Shown piece by piece: positions 1 through 52,592 of a stretch of DNA of 52,592 bases; positions within the stretch are counted from its first letter, which is position 1; each line of letters opens with the position of its first letter. Location of the stretch: positions 1 to 52,592 of IMG/VR virus record IMGVR_UViG_3300017760_000007. One strand, written 5' to 3'. A program made the translations under genes and the position numbers. The notes under the pieces were generated by a model. That model was not told the origin of the DNA and did no database searches. It saw only the letters and a list, made by a program, of their open reading frames with translations. This DNA is from a virus.

Positions 1-180
1 ATACTGAGCCAAGTCATCTTCTTGGAAGATGTTGTCTCTAGAAGCAGGGTTTCTTGGAATATAGAAACAGTCAAGACCAAACATCTTGATAGACTCAATA
101 ACCAAGTCTTCTATAAGATCCTGCTCACCATGTACTCTATCTACAGAACCATAGTTGTTGAAATAAGAATTTGTAGCCAC
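1..180 (-). CDS. 14: Neck protein gp14, 5' part only (runs off the window)
   Basis: The first 60 codons of a T4 gp14-type neck protein, which with gp13 closes the filled head and receives the tail. The translation begins MATNSYFNNYGS and continues with LIEDLVIESIKMFG and DCFYIPR, the N-terminal signature I know from gp14 of marine T4-like phages (recognised from memory, not searched). The start is GTG at 180-178: an in-frame stop lies four codons upstream and the next ATG would remove the conserved N-terminus. An AGGATAA ribosome site overlaps the end of gp13, whose stop is 4 bases upstream, so the two are probably translationally coupled and share the late promoter at 1482-1489. The C-terminus lies outside the window. 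Confidence 0.85.
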   Translation of the reverse strand, partial: MATNSYFNNYGSVDRVHGEQDLIEDLVIESIKMFGLDCFYIPRNPASRDNIFQEDDLAQY

Positions 181-184
181 TCTA

Positions 185-1450
185 TTATCCTATCATATCG
201 ACTGCGGGCAAAGAATAACTTGAAGCCATTTCTTCTTCAAGTCTTTGAATCTCTTCTCGTGCATCGCTTAAAATTTGTTCTCCATTGAACTGAACACCAC
301 CGGGCAATGTCATGCCATTGAACTTGGTGAGATTTGAACCCCACTGATACTTGATCTTAGCCGATGCATAGTTTTGTAGGAAACGGTCTTTCCAAACATC
401 AGAACCATTTGACGTATCTACAGTTTTATATGCTTCAACAACAATATAGTTACCCAGTGAAAGTTGATCCCAATCTGTATCAATCTGAATCTTGTTTGTG
501 TGTCTATTGAATCTTAGTTGCTGTTTACCAACCAACATCTCATCTAAAAGAGATAGATGAGCCATTGACATATAGTAATGAGTTATGTTATAATTAACTA
601 TGTCGTGTAAGTTATGAAGAATAAACTGATACTTTGCGTTAAACATACCAGTACCAGTAGATACTTCTGATTCCATTGGGAATAGATTAGAAACACCAAT
701 GTATGGGTCTTCAATAGTCTCGAAAGTAAGACCAGTTGTTGCTCCACCACCTACAACAGTTGTTTCAGTAGAACCATCTGTATTCTTTAACTGAAAAGTT
801 CCACCACCAACTGAAGACGTAGATACTCTATAGTCACCAGTTGCTAGTGTTGCACCACCTGTTAACACACCAGATACTCTAACCAACTGACCAACTTCTG
901 GAACATTTCCAGTTGTAGCAAACGAAGCACTTGTATCAGTTATCGTTATTGCACCAGTCATCTTCGTCTTAACACTTAGATCAATGTAGCGAGTTTCGTA
1001 CAACCCTCTATATAAATCTGTTATTTGTCGTGCGCCATTAGCCCTATGCACACTTGTGAAAGTATCACTTGTAGCGAACTTACCTATAGTAAACTCACTT
1101 AGAGATGGTCTTTTGAAGAAAACTCTGTTGTTATCTACATCGACTGCAACTACAGTTGCTTTTGCTGTGGCTTCTTCAGCACCACCACTAGATGAAGATA
1201 CTTCTTTGATGACATCACCTACTTTGAAGTCACCCTCTGAAAGTGTGCTAAATTCGATATAAGAGTTCAGTACTCTGGCTTTATAATATACTTTTTCTAC
1301 ACCATCGAAGTGATAATCATGATAATACGCTAACGCCTCATCAACTCTATCTGTCACTTGATCATCAGAAACATTGATATCGATTACTGGTTTACCCAGT
1401 TTTCTGAGACAATATTCTTTAAATTCGGCTTTAGTTGTTGGCTCTGCCAT
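185..1450 (-). CDS. 13: Neck protein gp13 with two inserted beta-rich modules
   Basis: T4 gp13-type head-completion/neck protein. The N-terminus (TKAEFKEYCLRKLGKPVIDI, then DQVTDRVDEALAYYHDYHFDG) and the region around residues 268-310 (NAKYQFILHNLHDI, HYYMSMAHLSLLDEMLVG) are the conserved core. At 421 aa it is about 110 residues longer than T4 gp13 as I recall it. The extra length is explained by two blocks: about residues 72-129 (FKVGDVIKEV...AKATVVAVDVDNNRV) and about 165-246 (VGQLVRVSG...LATGDYRVS...GLTFETI). Both resemble segments in other large proteins of this window. AGGAAT precedes the ATG and a late promoter lies just upstream. gp14 follows directly. Confidence 0.9.
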   Translation of the reverse strand: MAEPTTKAEFKEYCLRKLGKPVIDINVSDDQVTDRVDEALAYYHDYHFDGVEKVYYKARVLNSYIEFSTLSEGDFKVGDVIKEVSSSSGGAEEATAKATVVAVDVDNNRVFFKRPSLSEFTIGKFATSDTFTSVHRANGARQITDLYRGLYETRYIDLSVKTKMTGAITITDTSASFATTGNVPEVGQLVRVSGVLTGGATLATGDYRVSTSSVGGGTFQLKNTDGSTETTVVGGGATTGLTFETIEDPYIGVSNLFPMESEVSTGTGMFNAKYQFILHNLHDIVNYNITHYYMSMAHLSLLDEMLVGKQQLRFNRHTNKIQIDTDWDQLSLGNYIVVEAYKTVDTSNGSDVWKDRFLQNYASAKIKYQWGSNLTKFNGMTLPGGVQFNGEQILSDAREEIQRLEEEMASSYSLPAVDMIG

Positions 1451-1481
1451 GTTCGATTCCTAAATTATGTTGGTATAATAC

Positions 1482-1489
1482 TATTTATA
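1482..1489 (-). promoter_or_regulatory. T4-type late promoter for gp13-gp14
   Basis: On the minus strand this reads TATAAATA followed by GTATTATACC, matching the T4 late -10-like consensus recognised by the gp55 sigma factor. It lies 31 bases upstream of the gp13 ATG with no other gene between. The predicted start point is near 1476. Confidence 0.8.
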
Positions 1490-1524
1490 AGCAATAGACT
1501 TGTGCTATTTCCAGATACAATGAG

Positions 1525-1532
1525 TATAAATA
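1525..1532 (+). promoter_or_regulatory. Late promoter, first of a tandem pair
   Basis: Exact TATAAATA on the plus strand, ten bases upstream of a second exact copy (1535-1542), in the 143-base space between the divergent gp13 and the 129-aa gene. It would transcribe the plus-strand genes from 1594. Confidence 0.65.
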
Positions 1533-1542
1533 TTTATAAATA
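1531..1542. promoter_or_regulatory. Palindromic, bidirectional late promoter motif
   Basis: TATTTATAAATA is a perfect 12-base palindrome and contains TATAAATA on both strands (plus 1535-1542, minus 1538-1531). The plus copy lies 51 bases upstream of the ATG at 1594. The minus copy lies about 80 bases upstream of the gp13 ATG, behind that gene's nearer promoter. The AT-rich leader up to 1593 carries AAAGGAT-type ribosome sites; nothing else is seen in the gap. Confidence 0.7.
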
Positions 1543-1593
1543 AGTGATAACAGACTTCACTTAATTTCTATTGAAAAGGATAAAGGATTAAAA

Positions 1594-1983
1594 ATGAGCA
1601 TAACAATACCTAACGTATTCACTATACCTGCACTATCTGCTGATAGCGCCGTTCCAGTAAGCAGTGAGGGTCAAGTACATACATACGGATTTCCATATCA
1701 GGGTGGTAAAAGCACATTCGCATTCTATGGAACTTTTACCAACGTAACAAGTATTAAAATTCAAGCCGCATTTGATGGTGGTTCTGTAAATAACGGAAAC
1801 GACACCCCTGACGCAAATCCCGATCTTAACTTCATTGATCTAACCAATTCGGATGGAAACGCCGAACTAATCACCGCAAGCAACAGATTATTAACTGTTG
1901 ATATCGGTAAATGTATGTTGAGATTTCGTGTCGATGTGGGTGGCACAATGGCTGGCACAATTAATGTTGCAGTATCTTCTTAG
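1594..1983 (+). CDS. Small beta-rich protein of unknown function, late-expressed
   Basis: 129 aa, not recognised. The sequence is rich in Ser, Thr, Gly and Val, has alternating hydrophobic stretches suggesting a beta-sandwich, and has no signal peptide, membrane segment or catalytic motif that I can see. One Cys is present near residue 108. It is the first gene of the plus-strand unit, downstream of tandem late promoters and with AAGGAT/AAAGGAT ribosome sites, and it ends 8 bases before the 916-aa structural gene. By position and composition it is probably a small virion or decoration protein, or a partner of the next gene product. That role is inference only. Confidence 0.75.
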   Translation: MSITIPNVFTIPALSADSAVPVSSEGQVHTYGFPYQGGKSTFAFYGTFTNVTSIKIQAAFDGGSVNNGNDTPDANPDLNFIDLTNSDGNAELITASNRLLTVDIGKCMLRFRVDVGGTMAGTINVAVSS

Positions 1984-1991
1984 GAGTCTAA

Positions 1992-4742
1992 ATGGCTACA
2001 ATACTAAAGGGTACTGTTTCAAGAGGAACAGTATCTAAAAGTTTCAGCAAGGTTTCAGAATTTGCTACTCAGGCTGTTGCAGATGCTACAGGCCCAGTAT
2101 TTACTTCTGCAACATCTGGTCAAGTCTATTATAGAGTTGACGGAGTAGTAGGTCCAACTGTTTACACCGCTCAGGCAACTGATAGAAACGATATAACTTA
2201 TAGTTTGGGTGGAACTAACGCAAGCGATTTTGTAATCAATTCTACTACCGGTGCAGTTAGTTTAAACACTAGTGGATCGCCGTCAGTAGCCACAGATAAA
2301 ACATTCACTGTGACTGCAACAGACTCTGAAAATAACGCAACCACTACTAGCAACTTAACAATAAAAATCGTTGCTGATGTATACACTAAGTTCAACCCAG
2401 GTGGCACGGGCGACTTCAATTTAGCAATTAGCAAAATAGATATTAACGCACATAGAGGCACATCTACTGATGGATATCTTGGTGTTGGCTCTGATGACTT
2501 TAATATTAGATATCAATACTTTGGTGGGACACAAACCAATGGAGCCACTGTCGCCAAGACATTAGATATGGCTAGTGATGGTAAGGCTTATGGTAAACTA
2601 AAATTCGCTATTCGTGGTGGTGGTCAGGCGCCTAGAGTCACAAGACCAGATGAAAATGCTCCATATGACTTTACTACCGGTGATGAAATTGGTTTCGAAC
2701 TGGTTAGATTCAGTAGAGCAAACGGCTCTTCTACCAATCACTACAACACAGAAACATTTAACATCGATGCAGATCATGCAGGCTTTGTGGTAAGTGCGGC
2801 AGGGCAATCTGATGAGCAAAGAATGTATCTCAGTGATTATAATGGTGCCGAGGGAACTGGAGTACGAGACTCTGTACGACTAAGACACTCTTCTGACACT
2901 TCTGGTATTGCCGATATACAATCAACAACTCCAACAGGAACAGAAGTTGTTGTTGCTGTTGGGAGTTCTAGCAATATGCCTACAGGGCTAAAAACATCAA
3001 CTGAGTCTGATCTACTTGGTGAGCATAAGTTCGTAATCAATAATGGAGATGGTACAGTATCATTTGCAGACAGCCTAGCAGATGCTCAAGCAGGGGTTAA
3101 AGTACCTTTTGGTACTGATGTACCTAGTGGTATGAATAATATCATTCCACTAGGGTTGTATAAAATAACACACAGAGAGCCTTTCTATCTTGATGTTGTG
3201 GATGAAGGTCTTAGTTTCACAAACGCAACTGGTTTAACAGCTTCAAGCCCTGTTGTATATCAATCGGCTGTAGATAATACCACAGAATTTACATTTGCCA
3301 CACAAAACAGCGTTAGTGCAGACTACACCCCAATCAATAGCACTGGATTTAATGGCGAGAATGTAGCCACCGCTAGTGTAGTTAACGACTTAACTGGTGC
3401 GGTTAACTTAGGAAATTCTATATTTGGTGACGGTACACTAACAGTAAGAGCAGATTCTTTCTCCGGTATAAGCAAGACTCAAATAGTACACTTTGTAGAT
3501 TCGAGTGTTAGTATAACTTCTCCTCTTGGGCTTAGCTACATTTCTTCGGCTCAAAATTTTGTACCATACACATTTACTTGTACTTCCAACGGATCAAATT
3601 TTAGTATTAAAACTGGTAGTGTTACTGGTTTTGATGCGGCAGATGTATCAATAAATTCTTCTACTGGAGTAGTAACACTCGCTGGCGGAACAACAGGAGA
3701 TGGCTCATTTATAGTGCAATTTGAAAACTCGGGTACTGGTACATTACAAGACTCGCCAACTATTAATCTATATGTAGATACAGCACGATCTCTAAAAAAT
3801 TCATTTGAATATGCTAATATAAGACAAACAAGAGGTAGTGGTTTATCACTGACTCGTAATTGGGATGTCGTTGATATTAAATATACTGACGATATGGAAG
3901 AAACTGCTTTCTCAGATATACCTATTAGTGTTGCGTCTGTTCAAACTAATTCTGGTAATGCGGTTCTTGAGATGGCGTCAAATCACAATTTAACTGCCGG
4001 TGATAGAGTAAAAATTACAGACACCAGTGGAACTATTCCAAATGGTGAATATTTTATTAATGTAAATAGTGGCACTAGTTTTACTGCTCATGGGGCCGGA
4101 TATGATGGTACTCATCCAAACACAGGTGTATCTATACAAAAAGCCACAAACAAATTCCATTTAATGGTAAAATCTAAAACTGTTTCGGGTAGTACTAACT
4201 TCCATAATGATCATGCGATTGGTTGGATTCAAGTACTCAATCCAGATGGAACATTGTATAGTACTTTCAGCCCTAATGGAGGCGTGTCAGGTGAGTTTTC
4301 TCCAGGTGGTTTTTGGAAAACCTCTACTGCCAACGATGCTACCTATACAGATAGTATGTCAGCTACAACCGCAAGAGATAACTCTACTACAAATGTCGCC
4401 GCAGGCACATCAAGTCACAGATGGCTTTTAGATCACTCTGGTACACCAAGTGGTAATACGGGTCCTGCTGATGGATTCACTAACACTACTGGAAGTAATT
4501 CTATCTATAACACTCAAGTGTTACCAGTAGGTGATCAAATGATACCACAATTAGATTCAAGTCTTGCAAAATACTTATATAGAGAATCTTCTTCTACAAC
4601 AACCAATAGGGTCTCTTTCTTAAAAAGCGCCGCTACGACTTTCCCAAGCAATGGAATAATTAGAATGGGTGTCTTTGTTGCGGGTCAGACATTACCTACA
4701 GGTGACATCGAAGCACTTGCAGTAGCACTAGTAGAAGATTAA
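1992..4742 (+). CDS. Large structural/adhesin-like protein with a cadherin-like domain
   Basis: 916 aa. About residues 35-128 look like a cadherin-type Ig-like repeat: YSLGGTNASDFVINSTTG, then a DKTFTVTATDSENN strand and a closing LTIKIV. A second stretch at about residues 535-600 (FSIKTGSVTGFDAADVSINS, TGVVTLAGG) has the same layout. About residues 643-715 (HNLTAGDRVKITDTSG ... NGEYFINVNSG) match the RVSG/GDYxV module seen elsewhere in this window. The rest is Gly/Ser/Thr/Asn-rich and beta-like. AGGAGT precedes the ATG. Cadherin-like repeats are common in phage and bacterial surface proteins that bind carbohydrate or protein, so a virion surface or fibre role is likely but the receptor is unknown. 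The gene ends 11 bases before the next. Confidence 0.8.
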   Translation: MATILKGTVSRGTVSKSFSKVSEFATQAVADATGPVFTSATSGQVYYRVDGVVGPTVYTAQATDRNDITYSLGGTNASDFVINSTTGAVSLNTSGSPSVATDKTFTVTATDSENNATTTSNLTIKIVADVYTKFNPGGTGDFNLAISKIDINAHRGTSTDGYLGVGSDDFNIRYQYFGGTQTNGATVAKTLDMASDGKAYGKLKFAIRGGGQAPRVTRPDENAPYDFTTGDEIGFELVRFSRANGSSTNHYNTETFNIDADHAGFVVSAAGQSDEQRMYLSDYNGAEGTGVRDSVRLRHSSDTSGIADIQSTTPTGTEVVVAVGSSSNMPTGLKTSTESDLLGEHKFVINNGDGTVSFADSLADAQAGVKVPFGTDVPSGMNNIIPLGLYKITHREPFYLDVVDEGLSFTNATGLTASSPVVYQSAVDNTTEFTFATQNSVSADYTPINSTGFNGENVATASVVNDLTGAVNLGNSIFGDGTLTVRADSFSGISKTQIVHFVDSSVSITSPLGLSYISSAQNFVPYTFTCTSNGSNFSIKTGSVTGFDAADVSINSSTGVVTLAGGTTGDGSFIVQFENSGTGTLQDSPTINLYVDTARSLKNSFEYANIRQTRGSGLSLTRNWDVVDIKYTDDMEETAFSDIPISVASVQTNSGNAVLEMASNHNLTAGDRVKITDTSGTIPNGEYFINVNSGTSFTAHGAGYDGTHPNTGVSIQKATNKFHLMVKSKTVSGSTNFHNDHAIGWIQVLNPDGTLYSTFSPNGGVSGEFSPGGFWKTSTANDATYTDSMSATTARDNSTTNVAAGTSSHRWLLDHSGTPSGNTGPADGFTNTTGSNSIYNTQVLPVGDQMIPQLDSSLAKYLYRESSSTTTNRVSFLKSAATTFPSNGIIRMGVFVAGQTLPTGDIEALAVALVED

Positions 4743-4753
4743 GGAGAACGATA

Positions 4754-5074
4754 ATGTCTTTAAGTTTAGTACAAAACAAAGAAGAAATAATCTCTTGGTT
4801 GACTGAGGGTGAAAATATAGTCGTGTTTGATACGCATTATTCTGAAGAAGTAAAAGCGACTTTAACCATGCAAGCAGATTTAGTGCCAGATACTGAGAAT
4901 GAAATTAAACAGACAAAACTAGAAGAAACATGGCATGACGAATTGCCAGAAGACAGAGAAAACGATGTCTCTACTGCAATATCTGTTTACAACACAAAGG
5001 GTAGTTATTGGATGGGCATCTGCTGTACGAGAATCAAATCGATAAATGGTGTATCCATAACATATTCTAATTGA
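4754..5074 (+). CDS. Small acidic protein of unknown function
   Basis: 106 aa, not recognised. A strong AAGGAGA ribosome site precedes the ATG. The protein is acidic in its middle (EEVKATLTMQADLVPDTENE, WHDELPEDREND) and ends with a short hydrophobic, Cys-containing stretch (SYWMGICCTRIKSI). There is no clear membrane helix or signal peptide. It sits between two very large structural genes in the plus-strand unit, a position where phages often keep small fibre chaperones or tip proteins, but nothing in the sequence proves this. The gene ends 15 bases before the late promoter of the next gene. Confidence 0.7.
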   Translation: MSLSLVQNKEEIISWLTEGENIVVFDTHYSEEVKATLTMQADLVPDTENEIKQTKLEETWHDELPEDRENDVSTAISVYNTKGSYWMGICCTRIKSINGVSITYSN

Positions 5075-5088
5075 TATTATCGTGCAAC

Positions 5089-5096
5089 TATAAATA
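5089..5096 (+). promoter_or_regulatory. T4-type late promoter for the 1070-aa gene
   Basis: CTATAAATAG, an exact TATAAATA core 31 bases upstream of the ATG at 5128, in the 53-base gap after the 106-aa gene. The predicted start is near 5102. The spacing equals that of the gp13 promoter. Confidence 0.75.
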
Positions 5097-5127
5097 GTAT
5101 GATAACACATGAACCTAAGAGAATCGC

Positions 5128-8100
5128 ATGGCTACTACTAGAAAATATTTAAAATTTGGTTTAAGAGCAGACAAAAATCTTGCTGACATGAGTGATCAGT
5201 CAGAGGGTCTTGGCAACCTTTTAAATAATCTAGATAGAGATGTCAGAGATGTTCATGGAAATCTTGTAGGATTTAGAGTAGATGATGTTGTTTCTTTACA
5301 ACAACTCAGCCAAACAGATATTGCTAATACTGCACCCACTCCCGGGGCTATACCAGAAGCATGGACATGGTTAAGAGAAAACATTTCTTTTCAGACAGTA
5401 AATGGAAGAAACGTAAACATTCAGCCTCTTGTAACAATACAAGACGAAATAAACAAAGGAAAGATAGTGTTGGGCGATCCACCTTTTGTGAGTGGTGGAA
5501 CAGGTCCAATAACAACATATATCCCATCAGCTAGATTTGCTCCATACATTCCAAACAGTGGCTTGGAAAATGAAAAAGTTGCGGCAAATAAAATTCGACA
5601 AGGAAATAGATACAGAATAGAAAGTCTTGGCTCGCCTGCAATATCAGACGGATTATGGAACAATGTATCTACCACAACTGACACTGGTTACACCGCAGGT
5701 GACATATTCACAGCATCAACCAATAGCACACACGAGTTTTCATTAGATAATATGTCCGATGGAACAGATGGTTCTATTCAGCTAGAAGTGGGTAATGGAT
5801 TATTGGCGGGTATGCAAGTAAGATATCTGGAAACAGACTCTACATATTCCCCAAGCAACTTAACTCATAATACTGTATACTTTATTCATTCTGTAAATGC
5901 GGGCGGACAACAAGGATCAATAAAACTAACCCTACAAGTGGGTGGTAGTCCTATAGCATTTACTAAGCCAACTATTGAAGATGTCGATGATCCAAATCGA
6001 ACAGTTAGAAGTGCTGATAATTTTAAACTGGTGTTAGAGGGATATGACAATGGGGAAATTAGAAATGTAACTATGCCATCAGGAAAATTCGCCACTGAAG
6101 CTGAAGGCTTAGACCCAGATGAATTAAACTCTACATTATTGTACACTAAAAAAGTAGACCCCACTGGGGCTATAGGTGATGATCTACAAAATGATGATGA
6201 GTTTTGGAGTGAAAGTGGGTTTTCGTTATCTACACCATTTTATCCAGTATTTCCAGATAACTTTGGTGGAGTTCAGTTTGAAGGATATCTAGAAGATGGA
6301 TTTAATCCAACATTCGAAACAAATGGATTTCTTGTAGTGGAGCAAGACTTACAAGAAGATGGGACAGATAATAATTGGGAACTTATCAAAGGTGTTAATA
6401 CTGATAGATTAAGACCAATATATCCAGTGTCTTGGGGAGTTGACCCAAATGATTCTAACAAAACAAGACTTACATTTGGTAGTAATGGAGAAGACATAAA
6501 GAGACTTGCAGTAGGTATGCTAGTTACAGTAAGGCCTGATGAACACGCTGCCGCACAAGCCGCAAGTGATGCCGATCCAAACGATCAAGCACTATTTAAT
6601 GCAGTAAATGATGTTGGAAAGGTGTCTCGAACAATATCTTCTATAGATGTTGAAAACAACTTTATTACTGTACAAAAAATGCAATATATTGATAGTAGTG
6701 GTAATACACAAAACGCTACTGCAAGTTCATCTTTTGATCTTACCATTGAGTGGAGCATGGGTGGAAGCGACAGAATAAGTTTTCCGACAACAATATCTAA
6801 GCCAGTTGGTAGAAGACGAAGAGTAAGAATTACTTGTTGGTGGCCGCAAAGAAATCTGGGCAATAGAGATTTAGGGCAGTCAGATAAGGTATTTTCTGAT
6901 ATTTCTAGCAATAGAACCAATCTGAAAATAGGAAACTTTTATAAAGGTCAAAACAACCAAGATTTTAGTAATAAAAAATATAGTTTCCCATTCTATAGAG
7001 ATAGAAGAGCAAGTGCAACACAGCAAGAATCTCAAAATCAAATTAAAGTTGAGTATACTGCAAGAAACATTTACGAGCCTGTTAGATACGCTAAAGATAC
7101 TACAGACTACTATGACGCAACAACATATGGAGCCGAGGGTAGAATGGGGGTAATTCCTCTTGAGTTGGGTCCCAATGGTCTGATGAAATACTCTACGATA
7201 GGTAGCGATTTAGATAAGCCCTTTGAAGTAAAGCCTCCACATAATAATATTGCATTCATTGGTAATGTGGGTGATATAGTCATTACACATAATGATTCAA
7301 CTGGAACATATCACGCATTTAAGATAACATTTAATGACTTAAATGAGGGAGCCTTCTTGGTTGATTCTAGTTACTCAACGGTCACTGGTATAGCAGAGGG
7401 CACAGTTCATAGAGTTTTACTTGTTAGAAATAAAGGTCTGCATGGAATATATTCTACTACACACGATGGTTCTGATCATACTTTGACTCAACTGTCTACA
7501 AGTGATGCATCATATTCTTATCATGTCAATCAAGTTAAAAAAGAAGATTTTATCTATAAAGTCGAGTATGATAATATAAGTTCTTTAAACGAACATTTAT
7601 ATTCTGGTCGAAACCGTACTTATGCACCCATGAACCAGATTGCATTTAAATTAGAAACTATTGATCACGAAGATACCCGCAATCCAAGTACAACTAGTGC
7701 GAACTTTACAGTTTCTGCACACCCTCAAGCAAGTGGGGGTGTATTCACAACATCACAGGCTCTTTCTACGAATAACGGCATAATATTAGCATATTCATCA
7801 AAGGGTCTAAACGATAGATCGGCTATAACAGAGTGTACAGATGTTTTTGGTCACGAAGTTTCAGCAACAGCATCCGCTCCAACTAATGTACTTACACTAA
7901 AAAGTGTAGAAGGTATAAGTGGTGGCGATATAGTTTATCTAGATGGAACTATTCCATATAGTGAAACTGATCCAACTATTGTTGGAGTTGTTAACGGTGG
8001 AGCAAAAACAATTACTCTTGTTAATCAGAATGGAAACGTGAATATAACTAAAGAAGCCCCTCCAGGTACAACCATAGTATTTGTGCCTGCAACAGCAGGT

Positions 8101-8340
8101 CCTGATAGTGATGGTTGGGCCAAGCAAAATAAAGAATATTGTGTGACTCCACTTAATACCGCTCCACCTTGGGCAGGTACAACTGAAGGTCTAGAGACAA
8201 CAGATAGCAATCCAAGCATAGTTGCAAAGCAATTAAAATTTACTGATTTGACTTTCTTAGATGTCCCTACAAACCAAATTTCTGATCTTTCTGGAACGAC
8301 ACTAGCAAACGGATATTTTGATATAACTTATAACGACTAA
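5128..8340 (+). CDS. 1070-aa virion structural protein with dispersed beta modules
   Basis: Probable late virion protein, possibly a fibre. The N-terminus has a linking motif (ADKNLADMSDQSEGLGNLL, NLDRDVRDVHGNLVGF) of the kind found in large marine-phage structural proteins. Residues 159-199 are a clear Y-x-I module (GNRYRIESLG ... TAGDIFTAS). It is followed at about 201-282 by the HGL/VxY-type module (LLAGMQVRYLE ... NTVYFIHSVN). Residues about 560-580 carry a basic patch (RRRRVRITCWW). A late region (VLTLKSVEGISGGDIVYLDG) resembles other short beta modules. No enzymatic motif is visible. It has its own late promoter. Its TAA overlaps the stop codon of the opposing 733-aa gene. The exact place in the virion is unknown. 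Confidence 0.8.
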   Translation: MATTRKYLKFGLRADKNLADMSDQSEGLGNLLNNLDRDVRDVHGNLVGFRVDDVVSLQQLSQTDIANTAPTPGAIPEAWTWLRENISFQTVNGRNVNIQPLVTIQDEINKGKIVLGDPPFVSGGTGPITTYIPSARFAPYIPNSGLENEKVAANKIRQGNRYRIESLGSPAISDGLWNNVSTTTDTGYTAGDIFTASTNSTHEFSLDNMSDGTDGSIQLEVGNGLLAGMQVRYLETDSTYSPSNLTHNTVYFIHSVNAGGQQGSIKLTLQVGGSPIAFTKPTIEDVDDPNRTVRSADNFKLVLEGYDNGEIRNVTMPSGKFATEAEGLDPDELNSTLLYTKKVDPTGAIGDDLQNDDEFWSESGFSLSTPFYPVFPDNFGGVQFEGYLEDGFNPTFETNGFLVVEQDLQEDGTDNNWELIKGVNTDRLRPIYPVSWGVDPNDSNKTRLTFGSNGEDIKRLAVGMLVTVRPDEHAAAQAASDADPNDQALFNAVNDVGKVSRTISSIDVENNFITVQKMQYIDSSGNTQNATASSSFDLTIEWSMGGSDRISFPTTISKPVGRRRRVRITCWWPQRNLGNRDLGQSDKVFSDISSNRTNLKIGNFYKGQNNQDFSNKKYSFPFYRDRRASATQQESQNQIKVEYTARNIYEPVRYAKDTTDYYDATTYGAEGRMGVIPLELGPNGLMKYSTIGSDLDKPFEVKPPHNNIAFIGNVGDIVITHNDSTGTYHAFKITFNDLNEGAFLVDSSYSTVTGIAEGTVHRVLLVRNKGLHGIYSTTHDGSDHTLTQLSTSDASYSYHVNQVKKEDFIYKVEYDNISSLNEHLYSGRNRTYAPMNQIAFKLETIDHEDTRNPSTTSANFTVSAHPQASGGVFTTSQALSTNNGIILAYSSKGLNDRSAITECTDVFGHEVSATASAPTNVLTLKSVEGISGGDIVYLDGTIPYSETDPTIVGVVNGGAKTITLVNQNGNVNITKEAPPGTTIVFVPATAGPDSDGWAKQNKEYCVTPLNTAPPWAGTTEGLETTDSNPSIVAKQLKFTDLTFLDVPTNQISDLSGTTLANGYFDITYND

Positions 8341-10538
8341 GCAACAGTTAAAATTCTGTAAGTACCAACTCCATTATCATCTATACCACTGTGAGTAGAC
8401 GCATTGTAACTTAGATTTGCTACTCCACCAGATACTGTAGGTGGCTGTATACCATTATCACCCTTAACCAGAATATAATAAGTCTCCCCATTAATGTTTA
8501 TTGGTATGGTGTGCGTATAATCTGCAATAAGATCGTTTCCGTAGCTACCTTGAACTGTTTTAAATGCGCCCGAGTCAAAAGCATCTTGTGCAGTATTTGA
8601 TAGTATTATTTTTGGTGAACCAAGAGCAAGTCCACCGCTACCTGCGGTAAGCGTACTACCATTGACTGCGGCTGTAAATACGCTACCTTCTTGAACTAAA
8701 CCTTGAACTCCAAGCCCCGCCCAATCTCTTCCAACACCAACACTGGTAATTGTAAACTTCTCTCCTGCAACAATATCTGCAAAAGCAGTACTTGCTTTTC
8801 TTTGGAATATAAAGTTTTGCGACTGTGCTAAAAGAGACTCAGTTTTTAAAGCAGGGAAAGATAAACTTCCTATCGTATTTGCCGGTTGAGCCCCACCGCC
8901 TCCAACTTCAGACCAAGGATTGCTTGGATCAGTAAATGCACGAATTGCTCTGTCGTCAGCAGGGTTTAAAATATATAGACCGGGCGCTTCTAATGGTTTA
9001 ACAAAACCATTGGTGCTTGGTATTGCGCCAAACGTCTTAGCTGTTGCCTCAAATTGTGCAAGTTTAACTTTACCATTACCAATGGTAGAAGTAGAAGAGT
9101 TTGCTTTGAAGTAACTACCAACTATGTATGTATTAGCTGTTGTATTCGCTATAGTATTCCATCTTAACTGTGTATCTACAACAAAAGTAAAGCTAGAATG
9201 AGTTCCAGTACCATTAGGCGATATTTCAATTATAGAGTTAGCAGATTCGGCAAGACCTAAAGTTATCTCGTCTCCATTTACCGCTTGAACATAATACACA
9301 CCTTCATTGACAATACCAGAAATATTATTGTCGCCCGCTTCATTTTCGAAATACTGTACCTTATCATTGACGACAAGACCATGAGAAGCACCAAGATTTA
9401 TTTCATGCGAATTCGAATCTATCTGACCAGTTGAAAATGTAAATATTCCGTCATTGTTAGGCCCAATATTAGCAACACCTAAACTTTCTATTCGGTAAAT
9501 CTTTCCAGTAACAATATCCGCACTACCAGTAGTTAGTTCAGGTGAAGATGACAGAATAACATTCGAACCTACAGAATCCCATTGACTTTTAACTACATTC
9601 CCTAACTCTACAATTTCATATGGCTCACCTACAACCAATTGACCGAAAGGTGTGTTTCCGCCTATTGTTACTGTGTGTTGTGCATCTCCATTATTAACTA
9701 TTCTAACAGTACCATCAAACCTAATACCAGACTCTGTGCCTTCATTAGAAAAATCGTCTGGTAAATATGTAAGAATTGTTTTTGACTTTTTAGCAGGTAA
9801 ACTACTTAGATTTTGCTGAACTACTGATGCTCTATCAAAAGGCTCGTTAAGCACTTCTTCATCTAGGGTGCTACCAGTAGTCGCTGTTCTTTCTACATAC
9901 AAATTCTTTAGATTGTCTGTCGTAACTTCATCATTTCTAGTGATGGTCATGCTACTAACATCACTCATATCAAGTAATTGTTGTGTTGTAATATTTTCTA
10001 ACTGAAAGCGTCTATCGCCATCACTATTCACAACTTTATGACTATAACTTACTCCTTTATTGAGGGATACGATAGTACCCTCAGTGAAAGCAACTTTAGC
10101 TTTACTGACATTGGTAAACGCTGTCCATCCCTCACCATCAACGAAAACTGAAGTGAAGTCTTCTCTACCGATAACCTCTAATGCGGCTCCACCTGCACCA
10201 GACTCTCCTGCACCAGAAGCAATTGCAGTAAATATATCTCCAACATCAGCACTAGATAAATCTGAGCCACCCACAGCTACCCAGTTGCGAGGGTTTAAAG
10301 TGTCACCAATATTAGTTATTCTATATCGCTTGCCGGGTACAAATGAACCATAGAATATTGGAGTGTCGTCAGTAAAATTTGGATTATTTATAAGCGCAGA
10401 TTTAAACTGAGTGTTACCTATGAATAGCTGTATGTCTCTACTTATTCCTGTGCCACCAAGATTATCAAGTGCGTTTCTATCTGAAACAACTGATGAACTT
10501 TCTTGTAAATTTAGATTTGTTACAAAACCTTGTGCCAT
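8337..10538 (-). CDS. 733-aa tail-fibre-like structural protein with repeated Y-x-I modules
   Basis: Large beta-rich protein, probably a fibre or fibre-associated virion protein. The N-terminus (VTNLNLQESSSVVSDRNALD, NLGGTGISRDIQLFIG) has the same kind of ALxNLG segment as the next gene upstream, suggesting a shared anchoring region. Four Y-x-I module copies are visible: about 10190-10342 (GKRYRITNIG ... DVGDIFTA), 9560-9633 (GEPYEIVELG), 9440-9512 (GKIYRIESLG) and 8655-8772 (GEKFTITSVG ... GSVFTAA). One HGL/VxY module lies at about 9205-9430. The start shares a TAATG overlap with the stop of the LRR gene, implying coupled translation. The stop overlaps that of the opposing 1070-aa gene, leaving no room for a terminator. 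Confidence 0.8.
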   Translation of the reverse strand: MAQGFVTNLNLQESSSVVSDRNALDNLGGTGISRDIQLFIGNTQFKSALINNPNFTDDTPIFYGSFVPGKRYRITNIGDTLNPRNWVAVGGSDLSSADVGDIFTAIASGAGESGAGGAALEVIGREDFTSVFVDGEGWTAFTNVSKAKVAFTEGTIVSLNKGVSYSHKVVNSDGDRRFQLENITTQQLLDMSDVSSMTITRNDEVTTDNLKNLYVERTATTGSTLDEEVLNEPFDRASVVQQNLSSLPAKKSKTILTYLPDDFSNEGTESGIRFDGTVRIVNNGDAQHTVTIGGNTPFGQLVVGEPYEIVELGNVVKSQWDSVGSNVILSSSPELTTGSADIVTGKIYRIESLGVANIGPNNDGIFTFSTGQIDSNSHEINLGASHGLVVNDKVQYFENEAGDNNISGIVNEGVYYVQAVNGDEITLGLAESANSIIEISPNGTGTHSSFTFVVDTQLRWNTIANTTANTYIVGSYFKANSSTSTIGNGKVKLAQFEATAKTFGAIPSTNGFVKPLEAPGLYILNPADDRAIRAFTDPSNPWSEVGGGGAQPANTIGSLSFPALKTESLLAQSQNFIFQRKASTAFADIVAGEKFTITSVGVGRDWAGLGVQGLVQEGSVFTAAVNGSTLTAGSGGLALGSPKIILSNTAQDAFDSGAFKTVQGSYGNDLIADYTHTIPININGETYYILVKGDNGIQPPTVSGGVANLSYNASTHSGIDDNGVGTYRILTVA

Positions 10539-13500
10539 TATACTTTACCATCCATTTTTACTTCCCAACCTCTATTTTCTATGGCTTGAATTGTAGAATA
10601 AATTGAATTTGGGTCTGTGCTATAACTAGTATCTAACTGAATAATCTGAGTGTAATTTAATCCAGTTGGTGTGTTGCTAATACTACCATCAGCAGGATTA
10701 GTCACGGCAACCATTATTTGATTTTGCAAATCAACATAGTACTTTGCCGAATCTGGTACGAACTGTCTATTGTTAACTGCTGTAAGTACATCTTCAAAAA
10801 ATGCTTTTATTGCATTCCAATCTGAACTGTTCTTTGACTGAAGTTCAGGGAACCTGTTATTCTTCAAATCAAGAGAGTGAAAACTGATTGCAGATGAAAA
10901 ATTACCAGAAGTATAACTAGACAAATTATTGAAACTAAAGTCATACTCTTCACAATCTGAGATACCAGTCATTGACGGTATAGTTCCCACCAACTGATTA
11001 TTGTTTAATAGTATTTTTGATATAGAAGTGCCAGCAATTATGTTAGGGATATTTCCAGTCAGCGTATTAAAAGACAAATCTATTTCTTCGAGACTAGTTA
11101 GTCCTGTTAGTGTAGGGACATTACCAAAAAACCCTAGACTAGTCAAATCTGTGCCATCAGTAGCATTGAACTGAGTAGAATTTCTTCTTGCGACTAATCC
11201 AGTACCAAAATCTTTTGGCTTTTCACTCGCAGGGAAGTTAGCATCAACATTACTGGAATCATGTTCTGATGGTAAAATCTTTCGAGCATACATTCCATAA
11301 TCATTAACGAAAAACGGAGTACCGCCAGCACGAATAAGACCATTTTGAGTTGCTTCAAAAGTCACGCCTTCATACCATTGCCAGGGATTGTCTGATAGAC
11401 CTTGTCGATTCCAAGGCGTATTGACCAAAAATCCGAGCATCGCCGGGTATGACTTCATTACTCTATAAAAACAACCTTGCTCTAAATCGTGTACTTCTTG
11501 TGTATTTGATTCATCACTTCCTCTGAATTTATCACCTACTTTGGGCGTAGACCCTGTACCAAATTCTGCGCTATTTGCCACCCAACCTAAGTCTGTCCAA
11601 TCTTGAGTTGTGGTAGTTCCTAAGTCCTTGATAATATAAACAAAGTGTTGAACAACTTGATTAGCGGTCAAATCTCTGAACATAAAAAGATCACCCTCTT
11701 TAACATGAGTTCCGTGCTGAGTTGCGTTGTTGTCTAAGTCTGCACTATTAGAAGGTATACCACCAAATTCCCAATTGTATGTTCCATTTGGTATAATTTT
11801 ATCAACTACAGCCGCATTACTAGTCGCATATTCTTGAGCAGTTGTATCTAACCCTCTATGTGTCGCTAGTGATGTGGCATGAGAAGAATTGCCACTAATA
11901 TCGCCCTCTGTAGTATCATTACCCGGGTACCAACCCATATCTTCATACTCAAATGTCAATAGTTTTATCTGATTTGGGTCACTAACTACATTCATCTGAA
12001 CTGACCCAACATTAGCACCAAATGCATCTTTTTGTACTTGATATATTCCGCCCTTTTTCATCGACTGAAATGGAACAGAAATTGACGAGCCTGTCATTAG
12101 TATTTTTTCTAGGTTTGTCATTCCCGCCAAACTTGGTATTGCGCCTACATTACCACCAGAAATAGATAACTCTTCTAGAGCGGCTAAATTACCAAGAGGG
12201 AAAGTAATGACATTATTAACATCATCAGAGTTTACCAATCTACCGCCACCCCAAGGCGAAACATCTATATCTAATTTTAATAGAGAATTTTGAACTGTGG
12301 ATAACGCTTGCCCAGTTCTACCTGAAGTTCCATCAACACCCCAGAAATCACTATATGCGGCAACAGGAGACAATGTATCACCATCTCTATTTCTTATAGT
12401 AATGTACTTTAACTTGTTGTCATTTAGATCGTTATTACCTGCATTAAATGTGTTGTTTGCAAATGTAAAAGCAATCCCACTTAAATTGATCAACTCTAAA
12501 GTTTCTAAATTAGGCTTATCGTTAAATGCTGATGACAGATCACCTGTACCACACAAAACATTGCTGTGAGATATACCAAAATCATGGAACTTGAAAGAGG
12601 TCAATGCTGTAAGATTTTGAAATAAATTGTGATCTACATTTCTTAACGCTTCTGTTGTGATTGCAGAATCGATCTTATTACTATCAAGACTTAATCCAGA
12701 TAGCTGAGTGTTTCCACTAAAGTTTGGTATATTGGAAAAAGTATCGTGATAATATACAGTATTTTTAAGAGAATTAGTATCAAATTTAACTGATGCTTGC
12801 CAGTCAGACTCTTCTTTTTTACTGGCTGTAGAATTATCTCTATATGGATAATTAGAAGTTTTAAATGGATTTGTTCTCATGTCTAGACCTTCCAATCGAG
12901 TGCTATCTAATACTTCATTTGGAATTATTGTATAAGAACTATTACCTACTTTGTATACCTCAACACTTTTCTCTTGCCCGTCATTGCCATTTCGTTTATA
13001 TGGAGTGCCATCTGCGTTGACTCTAACTAATTCGTGATGAGTACCAACCATAGTACCACTATACGAAGTAATTGCAGTACCACCCGGATAAGTTTTTAAT
13101 GTGAATAACGCACCACCACCACTAGTAGTAGCCACTTCATATATGGTGTTATTGGCACCCGGGATTGCTGATGACGATGTAAGTTCATTGATGCCTCCGG
13201 CAAGAGTATTGGTGCTATCAACTCTTTCCCAATACTGAACATAGTCTCCTGCTTGCAAGCCATGATCAGTAATGGTGAAAACGCCGGCACTGGTAAAAGT
13301 GGAGGGTTGCGTAGCAGGAGCGAATTTTACTATTTGACTAGGCCCACGAACAATTGGAGCAGTACCACCATTAGCATTAATACTACCATAACCAGGTGCA
13401 GGACCAATTCTTTGACTGTCACTCGTTCCTGCGGGCTGACCAAAGAGTAGTTTTTCAAGATTTTGTAATCTAGTAAAATCTATATTTACTACATTATCGC

Positions 13501-15016
13501 CTTTTAATGATTCTCTCAAATCCAAAAAATCTAAAGTTGTTGGCAACCTACTAAGTATGTCGTCATAACTTACTTCAAACTGGCTCGTCTCTGGATTAAA
13601 AGAGTTTGTGTTTTCTGAAGATAGATTATTACCTTTCATTCTAAGTCTTTTTAGAACAGGAGCCTTGACGTTAAAGTCTGGTAAAATTGGAAGAGCATTT
13701 CCATTAAAATTTAGACTAGTAAGATTTAGAAGTGTGGGAAGACTATATGTATCTATATTCAGTCCAAACTCGTCGCCAATTTCACCTTCACCAGTAAGTC
13801 TTAAATAGTTAATTTTTTCTGGAATATAAAATATCTTAAAGTTAGAGACATCAGACAAGTCGGTCTGATTGTATCGTGCGGCTTTATTACCATTCTCTAA
13901 ACTATCACTATCGTCTACTGCGGTTGGTGAAGAATCTAAAACTTCCACAGTATTTGCAGGATCATTCGGAAACTGTCTTTCAAATGTTACTGGTATAGTT
14001 CCTATACTATCGAATAGAAAGCCTTGACTACCATCAGCTTGCTGAACATCTTTGTTTACTCCAACACGAAAATCTAGTGCATTACCAACACCTGGAGCAG
14101 GCATACCAGACAAAGTTATCGGCAAGCCCTTTACAGCAGGTACTTTTTTATACGCACCGTTTATATACAACTCTATGATGTGTGTAGGTTGCTCTGATCT
14201 ATACTTTTTAACAAGAGGTGCTGTAGTTAAACTTAACGAAGATACCGATAAAAACTCTCCATTGTTTTTTAACTGACCACCATATAAAATATGATCATCT
14301 GGGTTTTGTGGAGCAACACCCACAGGAGACCAAGAAGAAACTCTAGATGTTGATATATCTGCCGATACATAATTCCAGTATTGATACAGTGTGAATGTAC
14401 CGCTTCCAAAACTTGTTATTGTGCCACCATTAGTTGCATCTGCACTAAGTGTGAATGTTTTAGGTTGAGTATCAGTCTGTGCTATAACTGTATAATTACC
14501 ATCATTAAGAGTTGACTGTGACCCGCCTATGGTTAACTTATCACCAACAGAAATTTCTACTTCAACACCACTAGCATCCTGAAAGACTGTATTAGCAGTA
14601 AAGACAGTATTGGCTATTGATGCAACAGATGATGGGTCTATTGTTTTTTGAACACCATTAGTATCGAAATTTGTAAAATTGTATTTAATCGCACCCGCTA
14701 CCAATCTATCGTCTAGATTCAAGTTGAACTCTTGAGCAACTGGTGTTATTCCTGGTCCTGCAGTTGCACTAGGGATATCTTCAATTATTGAACTAACTTC
14801 AGCAGACGCACTGACTAGGTTAGATAGTATTTTATCTTGGTTATCAGTTAACCCAGAAACCAAGTGCAACTCGTCTAAGTTAATTATTTCAGTAAGGCCA
14901 ACATTCTTAATGACGTTAAGATCCTTTGGGTTTAGACCCAAATTGTTTAGTGCGAGAGTCTTATCTTCGACATCACCTAGATCGTTAGCTATATTAAGAC
15001 CGTAAATAAAAGGCAT
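10538..15016 (-). CDS. 1492-aa leucine-rich-repeat tail protein, probable adhesin
   Basis: Very large protein with many leucine-rich repeats. Clear ones are LLNLTSLNFNGNALPILPDF and PVLKRLRMKGNNLSS (about 13610-13740), LSGLSLDSNKID (12655-12720), NLETLELINLSGIAF (12465-12520), LEELSISGGNVGAIPSLAGM (12120-12180), and a regular block at 10840-11130 (SLEEIDLSFNTLTGNIP, ISKILLNNNQLVGTIP, FHSLDLKNNRF). The LxxLxLxxNxLxGxIP pattern is the classical LRR used for protein or glycan recognition. The N-terminus (DLGDVEDKTLALNNLGLNPK) resembles that of the downstream 733-aa gene. RVSG-type (about 14370-14590) and HGL-type (about 13015-13290) modules are inserted. Start and stop both form TAATG overlaps. 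It is probably displayed on the tail to bind a host surface molecule (inference). Confidence 0.85.
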   Translation of the reverse strand: MPFIYGLNIANDLGDVEDKTLALNNLGLNPKDLNVIKNVGLTEIINLDELHLVSGLTDNQDKILSNLVSASAEVSSIIEDIPSATAGPGITPVAQEFNLNLDDRLVAGAIKYNFTNFDTNGVQKTIDPSSVASIANTVFTANTVFQDASGVEVEISVGDKLTIGGSQSTLNDGNYTVIAQTDTQPKTFTLSADATNGGTITSFGSGTFTLYQYWNYVSADISTSRVSSWSPVGVAPQNPDDHILYGGQLKNNGEFLSVSSLSLTTAPLVKKYRSEQPTHIIELYINGAYKKVPAVKGLPITLSGMPAPGVGNALDFRVGVNKDVQQADGSQGFLFDSIGTIPVTFERQFPNDPANTVEVLDSSPTAVDDSDSLENGNKAARYNQTDLSDVSNFKIFYIPEKINYLRLTGEGEIGDEFGLNIDTYSLPTLLNLTSLNFNGNALPILPDFNVKAPVLKRLRMKGNNLSSENTNSFNPETSQFEVSYDDILSRLPTTLDFLDLRESLKGDNVVNIDFTRLQNLEKLLFGQPAGTSDSQRIGPAPGYGSINANGGTAPIVRGPSQIVKFAPATQPSTFTSAGVFTITDHGLQAGDYVQYWERVDSTNTLAGGINELTSSSAIPGANNTIYEVATTSGGGALFTLKTYPGGTAITSYSGTMVGTHHELVRVNADGTPYKRNGNDGQEKSVEVYKVGNSSYTIIPNEVLDSTRLEGLDMRTNPFKTSNYPYRDNSTASKKEESDWQASVKFDTNSLKNTVYYHDTFSNIPNFSGNTQLSGLSLDSNKIDSAITTEALRNVDHNLFQNLTALTSFKFHDFGISHSNVLCGTGDLSSAFNDKPNLETLELINLSGIAFTFANNTFNAGNNDLNDNKLKYITIRNRDGDTLSPVAAYSDFWGVDGTSGRTGQALSTVQNSLLKLDIDVSPWGGGRLVNSDDVNNVITFPLGNLAALEELSISGGNVGAIPSLAGMTNLEKILMTGSSISVPFQSMKKGGIYQVQKDAFGANVGSVQMNVVSDPNQIKLLTFEYEDMGWYPGNDTTEGDISGNSSHATSLATHRGLDTTAQEYATSNAAVVDKIIPNGTYNWEFGGIPSNSADLDNNATQHGTHVKEGDLFMFRDLTANQVVQHFVYIIKDLGTTTTQDWTDLGWVANSAEFGTGSTPKVGDKFRGSDESNTQEVHDLEQGCFYRVMKSYPAMLGFLVNTPWNRQGLSDNPWQWYEGVTFEATQNGLIRAGGTPFFVNDYGMYARKILPSEHDSSNVDANFPASEKPKDFGTGLVARRNSTQFNATDGTDLTSLGFFGNVPTLTGLTSLEEIDLSFNTLTGNIPNIIAGTSISKILLNNNQLVGTIPSMTGISDCEEYDFSFNNLSSYTSGNFSSAISFHSLDLKNNRFPELQSKNSSDWNAIKAFFEDVLTAVNNRQFVPDSAKYYVDLQNQIMVAVTNPADGSISNTPTGLNYTQIIQLDTSYSTDPNSIYSTIQAIENRGWEVKMDGKV

Positions 15017-18000
15017 TATTGTTCCTTACTGGTTAAAGATAGTTGTATATTACCATTTCCAAGAGCAGAGTCTATCGATGTTGCTGTTATAAAGACTCCT
15101 TTATTATTTAGTGCGCCTCTTTGAATACCCTTTCTATCTCTAGCAAATACATTATCTAATTCTACTGTTGTTGTATCATTAGCATCCACAAATATGGAGT
15201 AAATTATATTACCCGGTCTCAGGGGATTTAATGTTGAAAAGTCATATCTACAGGCAGAGGTTAAATCACTTTTTATAACATTAAAAGCACTTGGTGTTTT
15301 ATTATTAGCTGAAGATTGTGGTTGCACGATAGATATAGATGTATTCCAGTTATCATCTTCTGTTAAAAAATTAGGCGTATGAGTTCTTATCTCTCCAGTC
15401 TCACTAATCTCTTCAATAACAACACAGTTTATACGAGAAAAGTCTGCAAGAGCAAAAACTGGATATAGTGGTTGCGTATTGAAACTTACCGCTTTAGATA
15501 TTTTAAATGATTTATTTTGAAATCTTTCTCTTTCATCTTCTGTCGCTGTTGCGGAGGCAAATGTTGTTGCTCTCCAATCATCTTTTATGGTTATAGTTTT
15601 GGTTTGTATTACAATCTCTGCAACTCCGTTAGTGAGTGTATTAAAATGCCCAGTTGAGGAATCACCTGCGGAATCATTGTCTATAAAAACATAAGGTTTG
15701 GCATCAGACCCAACTGGTGGATAAACCACTTGACTCTGAAACTTAACTGGTGAACCACCAGTATTACCCACACCAGAATTTAGAACCGCAAAGTTAAATC
15801 CAACTTCAGAAACATCTGGTACGATTTCAGTCACCGATGGAGCAGAGTCCGCAAATACAATCTTAATTCTATTTGAACCACTATCTGGATCAAGCACATC
15901 TCTATCTATAGATTCTACCACATAAGTATTTACATCAACATTACACTCTACTGTGGATGCGTCTCCATTTGCATTGGCTTCACCTGCGTGAGATTTAGGA
16001 GTATTGGTACTAAGATTTAATCTTGGATCGATGTTTAATCTATTACCATAAGAGTCGTCAGACTCTCTTTCTACAAGTCTTGTACGAGCGTTAAATCTAG
16101 TTCCATGATGAGCATATTCAATAGTAGGAAACTCGTCTCTATCAAATTGAACTAGTTGACCATACTTATTAAACTTCACTTCTGGGTCTTCATCAAGATT
16201 TCTTGTTGAATCGTCAGGTCCGATTGGTTTGTGTGGAGTAACGCCTACCGAGAACTCAGCAAAGTGTTTTAGACCAAAATTAGAGCCAGGATCTTGAGCA
16301 TCTGGATTTAAAAAATGTATTTTAAACTTATTACTGTGTATTGGAACGTCAGAAGCAACAACAGTATGATAAGAAGATAATACTGCATTAAAAATTCCAC
16401 TCTCATCTGTTGTGGATAAAGTAGACGATCTGAAATCAGAAGAGTTTAGGATTCCTGTGGCTGATTCGACTGCCTGTGAGTCAACTAGATCATATGCATT
16501 TTCTTGATTGCCACCCCTTCTCTGAAGAAGATTACTAGTTTCACTATCCACATATCTACCATAAACCCCATTTGCTATAATGTGTGCATTTTTATCAGAC
16601 GGGTTGTATTTGTAAATAAGATTAGCACGTTGATTTAAAGCATTTCCACCTGTTGATGTTTCTAGTGTGAGTTCAGTCTCACCAGTACTGGAAGACTGAT
16701 TGTTACCGAAATATTTAATAACATAATCAGTAGCACCTATTCTCAAAGAGTCACCAACTTGAAGAGAGTCGAAGCTAGTGGGAAACTCTCTTAGTAGAGA
16801 GATTGTCATTCCGTCAATGGTAGTACCAGATACTCCTAAAGCACCACCAGATTCCGTTCCATTAAGAGTTCTTAATGTAAAGCTAGTTTTGCTGGCTAAA
16901 GGATTGCTGACAAGATAGTCGCCTGCTTGCAAATTAGCCGTTCCAGAGTTAACTCCAGAAACTCTTACATAAGAACCATTTGGTACAGGACCATAATCCT
17001 TTATGTCGTTTGTTATTGTAATTGTACCAAATGCGTCAATGCTAAGGCTACCTGTTATTGGATTACCTTCATACATATCGTCTACTTGAAAATTATTTGG
17101 AGCAGTAATGCTACCAATGGCTAATACCGATCCCGTGGCATTGACTTTAAATCCATGTTCTGTATATGTTTCACCAACAAGAAAATCATTAAATCCTAAA
17201 GTACTATTTGTTCTTGCTGGCTGTACTGGAATGATTGCACTATTGCCAGTTAAATTTCCACCTGTTGAATATTGTAATTTTAGTGTTCTTGATTTAGGAT
17301 TTCTACCATTCATTCTTATTGTTGGAGAATAGTTGAAGTGTACACCTTGTGGTGAACCTAAAATTTCTTCAAAATCCAGTCTACACGACTTATCAGAAGT
17401 TACTGATAATGTTGATGGGTAACTCTTTTTCTGATTGATATTAGGCGTTCCTACAGTATTTTTAATATTTTCTTTTGGAAGAATGCCCAAAATAGGAGTT
17501 CTTGTGTTGAACTGTTTAGTGTCTGCACTTACTGTCGATAGACGCAAAGTACCCTCATCGCCACCATCGATGTAGCAACTACTACCATACTTGTAAAGAA
17601 ACATTGGGGCACGAATGTTTTCTGTGTTTGCAGTATGAACTAGATATCTGAATCTAAAATCTGGATTTTCTAATACTGGCTCACCAAGACCGTTTTCAAT
17701 CACAAACGTATGCATAAGAACCCATCTACACTCACCAACACCAATTGGCACATACGCATAGAATTTTGCACCGATAGCACCATACCAAGAAAATTCTATC
17801 TTGTACATCGTAACATCTTCAAATCCAGTTAGAATGTAACCAGAAGGTCCGTTACCATCAAGACTATCGCCATTAAATTTATTTCTAGGTATGATTGTTT
17901 CCCAGAGTTCTTCAGTCTTACCAATACCCTTTATTCTTACTGGATTTTCTCTTGGATTATTAGATTGATAGTTCTCTGGTGGTGTGAGTCCTTGCCTGGT

Positions 18001-19254
18001 CAGCAAGTCGTCTGGCATTTTTTTAGTGCTTCGTCTAACGATGTTGAACGTGCTACCCTTGAGTTGAAACATATACATATCGGTGTCGTTAGCACATCCC
18101 CACTCAGCAGTTTGGTCCTGTCTGTTTTTGTCACCTGCAACAACTCTAGTACCAAATGTAAAGCCACTTACTCGACCTGGTTGATATCTAAAAGTTCTCT
18201 TACTCTGAAGAACTCCATAATATTCAACCAAAGAACTTCTACCAGGTCTAGTTGCTTCAGTGTCTGCCAAGAACGCTCTTATTAAAAAGAACTCACCAAA
18301 TGCGGGATATCCTTGTCTTCTAATCTCTTCACCACGAGTTTCATCTACCCTATTTACTTCAAGTTCTTCAGTATCGCTAGTGACTCTAGGAAATGGGAAA
18401 GGAAGTCTGTCTTTAATTTTGTCGTATGCTACTGTCCATCTTTCTATAGCATCAAAGGAATCTTGGATATTTGATCGGCTATACTTAACATCGAATGGAT
18501 TAAGCATACCAGTGCCAGACCAACTTAATGTATTGCCTGTAATAGAAATTTGTAAATCATCAGATACAATTTCGTCAAGGTCATTTATTACACTAGCATC
18601 TTCTCTAGAGATAAAGTGCGTCTTTGCAAATTGTTCTTGACCCTCTGCAACCCAAAAATCGTAAAGATATCTTCCGACAGCAATAAAGTTCATATATGCT
18701 ATCATATAACTAGAGTCTGGTTCGTTTCTATTTAACTCTTTAGGTCCTGCAGGGTAAGAATATTGTGTGGGGAAACCTTTTATGTATAATGCTTGCTCGT
18801 CAGATCCCTCGTAAAATCTGACACTTGATCTTCTGCCATAAACTGGGTGTTCTTTATTATACCACTCGTATGGAGATTGGTTTGTGCCTGTAAAGAAATC
18901 ACTAGCATCCCAGTTATCTTCATCAAGACCATAGGTTGCAACATCAGAGAAAAGACTTAATTGCTCTTCTGCTCGTTGCACACCAAGCAAAGAAGAACTA
19001 ACTTCAGAGAACTCTTTAAATTGTTCTTCAATAGCGATGGCGCCACCGCCACCAGGGTCCATTGAATTATTAACGTGAACGCTTAACGCATTAGCTGATA
19101 ATAAAGTCCCGGTGGCTACAGCATCATCTTCAGTTACAAGAGGATTACCGGCATCATCAAATAGTAATGTACCGTCTACATCTATAAGTTGTTGGAATAC
19201 CTTTGTGACTGGAGCCGGTGTTTTGTCGAATCCAATCTTTATTTGCTTTGCCAT
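15016..19254 (-). CDS. 1412-aa giant virion structural protein, paralogue of the 1635-aa protein
   Basis: Giant structural protein of the type encoded near baseplate genes in marine T4-like phages; no enzymatic motif is seen. It shares several blocks in the same order with the 1635-aa product of the next gene: SLLGVQRAEEQLSLFSDVAT, SKRTFRYQPGRVSGFTFGT, an IEFSWYGAIGAKFYAYVPIG block followed by ECRWVLMH, and YGSSCYIDGGDEGTLRLST. This indicates an old tandem duplication. An RVSG/GDYxV module lies at about 16785-17050 and a weak Y-x-I relative at 17065-17200. GGAAGAG lies upstream of the ATG, which is 3 bases from the stop of its paralogue. The stop overlaps the start of the LRR gene. A peripheral baseplate or fibre role is likely. 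Confidence 0.8.
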   Translation of the reverse strand: MAKQIKIGFDKTPAPVTKVFQQLIDVDGTLLFDDAGNPLVTEDDAVATGTLLSANALSVHVNNSMDPGGGGAIAIEEQFKEFSEVSSSLLGVQRAEEQLSLFSDVATYGLDEDNWDASDFFTGTNQSPYEWYNKEHPVYGRRSSVRFYEGSDEQALYIKGFPTQYSYPAGPKELNRNEPDSSYMIAYMNFIAVGRYLYDFWVAEGQEQFAKTHFISREDASVINDLDEIVSDDLQISITGNTLSWSGTGMLNPFDVKYSRSNIQDSFDAIERWTVAYDKIKDRLPFPFPRVTSDTEELEVNRVDETRGEEIRRQGYPAFGEFFLIRAFLADTEATRPGRSSLVEYYGVLQSKRTFRYQPGRVSGFTFGTRVVAGDKNRQDQTAEWGCANDTDMYMFQLKGSTFNIVRRSTKKMPDDLLTRQGLTPPENYQSNNPRENPVRIKGIGKTEELWETIIPRNKFNGDSLDGNGPSGYILTGFEDVTMYKIEFSWYGAIGAKFYAYVPIGVGECRWVLMHTFVIENGLGEPVLENPDFRFRYLVHTANTENIRAPMFLYKYGSSCYIDGGDEGTLRLSTVSADTKQFNTRTPILGILPKENIKNTVGTPNINQKKSYPSTLSVTSDKSCRLDFEEILGSPQGVHFNYSPTIRMNGRNPKSRTLKLQYSTGGNLTGNSAIIPVQPARTNSTLGFNDFLVGETYTEHGFKVNATGSVLAIGSITAPNNFQVDDMYEGNPITGSLSIDAFGTITITNDIKDYGPVPNGSYVRVSGVNSGTANLQAGDYLVSNPLASKTSFTLRTLNGTESGGALGVSGTTIDGMTISLLREFPTSFDSLQVGDSLRIGATDYVIKYFGNNQSSSTGETELTLETSTGGNALNQRANLIYKYNPSDKNAHIIANGVYGRYVDSETSNLLQRRGGNQENAYDLVDSQAVESATGILNSSDFRSSTLSTTDESGIFNAVLSSYHTVVASDVPIHSNKFKIHFLNPDAQDPGSNFGLKHFAEFSVGVTPHKPIGPDDSTRNLDEDPEVKFNKYGQLVQFDRDEFPTIEYAHHGTRFNARTRLVERESDDSYGNRLNIDPRLNLSTNTPKSHAGEANANGDASTVECNVDVNTYVVESIDRDVLDPDSGSNRIKIVFADSAPSVTEIVPDVSEVGFNFAVLNSGVGNTGGSPVKFQSQVVYPPVGSDAKPYVFIDNDSAGDSSTGHFNTLTNGVAEIVIQTKTITIKDDWRATTFASATATEDERERFQNKSFKISKAVSFNTQPLYPVFALADFSRINCVVIEEISETGEIRTHTPNFLTEDDNWNTSISIVQPQSSANNKTPSAFNVIKSDLTSACRYDFSTLNPLRPGNIIYSIFVDANDTTTVELDNVFARDRKGIQRGALNNKGVFITATSIDSALGNGNIQLSLTSKEQ

Positions 19255-19257
19255 ATA

Positions 19258-22200
19258 CTATTGCTCTTCCCATGTTACACCCAAGCTAATTTCGTCAGTG
19301 TTTGTACTTGCTGTATCTGAATCTACAGCGAAGTACAAAGTGTCTGCAATGTCTGTTAGAGGGAACGACAAATATTCCTTATTGTAGTCGAAGTATGTGT
19401 CAAGGTCAAACTGTTCTGTACCAGATCGCAAGTAAAGCGTAGCAACATTCACACCAGTATTTGGAATAGGTACAACACTATTGGATGCAATTTTAACAGA
19501 ACTCAGTCCCTCTTTCTCGTAAGCAGTCTTGTACACAGTAGTCGAATATGCGACTTTAGTGCCATCTGCTAAGAACTTACAATCTGGCATAAATGTACTA
19601 CCATTCACTAGTGTAACAGAGCCTTCATAGCTTTCAAGCAACTGGAAATAGTAATTGTCGGCTTCTCTATGTAGTCTACCAAAAACAGTGATAAACTCTG
19701 AGCCTATTCTTCCTCTAAACCAACCATAAGTCCCTTCACCATTATTTAGGTAGCCTCCACTATTGTTATTATTTATTGGCAAGAAATTATTACTGGTGTC
19801 GATATCAAAGTCTGCTGTCAGAGTGAAAGTACCAGTTGGATTATCATTGGTTTGGAAGGTTGGTGTCTTCTTGAAACGAAGCCTTACATTGGTATTATCA
19901 GTAGTCAAGTTGGCAGTAGAAAGTTTAGTTGGATATACCTGAACTCTGTTTCTTACAGCATTCTGTTCACGAGTGCTAAGAATTGTTTTCTTGGTTTCAA
20001 TGCCATATACGGAAGCCGATCTATCAGCTAGTAAACTAACTCCAGTTAGTGTAGTAGGTGTACCAGTCAGATATACTCTACCCGCTTCAGTCAGTCCCGT
20101 ACCAGTAGTTTCAGCCCAACACGCTTTAATGTTCTGATCTAAAGCATTATCAGTTTTTAATTTTGCACCAATATAGAATGTTGGATCAATGAGTTTACGA
20201 TGAGTCAAAGTACCAGTAATAAGACCTGCAGTTCGAGCAGTCGTAGTTGGGTTACCTGTAGTAAACTGACCATCACTTAGCTGTATTGATGTGTCGCTTG
20301 CTCTAGTCTTAACTCTATAGATTCCATCAGCAATATCAATATTAGTATTTTTAACCTCAACATATTCGCCTAATGCTGGCGCAGGACTCACTAATCCAGT
20401 TATAGTACCAGTACCATTAATTGCCGCACTACTCAAGTCTAGAGTTGCTACAGGGTATGTCTCTGTAACTTCTAGATATGGAGTTGCATTTGTTTCTGAA
20501 TCAATAGTATCAGTAGAGACTGAAGTGGGTAAATCTACAATAGCAAATCTCTTGCCTCTAGCAGATACTGTGTCATCGTTGTTATGGCTGTATAGACGAA
20601 CAGTACCACGGTCACCACCATCGATGTAATACGAAGCACCATACTTAACAATATTGTGCGAATTAGTTTGATAGTCACTTTGATAAGTAGTGTCTTCACC
20701 ATCACCTAGACAGTATTCTGATCCACCACCATAAGTAGTGTAAGTAATTGGTAGTGTTGCGTTACCAAGAGATGCAATCTTCAACTGATTCGATGCTCTT
20801 AGGTGATGTACTCGTACCCATCGTGCTTCACCGTTACCGACTGGAACATATGCTAAGAACAATGCACCAACAGCACCATACCACGAGAACTCAATTTTAA
20901 GCATCGTTACTTTAGTGAAGTCATATCTGTATAAACTGTTCTGATATACTGGTACGCCAGGTATTTCTGTAAAGTTTTCACCTGGTCTAACTGTACCTGT
21001 AGAACCAGTAGCAACATCACTGTATACACGAGTTCTCTTACCTCGTGTATTATTAAATGCCTTATCTGTGGCTTGACCTGAAATACCATCTAAAGCATCG
21101 TGGCTAAATCTTGAACGAGGTACACGATACTCGTAAACGCCCCAGTATTCTGGTTTAACATTATTCTTAATCCAGTTTACATATTCTGGATAGAAGTTTA
21201 TATTGTCAATCTGTGATCTAATGATATCAACATTCTCTGTGCTACCTGGGTTTAGTGCTGTATTGACGAATCCAATATAGCTATTTTCCATACCACCATC
21301 AAGTAGATTATCATTGATAGCATACATATATGGGAACATTGCTCCTCTTGGAACAGCACCAGTTACAGTAGTCTGACCAAGTGTTCTAAATTCTCTCTGA
21401 GCATTTAGGCCAGGGTTTACACCAACTGTATATCCACTAGCATTGTTCACTAGAGTTTGATATGTAGTATCAATTTCTGATACAAAATTTGATCCATCAG
21501 CATTATTACCTATACTAGAAACAATATCATAATCTTTAGGGAATATAAATGGAACAACAGTGTCTATATAGAAAGTACCAACTGTAGTCGCATTGTTAAT
21601 ATCTGTGTCGCTTAAACGTACAGAAGTAAATGCATTATTTACTGGAGTTCTATCCTCTTTAACCAAAGTAAACTCGTTACCTTTAGGACCTATTACTCTA
21701 CGAACTCTTAAAACTTCTCCTTTGAAAATCTTGATACCAGAAGTTTCACCACATTGTAACTCAGTAGCAGTACCTGTCCAACTAATTTTAACGTGCTGAC
21801 TAAAAGTAACCGTACCTTCTGTTAGCTTGAATACAGCTAGTGCCGAATCAGCACCAATCGCACCAGATATTCCAGTAGCAATTGCTTTAACTGGTTTAGA
21901 GTCTTTCAAAAGAGATGGATCGTACACAGCCCCATGAGTATGCACCAATCCATCACGAAGAACAACTAAGTTGCCTGGGAAGCCTTTGTTACCAATTTCT
22001 ATCGCAGTTTGATTTTCAGTCGTGAAGTTGCCTATAATTTTATCGGCAAGATTTTTAAATAAACCACTATCATCAGAAGGATTAGTGCTAACAATTTCTG
22101 CACTGGCGCCAAATGCTCTTAAATCTTTTGCGATAATGTCTCTTAGGTAAGCGTGTCTTGAAATTTCGCTTAGAGTTTCTGCCGCACCACTACCTACAGT

Positions 22201-24165
22201 CTGCGAGTAAACTGAAAGACCAGTACCACGAACAAACATAGAAGCATTGTAAGTAGTTTCAGCGTTACCACCGCCAGCCAAGTCATTCTTATAACCATCA
22301 ACGATATATCCAACATCACGTTGACATTTATTCTTAATAACTTCTTGTAGCTGTGCTTCAGTCAATCCTGCAAATGGTGCTAAAGCAGTTCCAGTGACAT
22401 TACCACTAGTACCACCTGATTGATTCGAACCGACTCCACCGGGCATGGTATACTTAATTGTTTCTGCAACCACAGTTCCACTAAAAGAATTACTGATAGT
22501 TGCATTACCATTCGCTACAAAAGTATGACCAACAAAACTAGCGGCATTTATTCCACCCACACCGCTAAGATTATTATTGCCTGCTAGAACTGTATAAGTT
22601 TTACCTGATTCTATAGTGTTTATTGCTGTTGCATTCGTTCCATCAAAATCATCTGCTCTTTTGACTGTAACATAGTAAGACCAGAAGTTTCTTTTGGTTG
22701 TCATAAATGTTTCTATTTTTTCACTTGCAGATGTTCTTACACCATAATCAGTGGGAATTACAACATCAAATGTATTATCATATGTTGGGTCGACACCATC
22801 ACCTGCTGTGCCAGCCGCATTACCGAAAGAGTTAGCAACAGTTGTTTGTAGTGCTTGAAGTCTTGTTAAACCATCAGCAGATAAACTTAGAAGCGTGTTA
22901 TGATGAATAGTATCGAGAAGAATTTTATGAATAAGCGACTCAAATTGTGAGATTCTTGGGAATACGCCAACCTGAGTGCCAACACTCCAAGTGCCTGTCG
23001 CCCCACTAGATAAGCCAAAGTTTGTTGTGTTCCACTTAGTATGTGCATCTCCACCATATTCAAGATCGAGCAAGAAATTATCGATCCAGTAATCTAAATC
23101 ACGTTTACACTTAGCTTCCATCTGCTCTGCTGATACAAGATAGTCGGTTGTCGATGTAACTGGATTACCGCCAACATGATATGCTAGTTCTGCGTTATAG
23201 GCAGCCGCTAAATCGGCATAAAAGACGCTAGTTGAAGTATATGTTTTACCGCCTGCGGTTTGTTGGTTAGAAAGAGTACCTCTGGCATTAATTCTAGTAC
23301 TATGTGCGTAGCCCGCAATCATTTCTGCACCACTAGTTGTAACAGCCGCATCACTACTAACAGCTTTAGTCAATACTGCATCAACCAGTTCAAATCTTTT
23401 TTCTTTAAGTTTGCTTCTATCGCTAAGAAGAGTTTCTACTACATCGGCTCTTTCTCTTTCACCAAAACCAACTATTCTATAGTCATCTAATTGAGTTTCG
23501 CTTATTCTATCCAGACTTGAACTCTGACTTTCCTTTAGGTTCTTTTCCCCTCTTAATACAGTACCACTATCACCACCTACTCCATACGGACTTATAGGTG
23601 CGTATTGTAATGACTGTGTTCTTCTTACAACAGCGAAGTTATCCTCTTCGCCATCGTTTCTAGTTTCCCAATAGTATCCATCATACTTGTCATAGATACC
23701 AAACTTACGAACAGATGGATTTTGAGAAAAAGTAGCATTAGATACAGATGACTTGATACCGAATGTAGCCGCAGATACACGACCAGGCTGATATCTGAAA
23801 AAACGCTTAGATGTCAGTACAGCAACTTTGTTACGAGATGCTTCTACAAGCGCACCCGCTTCAGTTGGAAGATGCTTAATACCATCACCACTAACATGAT
23901 ATTCTGGCTTCATAGACCATTCAGATGGATTAACATCGTAGGTATTAACGTCAGCAAAGATACCAAGTGCAATCTCTGCTCTTGGAATACCTAGAAGCGA
24001 TAGTGCAACTTCCGACTGTACTTTATTCTGCTCAACAACAGGGATAGAAGTCTGATCAGTTGCCATTACAACAGGAATAGACTTGTCCGCTATTTGTGCG
24101 CCGGGAGTAACTGGAGTAGTTCTACCTACGTTAACTACACTTGTGTTTTGATTAATACTTGTCAT
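19258..24165 (-). CDS. 1635-aa giant virion structural protein, paralogue of the 1412-aa protein
   Basis: Giant structural protein with the paralogous blocks SLLGIPRAEIALGIFADVNT, SKRFFRYQPGRVSAATFGIK, KIEFSWYGAVGALFLAYVPV followed by EARWVRVHHLR, and YGASYYIDGGDRGTVRLYS. Compared with its neighbour it has an extra region at about residues 225-720 that is more helical. That region contains two related segments (MEAKCKRDLDYWIDNFLLDL and VIKNKCQRDVGYIVDGYKND), each followed by GGxAxTxxN. A Y-x-I variant (GKTYTVLAG ... VGHTFVANG) lies at about 22510-22612 and an RVSG-like module at about 20205-20425. AGGAAA precedes the ATG. I know similar very large proteins from cyanophage-type genomes as virion proteins without a defined role; fibre or baseplate periphery is the best inference. 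Confidence 0.8.
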   Translation of the reverse strand: MTSINQNTSVVNVGRTTPVTPGAQIADKSIPVVMATDQTSIPVVEQNKVQSEVALSLLGIPRAEIALGIFADVNTYDVNPSEWSMKPEYHVSGDGIKHLPTEAGALVEASRNKVAVLTSKRFFRYQPGRVSAATFGIKSSVSNATFSQNPSVRKFGIYDKYDGYYWETRNDGEEDNFAVVRRTQSLQYAPISPYGVGGDSGTVLRGEKNLKESQSSSLDRISETQLDDYRIVGFGERERADVVETLLSDRSKLKEKRFELVDAVLTKAVSSDAAVTTSGAEMIAGYAHSTRINARGTLSNQQTAGGKTYTSTSVFYADLAAAYNAELAYHVGGNPVTSTTDYLVSAEQMEAKCKRDLDYWIDNFLLDLEYGGDAHTKWNTTNFGLSSGATGTWSVGTQVGVFPRISQFESLIHKILLDTIHHNTLLSLSADGLTRLQALQTTVANSFGNAAGTAGDGVDPTYDNTFDVVIPTDYGVRTSASEKIETFMTTKRNFWSYYVTVKRADDFDGTNATAINTIESGKTYTVLAGNNNLSGVGGINAASFVGHTFVANGNATISNSFSGTVVAETIKYTMPGGVGSNQSGGTSGNVTGTALAPFAGLTEAQLQEVIKNKCQRDVGYIVDGYKNDLAGGGNAETTYNASMFVRGTGLSVYSQTVGSGAAETLSEISRHAYLRDIIAKDLRAFGASAEIVSTNPSDDSGLFKNLADKIIGNFTTENQTAIEIGNKGFPGNLVVLRDGLVHTHGAVYDPSLLKDSKPVKAIATGISGAIGADSALAVFKLTEGTVTFSQHVKISWTGTATELQCGETSGIKIFKGEVLRVRRVIGPKGNEFTLVKEDRTPVNNAFTSVRLSDTDINNATTVGTFYIDTVVPFIFPKDYDIVSSIGNNADGSNFVSEIDTTYQTLVNNASGYTVGVNPGLNAQREFRTLGQTTVTGAVPRGAMFPYMYAINDNLLDGGMENSYIGFVNTALNPGSTENVDIIRSQIDNINFYPEYVNWIKNNVKPEYWGVYEYRVPRSRFSHDALDGISGQATDKAFNNTRGKRTRVYSDVATGSTGTVRPGENFTEIPGVPVYQNSLYRYDFTKVTMLKIEFSWYGAVGALFLAYVPVGNGEARWVRVHHLRASNQLKIASLGNATLPITYTTYGGGSEYCLGDGEDTTYQSDYQTNSHNIVKYGASYYIDGGDRGTVRLYSHNNDDTVSARGKRFAIVDLPTSVSTDTIDSETNATPYLEVTETYPVATLDLSSAAINGTGTITGLVSPAPALGEYVEVKNTNIDIADGIYRVKTRASDTSIQLSDGQFTTGNPTTTARTAGLITGTLTHRKLIDPTFYIGAKLKTDNALDQNIKACWAETTGTGLTEAGRVYLTGTPTTLTGVSLLADRSASVYGIETKKTILSTREQNAVRNRVQVYPTKLSTANLTTDNTNVRLRFKKTPTFQTNDNPTGTFTLTADFDIDTSNNFLPINNNNSGGYLNNGEGTYGWFRGRIGSEFITVFGRLHREADNYYFQLLESYEGSVTLVNGSTFMPDCKFLADGTKVAYSTTVYKTAYEKEGLSSVKIASNSVVPIPNTGVNVATLYLRSGTEQFDLDTYFDYNKEYLSFPLTDIADTLYFAVDSDTASTNTDEISLGVTWEEQ

Positions 24166-24174
24166 TAATTTTTC

Positions 24175-27100
24175 CTATTTAATAATACCTTTCGCCAATA
24201 CAAAGTCGTCTACCATATTTATAGTACCAAATGCCCCTGTTGTGGCTACGCTTGGATTAGGTGCATCACTATCACCAACTGAATTGTCGTCATTGTACTT
24301 TGTACCAAAAAATCTTACTGTTACTGTATTTGGAGTTGTGTTTCTATCTATATCAGTCACAAGTCCATACTCTGAGAATATGTTAGACCCGAAACTGATT
24401 GTGTGACCATCAATACTAACATAATAGTTACCGTCATCATCAATGTGATTTAAATTGTTAACCTGACAGGTAAAGTCTACATAGTATCTATATGCGTTCA
24501 TTGGATCGGTGTCGCCTGTTAAATAGACATTTTTAGCTGTCGCATCTGCGGCGTCTAATCCACTAGCATTATAGCTACCGACTGTACCCCAACTACCATA
24601 AGATGCAATGTCAGCAACCTTAACATTATGTCTATAGTTTGCTGTCCAAGCTACACCAACATGATAAGAGTTGTGTGGATGAATCTTGCCTGCGGTCGCA
24701 TCACTTATCGAAGCCTTTTTCTTACTGTTAAATAATGTAGCTAATGCGCCACGAGTATAAGCCCCATCAGCATCGATCAAGTTTGATAATGAATTGTGTG
24801 TTCCACGAACGTCATCTGAATTGACTACCTTAAACTGGAATCCACCATTTTCTCGTGTAATGTTTGCATTTCCAGTATGATCTGTAAGCACAATATCTGA
24901 AAGTTTAGTACCACCGTCATTAGTGTATCCTTCAAACTGCTTTCTAGTAACGTATCCAGTAGTTGACACAGTTTCATTAACAGAGTTTCTATCTGCTGAA
25001 GTGTTGTTCTTTTGAACTAGTTTTTGGTTTCCGGCACTGTTGTATGTAAATGTTACGCCCACTTTGTTAATTGGTGCGCCAACTTTTGTCCAGTCTGTAT
25101 TACCAACTTCTCCAATCTCATATTTCTCACCAGGTATCAAATATGAACTTTGAGTAGCAAATTTTTGTGCGGGACTACTAGTGTTTGTATACGAAACTGT
25201 TGTCTGTGCATTAGCATCTAGTTGTTCTGGTCCTGTCTTATTACCATATTCTTCTTCTGACTGTATTTCAATAATAGTGCCATCACCAGTATTATTCTGG
25301 AAGTATCCACGAATAAGTTTAGTTCTGTAAACTATATCACCCGAAGAAGTGACAGAATCTTGAGTTAAGTCAAACACATTACCATTTTCTTGATATATGA
25401 ATGGATCACTCAAGAATATACCACCAGGACCATCTGTTTCTGATCTAATCTGACTTCTCAATATATTAACAGAATCATAGTCACTGTTAAGAACATCAGG
25501 ACTTTGTAAACTTTCATTAGCAGGGCCTACAAGAACATTTGGGCTACTGATAAAGAAAGTAGAACCAAATATATCAAGACCAGATGCACAATTTTTAATA
25601 ACATTATTTGCCACAATAGACCCGTCTCTCGTAACTGTACAATCTATGGGTGCTGTAAAGTTTCTAAATACATTGTTGGTTATCATTGTGTTCTGACCAC
25701 CATCGGCAGTCAATGGTGCAAATGTTTCGTATCTATCAGTTATACCACCATTAGTAACTTCACAATTACTCATTTTAAGATTGGTCGGGCTACTTGCGTA
25801 GATACCACCACCAATCATATTAGTAAACTTACAGTTTTCTAATGTCACATCAACTGAACCAATACCAAGTCTAACCAAAACATTTGTATCTTCGTCAGTA
25901 CCTTGAGCATCATCTAAAAGATATTGATTGGTGTGAGAACCGTCAATATTAATACCAGATAAAGTTACTACTGATGGCGATAAGTTACTTATTGTTCTCA
26001 CCACAGAAGCATCTTTATTACTACCCACTAAGTTGCGATACCCACTCCAAGGCAACTTTTTGAGAGTGGTAAGACCGGTAACTCCAGTTAATGCAAAGTT
26101 ACTAGGAACAGAAATGTTGGAAACATTATATGTTTTTGCATTAAGTGCTAGTGAGTTACTTCCAATGTCAATTTTTTGATTAATAGCATCTTGAATATCA
26201 ATAGTGCTATTATGAGCAAACGAACAAGTTCCATCAATATTAACATATAGAGTTTCGGTTTCGTCAAAGATTATATCAAAACCACCGCCGTCTGCATTAA
26301 GAACATCTTGAATAGTAACGTCTGCCCAACCACGAAGATTTTTAGCATCGTCTTCAGCAGAAACTTCGCCAGATATTGTCGCAGGAAAGTGTGTAAGTGT
26401 TTCCGCTATGTATGAATTATCTAGTGAACTCTTTCCAGACCAAGAGGTATAATCAAACATATAATAATCTTTATATGCAATAGCGATATCTTTAGGACCC
26501 AAGACTGCTATAAGTTTAAATGGATTAGTGTTTATTGTTGCATCTTTTCTATACACCAAAACACCCTGATTTGCATCATTTGTTGCTATGTTTAGACTAA
26601 TAAATTTATCTTCATTAAATGAATTCAATACGTCTTGCACATCAACAGCGCCCGGAGAAGTAAACGATATGGTGTTTTCCCCTACAGGGTCTGCTTGTGT
26701 TGCAGACCTTACTCCAATAGCACCAGTTTTAAGATCAAACCTCGCAACCTTATATTGGAAACTCACTACTGGCTCACTGCTTTGTGGATCAGGGAATTGT
26801 ACGTCATTCTTAGAAACAGTTAATGAGGGCGGAGTATCAAATGATATATTGCCTGTGTCTCCACCATATACCCTGATTCTATCACCAGATTTAACTATTG
26901 GATTTTCGCCAGTTGGTGCAGTAAATAAATTATCTTGATCAACAACTTTAAGACTTCTCGCTCTTTTTGGTGCATTGGCATCGTTATTAGAAATGATGTT
27001 GAATGCGCCAGGTATATCGATAACGGCATCTTTAACATTACCACCATCAAAAGAAGTACTATACTTATTGAACAGCCCTTCAAAACTTGTTTCAATTGCA

Positions 27101-27636
27101 CCATCAACAGAGGCTTGGTTAAAGAATAGGTTGTTTGATCCACTATCAATCATGTCTGCATTAATAGTAAACTGAGCGGTGATTGGTTGCCCCTCGTCTT
27201 CAACTGCAGGCACTGGTATATTACGAACGACTAGTTTCTGATTACCATTAACTTGAGTAACGCCCGCAAACTCCATGTAGTTTTCAAGTCTATCGTTTCT
27301 GGTGATTGCTGTAGGAGCATCTGGTATTCTTTTGTACTGAAAAACTGAATTAAAGTCTTCATATGTACTACCAAAAAATACCTTAGATGCCATCAATCCA
27401 TTAGCGAGAAATGTTTGCGAGTCCCCAGATGGATTTCCTTTACTGTTGATGGCATTGATTATACTATTTGTATTAGTTGCTTCACCAACAACAGACGAAC
27501 TGAATACAAAATCAGATATTTTCTCAGCAGTTACCTTTTTACTGACAAGTTGACCCTCATCATCAACCACAGCAAATATGTCACCTGCTGTTAAGTTGGT
27601 TAAATTGGGGAGTTCTGAAAACTTTTTTGTTGACAT
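24175..27636 (-). CDS. 1153-aa tail spike/fibre protein with a right-handed beta-helix
   Basis: The N-terminus (KKFSELPNLTNLTAGDIFAV, VSKKVTAEKISDFVF) is the fibre-anchoring pattern common in phage tail proteins. The middle, about 25550-26140, has the stacked short strands of a pectate-lyase-like right-handed beta-helix: VTLSGINIDGSH, VTLENCKFTNMIGGGIYASS, LKMSNCEVTNG, MITNNVFRNF and SIVANNVIKNCASGLDIFGS. Just before it are two DIQDAIN/IQDVLN segments. A Y-x-I module follows at about 25010-25135 (GEKYEIGEVGNTDWTKVG). Beta-helix spikes bind or cleave surface polysaccharide, but I see no catalytic residues I can assign. AAGGAT and late-promoter-like elements lie upstream. Confidence 0.8.
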   Translation of the reverse strand: MSTKKFSELPNLTNLTAGDIFAVVDDEGQLVSKKVTAEKISDFVFSSSVVGEATNTNSIINAINSKGNPSGDSQTFLANGLMASKVFFGSTYEDFNSVFQYKRIPDAPTAITRNDRLENYMEFAGVTQVNGNQKLVVRNIPVPAVEDEGQPITAQFTINADMIDSGSNNLFFNQASVDGAIETSFEGLFNKYSTSFDGGNVKDAVIDIPGAFNIISNNDANAPKRARSLKVVDQDNLFTAPTGENPIVKSGDRIRVYGGDTGNISFDTPPSLTVSKNDVQFPDPQSSEPVVSFQYKVARFDLKTGAIGVRSATQADPVGENTISFTSPGAVDVQDVLNSFNEDKFISLNIATNDANQGVLVYRKDATINTNPFKLIAVLGPKDIAIAYKDYYMFDYTSWSGKSSLDNSYIAETLTHFPATISGEVSAEDDAKNLRGWADVTIQDVLNADGGGFDIIFDETETLYVNIDGTCSFAHNSTIDIQDAINQKIDIGSNSLALNAKTYNVSNISVPSNFALTGVTGLTTLKKLPWSGYRNLVGSNKDASVVRTISNLSPSVVTLSGINIDGSHTNQYLLDDAQGTDEDTNVLVRLGIGSVDVTLENCKFTNMIGGGIYASSPTNLKMSNCEVTNGGITDRYETFAPLTADGGQNTMITNNVFRNFTAPIDCTVTRDGSIVANNVIKNCASGLDIFGSTFFISSPNVLVGPANESLQSPDVLNSDYDSVNILRSQIRSETDGPGGIFLSDPFIYQENGNVFDLTQDSVTSSGDIVYRTKLIRGYFQNNTGDGTIIEIQSEEEYGNKTGPEQLDANAQTTVSYTNTSSPAQKFATQSSYLIPGEKYEIGEVGNTDWTKVGAPINKVGVTFTYNSAGNQKLVQKNNTSADRNSVNETVSTTGYVTRKQFEGYTNDGGTKLSDIVLTDHTGNANITRENGGFQFKVVNSDDVRGTHNSLSNLIDADGAYTRGALATLFNSKKKASISDATAGKIHPHNSYHVGVAWTANYRHNVKVADIASYGSWGTVGSYNASGLDAADATAKNVYLTGDTDPMNAYRYYVDFTCQVNNLNHIDDDGNYYVSIDGHTISFGSNIFSEYGLVTDIDRNTTPNTVTVRFFGTKYNDDNSVGDSDAPNPSVATTGAFGTINMVDDFVLAKGIIK

Positions 27637-27655
27637 TTTTAATTGTATCCTTAGT

Positions 27656-27672
27656 AATTTATACTATTTATC
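27656..27672 (-). promoter_or_regulatory. Probable late promoter(s) for the beta-helix gene
   Basis: Two one-mismatch matches to TATAAATA on the minus strand, GATAAATA (27672-27665) and TATAAATT (27663-27656), lie 20-36 bases upstream of the ATG at 27636 in a 47-base intergenic gap, one of the few in this cluster. Which one is used cannot be decided by eye. Confidence 0.5.
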
Positions 27673-27683
27673 TATAAGTCAGA

Positions 27684-29204
27684 TTAAGTAAGAGATGTTC
27701 TTCTCCATGCTCTCACTACTTGATATGGTTGTAAGAGTGAGAAAGAATCAGTACCACCATTATTATTACCACCTGTATAGTTGGTGTAATAATCCGGGCC
27801 GTCATACGTTGCTCTATCTGGGTATTTACCATTTTTAGTATAGGCGTTGGGATTATTTGCTCTCGAATCTGATATACTGTGTCTATGTCTAGGCATTTGA
27901 GAAAGATTCAATGTGTGATTATAATTACCACCACTATTCACATTCTTAAATGCATTTCCAGTATTTGAATATCCACTTAGTGCCTTTCCCTGTGCATATC
28001 TTTCCCATGTGCCAGGGAAGCCAAGATTTGTGGGTGTTGTATCACCAGATGTCAAATAAATCGAGTTTACTGGATATATGAGATCAAATATGGCAGTCTG
28101 TCCGGTGGCTGTTAATCCCTCTGCTGAACTAGCAGTTGCTGTTAGTGTTCCAGTAACTTCTGCACTAGCTAAAGTAGCCTTACCGCTTGTGGCTAATGTA
28201 GTGAATCCACCAGTACTTGCTGTAGTTGCACCAATTGGAACATCGTTTATAGAAGAAAAAGTAGCACCACTTCCTAAATCTGTAGCTACCGCACTTTTCA
28301 CAGCAGACAAGGCAGCGTCTGTTAATCCATCTGCTGAACTAGCAATTGCTGATAATGTTCCAGTAACAGTTGCACTAGCTAAAGTAGCCGCACCGCTAGT
28401 GGTTAGTGTGGTAAATGCACCAGTGTTTGCTGTGCTTGCTCCGATTGGAACATTGTTTATTGCACTATCTCCACCACCAGTTGCTATTAGCGCAGTAAAT
28501 GAGCCAGCCGCTCTATTTGCCGCATCGCCACCACCGATTGTTGTGTTAGTTATTGAACTATTATTTCCACCAGTTGCATTAAACGTAGTAAACGAACCAG
28601 TACCCGCAGTACTAGCACCAATATTTACATTTTCTATAGTACCTGTAGATGCACCAGTGCAGTCTAGTTTTGTAAATTTACCAGTGCCTGGATTAGTATT
28701 ACCTACAGTTACTCCATTGAAGACACCGCCATCTACCATAGAAACTGGTATAACTATGTCGGTAGATCCCTGAGAACTAATGTTACCGTCTCCACCTACC
28801 TGTAACGAAACATTACCTTTCGAGAATCTTAAATTAGCATGAGTACTATTTGTTGCCATTGACCAAGTATTGGTTTTATCAGTACCAGAAGTCATTTGAA
28901 CAACACTTTCGACATTGCCACTATTAACTGTCTGATTCACATATAGAACACCCTCAACATCTGTGTTCTTTTTTACCTTTAAGTCAACACTACCCGATGT
29001 ATCTACTATATCAAAAGTAGCTTCTTTACCTGCACTTAGACTGAAGTCACCGTCAATAGTAACATCACCAGTGTTGGAACTACTTTCGCCTGATCCGAAC
29101 GTAACAGATTTTTTAGCAACATCAATTAACTCATTGGTTCTTTGTCTCCAATCACCAAATGTGTTTGAGTTTGTTATGTCTGCTAGACTAGATTTTTGTG
29201 TCAT
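27684..29204 (-). CDS. 506-aa short-fibre/tail-pin protein with collar-type C-terminus
   Basis: Modular fibre protein. The N-terminal part (about residues 1-150) is beta-rich. About residues 170-375 are tandem GxFTTLxATG repeats (INNVPIGASTANTGAFTTL, INDVPIGATTASTGGFTTL), partly as near-identical 142-base DNA repeats. The C-terminal domain (DLIYPVNSIYLTSGD, NLGFPGTWERYAQGKALSGY, LNLSQMPRHRHSISD, LLQPYQVVRAWRRT) matches the gp10/gp12 tail-collar C-terminal family of phage tails. In T4-like phages these domains sit at the baseplate rim and contact the cell. The start overlaps the stop of the upstream 60-aa gene (ATGA). I call it gp10/gp12-like rather than one or the other; the length is close to T4 gp12. 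Confidence 0.8.
   Translation of the reverse strand: MTQKSSLADITNSNTFGDWRQRTNELIDVAKKSVTFGSGESSSNTGDVTIDGDFSLSAGKEATFDIVDTSGSVDLKVKKNTDVEGVLYVNQTVNSGNVESVVQMTSGTDKTNTWSMATNSTHANLRFSKGNVSLQVGGDGNISSQGSTDIVIPVSMVDGGVFNGVTVGNTNPGTGKFTKLDCTGASTGTIENVNIGASTAGTGSFTTFNATGGNNSSITNTTIGGGDAANRAAGSFTALIATGGGDSAINNVPIGASTANTGAFTTLTTSGAATLASATVTGTLSAIASSADGLTDAALSAVKSAVATDLGSGATFSSINDVPIGATTASTGGFTTLATSGKATLASAEVTGTLTATASSAEGLTATGQTAIFDLIYPVNSIYLTSGDTTPTNLGFPGTWERYAQGKALSGYSNTGNAFKNVNSGGNYNHTLNLSQMPRHRHSISDSRANNPNAYTKNGKYPDRATYDGPDYYTNYTGGNNNGGTDSFSLLQPYQVVRAWRRTSLT
28109..28250. repeat. Direct repeat copy A (142 bases) in the collar-protein gene
   Basis: Begins CTGTTAATCC and ends in the GGAAC-x-TCGTTTAT segment. 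It matches copy B at 28319-28460 with scattered mismatches, at a period of 210 bases. It encodes the GxFTTLxTSGxATLASAxVTG fibre repeat. Confidence 0.85.
28319..28460. repeat. Direct repeat copy B (142 bases) in the collar-protein gene
   Basis: Second copy of the repeat at 28109-28250, in the same orientation and frame. A further shorter, more diverged series of the IGAS..GxFT motif continues to about 28700. Such in-frame repeats allow length change by recombination. Confidence 0.85.
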
Positions 29205-29383
29205 TTTGATATCTCTTTAACTGTATTCTCTAATAATGTCATGGCAGATTCTAATTTCTCTATTCTCTGCTCAAGACTCCTTAAATATTTAGCTTGCTCT
29301 CTTTTGGCAATTGCTTTATGATAAGCACTTGCATCAGTATTAATAACGCCAACGCCACTATCTGATTTCACAAAAGTTTCCAT
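29201..29383 (-). CDS. Small coiled-coil protein between DUF4815 and fibre genes
   Basis: 60 aa. The N-terminal half (SGVGVINTDASAYHKAI) is followed by a charged heptad-like helix (YLRSLEQRIEKLESAMTLLE) typical of a short coiled coil. I recall small proteins of this design at the same position in marine T4-like genomes, but without a known function. CAGGATAAT precedes the ATG. The stop overlaps the next start as ATGA, and the upstream DUF4815 gene ends 2 bases away, so it is clearly part of the operon. It could be a trimerisation or assembly factor linking the two neighbouring proteins (inference). Confidence 0.8.
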   Translation of the reverse strand: METFVKSDSGVGVINTDASAYHKAIAKREQAKYLRSLEQRIEKLESAMTLLENTVKEISK

Positions 29384-29385
29384 AA

Positions 29386-32300
29386 TTATCCTGTCAACGC
29401 TATTGCTGTTATGCTATACAAATGAGGGAATAAATTAACATCGGGTGTTATATCTCTCAATTCTGGTGGCTGTAGTTCTGCCGAATTGCTATGTCTGAAT
29501 ACTATTTTTAACTGGAAAGTATTATATTTAGGCGGAACTGCGCTTTCAGCTAAATCATATTCATAATCTCTATAATCATAGATGTTACCAGATATAGAAA
29601 ACTCTTTTGGATTAGAAAGAACAAGTTCTTCCCAAGCACTTACAATTTCAGAGTTGTCCTGTCTAACAAATCTAGAATATACATCAATCTCAGTGCCAGC
29701 AGGCCTATATGCACTTAATCTCACCTTCAAACCTTCGGCGGGCAACTCGTCTTTTAGAATAACTTCTTTAGTGACCCAAGTAGAAGTATTGTCCTCATCA
29801 TCAGTTATCTTATACTCGTAAGCATTTATACTTGATAATTCCGAATCAATAATAGGCGTGACTGCTTGAAAACCATTGTTGTTCAAAGATGCTCTTAAAA
29901 CAAAGTCTTCTGAATCGCCATTTCTCAATCTTTCACTTTTACTAGTAATTCCTTTAGGCTCATCAAGACAATATATATTTGAACTTTTCTCAATAGTCTT
30001 ATCGGAAATTAAATCAGCACCACTTTTCTTGAATAATTCAATATCCGTAGATGTGTTAGAAGTATTATCCACCATAATTTCTGACTGGAAGTATGACAAC
30101 TTTTGCACATCTGTACTAGTGATCGTTGCTGATGCTCCACTGGTCATACCATATATCTTATGAGAGTTTTCTCTAGCTGTACCATTATGCCCAGGTAATG
30201 TTGTGCTATTACCAGTTCCTGTTGCAACAAATATAGTTCCAACTTGAGGAATGACACTACCTGGAACACCAACCTCTCTCCATGCCGTTGTTCTATCAGC
30301 GCCTGCATCACCTAAATTAGTGATAGTATATGTTTTACCTGCTATAAATCTATTCGCTAGATCATCACTAAACACGCTGTTGGGTAAATTATCAATAAAA
30401 TTAGTTGCTGTAGCAGAACTATTTTTAAGATGTATCTTAGATTGTTTTCTAGGATTGTAGTAAGAAACCTCTCCATAGACACACAATTGAACATTAACAT
30501 TACCTGTTGTGAAGAATGGAGTATCTATTAAGATGTCTGTAGTACCTTCAGTAGCACCATCAGAAAAGTTTTCAATCTGTGCAACAATTTTTTCATTTGG
30601 ATCATCGTTTGCAACAATAAACAAGTAGTCGCCATCAGCAAATGGGAAATTATCAGTACCTAAACTAACTGCTATGTTTAGTGTTGTAAGTTCTCCTGGC
30701 TGAACAACAGCAGTTGTTATGTTTCCAGATTCCGGCAAGATGTAAACAGACTCATCATTTTGGAAATGAAGAGTTTTTCTGGTGTTTACTCCACCGCTAT
30801 TAGAATCACTCGCCGTTACTTTAGCGTTGTCTCGTATTGTCAAAAACTCAACATCATTAGGAACTAAATCAACAGTACCAGAAGATTCTGAGAAGTTAAA
30901 TCTATTAATACAGAACTTGAGGTCTTCGTCTTGATAAGATTTCCAAGCACTATCGTTTGTTGAAGTGAATAATACACCGTCACCCCAGTCATTGACTACT
31001 GGCAATTGAGATGCTACAGCACCCTTAGACAAACTTGTTGATCCAACCTTAGCTGTAAATATCAAATACTCTGGCGAGTTACCATCTGGAATGACAACAA
31101 AACAGTATTCAGTATCCGCTTTCAATTTAACAGGATTGTCAAATGCAAATTTTGTTGCAGAAGTACCATTTGCAGACACCAATACATCTTGACTCTCTAG
31201 GTGTTTAACGCCAAATGGTAAAACTTTTGATGTTGGATAGCCATTGAGAACTTCTCGTAACTGTAGTGTCACACCAACTGAAGTATCCTTTCTCTTGAAG
31301 TACACATCAACATCACTAATGAAAGTAAAGTTTGCTCCATTTGTATCTGAGGACTTAATTCTAAATGTTTGTGCAATAGGATCAACAGTTTTTACTTGGA
31401 ACTGTCTTTCAATTATGTTGGTAGAAACATCAAAATCAACCGTTCGTGTTGTGACATTAATTTCAGACTTATTGAGTGCAAAGTTGTATCCTCTATAAGT
31501 CGCTTTAGCGTAAGAAGTTGATGCTGATTCTATTGAACTGTATTGATCAACATCTACAATCTCTAAATCATTTTCACCAACAAAGAACTTACCTGCTGGC
31601 ATCTCAAAAACTGCCCTTAGTTGTCCTTTACTGTTTGTATATACAGCTTTACCCTTTACTCTTCTTTCGGTTCTTAAACTGCCGAATCTATATCTACCTG
31701 TCTGATATCTAGCACTACTTCTTCTACCACTAGTATTATATTTTGCCAAATCTTTTAGAGGAATTACGTCATCATTAACATCAGTTTCGTCAAAGAAGAA
31801 ATAGTGTCTAGTATTTGGTCTTAAACCTGCAACAAAAATTCTTATTGCTGTAGATGGAAGATATGGCTTCATTCTAACATCAGTTACAAAATTACCGAAT
31901 GTTTGCTCTTCAGTTCTTGGTGTAGCCGTTAAACTCTGCATCTCTATACTTTCTGCGAAGTTTTGAGTACGCACCGTTCTAGTTACATTTCGTGTTCCTC
32001 TGCGGCCAGCACTTACTTCCACTTGTTCTCTTGCCCAAGATTGGTTAATAAGTCTTGGATCACCAACTGTTCCCTTCTCTCTAGTTAAGGGCATAAATTC
32101 TTGAATACCATCAACCAAATCCAATAAAGGACCTTGTAGATCAATATCAAAATTGACAGCAGGGTTTTGAATGACATCTCTGTCAGAACTAAATTTAGGA
32201 TAAATGTCTGCTTGACCCTGATAACTATAATAGTTAGATACACAACTTCTAAAGTTTGTAGCATATGGTTGATCAATAATTTTAACTCGTGTTGCGTCTG

Positions 32301-35253
32301 GAACAAGAGAAAGAATATCATCAAAGCCAGTCTCGGCAGTAGACACATTAGCGTTTACGAGAAGTGTTGATGCAGGATCTATCTTTAAATCTACAGGGAA
32401 CTCTCTGATTGCAGGCATTGCAACAGTTCTAGTTTCATCAATCGCCGAACTAAATTCTGGATCAAATAACTGCGCTCCACGAAATGACTGAAACTTATCA
32501 ACTAGAATACCGTTTTTGAATCTTTCGTTGCCATCAGCATTTCTTACGATCAAAGATTTTGCTTGAACTTCAGCAAGAGATAATTGAACAATATTAGAAA
32601 GATTCTCGACTTTCATCTCAAGTTCTTCAATATCTTTCATCGTGTAAGTCTTATTCTTTTTATCCAAAACAGTAATTGGGTTTGAACCATTAACTTTAGC
32701 AGTGTTGCCTGGTACAAATATAGAAGAAATAGGATACTGTCTATCTAGTTGTGGTGCTTGAGGCGATTCAGACTCATCACCCTTAACAATAGATATTTCT
32801 CCGTACTCATTTATAACAACACTATCAGTTCTGGATAGAGTGTAATTGTATGTACTGTTAATAACACTAGAGTTTCCAAATAATGTTTTACCTAGCACTT
32901 CAACTTCAGATGATAGTGAGTCAGCGTATTCTAGGGTTCCACCATTACCCACTAGAGAAGTGGCGGCTCCTGCATTTGCTCTGCTATTAGCAGGGTCAAC
33001 GATATTTCTTTTATACGGTCTCATATCATAAGAATCTAAAAGACTATATAAATCTAAACTTTTTGATGAGTAGTCATTGATCAGATGTCTTAAACTTGTT
33101 ACACTAGAGTAGCTACTAGCAGTTAAATAGCCGTTACCATTTGCACTACTTCTAGATAGATACTTGAACTCAACCAATAATATAGCATTATCTGCTACTG
33201 GTTCTTCTCCAGATTTTAACTGAATATATGATAGGTCATAATGTGTATCTGTCTGATTATTTACAAGCCTAAATTTAGAAGTAACATCTATGATGTCAGC
33301 ATCTGGTGTACTCTTACCCTCAGATGCATCGGTTAATCCAACACTAACCAATTGAATAGTATTTGGTACACCAAGAGTGGCTTTTTTATTGGTCAGATCA
33401 AACTTGGTATATACCATAGCATTTTCTTCAGCTAAAGTATCAGCGGCAGTGTCCTTAACTACTTCTTGATAATGTACAACAGCAGATGCTGGCGCACTTG
33501 AACCAAAAGTAACTGTCATTGAAGTGAACCCAGAAGCATTTGGAGAAGTGTTCATCTGGACACTTGATGCAGGGTATATCAGATCATTGTTGATGGCAAA
33601 TATAGTACTTGCGTCTGCAATTGGTTGCGTAATGAGAGTTGCGGGTATAGTAACAACTCTATCAACAGTTTGTAAGTCAACATCTGTACTTGTTTTTGCC
33701 CTTCGAACTAGATTAGTATCTGTGATAGAATTTAAGTTGCTTTGACCAGTTTTAAAAATGTAACAACCCTTTGTTCGCTCTTGTAAAACTCCACCGTTTG
33801 TTAGTGTAACTTTTGATGCTGTGGCGATATTAAATCCACCCAGTAAAGTTGGAGCATTTGGAAGAATGTGAGTTGGTACAGCAGTTGAACTTTTTACGAT
33901 GTTAAAAACATATATTCTTCCGGGCTCAACACTAGCCACATTACAAGAACCAACTTTTTGAGTGCTAGAATATAGAGCCATCTTTGGATATATCACATTA
34001 GGCTCTAAATTAAAATCTATAACTGCTTGTCCTGCCGCCGAATTAAACGTAAAGTATTGACCATAATCAACACTAGTTCTTTGTGATAGTTTAGTTTTGG
34101 TAGTAGTAACAGGATCAATATTAAGTTTCTTCGTAGTCACATTAGTAACTTCTCTACCAAAGACATACGCTTTACCTGGTTGTACTTCTGCTTGAGCAGT
34201 AGTAATCTCTTGATCGACATCATTCGTACTTGTCACGGTGTTAAGTGAAGTCGCTAAACCATTGACAACATAGTTACCAGATTCTTCATATGTTCTTCTT
34301 GCAAGTTCGTCACCGATAACATTAAACTCAGTGAAGTTTCTTAGTCGAGTTGCATTACCATCAACATATCTAATTAAAGCAAAAAACTCTGCTGGCTCTG
34401 ATGCAGTTGCCACTGAAGTTAAAACGGGTACGAGTTGTAATCTGTCTGCTCCAGGTGCGTTCTGGTTATTGAATCCAGTTGCATTATCTAAAAGACTACT
34501 ATCAAGATTAGAGTCAATTATATTTTCATTAACAGCGAAACCAACAGATACGTTTTCTGGCGAATTAGTATATCGAGAAACAATAACTAGTTGTCTTTCA
34601 ACAAATATGAAATGCCCTTTTTGATATATGACACCCTCTTCACAAGACACACCAAACGAATCACCTGCGTAGTCGTCACTAGAGTTGTCAGCAGTAAAAG
34701 TGACATTAACATTATCGACCTTTACTTGTTCGAATACACCGCTACCATTATCTGGTTTTAGTAAGTTTAATTTTTCACCTTTGATGAATTTCTTTTGACC
34801 GGTTTCTAAATTAGCATTTAAGTAATTAATAAAAAATGTTTTTAGATTAGGTGCTTGAGTTTCGAAACCACCCAAACCCTTTACAATTTCTGCTCGTATG
34901 TTACTTGATTGACCTTCAAGAATAAATCGACTAGTCGATCCAAAGTTTGCGTCATTAGTATCAGTGATCTCAAACTCATCATATATTGATGGGTCAGTAA
35001 ATCCAACCTGATCTTGAAGTTTGATATATTTTAAATCACTTCTAGAAGTCAAGTTGATACCACTAATGATAGTACCTTCTTTATATACATTTGACCCAAA
35101 CCTTTCTACTTGCTTTTGTAGAATAGTTTGTAGCTGAGTTAATTCTCTCGCTTGAACAGCCCTAGATGGTTTAAACAAAACACGGTTAAACTGTTTTGTT
35201 TCGTCAAAATCATCGTAGTACGGATCTACATTTAAGTCTTTGTTGATACTCAT
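29386..35253 (-). CDS. 1955-aa DUF4815-type baseplate/structural protein
   Basis: The largest gene in the window. The N-terminus has the DUF4815 signature: VDPYYDDFDETKQFNRVLFK, SRAVQARELTQLQTILQKQ, ERFGSNVYKEGTIISG. This is followed by the domain's PGKAYVFGREV strand (about residue 360). A short predicted helix (MKDIEELEMKVENLSNIVQL, about residue 880) separates N- and C-terminal halves, the latter beta-rich (FFVGENDLEIVDVD; IAQTFRIKSSD at about residue 1300). A Y-x-I module lies at about 30195-30345 (GKTYTITNLGD ... VGTIFVATGTG). DUF4815 proteins occur beside baseplate wedge genes in marine T4-like phages, where gp9/gp10 would be in T4; their role is not established. AAGGAAAAGAG precedes the ATG. 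Confidence 0.85.
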   Translation of the reverse strand: MSINKDLNVDPYYDDFDETKQFNRVLFKPSRAVQARELTQLQTILQKQVERFGSNVYKEGTIISGINLTSRSDLKYIKLQDQVGFTDPSIYDEFEITDTNDANFGSTSRFILEGQSSNIRAEIVKGLGGFETQAPNLKTFFINYLNANLETGQKKFIKGEKLNLLKPDNGSGVFEQVKVDNVNVTFTADNSSDDYAGDSFGVSCEEGVIYQKGHFIFVERQLVIVSRYTNSPENVSVGFAVNENIIDSNLDSSLLDNATGFNNQNAPGADRLQLVPVLTSVATASEPAEFFALIRYVDGNATRLRNFTEFNVIGDELARRTYEESGNYVVNGLATSLNTVTSTNDVDQEITTAQAEVQPGKAYVFGREVTNVTTKKLNIDPVTTTKTKLSQRTSVDYGQYFTFNSAAGQAVIDFNLEPNVIYPKMALYSSTQKVGSCNVASVEPGRIYVFNIVKSSTAVPTHILPNAPTLLGGFNIATASKVTLTNGGVLQERTKGCYIFKTGQSNLNSITDTNLVRRAKTSTDVDLQTVDRVVTIPATLITQPIADASTIFAINNDLIYPASSVQMNTSPNASGFTSMTVTFGSSAPASAVVHYQEVVKDTAADTLAEENAMVYTKFDLTNKKATLGVPNTIQLVSVGLTDASEGKSTPDADIIDVTSKFRLVNNQTDTHYDLSYIQLKSGEEPVADNAILLVEFKYLSRSSANGNGYLTASSYSSVTSLRHLINDYSSKSLDLYSLLDSYDMRPYKRNIVDPANSRANAGAATSLVGNGGTLEYADSLSSEVEVLGKTLFGNSSVINSTYNYTLSRTDSVVINEYGEISIVKGDESESPQAPQLDRQYPISSIFVPGNTAKVNGSNPITVLDKKNKTYTMKDIEELEMKVENLSNIVQLSLAEVQAKSLIVRNADGNERFKNGILVDKFQSFRGAQLFDPEFSSAIDETRTVAMPAIREFPVDLKIDPASTLLVNANVSTAETGFDDILSLVPDATRVKIIDQPYATNFRSCVSNYYSYQGQADIYPKFSSDRDVIQNPAVNFDIDLQGPLLDLVDGIQEFMPLTREKGTVGDPRLINQSWAREQVEVSAGRRGTRNVTRTVRTQNFAESIEMQSLTATPRTEEQTFGNFVTDVRMKPYLPSTAIRIFVAGLRPNTRHYFFFDETDVNDDVIPLKDLAKYNTSGRRSSARYQTGRYRFGSLRTERRVKGKAVYTNSKGQLRAVFEMPAGKFFVGENDLEIVDVDQYSSIESASTSYAKATYRGYNFALNKSEINVTTRTVDFDVSTNIIERQFQVKTVDPIAQTFRIKSSDTNGANFTFISDVDVYFKRKDTSVGVTLQLREVLNGYPTSKVLPFGVKHLESQDVLVSANGTSATKFAFDNPVKLKADTEYCFVVIPDGNSPEYLIFTAKVGSTSLSKGAVASQLPVVNDWGDGVLFTSTNDSAWKSYQDEDLKFCINRFNFSESSGTVDLVPNDVEFLTIRDNAKVTASDSNSGGVNTRKTLHFQNDESVYILPESGNITTAVVQPGELTTLNIAVSLGTDNFPFADGDYLFIVANDDPNEKIVAQIENFSDGATEGTTDILIDTPFFTTGNVNVQLCVYGEVSYYNPRKQSKIHLKNSSATATNFIDNLPNSVFSDDLANRFIAGKTYTITNLGDAGADRTTAWREVGVPGSVIPQVGTIFVATGTGNSTTLPGHNGTARENSHKIYGMTSGASATITSTDVQKLSYFQSEIMVDNTSNTSTDIELFKKSGADLISDKTIEKSSNIYCLDEPKGITSKSERLRNGDSEDFVLRASLNNNGFQAVTPIIDSELSSINAYEYKITDDEDNTSTWVTKEVILKDELPAEGLKVRLSAYRPAGTEIDVYSRFVRQDNSEIVSAWEELVLSNPKEFSISGNIYDYRDYEYDLAESAVPPKYNTFQLKIVFRHSNSAELQPPELRDITPDVNLFPHLYSITAIALTG

Positions 35254-35271
35254 GTTTTATTCTCTTTTCCT

Positions 35272-37257
35272 TTAAAAGTCAAACGTGAACTTTATCGTTT
35301 CATTCTTGTCTGGTGATCTTGGTATTGGAGAAAAATCTATAAAGTGTAGAAGTTCCCCACTGTATGGGTCTAAAGACCCATGCACAACTGTGTCTGCTAT
35401 CATATTATTTATAAACGTAATAGATGTAGGTAATGTTTTAACGTAGAATTTACCCGGCATAAATCTATTACTATGTCCACCATCATAGTCTACTACAAAA
35501 ATGCTAGTGACATTATTCTCATATTTCACTTCGTGTATTCTACCACGAATTATTTCTAGACGATAGTCATATCCTGCTTCTGTTGTATCAACCGCATCTC
35601 TAGCAAAAGACAGCTTTGCGTATAGAGTAGAGTCTATTTCAGCAGTTCTTTGAGAAACAAAAATGCTACCAACACTTTCTGATGTTGCTCCTATCAACGA
35701 CCATACATTAGTCTCAACATTTCCTTTATCGACAATAGTATATGTTACTCCGTCAACAGCATCTTGTATATCAATTGTCTCGACATACTGTTCAATATAA
35801 TTGTTTTCCTGTCCACCATTTGCTAATGCACTACCACTAATGAGAGCCCCACCAACATCATTTATCTGTAAGATGGTTCTATTATCAAACTCATGCGACT
35901 CGTTTTCAGATGGAACAAATGGATCGCCTGTCGATGAGTCAGTGAAAGTAGGGTTCTTTAAAAGACCAACCATAGAGTATGTATTACCATTTGGTATTGC
36001 AGGTCTTTCTCCATTGAAAACAGAAACCAAAGTAATTTTACTTGTAGCCATTTCGTTAATCGGGTCTGAACCATGACCACCCTTCGGAGAAACGATTGCA
36101 CGAAGAACAGTTGGATTATCCAGTACTGATGTGCTACCCTTTAGATTCGGTGGATAGATAATATTTGCTTCTGCGTATTTGTATTCTGTTCCTCTAGTTT
36201 CAAACCCAATAGCTACAAGAGTTCCAAATCTATCCAGTTTACCATATGCTTTACATCTAGTACCAGTTAATGTGCTAGGAGTAACATCGACTTTCACAAC
36301 TAATTGATAAATCTCTTGAGCGTTAAACGTGTCTTCAGTTTCAATATCCAATACAATAGAGTTAGCCGCAAGAAGAGTTCTAGAGGCTTTAACTTCATAT
36401 AACTTACCATCGTTGATACCACTCTTTGCTCTTAGATACATATTTTTATAAGCGTCATTAGATATGTAAAGTGATCTACCAGAAACAACACTGGTGCTGA
36501 CCACAACTTGCTTAGTTTTTCCTGTTACCAATGACGCATCTGGATTTTCAATCTTAACATCAGACGCATCATGTATTGATGTTGCAGGACCGAATAGATA
36601 CTGATTGAACTGACTGGGCCGAGTGCTTTCTATTACAATTCTAGAAACAGATTCTTCTGCATTAGAAACAACATTGAAATCACCATAGCCACCAGAACCT
36701 TTAGTAAATTCCGAAACAGGTAGACTCCCTGATGTTCTATAATCAATGGCATCTTGTGCTGTAACAGTAAACATAACGTGCCAGACATATCCATCAGAAC
36801 CAGTAAAGAAGCCATAGCTTTCTGGATCAATTTCTGCGGCAATATCTCTTGATACTGCTCCATTATTATTGTCGATACATTTTAGAATGATATAATCATT
36901 TCCGTCAGCTACCTGTACACTGACAATCATGTTAAGTTTTTCGACATCTTTTGTATCATCGTAAGCATCATAGACTCTTCCCTCTTCCCACGGGTTGTCT
37001 AAGAACATATATTTCGCTTCATTGGTCGATCCAGTACCACCGACTCCTCTTGTGGCAACATCTATTCGTTTACCAAATACTATTTTTCTCTGAAAGTCTC
37101 TTTTTGAGACCTGAGTATTTGTGATTGGATCAACACCTAAATTTTCAGTTTTAGTAATACTTCGAGACGCCACGGCGTAGTAGTCATCAGTCTCTAAACT
37201 GTCAACTAAGTTTTTGGTTACGCCTACTCTAAAGTTTTCTGTTATAATTTTCGTCAT
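35272..37257 (-). CDS. 8: Baseplate wedge protein gp8, enlarged
   Basis: T4 gp8-type wedge subunit. Signatures: an N-terminal TENFRVGVTKNLVDSL; GSDGYVWHVMF at about residues 153-163, equivalent to DGYVWEYLF of T4; GGHGSDPINEM in the middle; and a C-terminus YSGELLHFIDFSPIPRSPDK with a final ETIKFTFDF that matches the T4 gp8 ending. It is 661 aa against 334 in T4. Part of the excess is a Y-x-I module at about residues 501-541 (GVTYTIVDKGNVETNVWSLI, VGSIFVSQ) and another SH3-like stretch. The gene lies between the YHYH-like and DUF4815 genes, in the expected wedge cluster. AGAGGATCG precedes the ATG. Confidence 0.85.
   Translation of the reverse strand: MTKIITENFRVGVTKNLVDSLETDDYYAVASRSITKTENLGVDPITNTQVSKRDFQRKIVFGKRIDVATRGVGGTGSTNEAKYMFLDNPWEEGRVYDAYDDTKDVEKLNMIVSVQVADGNDYIILKCIDNNNGAVSRDIAAEIDPESYGFFTGSDGYVWHVMFTVTAQDAIDYRTSGSLPVSEFTKGSGGYGDFNVVSNAEESVSRIVIESTRPSQFNQYLFGPATSIHDASDVKIENPDASLVTGKTKQVVVSTSVVSGRSLYISNDAYKNMYLRAKSGINDGKLYEVKASRTLLAANSIVLDIETEDTFNAQEIYQLVVKVDVTPSTLTGTRCKAYGKLDRFGTLVAIGFETRGTEYKYAEANIIYPPNLKGSTSVLDNPTVLRAIVSPKGGHGSDPINEMATSKITLVSVFNGERPAIPNGNTYSMVGLLKNPTFTDSSTGDPFVPSENESHEFDNRTILQINDVGGALISGSALANGGQENNYIEQYVETIDIQDAVDGVTYTIVDKGNVETNVWSLIGATSESVGSIFVSQRTAEIDSTLYAKLSFARDAVDTTEAGYDYRLEIIRGRIHEVKYENNVTSIFVVDYDGGHSNRFMPGKFYVKTLPTSITFINNMIADTVVHGSLDPYSGELLHFIDFSPIPRSPDKNETIKFTFDF
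35406..35413 (-). promoter_or_regulatory. Possible internal late promoter before the DUF4815 gene
   Basis: An exact TATAAATA on the minus strand inside the 3' end of gp8, about 150 bases upstream of the DUF4815 start. The match is good but it lies in AT-rich coding DNA, so chance is possible. Confidence 0.4.
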
Positions 37258-37272
37258 TTCTTTTTCGATCCT

Positions 37273-38265
37273 CTATAGAGATCGTCTCTCCTTTGTAGTT
37301 GGTCCTATCACATATGGATACTCTGGTTCGTCAAGTTCATCTAGTGTTATGAAGTATGCATAAGTTCCTTTTTTATAGTCTGGAGTTATGCAAAATCTAC
37401 CATTATGTTCGTCTAAAAAGGCGCCTGAATTATTAGCGTGTTTACTAGCATTATACGAGTAATCTTCTATGAAGTTACCCATTGAGTAAGTATTTCCTAA
37501 TGATTTTCTATTTTCAGTTTCATCATTAATATTTCTTTTAACATAACTGCTTCTCATCTTAACTACAGCACTAGCACTATTGAATGGGCTTGCATATCCA
37601 TAGGGTCCGTAAATTGGAAATCCATCAAAAGCAAAACCTAATATTTTTGAGTGCCCAGAAGTAAAATTTTTATTATCAAAAATGCCACCGGCGTGTCTCA
37701 AAAAGTCACCAAAAAATGGTTCATTGAATGGCTTTTCTAAATTGAAATATGCACTACTTTGCTTTAGTTTGCTTACATTATTCCATCCATTTAAGTAGAA
37801 TGCTCCACTTCTATATCTATACTCTCCATTTGCTTCTGGTCTTCCACCACAAGCATCAGTTGGATACTGGCTAACTAATAACTCTGGAACATTGAATGTT
37901 CTTAAACCAGAACTTGTTCCATTATTATCTTGTTGTACCCCAGGTGGAAAGAGAGCAACACCATTTGCCATGACACCTATTGCGTTTAATTCGAACAACC
38001 CCTCATCGTTTATATAAACATCGTGTGGACTAGAATCAACAAGGTCTGCTCCAATATATCCAGTATTATCAGCATTATTCTGTAGTATTCCACCTTGACC
38101 GCCACGATAATCTATCGAATAAGTTTTATCCTGATCAGCAATAACTGCCCCACCAGAAAAAAGTCTAGATCCTATATTTTTAGGTAAACCAGACCCATCA
38201 AGATTAGAACCGCCAGCTAAAGCAGGAAATGGATCACCGTCTGTAGTAACTTTTAATACTGTCAT
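37273..38265 (-). CDS. YHYH-domain-like protein with degenerate signature
   Basis: 330 aa. It has the layout of phage YHYH-domain proteins: an IGVMANGVALFPPG strand (residues 96-109), NGEYRYRSG at the signature site (YRYR at 149-152 where the family usually has YHYH), and GHSKILGFAFDGFPIYGPYG at 204-223, which is the most conserved family block. The family name comes from the histidines, here replaced by arginines; the function is unknown, with metal binding often supposed. The gene sits between the gp7-position and gp8 genes, so it is probably a virion or baseplate component. The AGG site before the ATG is weak. Confidence 0.75.
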   Translation of the reverse strand: MTVLKVTTDGDPFPALAGGSNLDGSGLPKNIGSRLFSGGAVIADQDKTYSIDYRGGQGGILQNNADNTGYIGADLVDSSPHDVYINDEGLFELNAIGVMANGVALFPPGVQQDNNGTSSGLRTFNVPELLVSQYPTDACGGRPEANGEYRYRSGAFYLNGWNNVSKLKQSSAYFNLEKPFNEPFFGDFLRHAGGIFDNKNFTSGHSKILGFAFDGFPIYGPYGYASPFNSASAVVKMRSSYVKRNINDETENRKSLGNTYSMGNFIEDYSYNASKHANNSGAFLDEHNGRFCITPDYKKGTYAYFITLDELDEPEYPYVIGPTTKERRSL

Positions 38266-38278
38266 TTATTTACCTATA

Positions 38279-41200
38279 TTATTCTGCTACCGAACCTTCT
38301 CGGCTCACTTGAGTAGCTTGTAACTGCTCGTCAGCTTCTGTAACTAAGTTATCTCCACTTGCCTGTACAGGGGTTCTGGTGACAACCTCGAATGTTAATC
38401 CGGCTAGTGTACCAGAAGTTGTAAACACAATTTCATCCGATTCTGTTACCAATGTCAAGCTAGTTGGTGAAACCTGTGATAACTTATAAATCTTAGGTAG
38501 CGGAGCCAATGAATCATCAGTTGCAAACTCTTCTAATGGTAAGTTACCAACTCCAGTATTATTACCACTAACTCTAATTAAAGTCCCTATTGTGAGACTA
38601 CCAAAACCAGACCCAGAGAGTATACCAATACTATTAATAGTCGTAACTGTACCGGGCATAGCACTGTAAGTTTCTGAATATGTACCACTACCACCTTCTG
38701 TTACCAAGTCAATTCTATCAACATCAAAGAATACTATCTCTGAACTTAAATTAGTTTCAACTCTATTTACACTATTTATCAAAGGCGTACTAAACAGTTT
38801 TGTACCGGAAATACCAACAACATCGTCTACAAAACTTTTGTATATTTCTGGGCCGGTTGTCGCCTTAATATCATATGAATATTCTTGATAGTAATCGTTG
38901 TCATGTATTATGGCTGACGAATCGTTCAAGAATGATGATTTAGTTTTCCATCTACCCAAAGTGTTTCCCTGTCCAAATGACTCAATACTTGCTGTGGCAA
39001 CTTCTTGATCAAAGTTGGGGCTTTCTGTATTTTTATTTACGATATCAACAGTCGCACCTGTTACATACTTATACCCTGTGTGAGTTATAGCGACCTCTTC
39101 GATCTGACCAGAAGCATACGAGGCATTACCTCTAACTATAGCATTTGCTCCCATTGGTTGAGATTCTTGATCTTGTTTCAAACTTGTTATTGTCCTATCA
39201 ATAGATCGAATCGTAATAGTTTCATTATCATCAAATGTGTAAAAACTCATTGGTCTAAAGTAAAAGTCTTTGCCGTCTTGTTTTAAGAATTTTGCTCTAA
39301 CTGTATACTCTCTTGGAGCAACAGAGAATGTGGTTACGCTATTGCCATACGGAGTATCTACTCCCAGTGAATCAATCGAAGTACCGATAGTAGCTAAACT
39401 TGCCGCAGAAATGTTATTGACTTCATCTATTTGTTCAGTTGGTAAAATAATTTCTTGCGTTATGATCTCATCTTTTTCTAATTTGAACCCAGAGTTATCA
39501 AAGTTCAATATAATATCTTTTTTATTCAAAGACTCTATCAATTTATTTACAACTCTAACACCAACATCATTTTGATAATTTATACCCGGGTTATTCTCAA
39601 CGAGAGTCTCTAAACTTCCTATTCTGAACGTAACTGAGCCAAAAGCATTTCCCAATAAAGTGTTGATATTTTCTACGTCGGCAACACCCAACATATCATA
39701 GTTACCATCAGCATATGGACTATTGACATCAAAAAGGCCTGCGCTTTGTGGATCGAGAATCTCTCTATAATAGTCACCAATCTTATCTCTTGATAATGTA
39801 ACAATCTCTGCATCGTCAATAGAATCTAATTCAAACGAAGAAGATTCATTTAAAGAACTTATAGAAGAACATTTTACTACATTAGTGTGACTACCATTCA
39901 CAAAAGCATCGAATACGCCATTAGCAAGAACAGATTCTGGTGGAGTTCTGACTTCATTACCTTGATCTAATATTGGATTAACAAATACTCCACCAGTTGT
40001 CCAAACAGAAGTGCTAACCGATGCGTCATTATTATTAGTATCGGTTAATGTACCACTAACATTATTATAGTCAACACACACTCCAGTTTTACCCACAAGC
40101 GAGTATCCATCAGGTAAGGCTGTAGCAGTAAATGTAGTAACGTAATAAGTATGTACTGCCGCTATATCAAAAACAGCACCGTTTGTTCCTGGCGCAGATG
40201 GAATTGTAGCTGGCATAGTAATAGTATCACCCACTTGAGAGTCTGCTGATCCGCCCAACAAACTCCAATCAGTATTACCCAGTGTATGTATCATATAACT
40301 ACGACCAGGTTTCAACTCTGCATACTCACTCGAAATACTATGTATACCTAACCCACCATCAGTGAACGCACTAATATCAAATCCTAAATTAATCCAATCT
40401 GTATAAGTTGTGTTTCCAAAGTCTACTATACCATATAGTCTGCCAGGTACAAGGTCTTGCACGTTGGTAAAATAGCTATCGTATGCGCCGGGAGTCGATG
40501 CAGTTTCAAATGCAGTACCAACTGTCAACTTAGGAAGAATACCTTGTTGCACCAAGTAATGTAAGAGTAAAGCATATACTTGTTTTGCAGGAGTAAAGAT
40601 AGCATCATGGTTTTCAATAGAAGCAGTATTGTCATTAATCTGATCTAACAATTGACTGTTAAACAAAAAGTCTTCACCCGCATATCCTGCTCTAGCACCA
40701 ATTTTAACCCAGTCATCTGTACCTAATGTGGTGCCTGGATATATGACAGTATAGTATTGACCATTTTTTAGTTGATTCAGTGTTAAGTTAGGAAGGCCTG
40801 TAGCTTGTGTTGCCGGTATAAATGGAGAAATGGTTGGAGTTCTGTCTATAAGATCAGTCTCTTCTGAACCAGAGCCTTGCGCCCCGGAGTCTTCAAGTGG
40901 GTTTTGTTCAGTTCCTATCCAATCATCATTATCACCTGCTCCATCATAGAAACCATTATTAAGACCAAGCATATACGACTTTAATATTTTGATGTCAGCA
41001 TTTTGAACTCTCATTGACTTTCGAGTCAAATCGCCAAGATGATCACTATCCAATGTACCAGTAACTTCTGAGCCGGCTTGTGCAAATTCAGCAGTGATAG
41101 TATTGTTAACTGTATCTAGTGCTGTAATCTTTGCTCTATTACCAGTTGTACCACCTACTAATATCTCACCCAAAGCGAATGCGTTTGCTCCATTTTCTGG

Positions 41201-42790
41201 AACAGAGTATACACCATTGCTAACACCAGTAACAACAACAGTATCGTTATCAGCTTCTGATGTGAGAGTTTCGCCTGTTTCAAATACTTTTACTGTAAGT
41301 CTTTTGTTGGGGACGTCAATAGCTACTATATTTGCTCTACCAGAAAAGGCACCGCTAGATACAACCGTTTCGCCAATCTCAAAATATTCAACTACATTAT
41401 CATCTGTTAATGTTAAGACATGATGGTTTGTGCCTGTACCACTTGATACACTACTTGATAATGAGTTCTGACCAGTAAAGTTACCCAGAATACCACCATT
41501 CTCTGACGACTCAGTAATAACTTTCATCAATTCAACATCATCGACATCATAGATCGGGTTAGTAATACTACCCTTTCTTTCTGTTTTATATGCATTGTAG
41601 AAAGAGTCATATAATTTGTTTCTGTATGCGGTGCCCTGTACATATGTGTCAGATAAAAACTCAAATAACTCAGACTTATTTTTCTCAGTATTTAAGAATA
41701 CAAGAGGGTGTTGATATGATGTAACAATGCCCGCACCAGTTAATCCATATCTTACTTTCTTACGACCATCACCATTGTCTTCTTCTATGCCTGCGTAATC
41801 AAGGGTAGAGCCTGGAAAAATAAACGAGTCTCCTGGGTTGATGTCTTGAACTTCAGTTCCCTCAAGAATAACTACTTGATTACTAATTTTTATAGTCTGC
41901 TCATCAGCAAATTGTGCTTGCGATCCACCAACTCTAATTGACGATGGATCAATATATCCAAATCCACCATCTTCAATAGTGTACTCTATAGTACCAATTT
42001 GTTCTGTAGATACTCTAGTTACAACACCCTTAGCACCAACTCCATTCTCTCTTGATTTTATTTGTACTGGGTCTCCTACAGCCTGACCCGGCACTCTTAA
42101 TCTTGCATCTATCGAAATATTCGTTAAAGAGCCAGCAATTACTTTACCAACATTCTTTAGAAACTCATTACCATTCTCATCAGCACCACGAACTTCTAAT
42201 GAATCTTCAGCAGTAAATGTTCCTCTCTGTTGTGAAAGATACATGATGGGGGTGAGTGATCCGCCAAAGTTTACAAATACAATACCATCAACAAATGCTT
42301 GGGCTTTTGAAAGATCACCAATAATTGTATTACCACGTTGTATTGGATATTCTAATACGTCATATACACTCATCATCTCAATAAAAGATTCGCCACCCCA
42401 TACAGAGTCAGATGATTTTAAGATGTGACCACCAGGGTAAAAGATTTCAATATCTTCATCAAAGAATGTCTTGAACAATAATTCAAGAGACTCTTTAGTA
42501 CCCTTTCTTGTGTATAGATTAGTAATATGTTTTAGAACAAAACGAATGTCCATAGCGGGTTGAGTTGCAAGTGGTAGACCCGCCATGTGTTTATTTCTAT
42601 AATGAATAAGGAAAGCAGATAACGTACTATCAATGTCTCTTATTTTTGGAAGATCACGATCTAGCTTACTATCAAGATGCTCATAGTATGCCTCGATGAA
42701 TCCAACAAGGAAGTCGCTATTGTCTTGATAGACAGCCGGAAACTGACTTGCAACATCAGTGTGAATACTGTCCCTTATTTCAATTGCCAT
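38279..42790 (-). CDS. 1503-aa baseplate protein in the gp7 position
   Basis: Large protein directly after gp6, where T4 has wedge protein gp7. The first 200 residues are conserved-looking: FPAVYQDNSDFLVGFIEAYY, LTRKGTKESLELLFKTFF-type sequence at about 96-112, then EIFYPGGHILKSSDSVWGG, a pattern known in tail/baseplate proteins of the marine T4 group. Downstream are tandem SH3-like GE-x-V...AxVxxVD modules (about 41060-41410), three Y-x-I modules (about 40660-40770, 40340-40450, 40165-40310) and an RVSG module near the C-terminus (38365-38655). A gp7-equivalent role is inferred from position; I cannot align it to T4 gp7 by eye. It starts 3 bases after gp6 ends. Confidence 0.75.
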   Translation of the reverse strand: MAIEIRDSIHTDVASQFPAVYQDNSDFLVGFIEAYYEHLDSKLDRDLPKIRDIDSTLSAFLIHYRNKHMAGLPLATQPAMDIRFVLKHITNLYTRKGTKESLELLFKTFFDEDIEIFYPGGHILKSSDSVWGGESFIEMMSVYDVLEYPIQRGNTIIGDLSKAQAFVDGIVFVNFGGSLTPIMYLSQQRGTFTAEDSLEVRGADENGNEFLKNVGKVIAGSLTNISIDARLRVPGQAVGDPVQIKSRENGVGAKGVVTRVSTEQIGTIEYTIEDGGFGYIDPSSIRVGGSQAQFADEQTIKISNQVVILEGTEVQDINPGDSFIFPGSTLDYAGIEEDNGDGRKKVRYGLTGAGIVTSYQHPLVFLNTEKNKSELFEFLSDTYVQGTAYRNKLYDSFYNAYKTERKGSITNPIYDVDDVELMKVITESSENGGILGNFTGQNSLSSSVSSGTGTNHHVLTLTDDNVVEYFEIGETVVSSGAFSGRANIVAIDVPNKRLTVKVFETGETLTSEADNDTVVVTGVSNGVYSVPENGANAFALGEILVGGTTGNRAKITALDTVNNTITAEFAQAGSEVTGTLDSDHLGDLTRKSMRVQNADIKILKSYMLGLNNGFYDGAGDNDDWIGTEQNPLEDSGAQGSGSEETDLIDRTPTISPFIPATQATGLPNLTLNQLKNGQYYTVIYPGTTLGTDDWVKIGARAGYAGEDFLFNSQLLDQINDNTASIENHDAIFTPAKQVYALLLHYLVQQGILPKLTVGTAFETASTPGAYDSYFTNVQDLVPGRLYGIVDFGNTTYTDWINLGFDISAFTDGGLGIHSISSEYAELKPGRSYMIHTLGNTDWSLLGGSADSQVGDTITMPATIPSAPGTNGAVFDIAAVHTYYVTTFTATALPDGYSLVGKTGVCVDYNNVSGTLTDTNNNDASVSTSVWTTGGVFVNPILDQGNEVRTPPESVLANGVFDAFVNGSHTNVVKCSSISSLNESSSFELDSIDDAEIVTLSRDKIGDYYREILDPQSAGLFDVNSPYADGNYDMLGVADVENINTLLGNAFGSVTFRIGSLETLVENNPGINYQNDVGVRVVNKLIESLNKKDIILNFDNSGFKLEKDEIITQEIILPTEQIDEVNNISAASLATIGTSIDSLGVDTPYGNSVTTFSVAPREYTVRAKFLKQDGKDFYFRPMSFYTFDDNETITIRSIDRTITSLKQDQESQPMGANAIVRGNASYASGQIEEVAITHTGYKYVTGATVDIVNKNTESPNFDQEVATASIESFGQGNTLGRWKTKSSFLNDSSAIIHDNDYYQEYSYDIKATTGPEIYKSFVDDVVGISGTKLFSTPLINSVNRVETNLSSEIVFFDVDRIDLVTEGGSGTYSETYSAMPGTVTTINSIGILSGSGFGSLTIGTLIRVSGNNTGVGNLPLEEFATDDSLAPLPKIYKLSQVSPTSLTLVTESDEIVFTTSGTLAGLTFEVVTRTPVQASGDNLVTEADEQLQATQVSREGSVAE

Positions 42791-42793
42791 ATA

Positions 42794-44554
42794 TTATGAT
42801 TCCAATGGTGTTACGGTTACAGTGACATCTTCACCACGAACTACTATCACTCTATCTTTAGGTGGAACAATATCTTTGGTTTGTGTATTGGCAGTAAACT
42901 TAATTTCACTGTTTACAAAAGACTCGACATTCAAGTCACTAAACTTAACAGAGCCTGTTGCATAATCAACAGTACCAACAGACGGCTTAAATACTGACTC
43001 TTCATCACCACCAAATGTCACTAGCATCAGATTGCCATTACCATCGTCTTGTACTGTTACAAGTTGACTACTTACAGTAAATGCTGTTGACGATATTGCG
43101 GGCTTATAAGTTTCAAACCCTCTTGTCGCATCAAATCCATAAGGCTGAACTAATTGTGTTTCAAATGAGAACGCAGGTGATCTTGATACGCCTAAGTCTG
43201 GAACATACTCAATGATTGGTTTAGCAAGAATATCAGTAGATATAATAGATACATCAGTAGCATCAAGAGTTGCCGCAAGTCGTGATTGTCTAAACGTCTT
43301 ATTAAAGTCATTTAGATTCTTATCTTGATAGTCAATCACAGCCGCATTAATTTCTGTTTGAATCTGTGAAGCAGACTTACTTGTCATATTAGGATCGTAA
43401 GTCACATTAATATTTGTATTCACAAACATGAACTTCGCAGGCACAAAGATAGGCTCAATTGTTAATGGAGTCTTATCAGATAGATAGCGTTGAAAGTTTG
43501 CAATCTCATAGTCAGCAACACCTTCACCACCAATTACATCTACAGAGATAATGACCTTACCAAACTGTGGGGGTGTTACCTCGTCTCCACCATATACACT
43601 AATTGCTTGAATGTTAGGAAAACGAGAACGCAATAGAGTCTCATAGTCTCTTCTTGTAATTGCTCTCTCTTGTATCTGAGCCGCCTTTGGCGCAAAAGTA
43701 CGAATTGATTCAATGTCTTCCGCTTCTCTTCCGCCCGAAGACTGTGCAGTTACTACCACGCTGATTGAACTTGCGCCAGCAAAAGCGCCCAAAGTCAAAG
43801 AAGTCACACCATTAGCGGAAGCGCCAGACGCTACTCTATAGGTCGCTACAATAGTATCAGTGATTGTTGGTTGAGTCCCAAAACGATCTTCACCAAACTG
43901 TATAGAATACTTACCATCGTTCTCGGGCTGTAAATAGAATACTTTATCTCTTTCACCAGTACCATAGATATCGCTTCTATATGTGAATGACTCACCATTT
44001 ACAACCACTCGTAGGCTTCGTGTGTCTATTCCTGCATTTGATAGTAGTGTATCAGAGATAGTAAGAGTCTCATTTATAATACGCCCTTCATATATGTCTA
44101 CATCATTGACAGTAAAGAGAGAATCATTAGTACTTGATCTTACAGCACTATATGCCTGATCTGTAAGGAAGTTATATGTCTTATTACCACATCGACCAAT
44201 AAATGCTGTGCCTTCTGGAATAGAGAAATAGTTGCTATCACTATTAGGATATGTTACACTTACGTTTACCTTTGCGGCTGAACTACGTCTACTAGTAGGA
44301 AGATAGTTTAACTCTTTGGCATGAGAGATAACACTATTACGCTGTGTAGCACTATCCAGAAACATCTCAGATATCGCCATATTATAGTAATATGTGTTAT
44401 AGAATGTATTATATGATAGTACATCTAGTAGTACATTCATGTTAGAGCCTTCGTAATCGAAGTCTTTGAATCTGTCTTGATTCTTTAGAAACGTCTTGAG
44501 TTCTTCTTTGGTAGCAAAGAAATCAGGCGTTGTTACTGGTGATATATCTGTCAT
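42794..44554 (-). CDS. 6: Baseplate wedge protein gp6
   Basis: T4 gp6-type wedge protein, the subunit whose dimers form the continuous inner ring of the baseplate. The N-terminus is diagnostic: ATKEELKTFLKNQDRFKDFD, GSNMNVLLDVLSYNTFYNTY, YYNMAISEMFLDSATQRNSV and SHAKELNYLPTSRRSS. A baseplate-J-like middle region follows (IRTFAPKAAQIQERAITRRD, YETLLRSRFPNIQAISVYGG). The length is 586 aa, slightly shorter than T4 gp6. The start codon adjoins the gp25 stop with no gap, GTAGGGTAAG serves as ribosome site, and the gp7-position gene follows after 3 bases, so gp25-gp6-gp7-like form one translational string. Confidence 0.93.
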   Translation of the reverse strand: MTDISPVTTPDFFATKEELKTFLKNQDRFKDFDYEGSNMNVLLDVLSYNTFYNTYYYNMAISEMFLDSATQRNSVISHAKELNYLPTSRRSSAAKVNVSVTYPNSDSNYFSIPEGTAFIGRCGNKTYNFLTDQAYSAVRSSTNDSLFTVNDVDIYEGRIINETLTISDTLLSNAGIDTRSLRVVVNGESFTYRSDIYGTGERDKVFYLQPENDGKYSIQFGEDRFGTQPTITDTIVATYRVASGASANGVTSLTLGAFAGASSISVVVTAQSSGGREAEDIESIRTFAPKAAQIQERAITRRDYETLLRSRFPNIQAISVYGGDEVTPPQFGKVIISVDVIGGEGVADYEIANFQRYLSDKTPLTIEPIFVPAKFMFVNTNINVTYDPNMTSKSASQIQTEINAAVIDYQDKNLNDFNKTFRQSRLAATLDATDVSIISTDILAKPIIEYVPDLGVSRSPAFSFETQLVQPYGFDATRGFETYKPAISSTAFTVSSQLVTVQDDGNGNLMLVTFGGDEESVFKPSVGTVDYATGSVKFSDLNVESFVNSEIKFTANTQTKDIVPPKDRVIVVRGEDVTVTVTPLES

Positions 44555-44962
44555 TTATCTTACCCTACTAAGATCGATTGTGAGTGATAGATTTCTGTTA
44601 GTATTTATTACACTGAATATAATCTTTACAAACACTTCATGTCGATCTATATTAGCGTTTACTATAATGTCTTTTACAATACATCGAGGCTCGTATTGTC
44701 TTATTGTAGACTTGATGTTTTCTTTTAATATAAGAATGGTATTCTGATCTATATTCTCGAAGAGACTACCTCTTATATCACAACCAATGTCGGGCTGAAA
44801 GAGTCTTTCTCCACGATCAGTTAATACTAAATTGCGTATACTATCTCGTACTGCTTGCTCATTTACTCTACGAGCAATGTCTTCACGCCCAGGAATACGC
44901 TCTAGATTCGATTCAAAGTCTGAAAAGAAATCTTTATTTCGTGTTATTGGTGTTAGTGCCAT
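44555..44962 (-). CDS. 25: Baseplate wedge protein gp25
   Basis: T4 gp25-type, a lysozyme-fold (but non-enzymatic) wedge subunit that initiates the sheath-like contact to gp6/gp53. Length 135 aa against 132 in T4. Visible features are the N-terminal RNKDFFSDFESNL, the core VRDSIRNLVLTDRGERLFQP and IGCDIRGSLFENID, and the family's EPR motif (IRQYEPRCIVKDI), followed by the closing beta-strands. AGGAAG precedes the ATG and a CATAAATA late-promoter-like element lies in the 38-base gap after the hub peptidase gene. gp6 starts immediately after the stop codon. Confidence 0.95.
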   Translation of the reverse strand: MALTPITRNKDFFSDFESNLERIPGREDIARRVNEQAVRDSIRNLVLTDRGERLFQPDIGCDIRGSLFENIDQNTILILKENIKSTIRQYEPRCIVKDIIVNANIDRHEVFVKIIFSVINTNRNLSLTIDLSRVR

Positions 44963-44987
44963 GTCGTCTTCCTATAGTCGTATTATA

Positions 44988-44995
44988 TATTTATG
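44988..44995 (-). promoter_or_regulatory. Possible late promoter for gp25-gp6
   Basis: CATAAATA on the minus strand, one mismatch from TATAAATA, 26 bases upstream of the gp25 ATG in one of the few intergenic gaps of the cluster. The position is right for a gp25-gp6-gp7-like transcript. Confidence 0.45.
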
Positions 44996-45000
44996 CGTTA

Positions 45001-46890
45001 CTACGAGCGTTTTTTCCTAAAGCCATCTATTTCATGCTTATCTAATATGGCTTGTATGTCTTCATAATCTTGTCCACGATCTTCAAAGCCCTTCTGAAAT
45101 CCTCTACGGGCACCTAGATCAAGATGTATAAACTGTGGATTTACACCAATACCAGTAAAGCCTACTTGACTAGCCGCTACAATAAGGTCTTGTCGATTAA
45201 ACTCATCTGCTGAAATATCTACTGCCCATCCAGTATTATGCATAGTCACATTCATTGCGCCTTTAGTATCACCAATAGTTTCCATGATAAGGCGAGGAGA
45301 AGTGCCTGCTACGATATCAAAGTCCTCGTCTGCTTGCTCTGACATACGAATAACTCTGGCTAATACAAGTGGATTAGTATCTCGTATTTCATCTACTTCT
45401 TTGCCACCAAACATTGCGATTCTATCAGAATAACCAATACGCTCAGTAAGTCGAGTAGTGCCAACAAAACCATTTGAAAGGGCATCCATTATAATCTGTT
45501 GTTCTTCAGGTGTTTCTTTTCGCTCAGTTATTATATCTGCTTCTCGTTCAACAGGCTTAATCTCTTTTTGCTTCTTCTGCTCTTTTACTATCTCTTTAGA
45601 TTTCTCTATAACCTTTTCTTTCTTCTCTACTTTTACTTTCTCTTCTACTCGTATAGCACCGGCTTTAACTGCTTTCTGTGTAGTCTGTGCCTCTTGTGAT
45701 TTAAGTACTGTGACTTCAGCGGCAATACTATTTGCTGTACGATTTAGCTTCTGAGCAGGTGCCATAAGTTGACCTTGAAGGTCTTGTGCTTTCTGGCACA
45801 TTTTAAACATAAGATTAGAGACTGCTTCTGGAGTAAGTCTTTCAAATGAACTTGCTAGATTTGCTACAACTCCTTCAATGTCTTTAACGATATTACCAGT
45901 ATTTGCTTCACTCATAGCTTCAGTTATATTAGATACTTCCTTTGATATCTTTTTCATTACAGTACTAGCGGCATCACCAAGTCCTTTTATCGCAAGTAAT
46001 GTACCCCCAACAGCGGCTAAAGCAATGTTCTTAGCGGCTTCAAGTGCTTTCTTTACTACATTCTCTATAACACCAACAAGTGTTTCAAGTGTGGCACGTT
46101 GCTTCATTTGCTCTAATAGCTTCTTAGGGTCTTTCTCTAGTATATTAGTTACGTCTTGAACAAGTACTTTAGTATTATCAATAACAGCAAATGCCTTTGT
46201 TATCTTACTACTGACATCGTTAAATGCAGAGCATAAGGCATCTGTTAGCTTTGATCCAATGTTATTAGCGAAGTTAAAGTCTAGATTTTTCAATAACTTA
46301 GCAAGCAGATCAGGCAGTATTTCAAGTTTAAATGGTATTCTTCCAGAGAGTAAACCCGTTAGATTAGACGCTCTTTGTATCTCAGCAAGCAAATCAGTGG
46401 GTGGTTTTGTACTAATTTTACTACCACCAACAGGCGTACTTGCTCCAGAACCAGTGTCAAATGTCGAAACAGTCGAAGATGGTGTGCTAATTGGCTGTCC
46501 AGTTATGTCAGAAATAACGCCTAAGTCAGCATTTGTTGCGGCTCCATTAGGTAAATTAGCGTTAAATTTGACTAGTTCATCCTTGAGTTCAGTCATATTT
46601 ACGCCATTCGAAACAGCAAATTCAGCTAAATCAGTGTATGTAATACCATCATCACTATCAAATTTTGCCTGTAGTGAGTCAAGTTCACTTAAATCCATGT
46701 TAGATAATATGTTGTTTAGGGCGTTAGTAGACACCACTACAGTGTTACGATCAAGCACATCAAGGCTATTTTGATTTGCTAGAATGTCTAAATCAATGAT
46801 AGCCTCTTGTAAAGCGGCTGCCGATTCAGTTAATATTTCACTTGCACCCTTGCTTGCTAATGGTGTTGTGTTGTCACATATCTGACTCAT
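45001..46890 (-). CDS. Baseplate hub protein with C-terminal M15-type peptidase domain
   Basis: 629 aa. The N-terminal two thirds are mostly helical and Ala/Leu/Lys-rich. Residues about 415-450 are a Lys/Glu-rich stretch (VEEKVKVEKKEKVIEKSKEI) that probably forms a charged helix or linker. The C-terminus (about 505-610) looks like an M15/VanY-type peptidoglycan peptidase: MHNTGWAVDIS gives putative zinc ligands His551 and Asp558, and PQFIHLDLG gives His589. Such enzymes cleave peptide bonds in murein. The gene directly follows gp5, which shows no recognisable lysozyme domain, so this protein probably supplies cell-wall cleavage during injection (inference). The start overlaps the gp5 stop as TAATG. 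It could instead act in lysis, but its position argues for the hub. Confidence 0.75.
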   Translation of the reverse strand: MSQICDNTTPLASKGASEILTESAAALQEAIIDLDILANQNSLDVLDRNTVVVSTNALNNILSNMDLSELDSLQAKFDSDDGITYTDLAEFAVSNGVNMTELKDELVKFNANLPNGAATNADLGVISDITGQPISTPSSTVSTFDTGSGASTPVGGSKISTKPPTDLLAEIQRASNLTGLLSGRIPFKLEILPDLLAKLLKNLDFNFANNIGSKLTDALCSAFNDVSSKITKAFAVIDNTKVLVQDVTNILEKDPKKLLEQMKQRATLETLVGVIENVVKKALEAAKNIALAAVGGTLLAIKGLGDAASTVMKKISKEVSNITEAMSEANTGNIVKDIEGVVANLASSFERLTPEAVSNLMFKMCQKAQDLQGQLMAPAQKLNRTANSIAAEVTVLKSQEAQTTQKAVKAGAIRVEEKVKVEKKEKVIEKSKEIVKEQKKQKEIKPVEREADIITERKETPEEQQIIMDALSNGFVGTTRLTERIGYSDRIAMFGGKEVDEIRDTNPLVLARVIRMSEQADEDFDIVAGTSPRLIMETIGDTKGAMNVTMHNTGWAVDISADEFNRQDLIVAASQVGFTGIGVNPQFIHLDLGARRGFQKGFEDRGQDYEDIQAILDKHEIDGFRKKRS

Positions 46891-48407
46891 TACTCATCTC
46901 CAGTTGGCATTACGCCTGTAATATTTGGTCTAAGTCGTCTCACTACTGGTAAAACTTTTGCTTTACTTGCCGGCAATACGCCTGGTGAGACAACACTTAC
47001 CACTTCTGTCTCACTTACATACGAACTCTTGTTTGGTTTTTGCGTACTTCTAGCACCATCTGTAGTGCCAAATGTGCTATTAGAAGTGCTTGTTCCATCA
47101 CCATTTGCCATTTTAACGAAGTCATCTATACCAACTGTACCACCACCAGTACTGGCAATACCAATATCACCGGCTGATTTGATACCAATGACACCCCCAT
47201 TGAGGCTTAATGCAGTCGTTCCATCTGCTGATAAGTGCTTGGCATCAAGATGAAGTGTTGATAATGTATTGATTTCAATACCATGATGACCCGCATCTGC
47301 ATAAGGAACTGCCTGTTCCGACACTGCCGGCGTGCCGTTACTACTAATCTTAGTGTATGTTTCAGTGAATATGTTCGCCTTATACGAGTCTAAGTGCATA
47401 TCTCCATGTAGTGATTGTACATAGAAACCACCTTTTGTATCTTCAGTACCGGCTTTTATCTTGATATTTCCTACTGCACCCACGTTAATATCGTCTCCTG
47501 AGGCAAGTACAGAGATGCCATTTGCACTGACGTTCGTTTTTACCCCAGCATGAAGATTCATATTTGCCCGTGCTGTGACGTTAAAGTTCTCACATTCGAT
47601 GTCAAGATCACCATTAATATAGACCTTACCAGAGCCTGTTTCTACTTTCAGTGACCAATCTTCTTGTACATTTGTGTGTGAAGAACCTGTAACATAGGTT
47701 GACAAGACCCCATCAGTTGTGTTATACTGATCACCAAAGGACTTAACAAATATAGTGCCGTTCGGATCAATCTGAAACACGGAGCCCGAACTGTGGGACA
47801 TCAAAATGTAATCACTGGCTTCGCCTTCAGAGTTATCTCCCATCACAATAAAGTTATCGCCACTCTTAGAAGCAAAGACTCTATTATCAAAGTTATTCTC
47901 AGGCATAGCAATAGGTGGCTCATCAAACGTATCATCACTAAGTGCTTGTTTTATAAAAGATTCTTGAGACGCTCTCTGTATGAGTGTCTGCCCCTTGAGA
48001 ATGTCTTCACCCCCAATATAACGATGAAGTTCTGGCTTACCATAGTTGTGTATTGCTTCTGGTGGTAGATAACCATCTTCACCTGCTTCACCAGACTGCC
48101 CTGGTACGTTAAGATGCTGACCTGGTAATCTTCCCATAATCATAGGCTGTTGTGCTTCTGCTCCATCAATAAAGAAACCAAATACCCAATCACCTACGCT
48201 GGGAATAACTGGCGCAACACCATAAGAACCATCTAGTACAGTTGCCCAAGGCAAATCTTGTGTTGGAACACTATCTTCAATATCTTCACTAATACGAGGC
48301 GGATGTATACCAAAGGCACGAACACGAACTCGCCCGGCATTTGTCTTATCATAGATGTCTTCTACAACACCTACGAAATGCATCATATTATTAAATCCAC
48401 CGCTCAT
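46890..48407 (-). CDS. 5: Baseplate hub/spike protein gp5, no lysozyme domain seen
   Basis: gp5/VgrG-type central spike. Residues about 8-105 form the OB-fold: VGVVEDIYDKTNAGRVRVRA, PWATVLDGSYGV, GDWVFGFFIDGAEAQQPMIM and GRLPGQ. After a linker, the region from about 165 to 420 has short alternating strands (FQIDPNGTIFVKSFG, VYINGDLDIECENFNVTARA) typical of the triple beta-helix spike. I see no lysozyme-like domain between them, unlike T4 gp5. The reading frame can be extended one codon to GTG at 48410, but I choose ATG at 48407 because AGAGGATAA is well placed before it and it shares its A with the TGA of the preceding microprotein. The M15 peptidase gene follows with an overlap. Confidence 0.88.
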   Translation of the reverse strand: MSGGFNNMMHFVGVVEDIYDKTNAGRVRVRAFGIHPPRISEDIEDSVPTQDLPWATVLDGSYGVAPVIPSVGDWVFGFFIDGAEAQQPMIMGRLPGQHLNVPGQSGEAGEDGYLPPEAIHNYGKPELHRYIGGEDILKGQTLIQRASQESFIKQALSDDTFDEPPIAMPENNFDNRVFASKSGDNFIVMGDNSEGEASDYILMSHSSGSVFQIDPNGTIFVKSFGDQYNTTDGVLSTYVTGSSHTNVQEDWSLKVETGSGKVYINGDLDIECENFNVTARANMNLHAGVKTNVSANGISVLASGDDINVGAVGNIKIKAGTEDTKGGFYVQSLHGDMHLDSYKANIFTETYTKISSNGTPAVSEQAVPYADAGHHGIEINTLSTLHLDAKHLSADGTTALSLNGGVIGIKSAGDIGIASTGGGTVGIDDFVKMANGDGTSTSNSTFGTTDGARSTQKPNKSSYVSETEVVSVVSPGVLPASKAKVLPVVRRLRPNITGVMPTGDE

Positions 48408-48493
48408 CACTTATCCTCTAGTACACAATAGATACTATAACCTATTGATATTATTAAACATAATCCAAGAAAGTCGTTCCAAATCAAATCCAT
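48407..48493 (-). CDS. 28-aa single-pass membrane microprotein between hub genes
   Basis: A very short frame filling the only sizeable gap in the hub cluster. The translation is MDLIWNDFLGLCLIISIGYS followed by IYCVLEDK: a hydrophobic helix of about 17-20 residues with an acidic/Trp start and a charged end, typical of a single membrane span. Its ATG overlaps the stop of the gp27-like gene (TAATG) and its TGA overlaps the gp5 ATG (TGATG), so it is locked into the string at both ends; AAGGGCGG lies about 10 bases upstream. No homologue is known to me. It might be a membrane-active factor, or merely a coupling peptide. The tight junctions are the main support. Confidence 0.6.
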   Translation of the reverse strand: MDLIWNDFLGLCLIISIGYSIYCVLEDK

Positions 48494-49845
48494 TACGTTA
48501 GTCCGCCCTTGGTAATCACAATCTGTTGCTTAAAGCTGTCTTCATGAAAGCCATTCACCATCTCGGTAACAATGTATTTACCTGTTCTCTCATGATCAAT
48601 CTCTCTCGTGCCTGTAACAGTATTGCTAATCTTATATAGTTCAAGGTTTATGACTCGCCCAGGATACAACTTAATACGCCCATTAATCTCTAGAGCCATA
48701 GAGTTAACACCAAAGTGATAGTCAACAATAGGCTTAGCCGTATAGTTCTCATAGAAGTGTTGATAAGGCTTTCGCATATTCTGTTGCCCCGTAGACTGCC
48801 CAATCTGTGGAAAGTCTGTAATCAAATAAGACTCAGGCTGTGTAGAGGCAGCCATGTATGTGTCAAGAAAGGTCTGTGTATGCGTTAGCTTGACCTTCGT
48901 AGGCATCTCCTTGTCCTGATACTCTGTTGAGTAATCATAGTCTCGTTGGATTCGGGTCCTCGTTGTCGGATCGAGTTCCGTTATGGTCCTGCGATACATT
49001 CCCTCTTTCATATCACGAAACGTGTCGACCTTTGTGCCGTAACTGAAGTCGTTTACAGACTGTTGGGCAATCTTCTGACCCATTCCTGTGTTGTCTTCCA
49101 ACGTGTTGTAGATAAAATAAAGCGGGTTTTTATCATCCTCTTCTAGGCTCTCAATATCGCCGTATTTTTCGACCAGGTACTCAGGTGTACAAAAATAATA
49201 CTTCTCTCTTGTCTCAAAGAATCTATATAAAGATGTTTTATTCTTACTAGAGTAGGCTCTTCTAGATAAAAATTGCATTGCGGCATCGCCTCGTAGGTTT
49301 GGTATCACGAGAGATTGTTCTCCATCTGTTTCTTCTATGTCAATCTCTTTATCATAGTCTTCATTGCCTGTTAACATGAAGGTATCATAGATATCTCTTG
49401 CAATATCTGATATCTTTGTGTTATTATAGGACTTTCTTATTGATCTTTGATCGCCTTGTAGCTTTGATACTGAGCAGAATCTTACTGTGTACTTCATCAT
49501 TCTATCGTTTGTAGATGATGCGGGACCGATATCTTCGATGGCATATAGAAAAAATTTGTGCGTGGCGCTTTCACCATAGAAATCTGTATAGGTTAGTTCT
49601 ATTTCTTCTTCCCCAATCAACGGAACATTTTCTAATAGATTATCAGATTCATTAATAACAGCAAAGCCCGAGATAAATGGGCTTGACATTGATTCGTTCA
49701 AACCCCATGTTGAGATTGTCTTCGTGAGTTCAACATATTCTGGAAAGGAATTATTCTCGCTATCCGAATTAATGTTCTCGTCTAATAGAGGCTTTACCTT
49801 AAATGATTTAAGAGTATAGAAGCCTGCTTGAGTTGCTTTATCCAT
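48493..49845 (-). CDS. Probable baseplate hub protein (gp27-like by position)
   Basis: 450 aa. The N-terminal part (PEYVELTKTISTWGLNESMS, INESDNLLENVPLIGEEEIE, THKFFLYAIEDIG) has the strand-rich layout of tail hub proteins. A region around 130-160 (VSKLQGDQRSIRKSYNNTKI, SDIARDIYDTF) resembles the second hub domain, and the C-terminus (INGRIKLYPGRVINLELYKI, TGKYIVTEMVNGF) looks like the final barrel seen in gp27/gpD-type hubs. Identity with T4 gp27 is too low to be seen by eye, so the call rests on fold-like pattern and place: between gp53 and gp5, where the gp5 partner is expected. The start overlaps the gp53 end by 8 bases. Confidence 0.65.
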   Translation of the reverse strand: MDKATQAGFYTLKSFKVKPLLDENINSDSENNSFPEYVELTKTISTWGLNESMSSPFISGFAVINESDNLLENVPLIGEEEIELTYTDFYGESATHKFFLYAIEDIGPASSTNDRMMKYTVRFCSVSKLQGDQRSIRKSYNNTKISDIARDIYDTFMLTGNEDYDKEIDIEETDGEQSLVIPNLRGDAAMQFLSRRAYSSKNKTSLYRFFETREKYYFCTPEYLVEKYGDIESLEEDDKNPLYFIYNTLEDNTGMGQKIAQQSVNDFSYGTKVDTFRDMKEGMYRRTITELDPTTRTRIQRDYDYSTEYQDKEMPTKVKLTHTQTFLDTYMAASTQPESYLITDFPQIGQSTGQQNMRKPYQHFYENYTAKPIVDYHFGVNSMALEINGRIKLYPGRVINLELYKISNTVTGTREIDHERTGKYIVTEMVNGFHEDSFKQQIVITKGGLT

Positions 49846-50617
49846 CGGTTAATATCGTCTCAAGTTGATCTTTTAATGTGGAAACATACCCTTTATTCAC
49901 TAATTGTATCTCTCGTTTTGCTTCGTTCTTATTTAATTCATAGTCATATGCACGAACGGCAAAGAATTCACGAGCAGGATTACTTAATGATGAGCCTCGA
50001 ACTGAAATTGTTTCAGCGTCTTCAACGATTGATCCATCAACTGCGGCAGTAAATGTAAGTCCATTTGATGCTACAAATGTACTCGTAAAGGTTAATCCAG
50101 TTAATGTTTCAAGATTTGCGGTAGAAATTGTTGTACCAAGTTCAAGAATGGTATATTCTTTTCCGGCTTCAATCTTATCTCCAGTCGTTGTGGTACTATT
50201 ACCAAGAGCAATAAATGATGCACGATTTAATGTTATTTCGTCATCGACTGCGCTTTTATAATGAATAATATTTGCTGAGATTGTAGCATTCTTTGCCCAA
50301 TCAAGTACTGCTGTGCCTGATGTACCAGACCTTACGGCATACTTATTAATAATACTTGACTCTACTTGATCATTTGTCAAGGGCCATTCACTATAAACAT
50401 CAACAATATCATTTGACATAAGCACTAACCAAGCAAGAGATGGGTCATCGTAATAATTATATGCGATATCTTCTGCTCTTTCGCCGTCTTGTATCGTGTA
50501 TGACATATAATCAAGGGCAGAATCAGATATTACTTTGTTTAATTTAGCTTTGCGTGTGATATCAGCAACAGATTTATTATCATAAATTGTTTGTGGAAAA
50601 TATTTAAAATAACTCAT
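49838..50617 (-). CDS. 53: Baseplate wedge protein gp53 with an inserted module
   Basis: T4 gp53-type wedge protein that clamps gp6, gp25 and gp7 at the inner baseplate. The conserved N-terminal half reads YFPQTIYDNKSVADITRKAK, ALDYMSYTIQDGERAEDIAY, YYDDPSLAWLVLMSNDIVDV and YSEWPL, where the Y..W..L motif is characteristic. The C-terminus (NKNEAKREIQLVNKGYVSTL) is also of this family. At 259 aa it exceeds T4 gp53 by about 60 residues. The extra block, residues about 151-196, is a Y-x-I module (AGKEYTILELG ... LTFTAAVDG). GGGAGTC precedes the ATG, and the start overlaps the gp48 end. Confidence 0.88.
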   Translation of the reverse strand: MSYFKYFPQTIYDNKSVADITRKAKLNKVISDSALDYMSYTIQDGERAEDIAYNYYDDPSLAWLVLMSNDIVDVYSEWPLTNDQVESSIINKYAVRSGTSGTAVLDWAKNATISANIIHYKSAVDDEITLNRASFIALGNSTTTTGDKIEAGKEYTILELGTTISTANLETLTGLTFTSTFVASNGLTFTAAVDGSIVEDAETISVRGSSLSNPAREFFAVRAYDYELNKNEAKREIQLVNKGYVSTLKDQLETILTDG

Positions 50618-51861
50618 ATTACTTGACTCCCTACTGAACCACGCCTACCACGCCTTAATCGTACATTCTGACCAGGTATTTCACCAGAATCTATTACTGC
50701 GTCTGTGATACCATTCTCATTTAATTCGCTGGCTAATATTGTGGTTGTGGTTGTCGTTCCATCTTGCAATTCTTGCGTGATTTCCACTTCATCTTGCGCT
50801 ACACTATCATGGAAATCTTCTTGTGCGTTGTATGTTTCGTCTACATTTACTGGTGAAGTAGTGTCTCTATCTTCACTATCACCTGTTAATTGTTCGGGTA
50901 CTTCGTCTTGAATTAATTCTGCTTCTACATGGTCATCAGCAGTATGAATATAGGCTTCATTTAATGTCATTGTAAGACGAACAGCATTTGGCTTACCACC
51001 TTTATTGACTGCTAATCCATTAGGAGTGTAGTCAACATTAAATTGTGAGATCATTGATGTCTTAAATTTAAAATAATAATTCTGATCTAGACCCTGAAGA
51101 TAAATATTTACCATCGCAGGATACTTTAATAGACCCTTATCGATTGCTGTCAAACCAAATTCGCTGTTCTCTCCCAATGGATTTTGCGTTGTGGGTAGTA
51201 CCATGCGTTGTATTGTTTGAATAATTTCTTTTAATTGGTCTTGTTCTTGCTCTGTCTCTGGTGATAATAACCACTCAAGTGAATGCACTTTAAGATCAAT
51301 GCCTTTAAATACAAGTGTCGCAAATGGATTTACTGCTGTACCACGACCAACACCAATACCATTAGCAATATCTGCTGAGATTTTAGATAGACCTGCTGTT
51401 GTTAAAAAGCCTGCGGCATCTGTTGTCTTACCAAGACCTTCTTGAAACTTAGTAAAATCTCCTAATACTGCGCTCTTAGCGGCATCATAGGCACCTTCAC
51501 CAACCTGCGCTGTTGCGCCTGCTAAATTTTTAAGTGCAGTTCCCACACCACCTTCACCACCACCGGCTGAGCCAGCAATCTGTGAGGCAATTGATCCAGT
51601 CAATCCGAGTTCATCACCACCAACATTAATCTTAAATGAGTCTTGAATTTGTTTTGGAAGTGGTAATAATACTTCTGCTAGTTTCTGTTCTTTTGATCCC
51701 TTTGCGCCCCCATAGGTATATTGAAAGAATCGCATAAGAGTAGCGTGTGCGCCAAGATTTGCGGGGAATGAAAGTATTTCACTCGACGGGCTTCTCTCAT
51801 TTTTTCTTTGTGCTATGTGTTGTGCGGGACTCACTTTTAGCAGTGCATCTGTTGTAGCCAT
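50614..51861 (-). CDS. 48: Tail-tube cap protein gp48 (gp48/gp54 family)
   Basis: 415 aa; caps the baseplate hub and starts the tail tube. Signatures: EILSFPANLGAHATLMRFFQ near the N-terminus, the LLPLPKQIQDSFKI block, a Gly/Ala-rich helical insert (about residues 105-165), NPFATLVFKGIDLKVHSLEW followed by SPETEQE (about 173-205), YPAMVNIYLQGLDQNYYFKF, and FNVDYTPNGLAVNKGGKPNA followed by RLTMTLNEAYIHTADD. The last block is the tube-like beta fold shared by gp48, gp54 and gp19. gp54 is the alternative name; neighbourhood with gp53 and N-terminal sequence favour gp48. The C-terminus beyond residue 320 is acidic and low-complexity. AAAGGTAG precedes the ATG. Confidence 0.8.
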   Translation of the reverse strand: MATTDALLKVSPAQHIAQRKNERSPSSEILSFPANLGAHATLMRFFQYTYGGAKGSKEQKLAEVLLPLPKQIQDSFKINVGGDELGLTGSIASQIAGSAGGGEGGVGTALKNLAGATAQVGEGAYDAAKSAVLGDFTKFQEGLGKTTDAAGFLTTAGLSKISADIANGIGVGRGTAVNPFATLVFKGIDLKVHSLEWLLSPETEQEQDQLKEIIQTIQRMVLPTTQNPLGENSEFGLTAIDKGLLKYPAMVNIYLQGLDQNYYFKFKTSMISQFNVDYTPNGLAVNKGGKPNAVRLTMTLNEAYIHTADDHVEAELIQDEVPEQLTGDSEDRDTTSPVNVDETYNAQEDFHDSVAQDEVEITQELQDGTTTTTTILASELNENGITDAVIDSGEIPGQNVRLRRGRRGSVGSQVI

Positions 51862-51874
51862 TTTTCTACCTTTA

Positions 51875-51882
51875 TATAAATA
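51875..51882 (+). promoter_or_regulatory. T4-type late promoter for gp4
   Basis: Exact TATAAATA on the plus strand within the 64-base gap between the divergent gp48 and gp4 genes, 44 bases upstream of the gp4 ATG at 51926. It lies on the gp48 side of the gap, facing the promoter at 51905-51912. Confidence 0.7.
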
Positions 51883-51904
51883 AAATAAGTTAGTCTATGA
51901 CAAT

Positions 51905-51912
51905 TATTTATA
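51905..51912 (-). promoter_or_regulatory. T4-type late promoter for gp48 and the baseplate cluster
   Basis: Exact TATAAATA on the minus strand, 44 bases upstream of the gp48 ATG at 51861. It lies on the gp4 side of the gap. It would start the long gp48-gp53-hub transcript. Confidence 0.7.
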
Positions 51913-51925
51913 TGAGTTCTATAAG

Positions 51926-52378
51926 ATGGCAAAATATAATCAGGGTAGGTTTAGACCAAGAAACCCGACAAAGTATAAAGGCGACCCAACTAATATAGTA
52001 TATCGTAGTGGTTGGGAATTAAAATTGATGAATTATTTAGATAAGCATCCACACGTTACGTTGTGGAATAGCGAAGAAATAGTCGTGCCATATCGTTCAC
52101 CAATTGATGGTAAGATGCATAGGTATTTTCCAGACTTTTATGTTGAGAAAGTATTTAAGGGTAAAAGAGAGAAGATATTAATCGAAGTCAAGCCGTATGC
52201 ACAGACGAAACCACCTACTGTACAGAATACTAAGAAGAATAAACCTACCAAGCGTTACTTAAATGAAGTCAAGACTTGGGGTACTAACTCAGCTAAGTGG
52301 AATGCGGCGGCTGAGTACTGTAAAGATAGAGGTTGGAAGTTTTCTATTATAACAGAGAATGAATTAGGAATCAAGTGA
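51926..52378 (+). CDS. 4: Head-completion nuclease-like protein gp4
   Basis: 150 aa, the same length as T4 gp4 (head completion, also called gp50/65). Conserved run: GRFRPRNPTKYKGDPTNIVY, RSGWELKLMNYLD, SEEIVVPYRSPIDGKMHRYF, PDFYVEK and ILIEVKPYAQTKPP. Glu31, Asp70 (in FPDF) and Glu87-x-Lys89 (in EVK) form a PD-(D/E)XK/TnsA-like nuclease constellation. The protein is thought to stabilise or trim packaged DNA ends before the neck is added. It is read from its own late promoter, divergent from gp48, and is followed by an SNase-like gene. Confidence 0.92.
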   Translation: MAKYNQGRFRPRNPTKYKGDPTNIVYRSGWELKLMNYLDKHPHVTLWNSEEIVVPYRSPIDGKMHRYFPDFYVEKVFKGKREKILIEVKPYAQTKPPTVQNTKKNKPTKRYLNEVKTWGTNSAKWNAAAEYCKDRGWKFSIITENELGIK

Positions 52379-52383
52379 TAGTG

Positions 52384-52391
52384 TATAAATA
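52384..52391 (+). promoter_or_regulatory. T4-type late promoter for the SNase-like gene
   Basis: GTATAAATAG contains an exact TATAAATA beginning 6 bases after the gp4 stop and 27 bases before the ATG at 52418. CACAAGGAAA supplies the ribosome site. Confidence 0.75.
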
Positions 52392-52417
52392 GATAACAAA
52401 CACAAGGAAATTTAACA

Positions 52418-52592
52418 ATGTATGATTATAAATGTAATGTAGTTAAGATAGTAGATGGTGATACTGTAGATGTGGACATCGATCTAGGTTTTGGTATCTG
52501 GATGAGAAACGAAAGAGTTCGTATCATGGGCATCGACACACCTGAATCAAGAACAAGAGATTTAGTAGAGAAGAAGTTTGGTCTAGCCGCAA
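52418..52592 (+). CDS. SNase-like (thermonuclease family) endonuclease, 5' part only
   Basis: The first 58 codons of a staphylococcal-nuclease-like protein, cut by the window end. KIVDGDTVDVDID (residues 10-22) holds the calcium-site aspartates, and RIMGIDTPESR (35-45) holds the catalytic Arg35, Asp40 and Glu43; these positions coincide with the staphylococcal numbering. No signal peptide is present, so it acts in the cytoplasm or in the virion. Similar nucleases are frequent beside structural genes of marine T4-like phages. It sits directly after gp4 under its own late promoter. AAGGAAA lies 7-13 bases before the ATG. The C-terminal half with the second catalytic arginine is not visible. Confidence 0.85.
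   Translation, partial: MYDYKCNVVKIVDGDTVDVDIDLGFGIWMRNERVRIMGIDTPESRTRDLVEKKFGLAA

Follow-up and report, generated by a model that had tools for sequence, protein, structure and literature searches.

A stretch of DNA of 52,592 nucleotides from a marine phage (IMG/VR record IMGVR_UViG_3300017760_000007, here called the window) carries, between two baseplate hub genes, a 28-codon frame that very probably encodes a real, translationally coupled membrane microprotein. Our sequence comparisons indicate that this microgene is protein-coding, because its frame stays open and its substitutions are protein-like across relatives, and that it is a small, horizontally exchanged cassette within a translationally coupled junction, which has been exchanged, replaced or lost among related phages without a matching change in the hub genes. 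The best explanation overall, which we put forward with moderate confidence, is that the product would be a single-pass membrane microprotein of accessory function, whose position brings its synthesis to hub level and which probably acts on the host inner membrane.

The microgene, its neighbours and its coding signal

The microgene lies on the minus strand at positions 48407-48493 (stop codon included), with its ATG at 48493 and its TGA ending at 48407, and codes for the putative single-pass membrane peptide MDLIWNDFLGLCLIISIGYSIYCVLEDK, an assignment made from frame, conservation and substitutions. Exactly as the preliminary description had claimed, the frame has 28 codons, contains one hydrophobic helix (FLGLCLIISIGYSIYCVL) and is coupled to the genes on both sides; upstream the TAA of the gp27-like gene shares one base with the microgene ATG (TAATG), and downstream the microgene TGA shares one base with the gp5 ATG at 48407 (TGATG). 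The insertion energy of FLGLCLIISIGYSIYCVL, about -1 kcal/mol on a rough additive scale with no positional terms, is compatible with a membrane helix. A Shine-Dalgarno-like site for gp5, AGAGGA (48414-48419, minus strand), falls within the last codons of the microgene (LEDK), and by tally this site is GAGG or TAAGGA in most relatives with the membrane-peptide family; judged from sequence, the family cassette thus usually carries the gp5 ribosome-binding site in its last codons. The microgene is itself preceded, at a 13-base spacing, by a weak Shine-Dalgarno-like site, AAGG (48507-48510, minus strand), within the conserved TKGG end of gp27, a region which also precedes gp5 in some cassette-less relatives.

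The gp27-like baseplate hub gene (450 aa; 48493-49845, minus strand) matches phrog_350 (tail protein; E 5.5e-45), and its AlphaFold model (mean pLDDT 62, moderate confidence) matches T4 gp27 (1k28_D; Foldseek E 7e-13), 1k28 being the T4 cell-puncturing device that contains this gp27 chain. The gp5-like spike gene (505 aa; 46890-48407, minus strand) matches phrog_430 (E 7.7e-33), and its product combines an OB domain with a long C-terminal region, with a Gp5_OB score of 23 bits that is slightly below the cut-off of 25 bits. No lysozyme domain was detected in this gp5 with PHROGs or Pfam. The gene after gp5 (45001-46890) has a C-terminal peptidase match (phrog_25247; Peptidase_M15_2 weak, below cut-off) and is likely a tail-associated lysin replacing the lysozyme domain absent from gp5. 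The same gene order (gp48-like, gp53, gp27, gp5, M15, gp25) is found in the window and in Sinorhizobium phage phiM12, in which gp27 and gp5 overlap directly with no gap.

The frame is conserved among relatives. In 15 of 15 close relatives (viral contigs) it is intact, 24-29 codons long and overlapping at both junctions. As had been suggested, the microgene is genuine, conserved and coupled, and of a kind that annotation misses. A wider set of 77 loci including the window, collected around gp5, contained the membrane-peptide family in 37 loci, a different insert in 15, a third peptide in two, an 11-codon remnant in two and no gap in 21. Relatives in which the gap is kept and the frame broken were sought and none was found; all 56 loci with a gap have an intact frame, which in two of them is only the 11-codon remnant. 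Length changes among relatives are multiples of three only. When the columns of the 28 distinct family DNA sequences were shuffled, none of 1000 shuffles matched the observed substitution score (mean 1.77 vs -0.27 shuffled), synonymous share (0.54 vs 0.20 shuffled) or absence of stops, and none of the remaining frames was stop-free across all rows. Pooled pN/pS for the family was 0.55, with pN below pS in 351 of 378 pairs. AT-rich sequence often contains short hydrophobic frames, but the shuffles, the interruption of every other frame and the confinement of length changes to the reading frame refute a chance open frame, which we consider extremely improbable. Synonymous divergence is lower in the microgene (0.44) than in its flanks (0.55-0.67), probably in part through movement of the cassette between phages, and in part perhaps through the last codons doubling as the gp5 ribosome site. 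Some constraint at the DNA level, or recent exchange, thus weakens the coding signal of the microgene and counts against our best explanation.

Members of the family share a common plan, with a mostly acidic N-terminal part that differs between members in both length and sequence, a helical core of about 18 hydrophobic residues present in all members, and a short, charged C-terminal end (LEDK and variants). Four residues, L13, S16, Y19 and Y22, spaced by three, are invariant in 28 of 28 sequences, and both Tyr codons are in use. Conservation along a helical face gave no significant period near 100 degrees (816/5000 permutations). On the same rough additive scale, again without positional terms, insertion energies were -1.0 to +2.2 kcal/mol for the family, whereas the repeat-derived peptides described below gave +5 to +10, and the family is accordingly predicted to consist of small single-pass membrane proteins. 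Among the loci examined the family occurs at this junction only, with one copy per locus. Searches of Pfam, PHROGs and PDB returned nothing for it, NCBIfam gave one weak, irrelevant match, and tblastn of two members against isolate phages gave no match and so no cultured carrier. A search of bacterial genomes returned one phage contig in a metagenome-assembled genome, which is of no use for assigning a host. A phage contig of the group, L138 (NHEZ01000047.1), is binned with the metagenome-assembled genome Cellulomonadaceae bacterium TMED98, most likely by mistake. No excess stability of RNA structure was seen in the slot in the three sequences tested. The peptide contains the pattern GxLL...YxxY, which we take to be KdpF-like; KdpF, the small subunit of the Kdp potassium pump, is a single-pass inner-membrane protein of about 29 aa. 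A resemblance to KdpF was dropped, as neither Pfam nor NCBIfam gave a KdpF match even at E values as high as 10; HMMER filters are weak for queries so short.

Turnover of the gp27-gp5 slot

Outside the wider clade of the window the two hub genes nearly always overlap directly by 1-4 bases or lie a few bases apart, and gapless, direct coupling is what other clades usually show, the isolate phiM12 included. Within the sampled group, slot content changed at least 10 times on the gp27 tree and 10 times on the gp5 tree. The clade of the window itself holds the membrane peptide, a dispersed-repeat insert, the third peptide, the 11-codon remnant or nothing, although the 17-20 nearest relatives of the window show no such variation, all of them having the membrane peptide in the slot. 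The sister loci L084 and L091 carry the membrane peptide and the other insert, respectively, with protein identities of 88% in gp27 and 92% in gp5. In L058 and L059 only the remnant MTYTIYCKDKE (11 codons) is left, between flanks that are 94-96% DNA-identical to those of L055, which keeps the full microgene. Conversely, the microgenes of L044 and L075 are 98% identical in DNA vs 64% for gp27 and 74% for gp5, the high identity starting at the gp27 stop and fading within the gp5 start, and those of L039 and L051 are 93% identical vs 73% for both hub genes. Because near-identical microgenes adjoin divergent hub genes and the identity is bounded at the junctions, the cassette is one that moves horizontally between phages, its edges lying close to where the genes end.

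The other slot insert consists of frames of 25-30 codons ending in LST[NS]ILKEFDS or LSTSILKDED. Homology between the membrane peptide and this repeat-derived peptide was unsupported (hhalign probability 0.1%). The DNA of the insert is a dispersed repeat of about 46 bases (GTTGCWACTTCTATTATAWCAYA, 10 or 11 bases, TTGTCAACAA), which lies mostly in the leader between gp5 and the next gene, sometimes in tandem, and in some phages also in the gp27-gp5 slot (L060:4550-4872, tandem with period 83; L080:4588; L091:2936 and 4598; L230:224; others). It was not found in the window, and no RNA fold was seen in two tested copies; it might be a promoter, a regulator site or a mobile element. The insert shows no protein-like evolution (pN/pS 1.07; 124/1000 shuffles), yet its coupled frame is stop-free in 9 of 9 slot copies and interrupted by a stop in 19 of the 29 copies outside the slot, counts in which the L152 copy is classed as a slot copy and the copies are not independent. 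As slot repeats are stop-free while most copies elsewhere have stops, selection seems to act on translation across the junction in its own right. A functional peptide cannot, therefore, be deduced just from an open coupled frame, and the repeat is a built-in control, with the membrane family passing the protein-selection test that the repeat fails. In L079 and L104 an extra 54-base insert sits inside the repeat-type insert, with the frame open over 44 codons and the coupling to gp5 kept.

Possible roles of the peptide

The microgene sits as a swappable cassette at the coupled hub junction. We propose that ribosomes completing gp27 would start again on the microgene and next on gp5, and that the peptide would consequently be made late and at about hub level. 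It would then insert into the inner membrane as a single-pass peptide, as others of its size do; the E. coli membrane protein YohP, of 27 residues (PMC7549839, PMC12719787), is recognised by SRP for insertion (PMC7549839). YohP and KdpF resemble the microgene product in length, single helix and short polar ends, but no sequence relation to them was found in Pfam, PDB or NCBIfam, and the microgene is phage-encoded in a hub operon. Once inserted, the accessory peptide may serve not as a structural part of the hub but late in infection, at the inner membrane or envelope of the host. Its most plausible effect would be to protect or condition the infected cell, with the tails of superinfecting phages as one example of what it could guard against. 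We favour protection or conditioning of the envelope by analogy with T4, which uses a dedicated protein against incoming gp5: Spackle (gp61.3) is secreted to the periplasm, binds the gp5 lysozyme domain and confers immunity to the tail lysozyme of a superinfecting phage (PMC7650644). The likeness would lie only in a possible working principle, the shielding of the infected-cell envelope from incoming tail tips, since the gp5 of the window has no detected lysozyme domain and the microgene product is a bare membrane helix; no sequence relation to the superinfection-exclusion proteins Spackle and Imm was found. Protection or conditioning of the envelope is the weakest step, a tentative suggestion by analogy, and no finding was specific to superinfection exclusion or to a named host target. 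That the peptide is accessory and not essential to the hub is, by comparison, probable.

The preliminary description had read the peptide as a possible aid to hub assembly, membrane passage or lysis. That reading is partly supported: the coupled membrane microgene is borne out, whereas a necessary hub role finds no support. As a helper of assembly or ejection, the peptide would anchor nascent hubs at the inner membrane or travel in the virion and aid the tail tip in crossing. Its gene sits exactly between two hub genes and is coupled to both, and it is fixed in the nearest relatives of the window, a uniformity that would likewise be expected if the peptide were useful to the hub in that subclade. 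T4 gp28, a protein of 17.3 kDa encoded beside gene 27 and an uncertain component of the hub or spike tip, is a precedent for considering small extra hub components (PMC3004832). The microprotein is likewise a small extra protein encoded next to a hub gene, but at about 3 kDa it is far from the 17-24 kDa of gp28 and gp26, to which no relation was seen by PHROGs or Pfam match. An essential component would be present whenever the hub genes are, but the peptide is absent, replaced or reduced in relatives. It is missing from most gp27-gp5 pairs, including one isolate, survives only as a remnant in L058 and L059 beside flanks 94-96% identical to those of peptide-bearing L055, gives way to a non-membrane insert in L091 and others, and occurs as nearly the same cassette beside hub genes of 64-74% DNA identity. 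Because close relatives lack the peptide and near-identical copies adjoin hubs that have diverged, we consider a structural hub role less likely than an accessory one at the host membrane. We regard a hub helper as unlikely but a serious rival, above all for the subclade of the window itself, all members of which carry the peptide.

The frame could also be open only to pass ribosomes from gp27 to gp5, with a functionless product. This fits the dispersed-repeat insert, stop-free in the slot without protein-like selection; the membrane family, however, shows such selection together with a conserved helix and four invariant residues, and bare junctions are coupled equally tightly in relatives, which leaves a pure spacer improbable for the microgene. 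Lower still do we rate a lytic or membrane-depolarising peptide of the holin-like or single-gene lysis kind. A single hydrophobic helix would suit it, and producing YohP lowers the membrane potential in E. coli (PMC12719787), but no holin or other family match was obtained in PHROGs, Pfam or NCBIfam, the context is a baseplate operon in which the peptidase-bearing gene after gp5 sits where a tail-associated lysin would, and the microgene is dispensable in close relatives. Nothing found pointed to lysis, and this part of the earlier reading is very unlikely.

Significance and other genes at the junction

The accessory membrane microprotein that we favour belongs to a new family of a known kind, the single-pass microproteins of phages and bacteria, and its setting, a swappable cassette in a coupled junction of structural genes, is uncommon. 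The usual gene-calling limit is 90 bases (the Prodigal default), and this sequence-supported phage family falls just below it, at a site that annotation leaves blank. At one junction of otherwise alike phages there is a protein-selected insert, a stop-free but unselected repeat, a remnant or no insert, which is a clean natural comparison. It puts two questions within reach of a test, the first being whether accessory peptides acting on the envelope are encoded in tail-hub operons, the second whether inserted DNA can become new genes through translational coupling alone. Speculatively, the gp27-gp5 junction of marine T4-like phages may be a cradle of microgenes, in which coupling forces any insert to remain an open frame, non-coding repeats are translated and can mature into real membrane microproteins or give way to them, and these then spread among phages as cassettes of about 85 bases; the idea draws on one junction, and we consider it doubtful.

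Other small genes were seen at the same place. Thioredoxin genes (WCGPC or WCPPC) lie between gp27 and gp5 at L203:1728-1973 and, two in tandem, in L209, about 570 and 270 bases before gp5. Like the microgene, they are small and packed closely at this junction, but they encode an unrelated soluble protein of about 81 aa (PF00085, E 2.7e-17). Small genes also occupy the gp27-gp5 junction in Caulobacter phage Cr30 and Pelagibacter phage Mosig.
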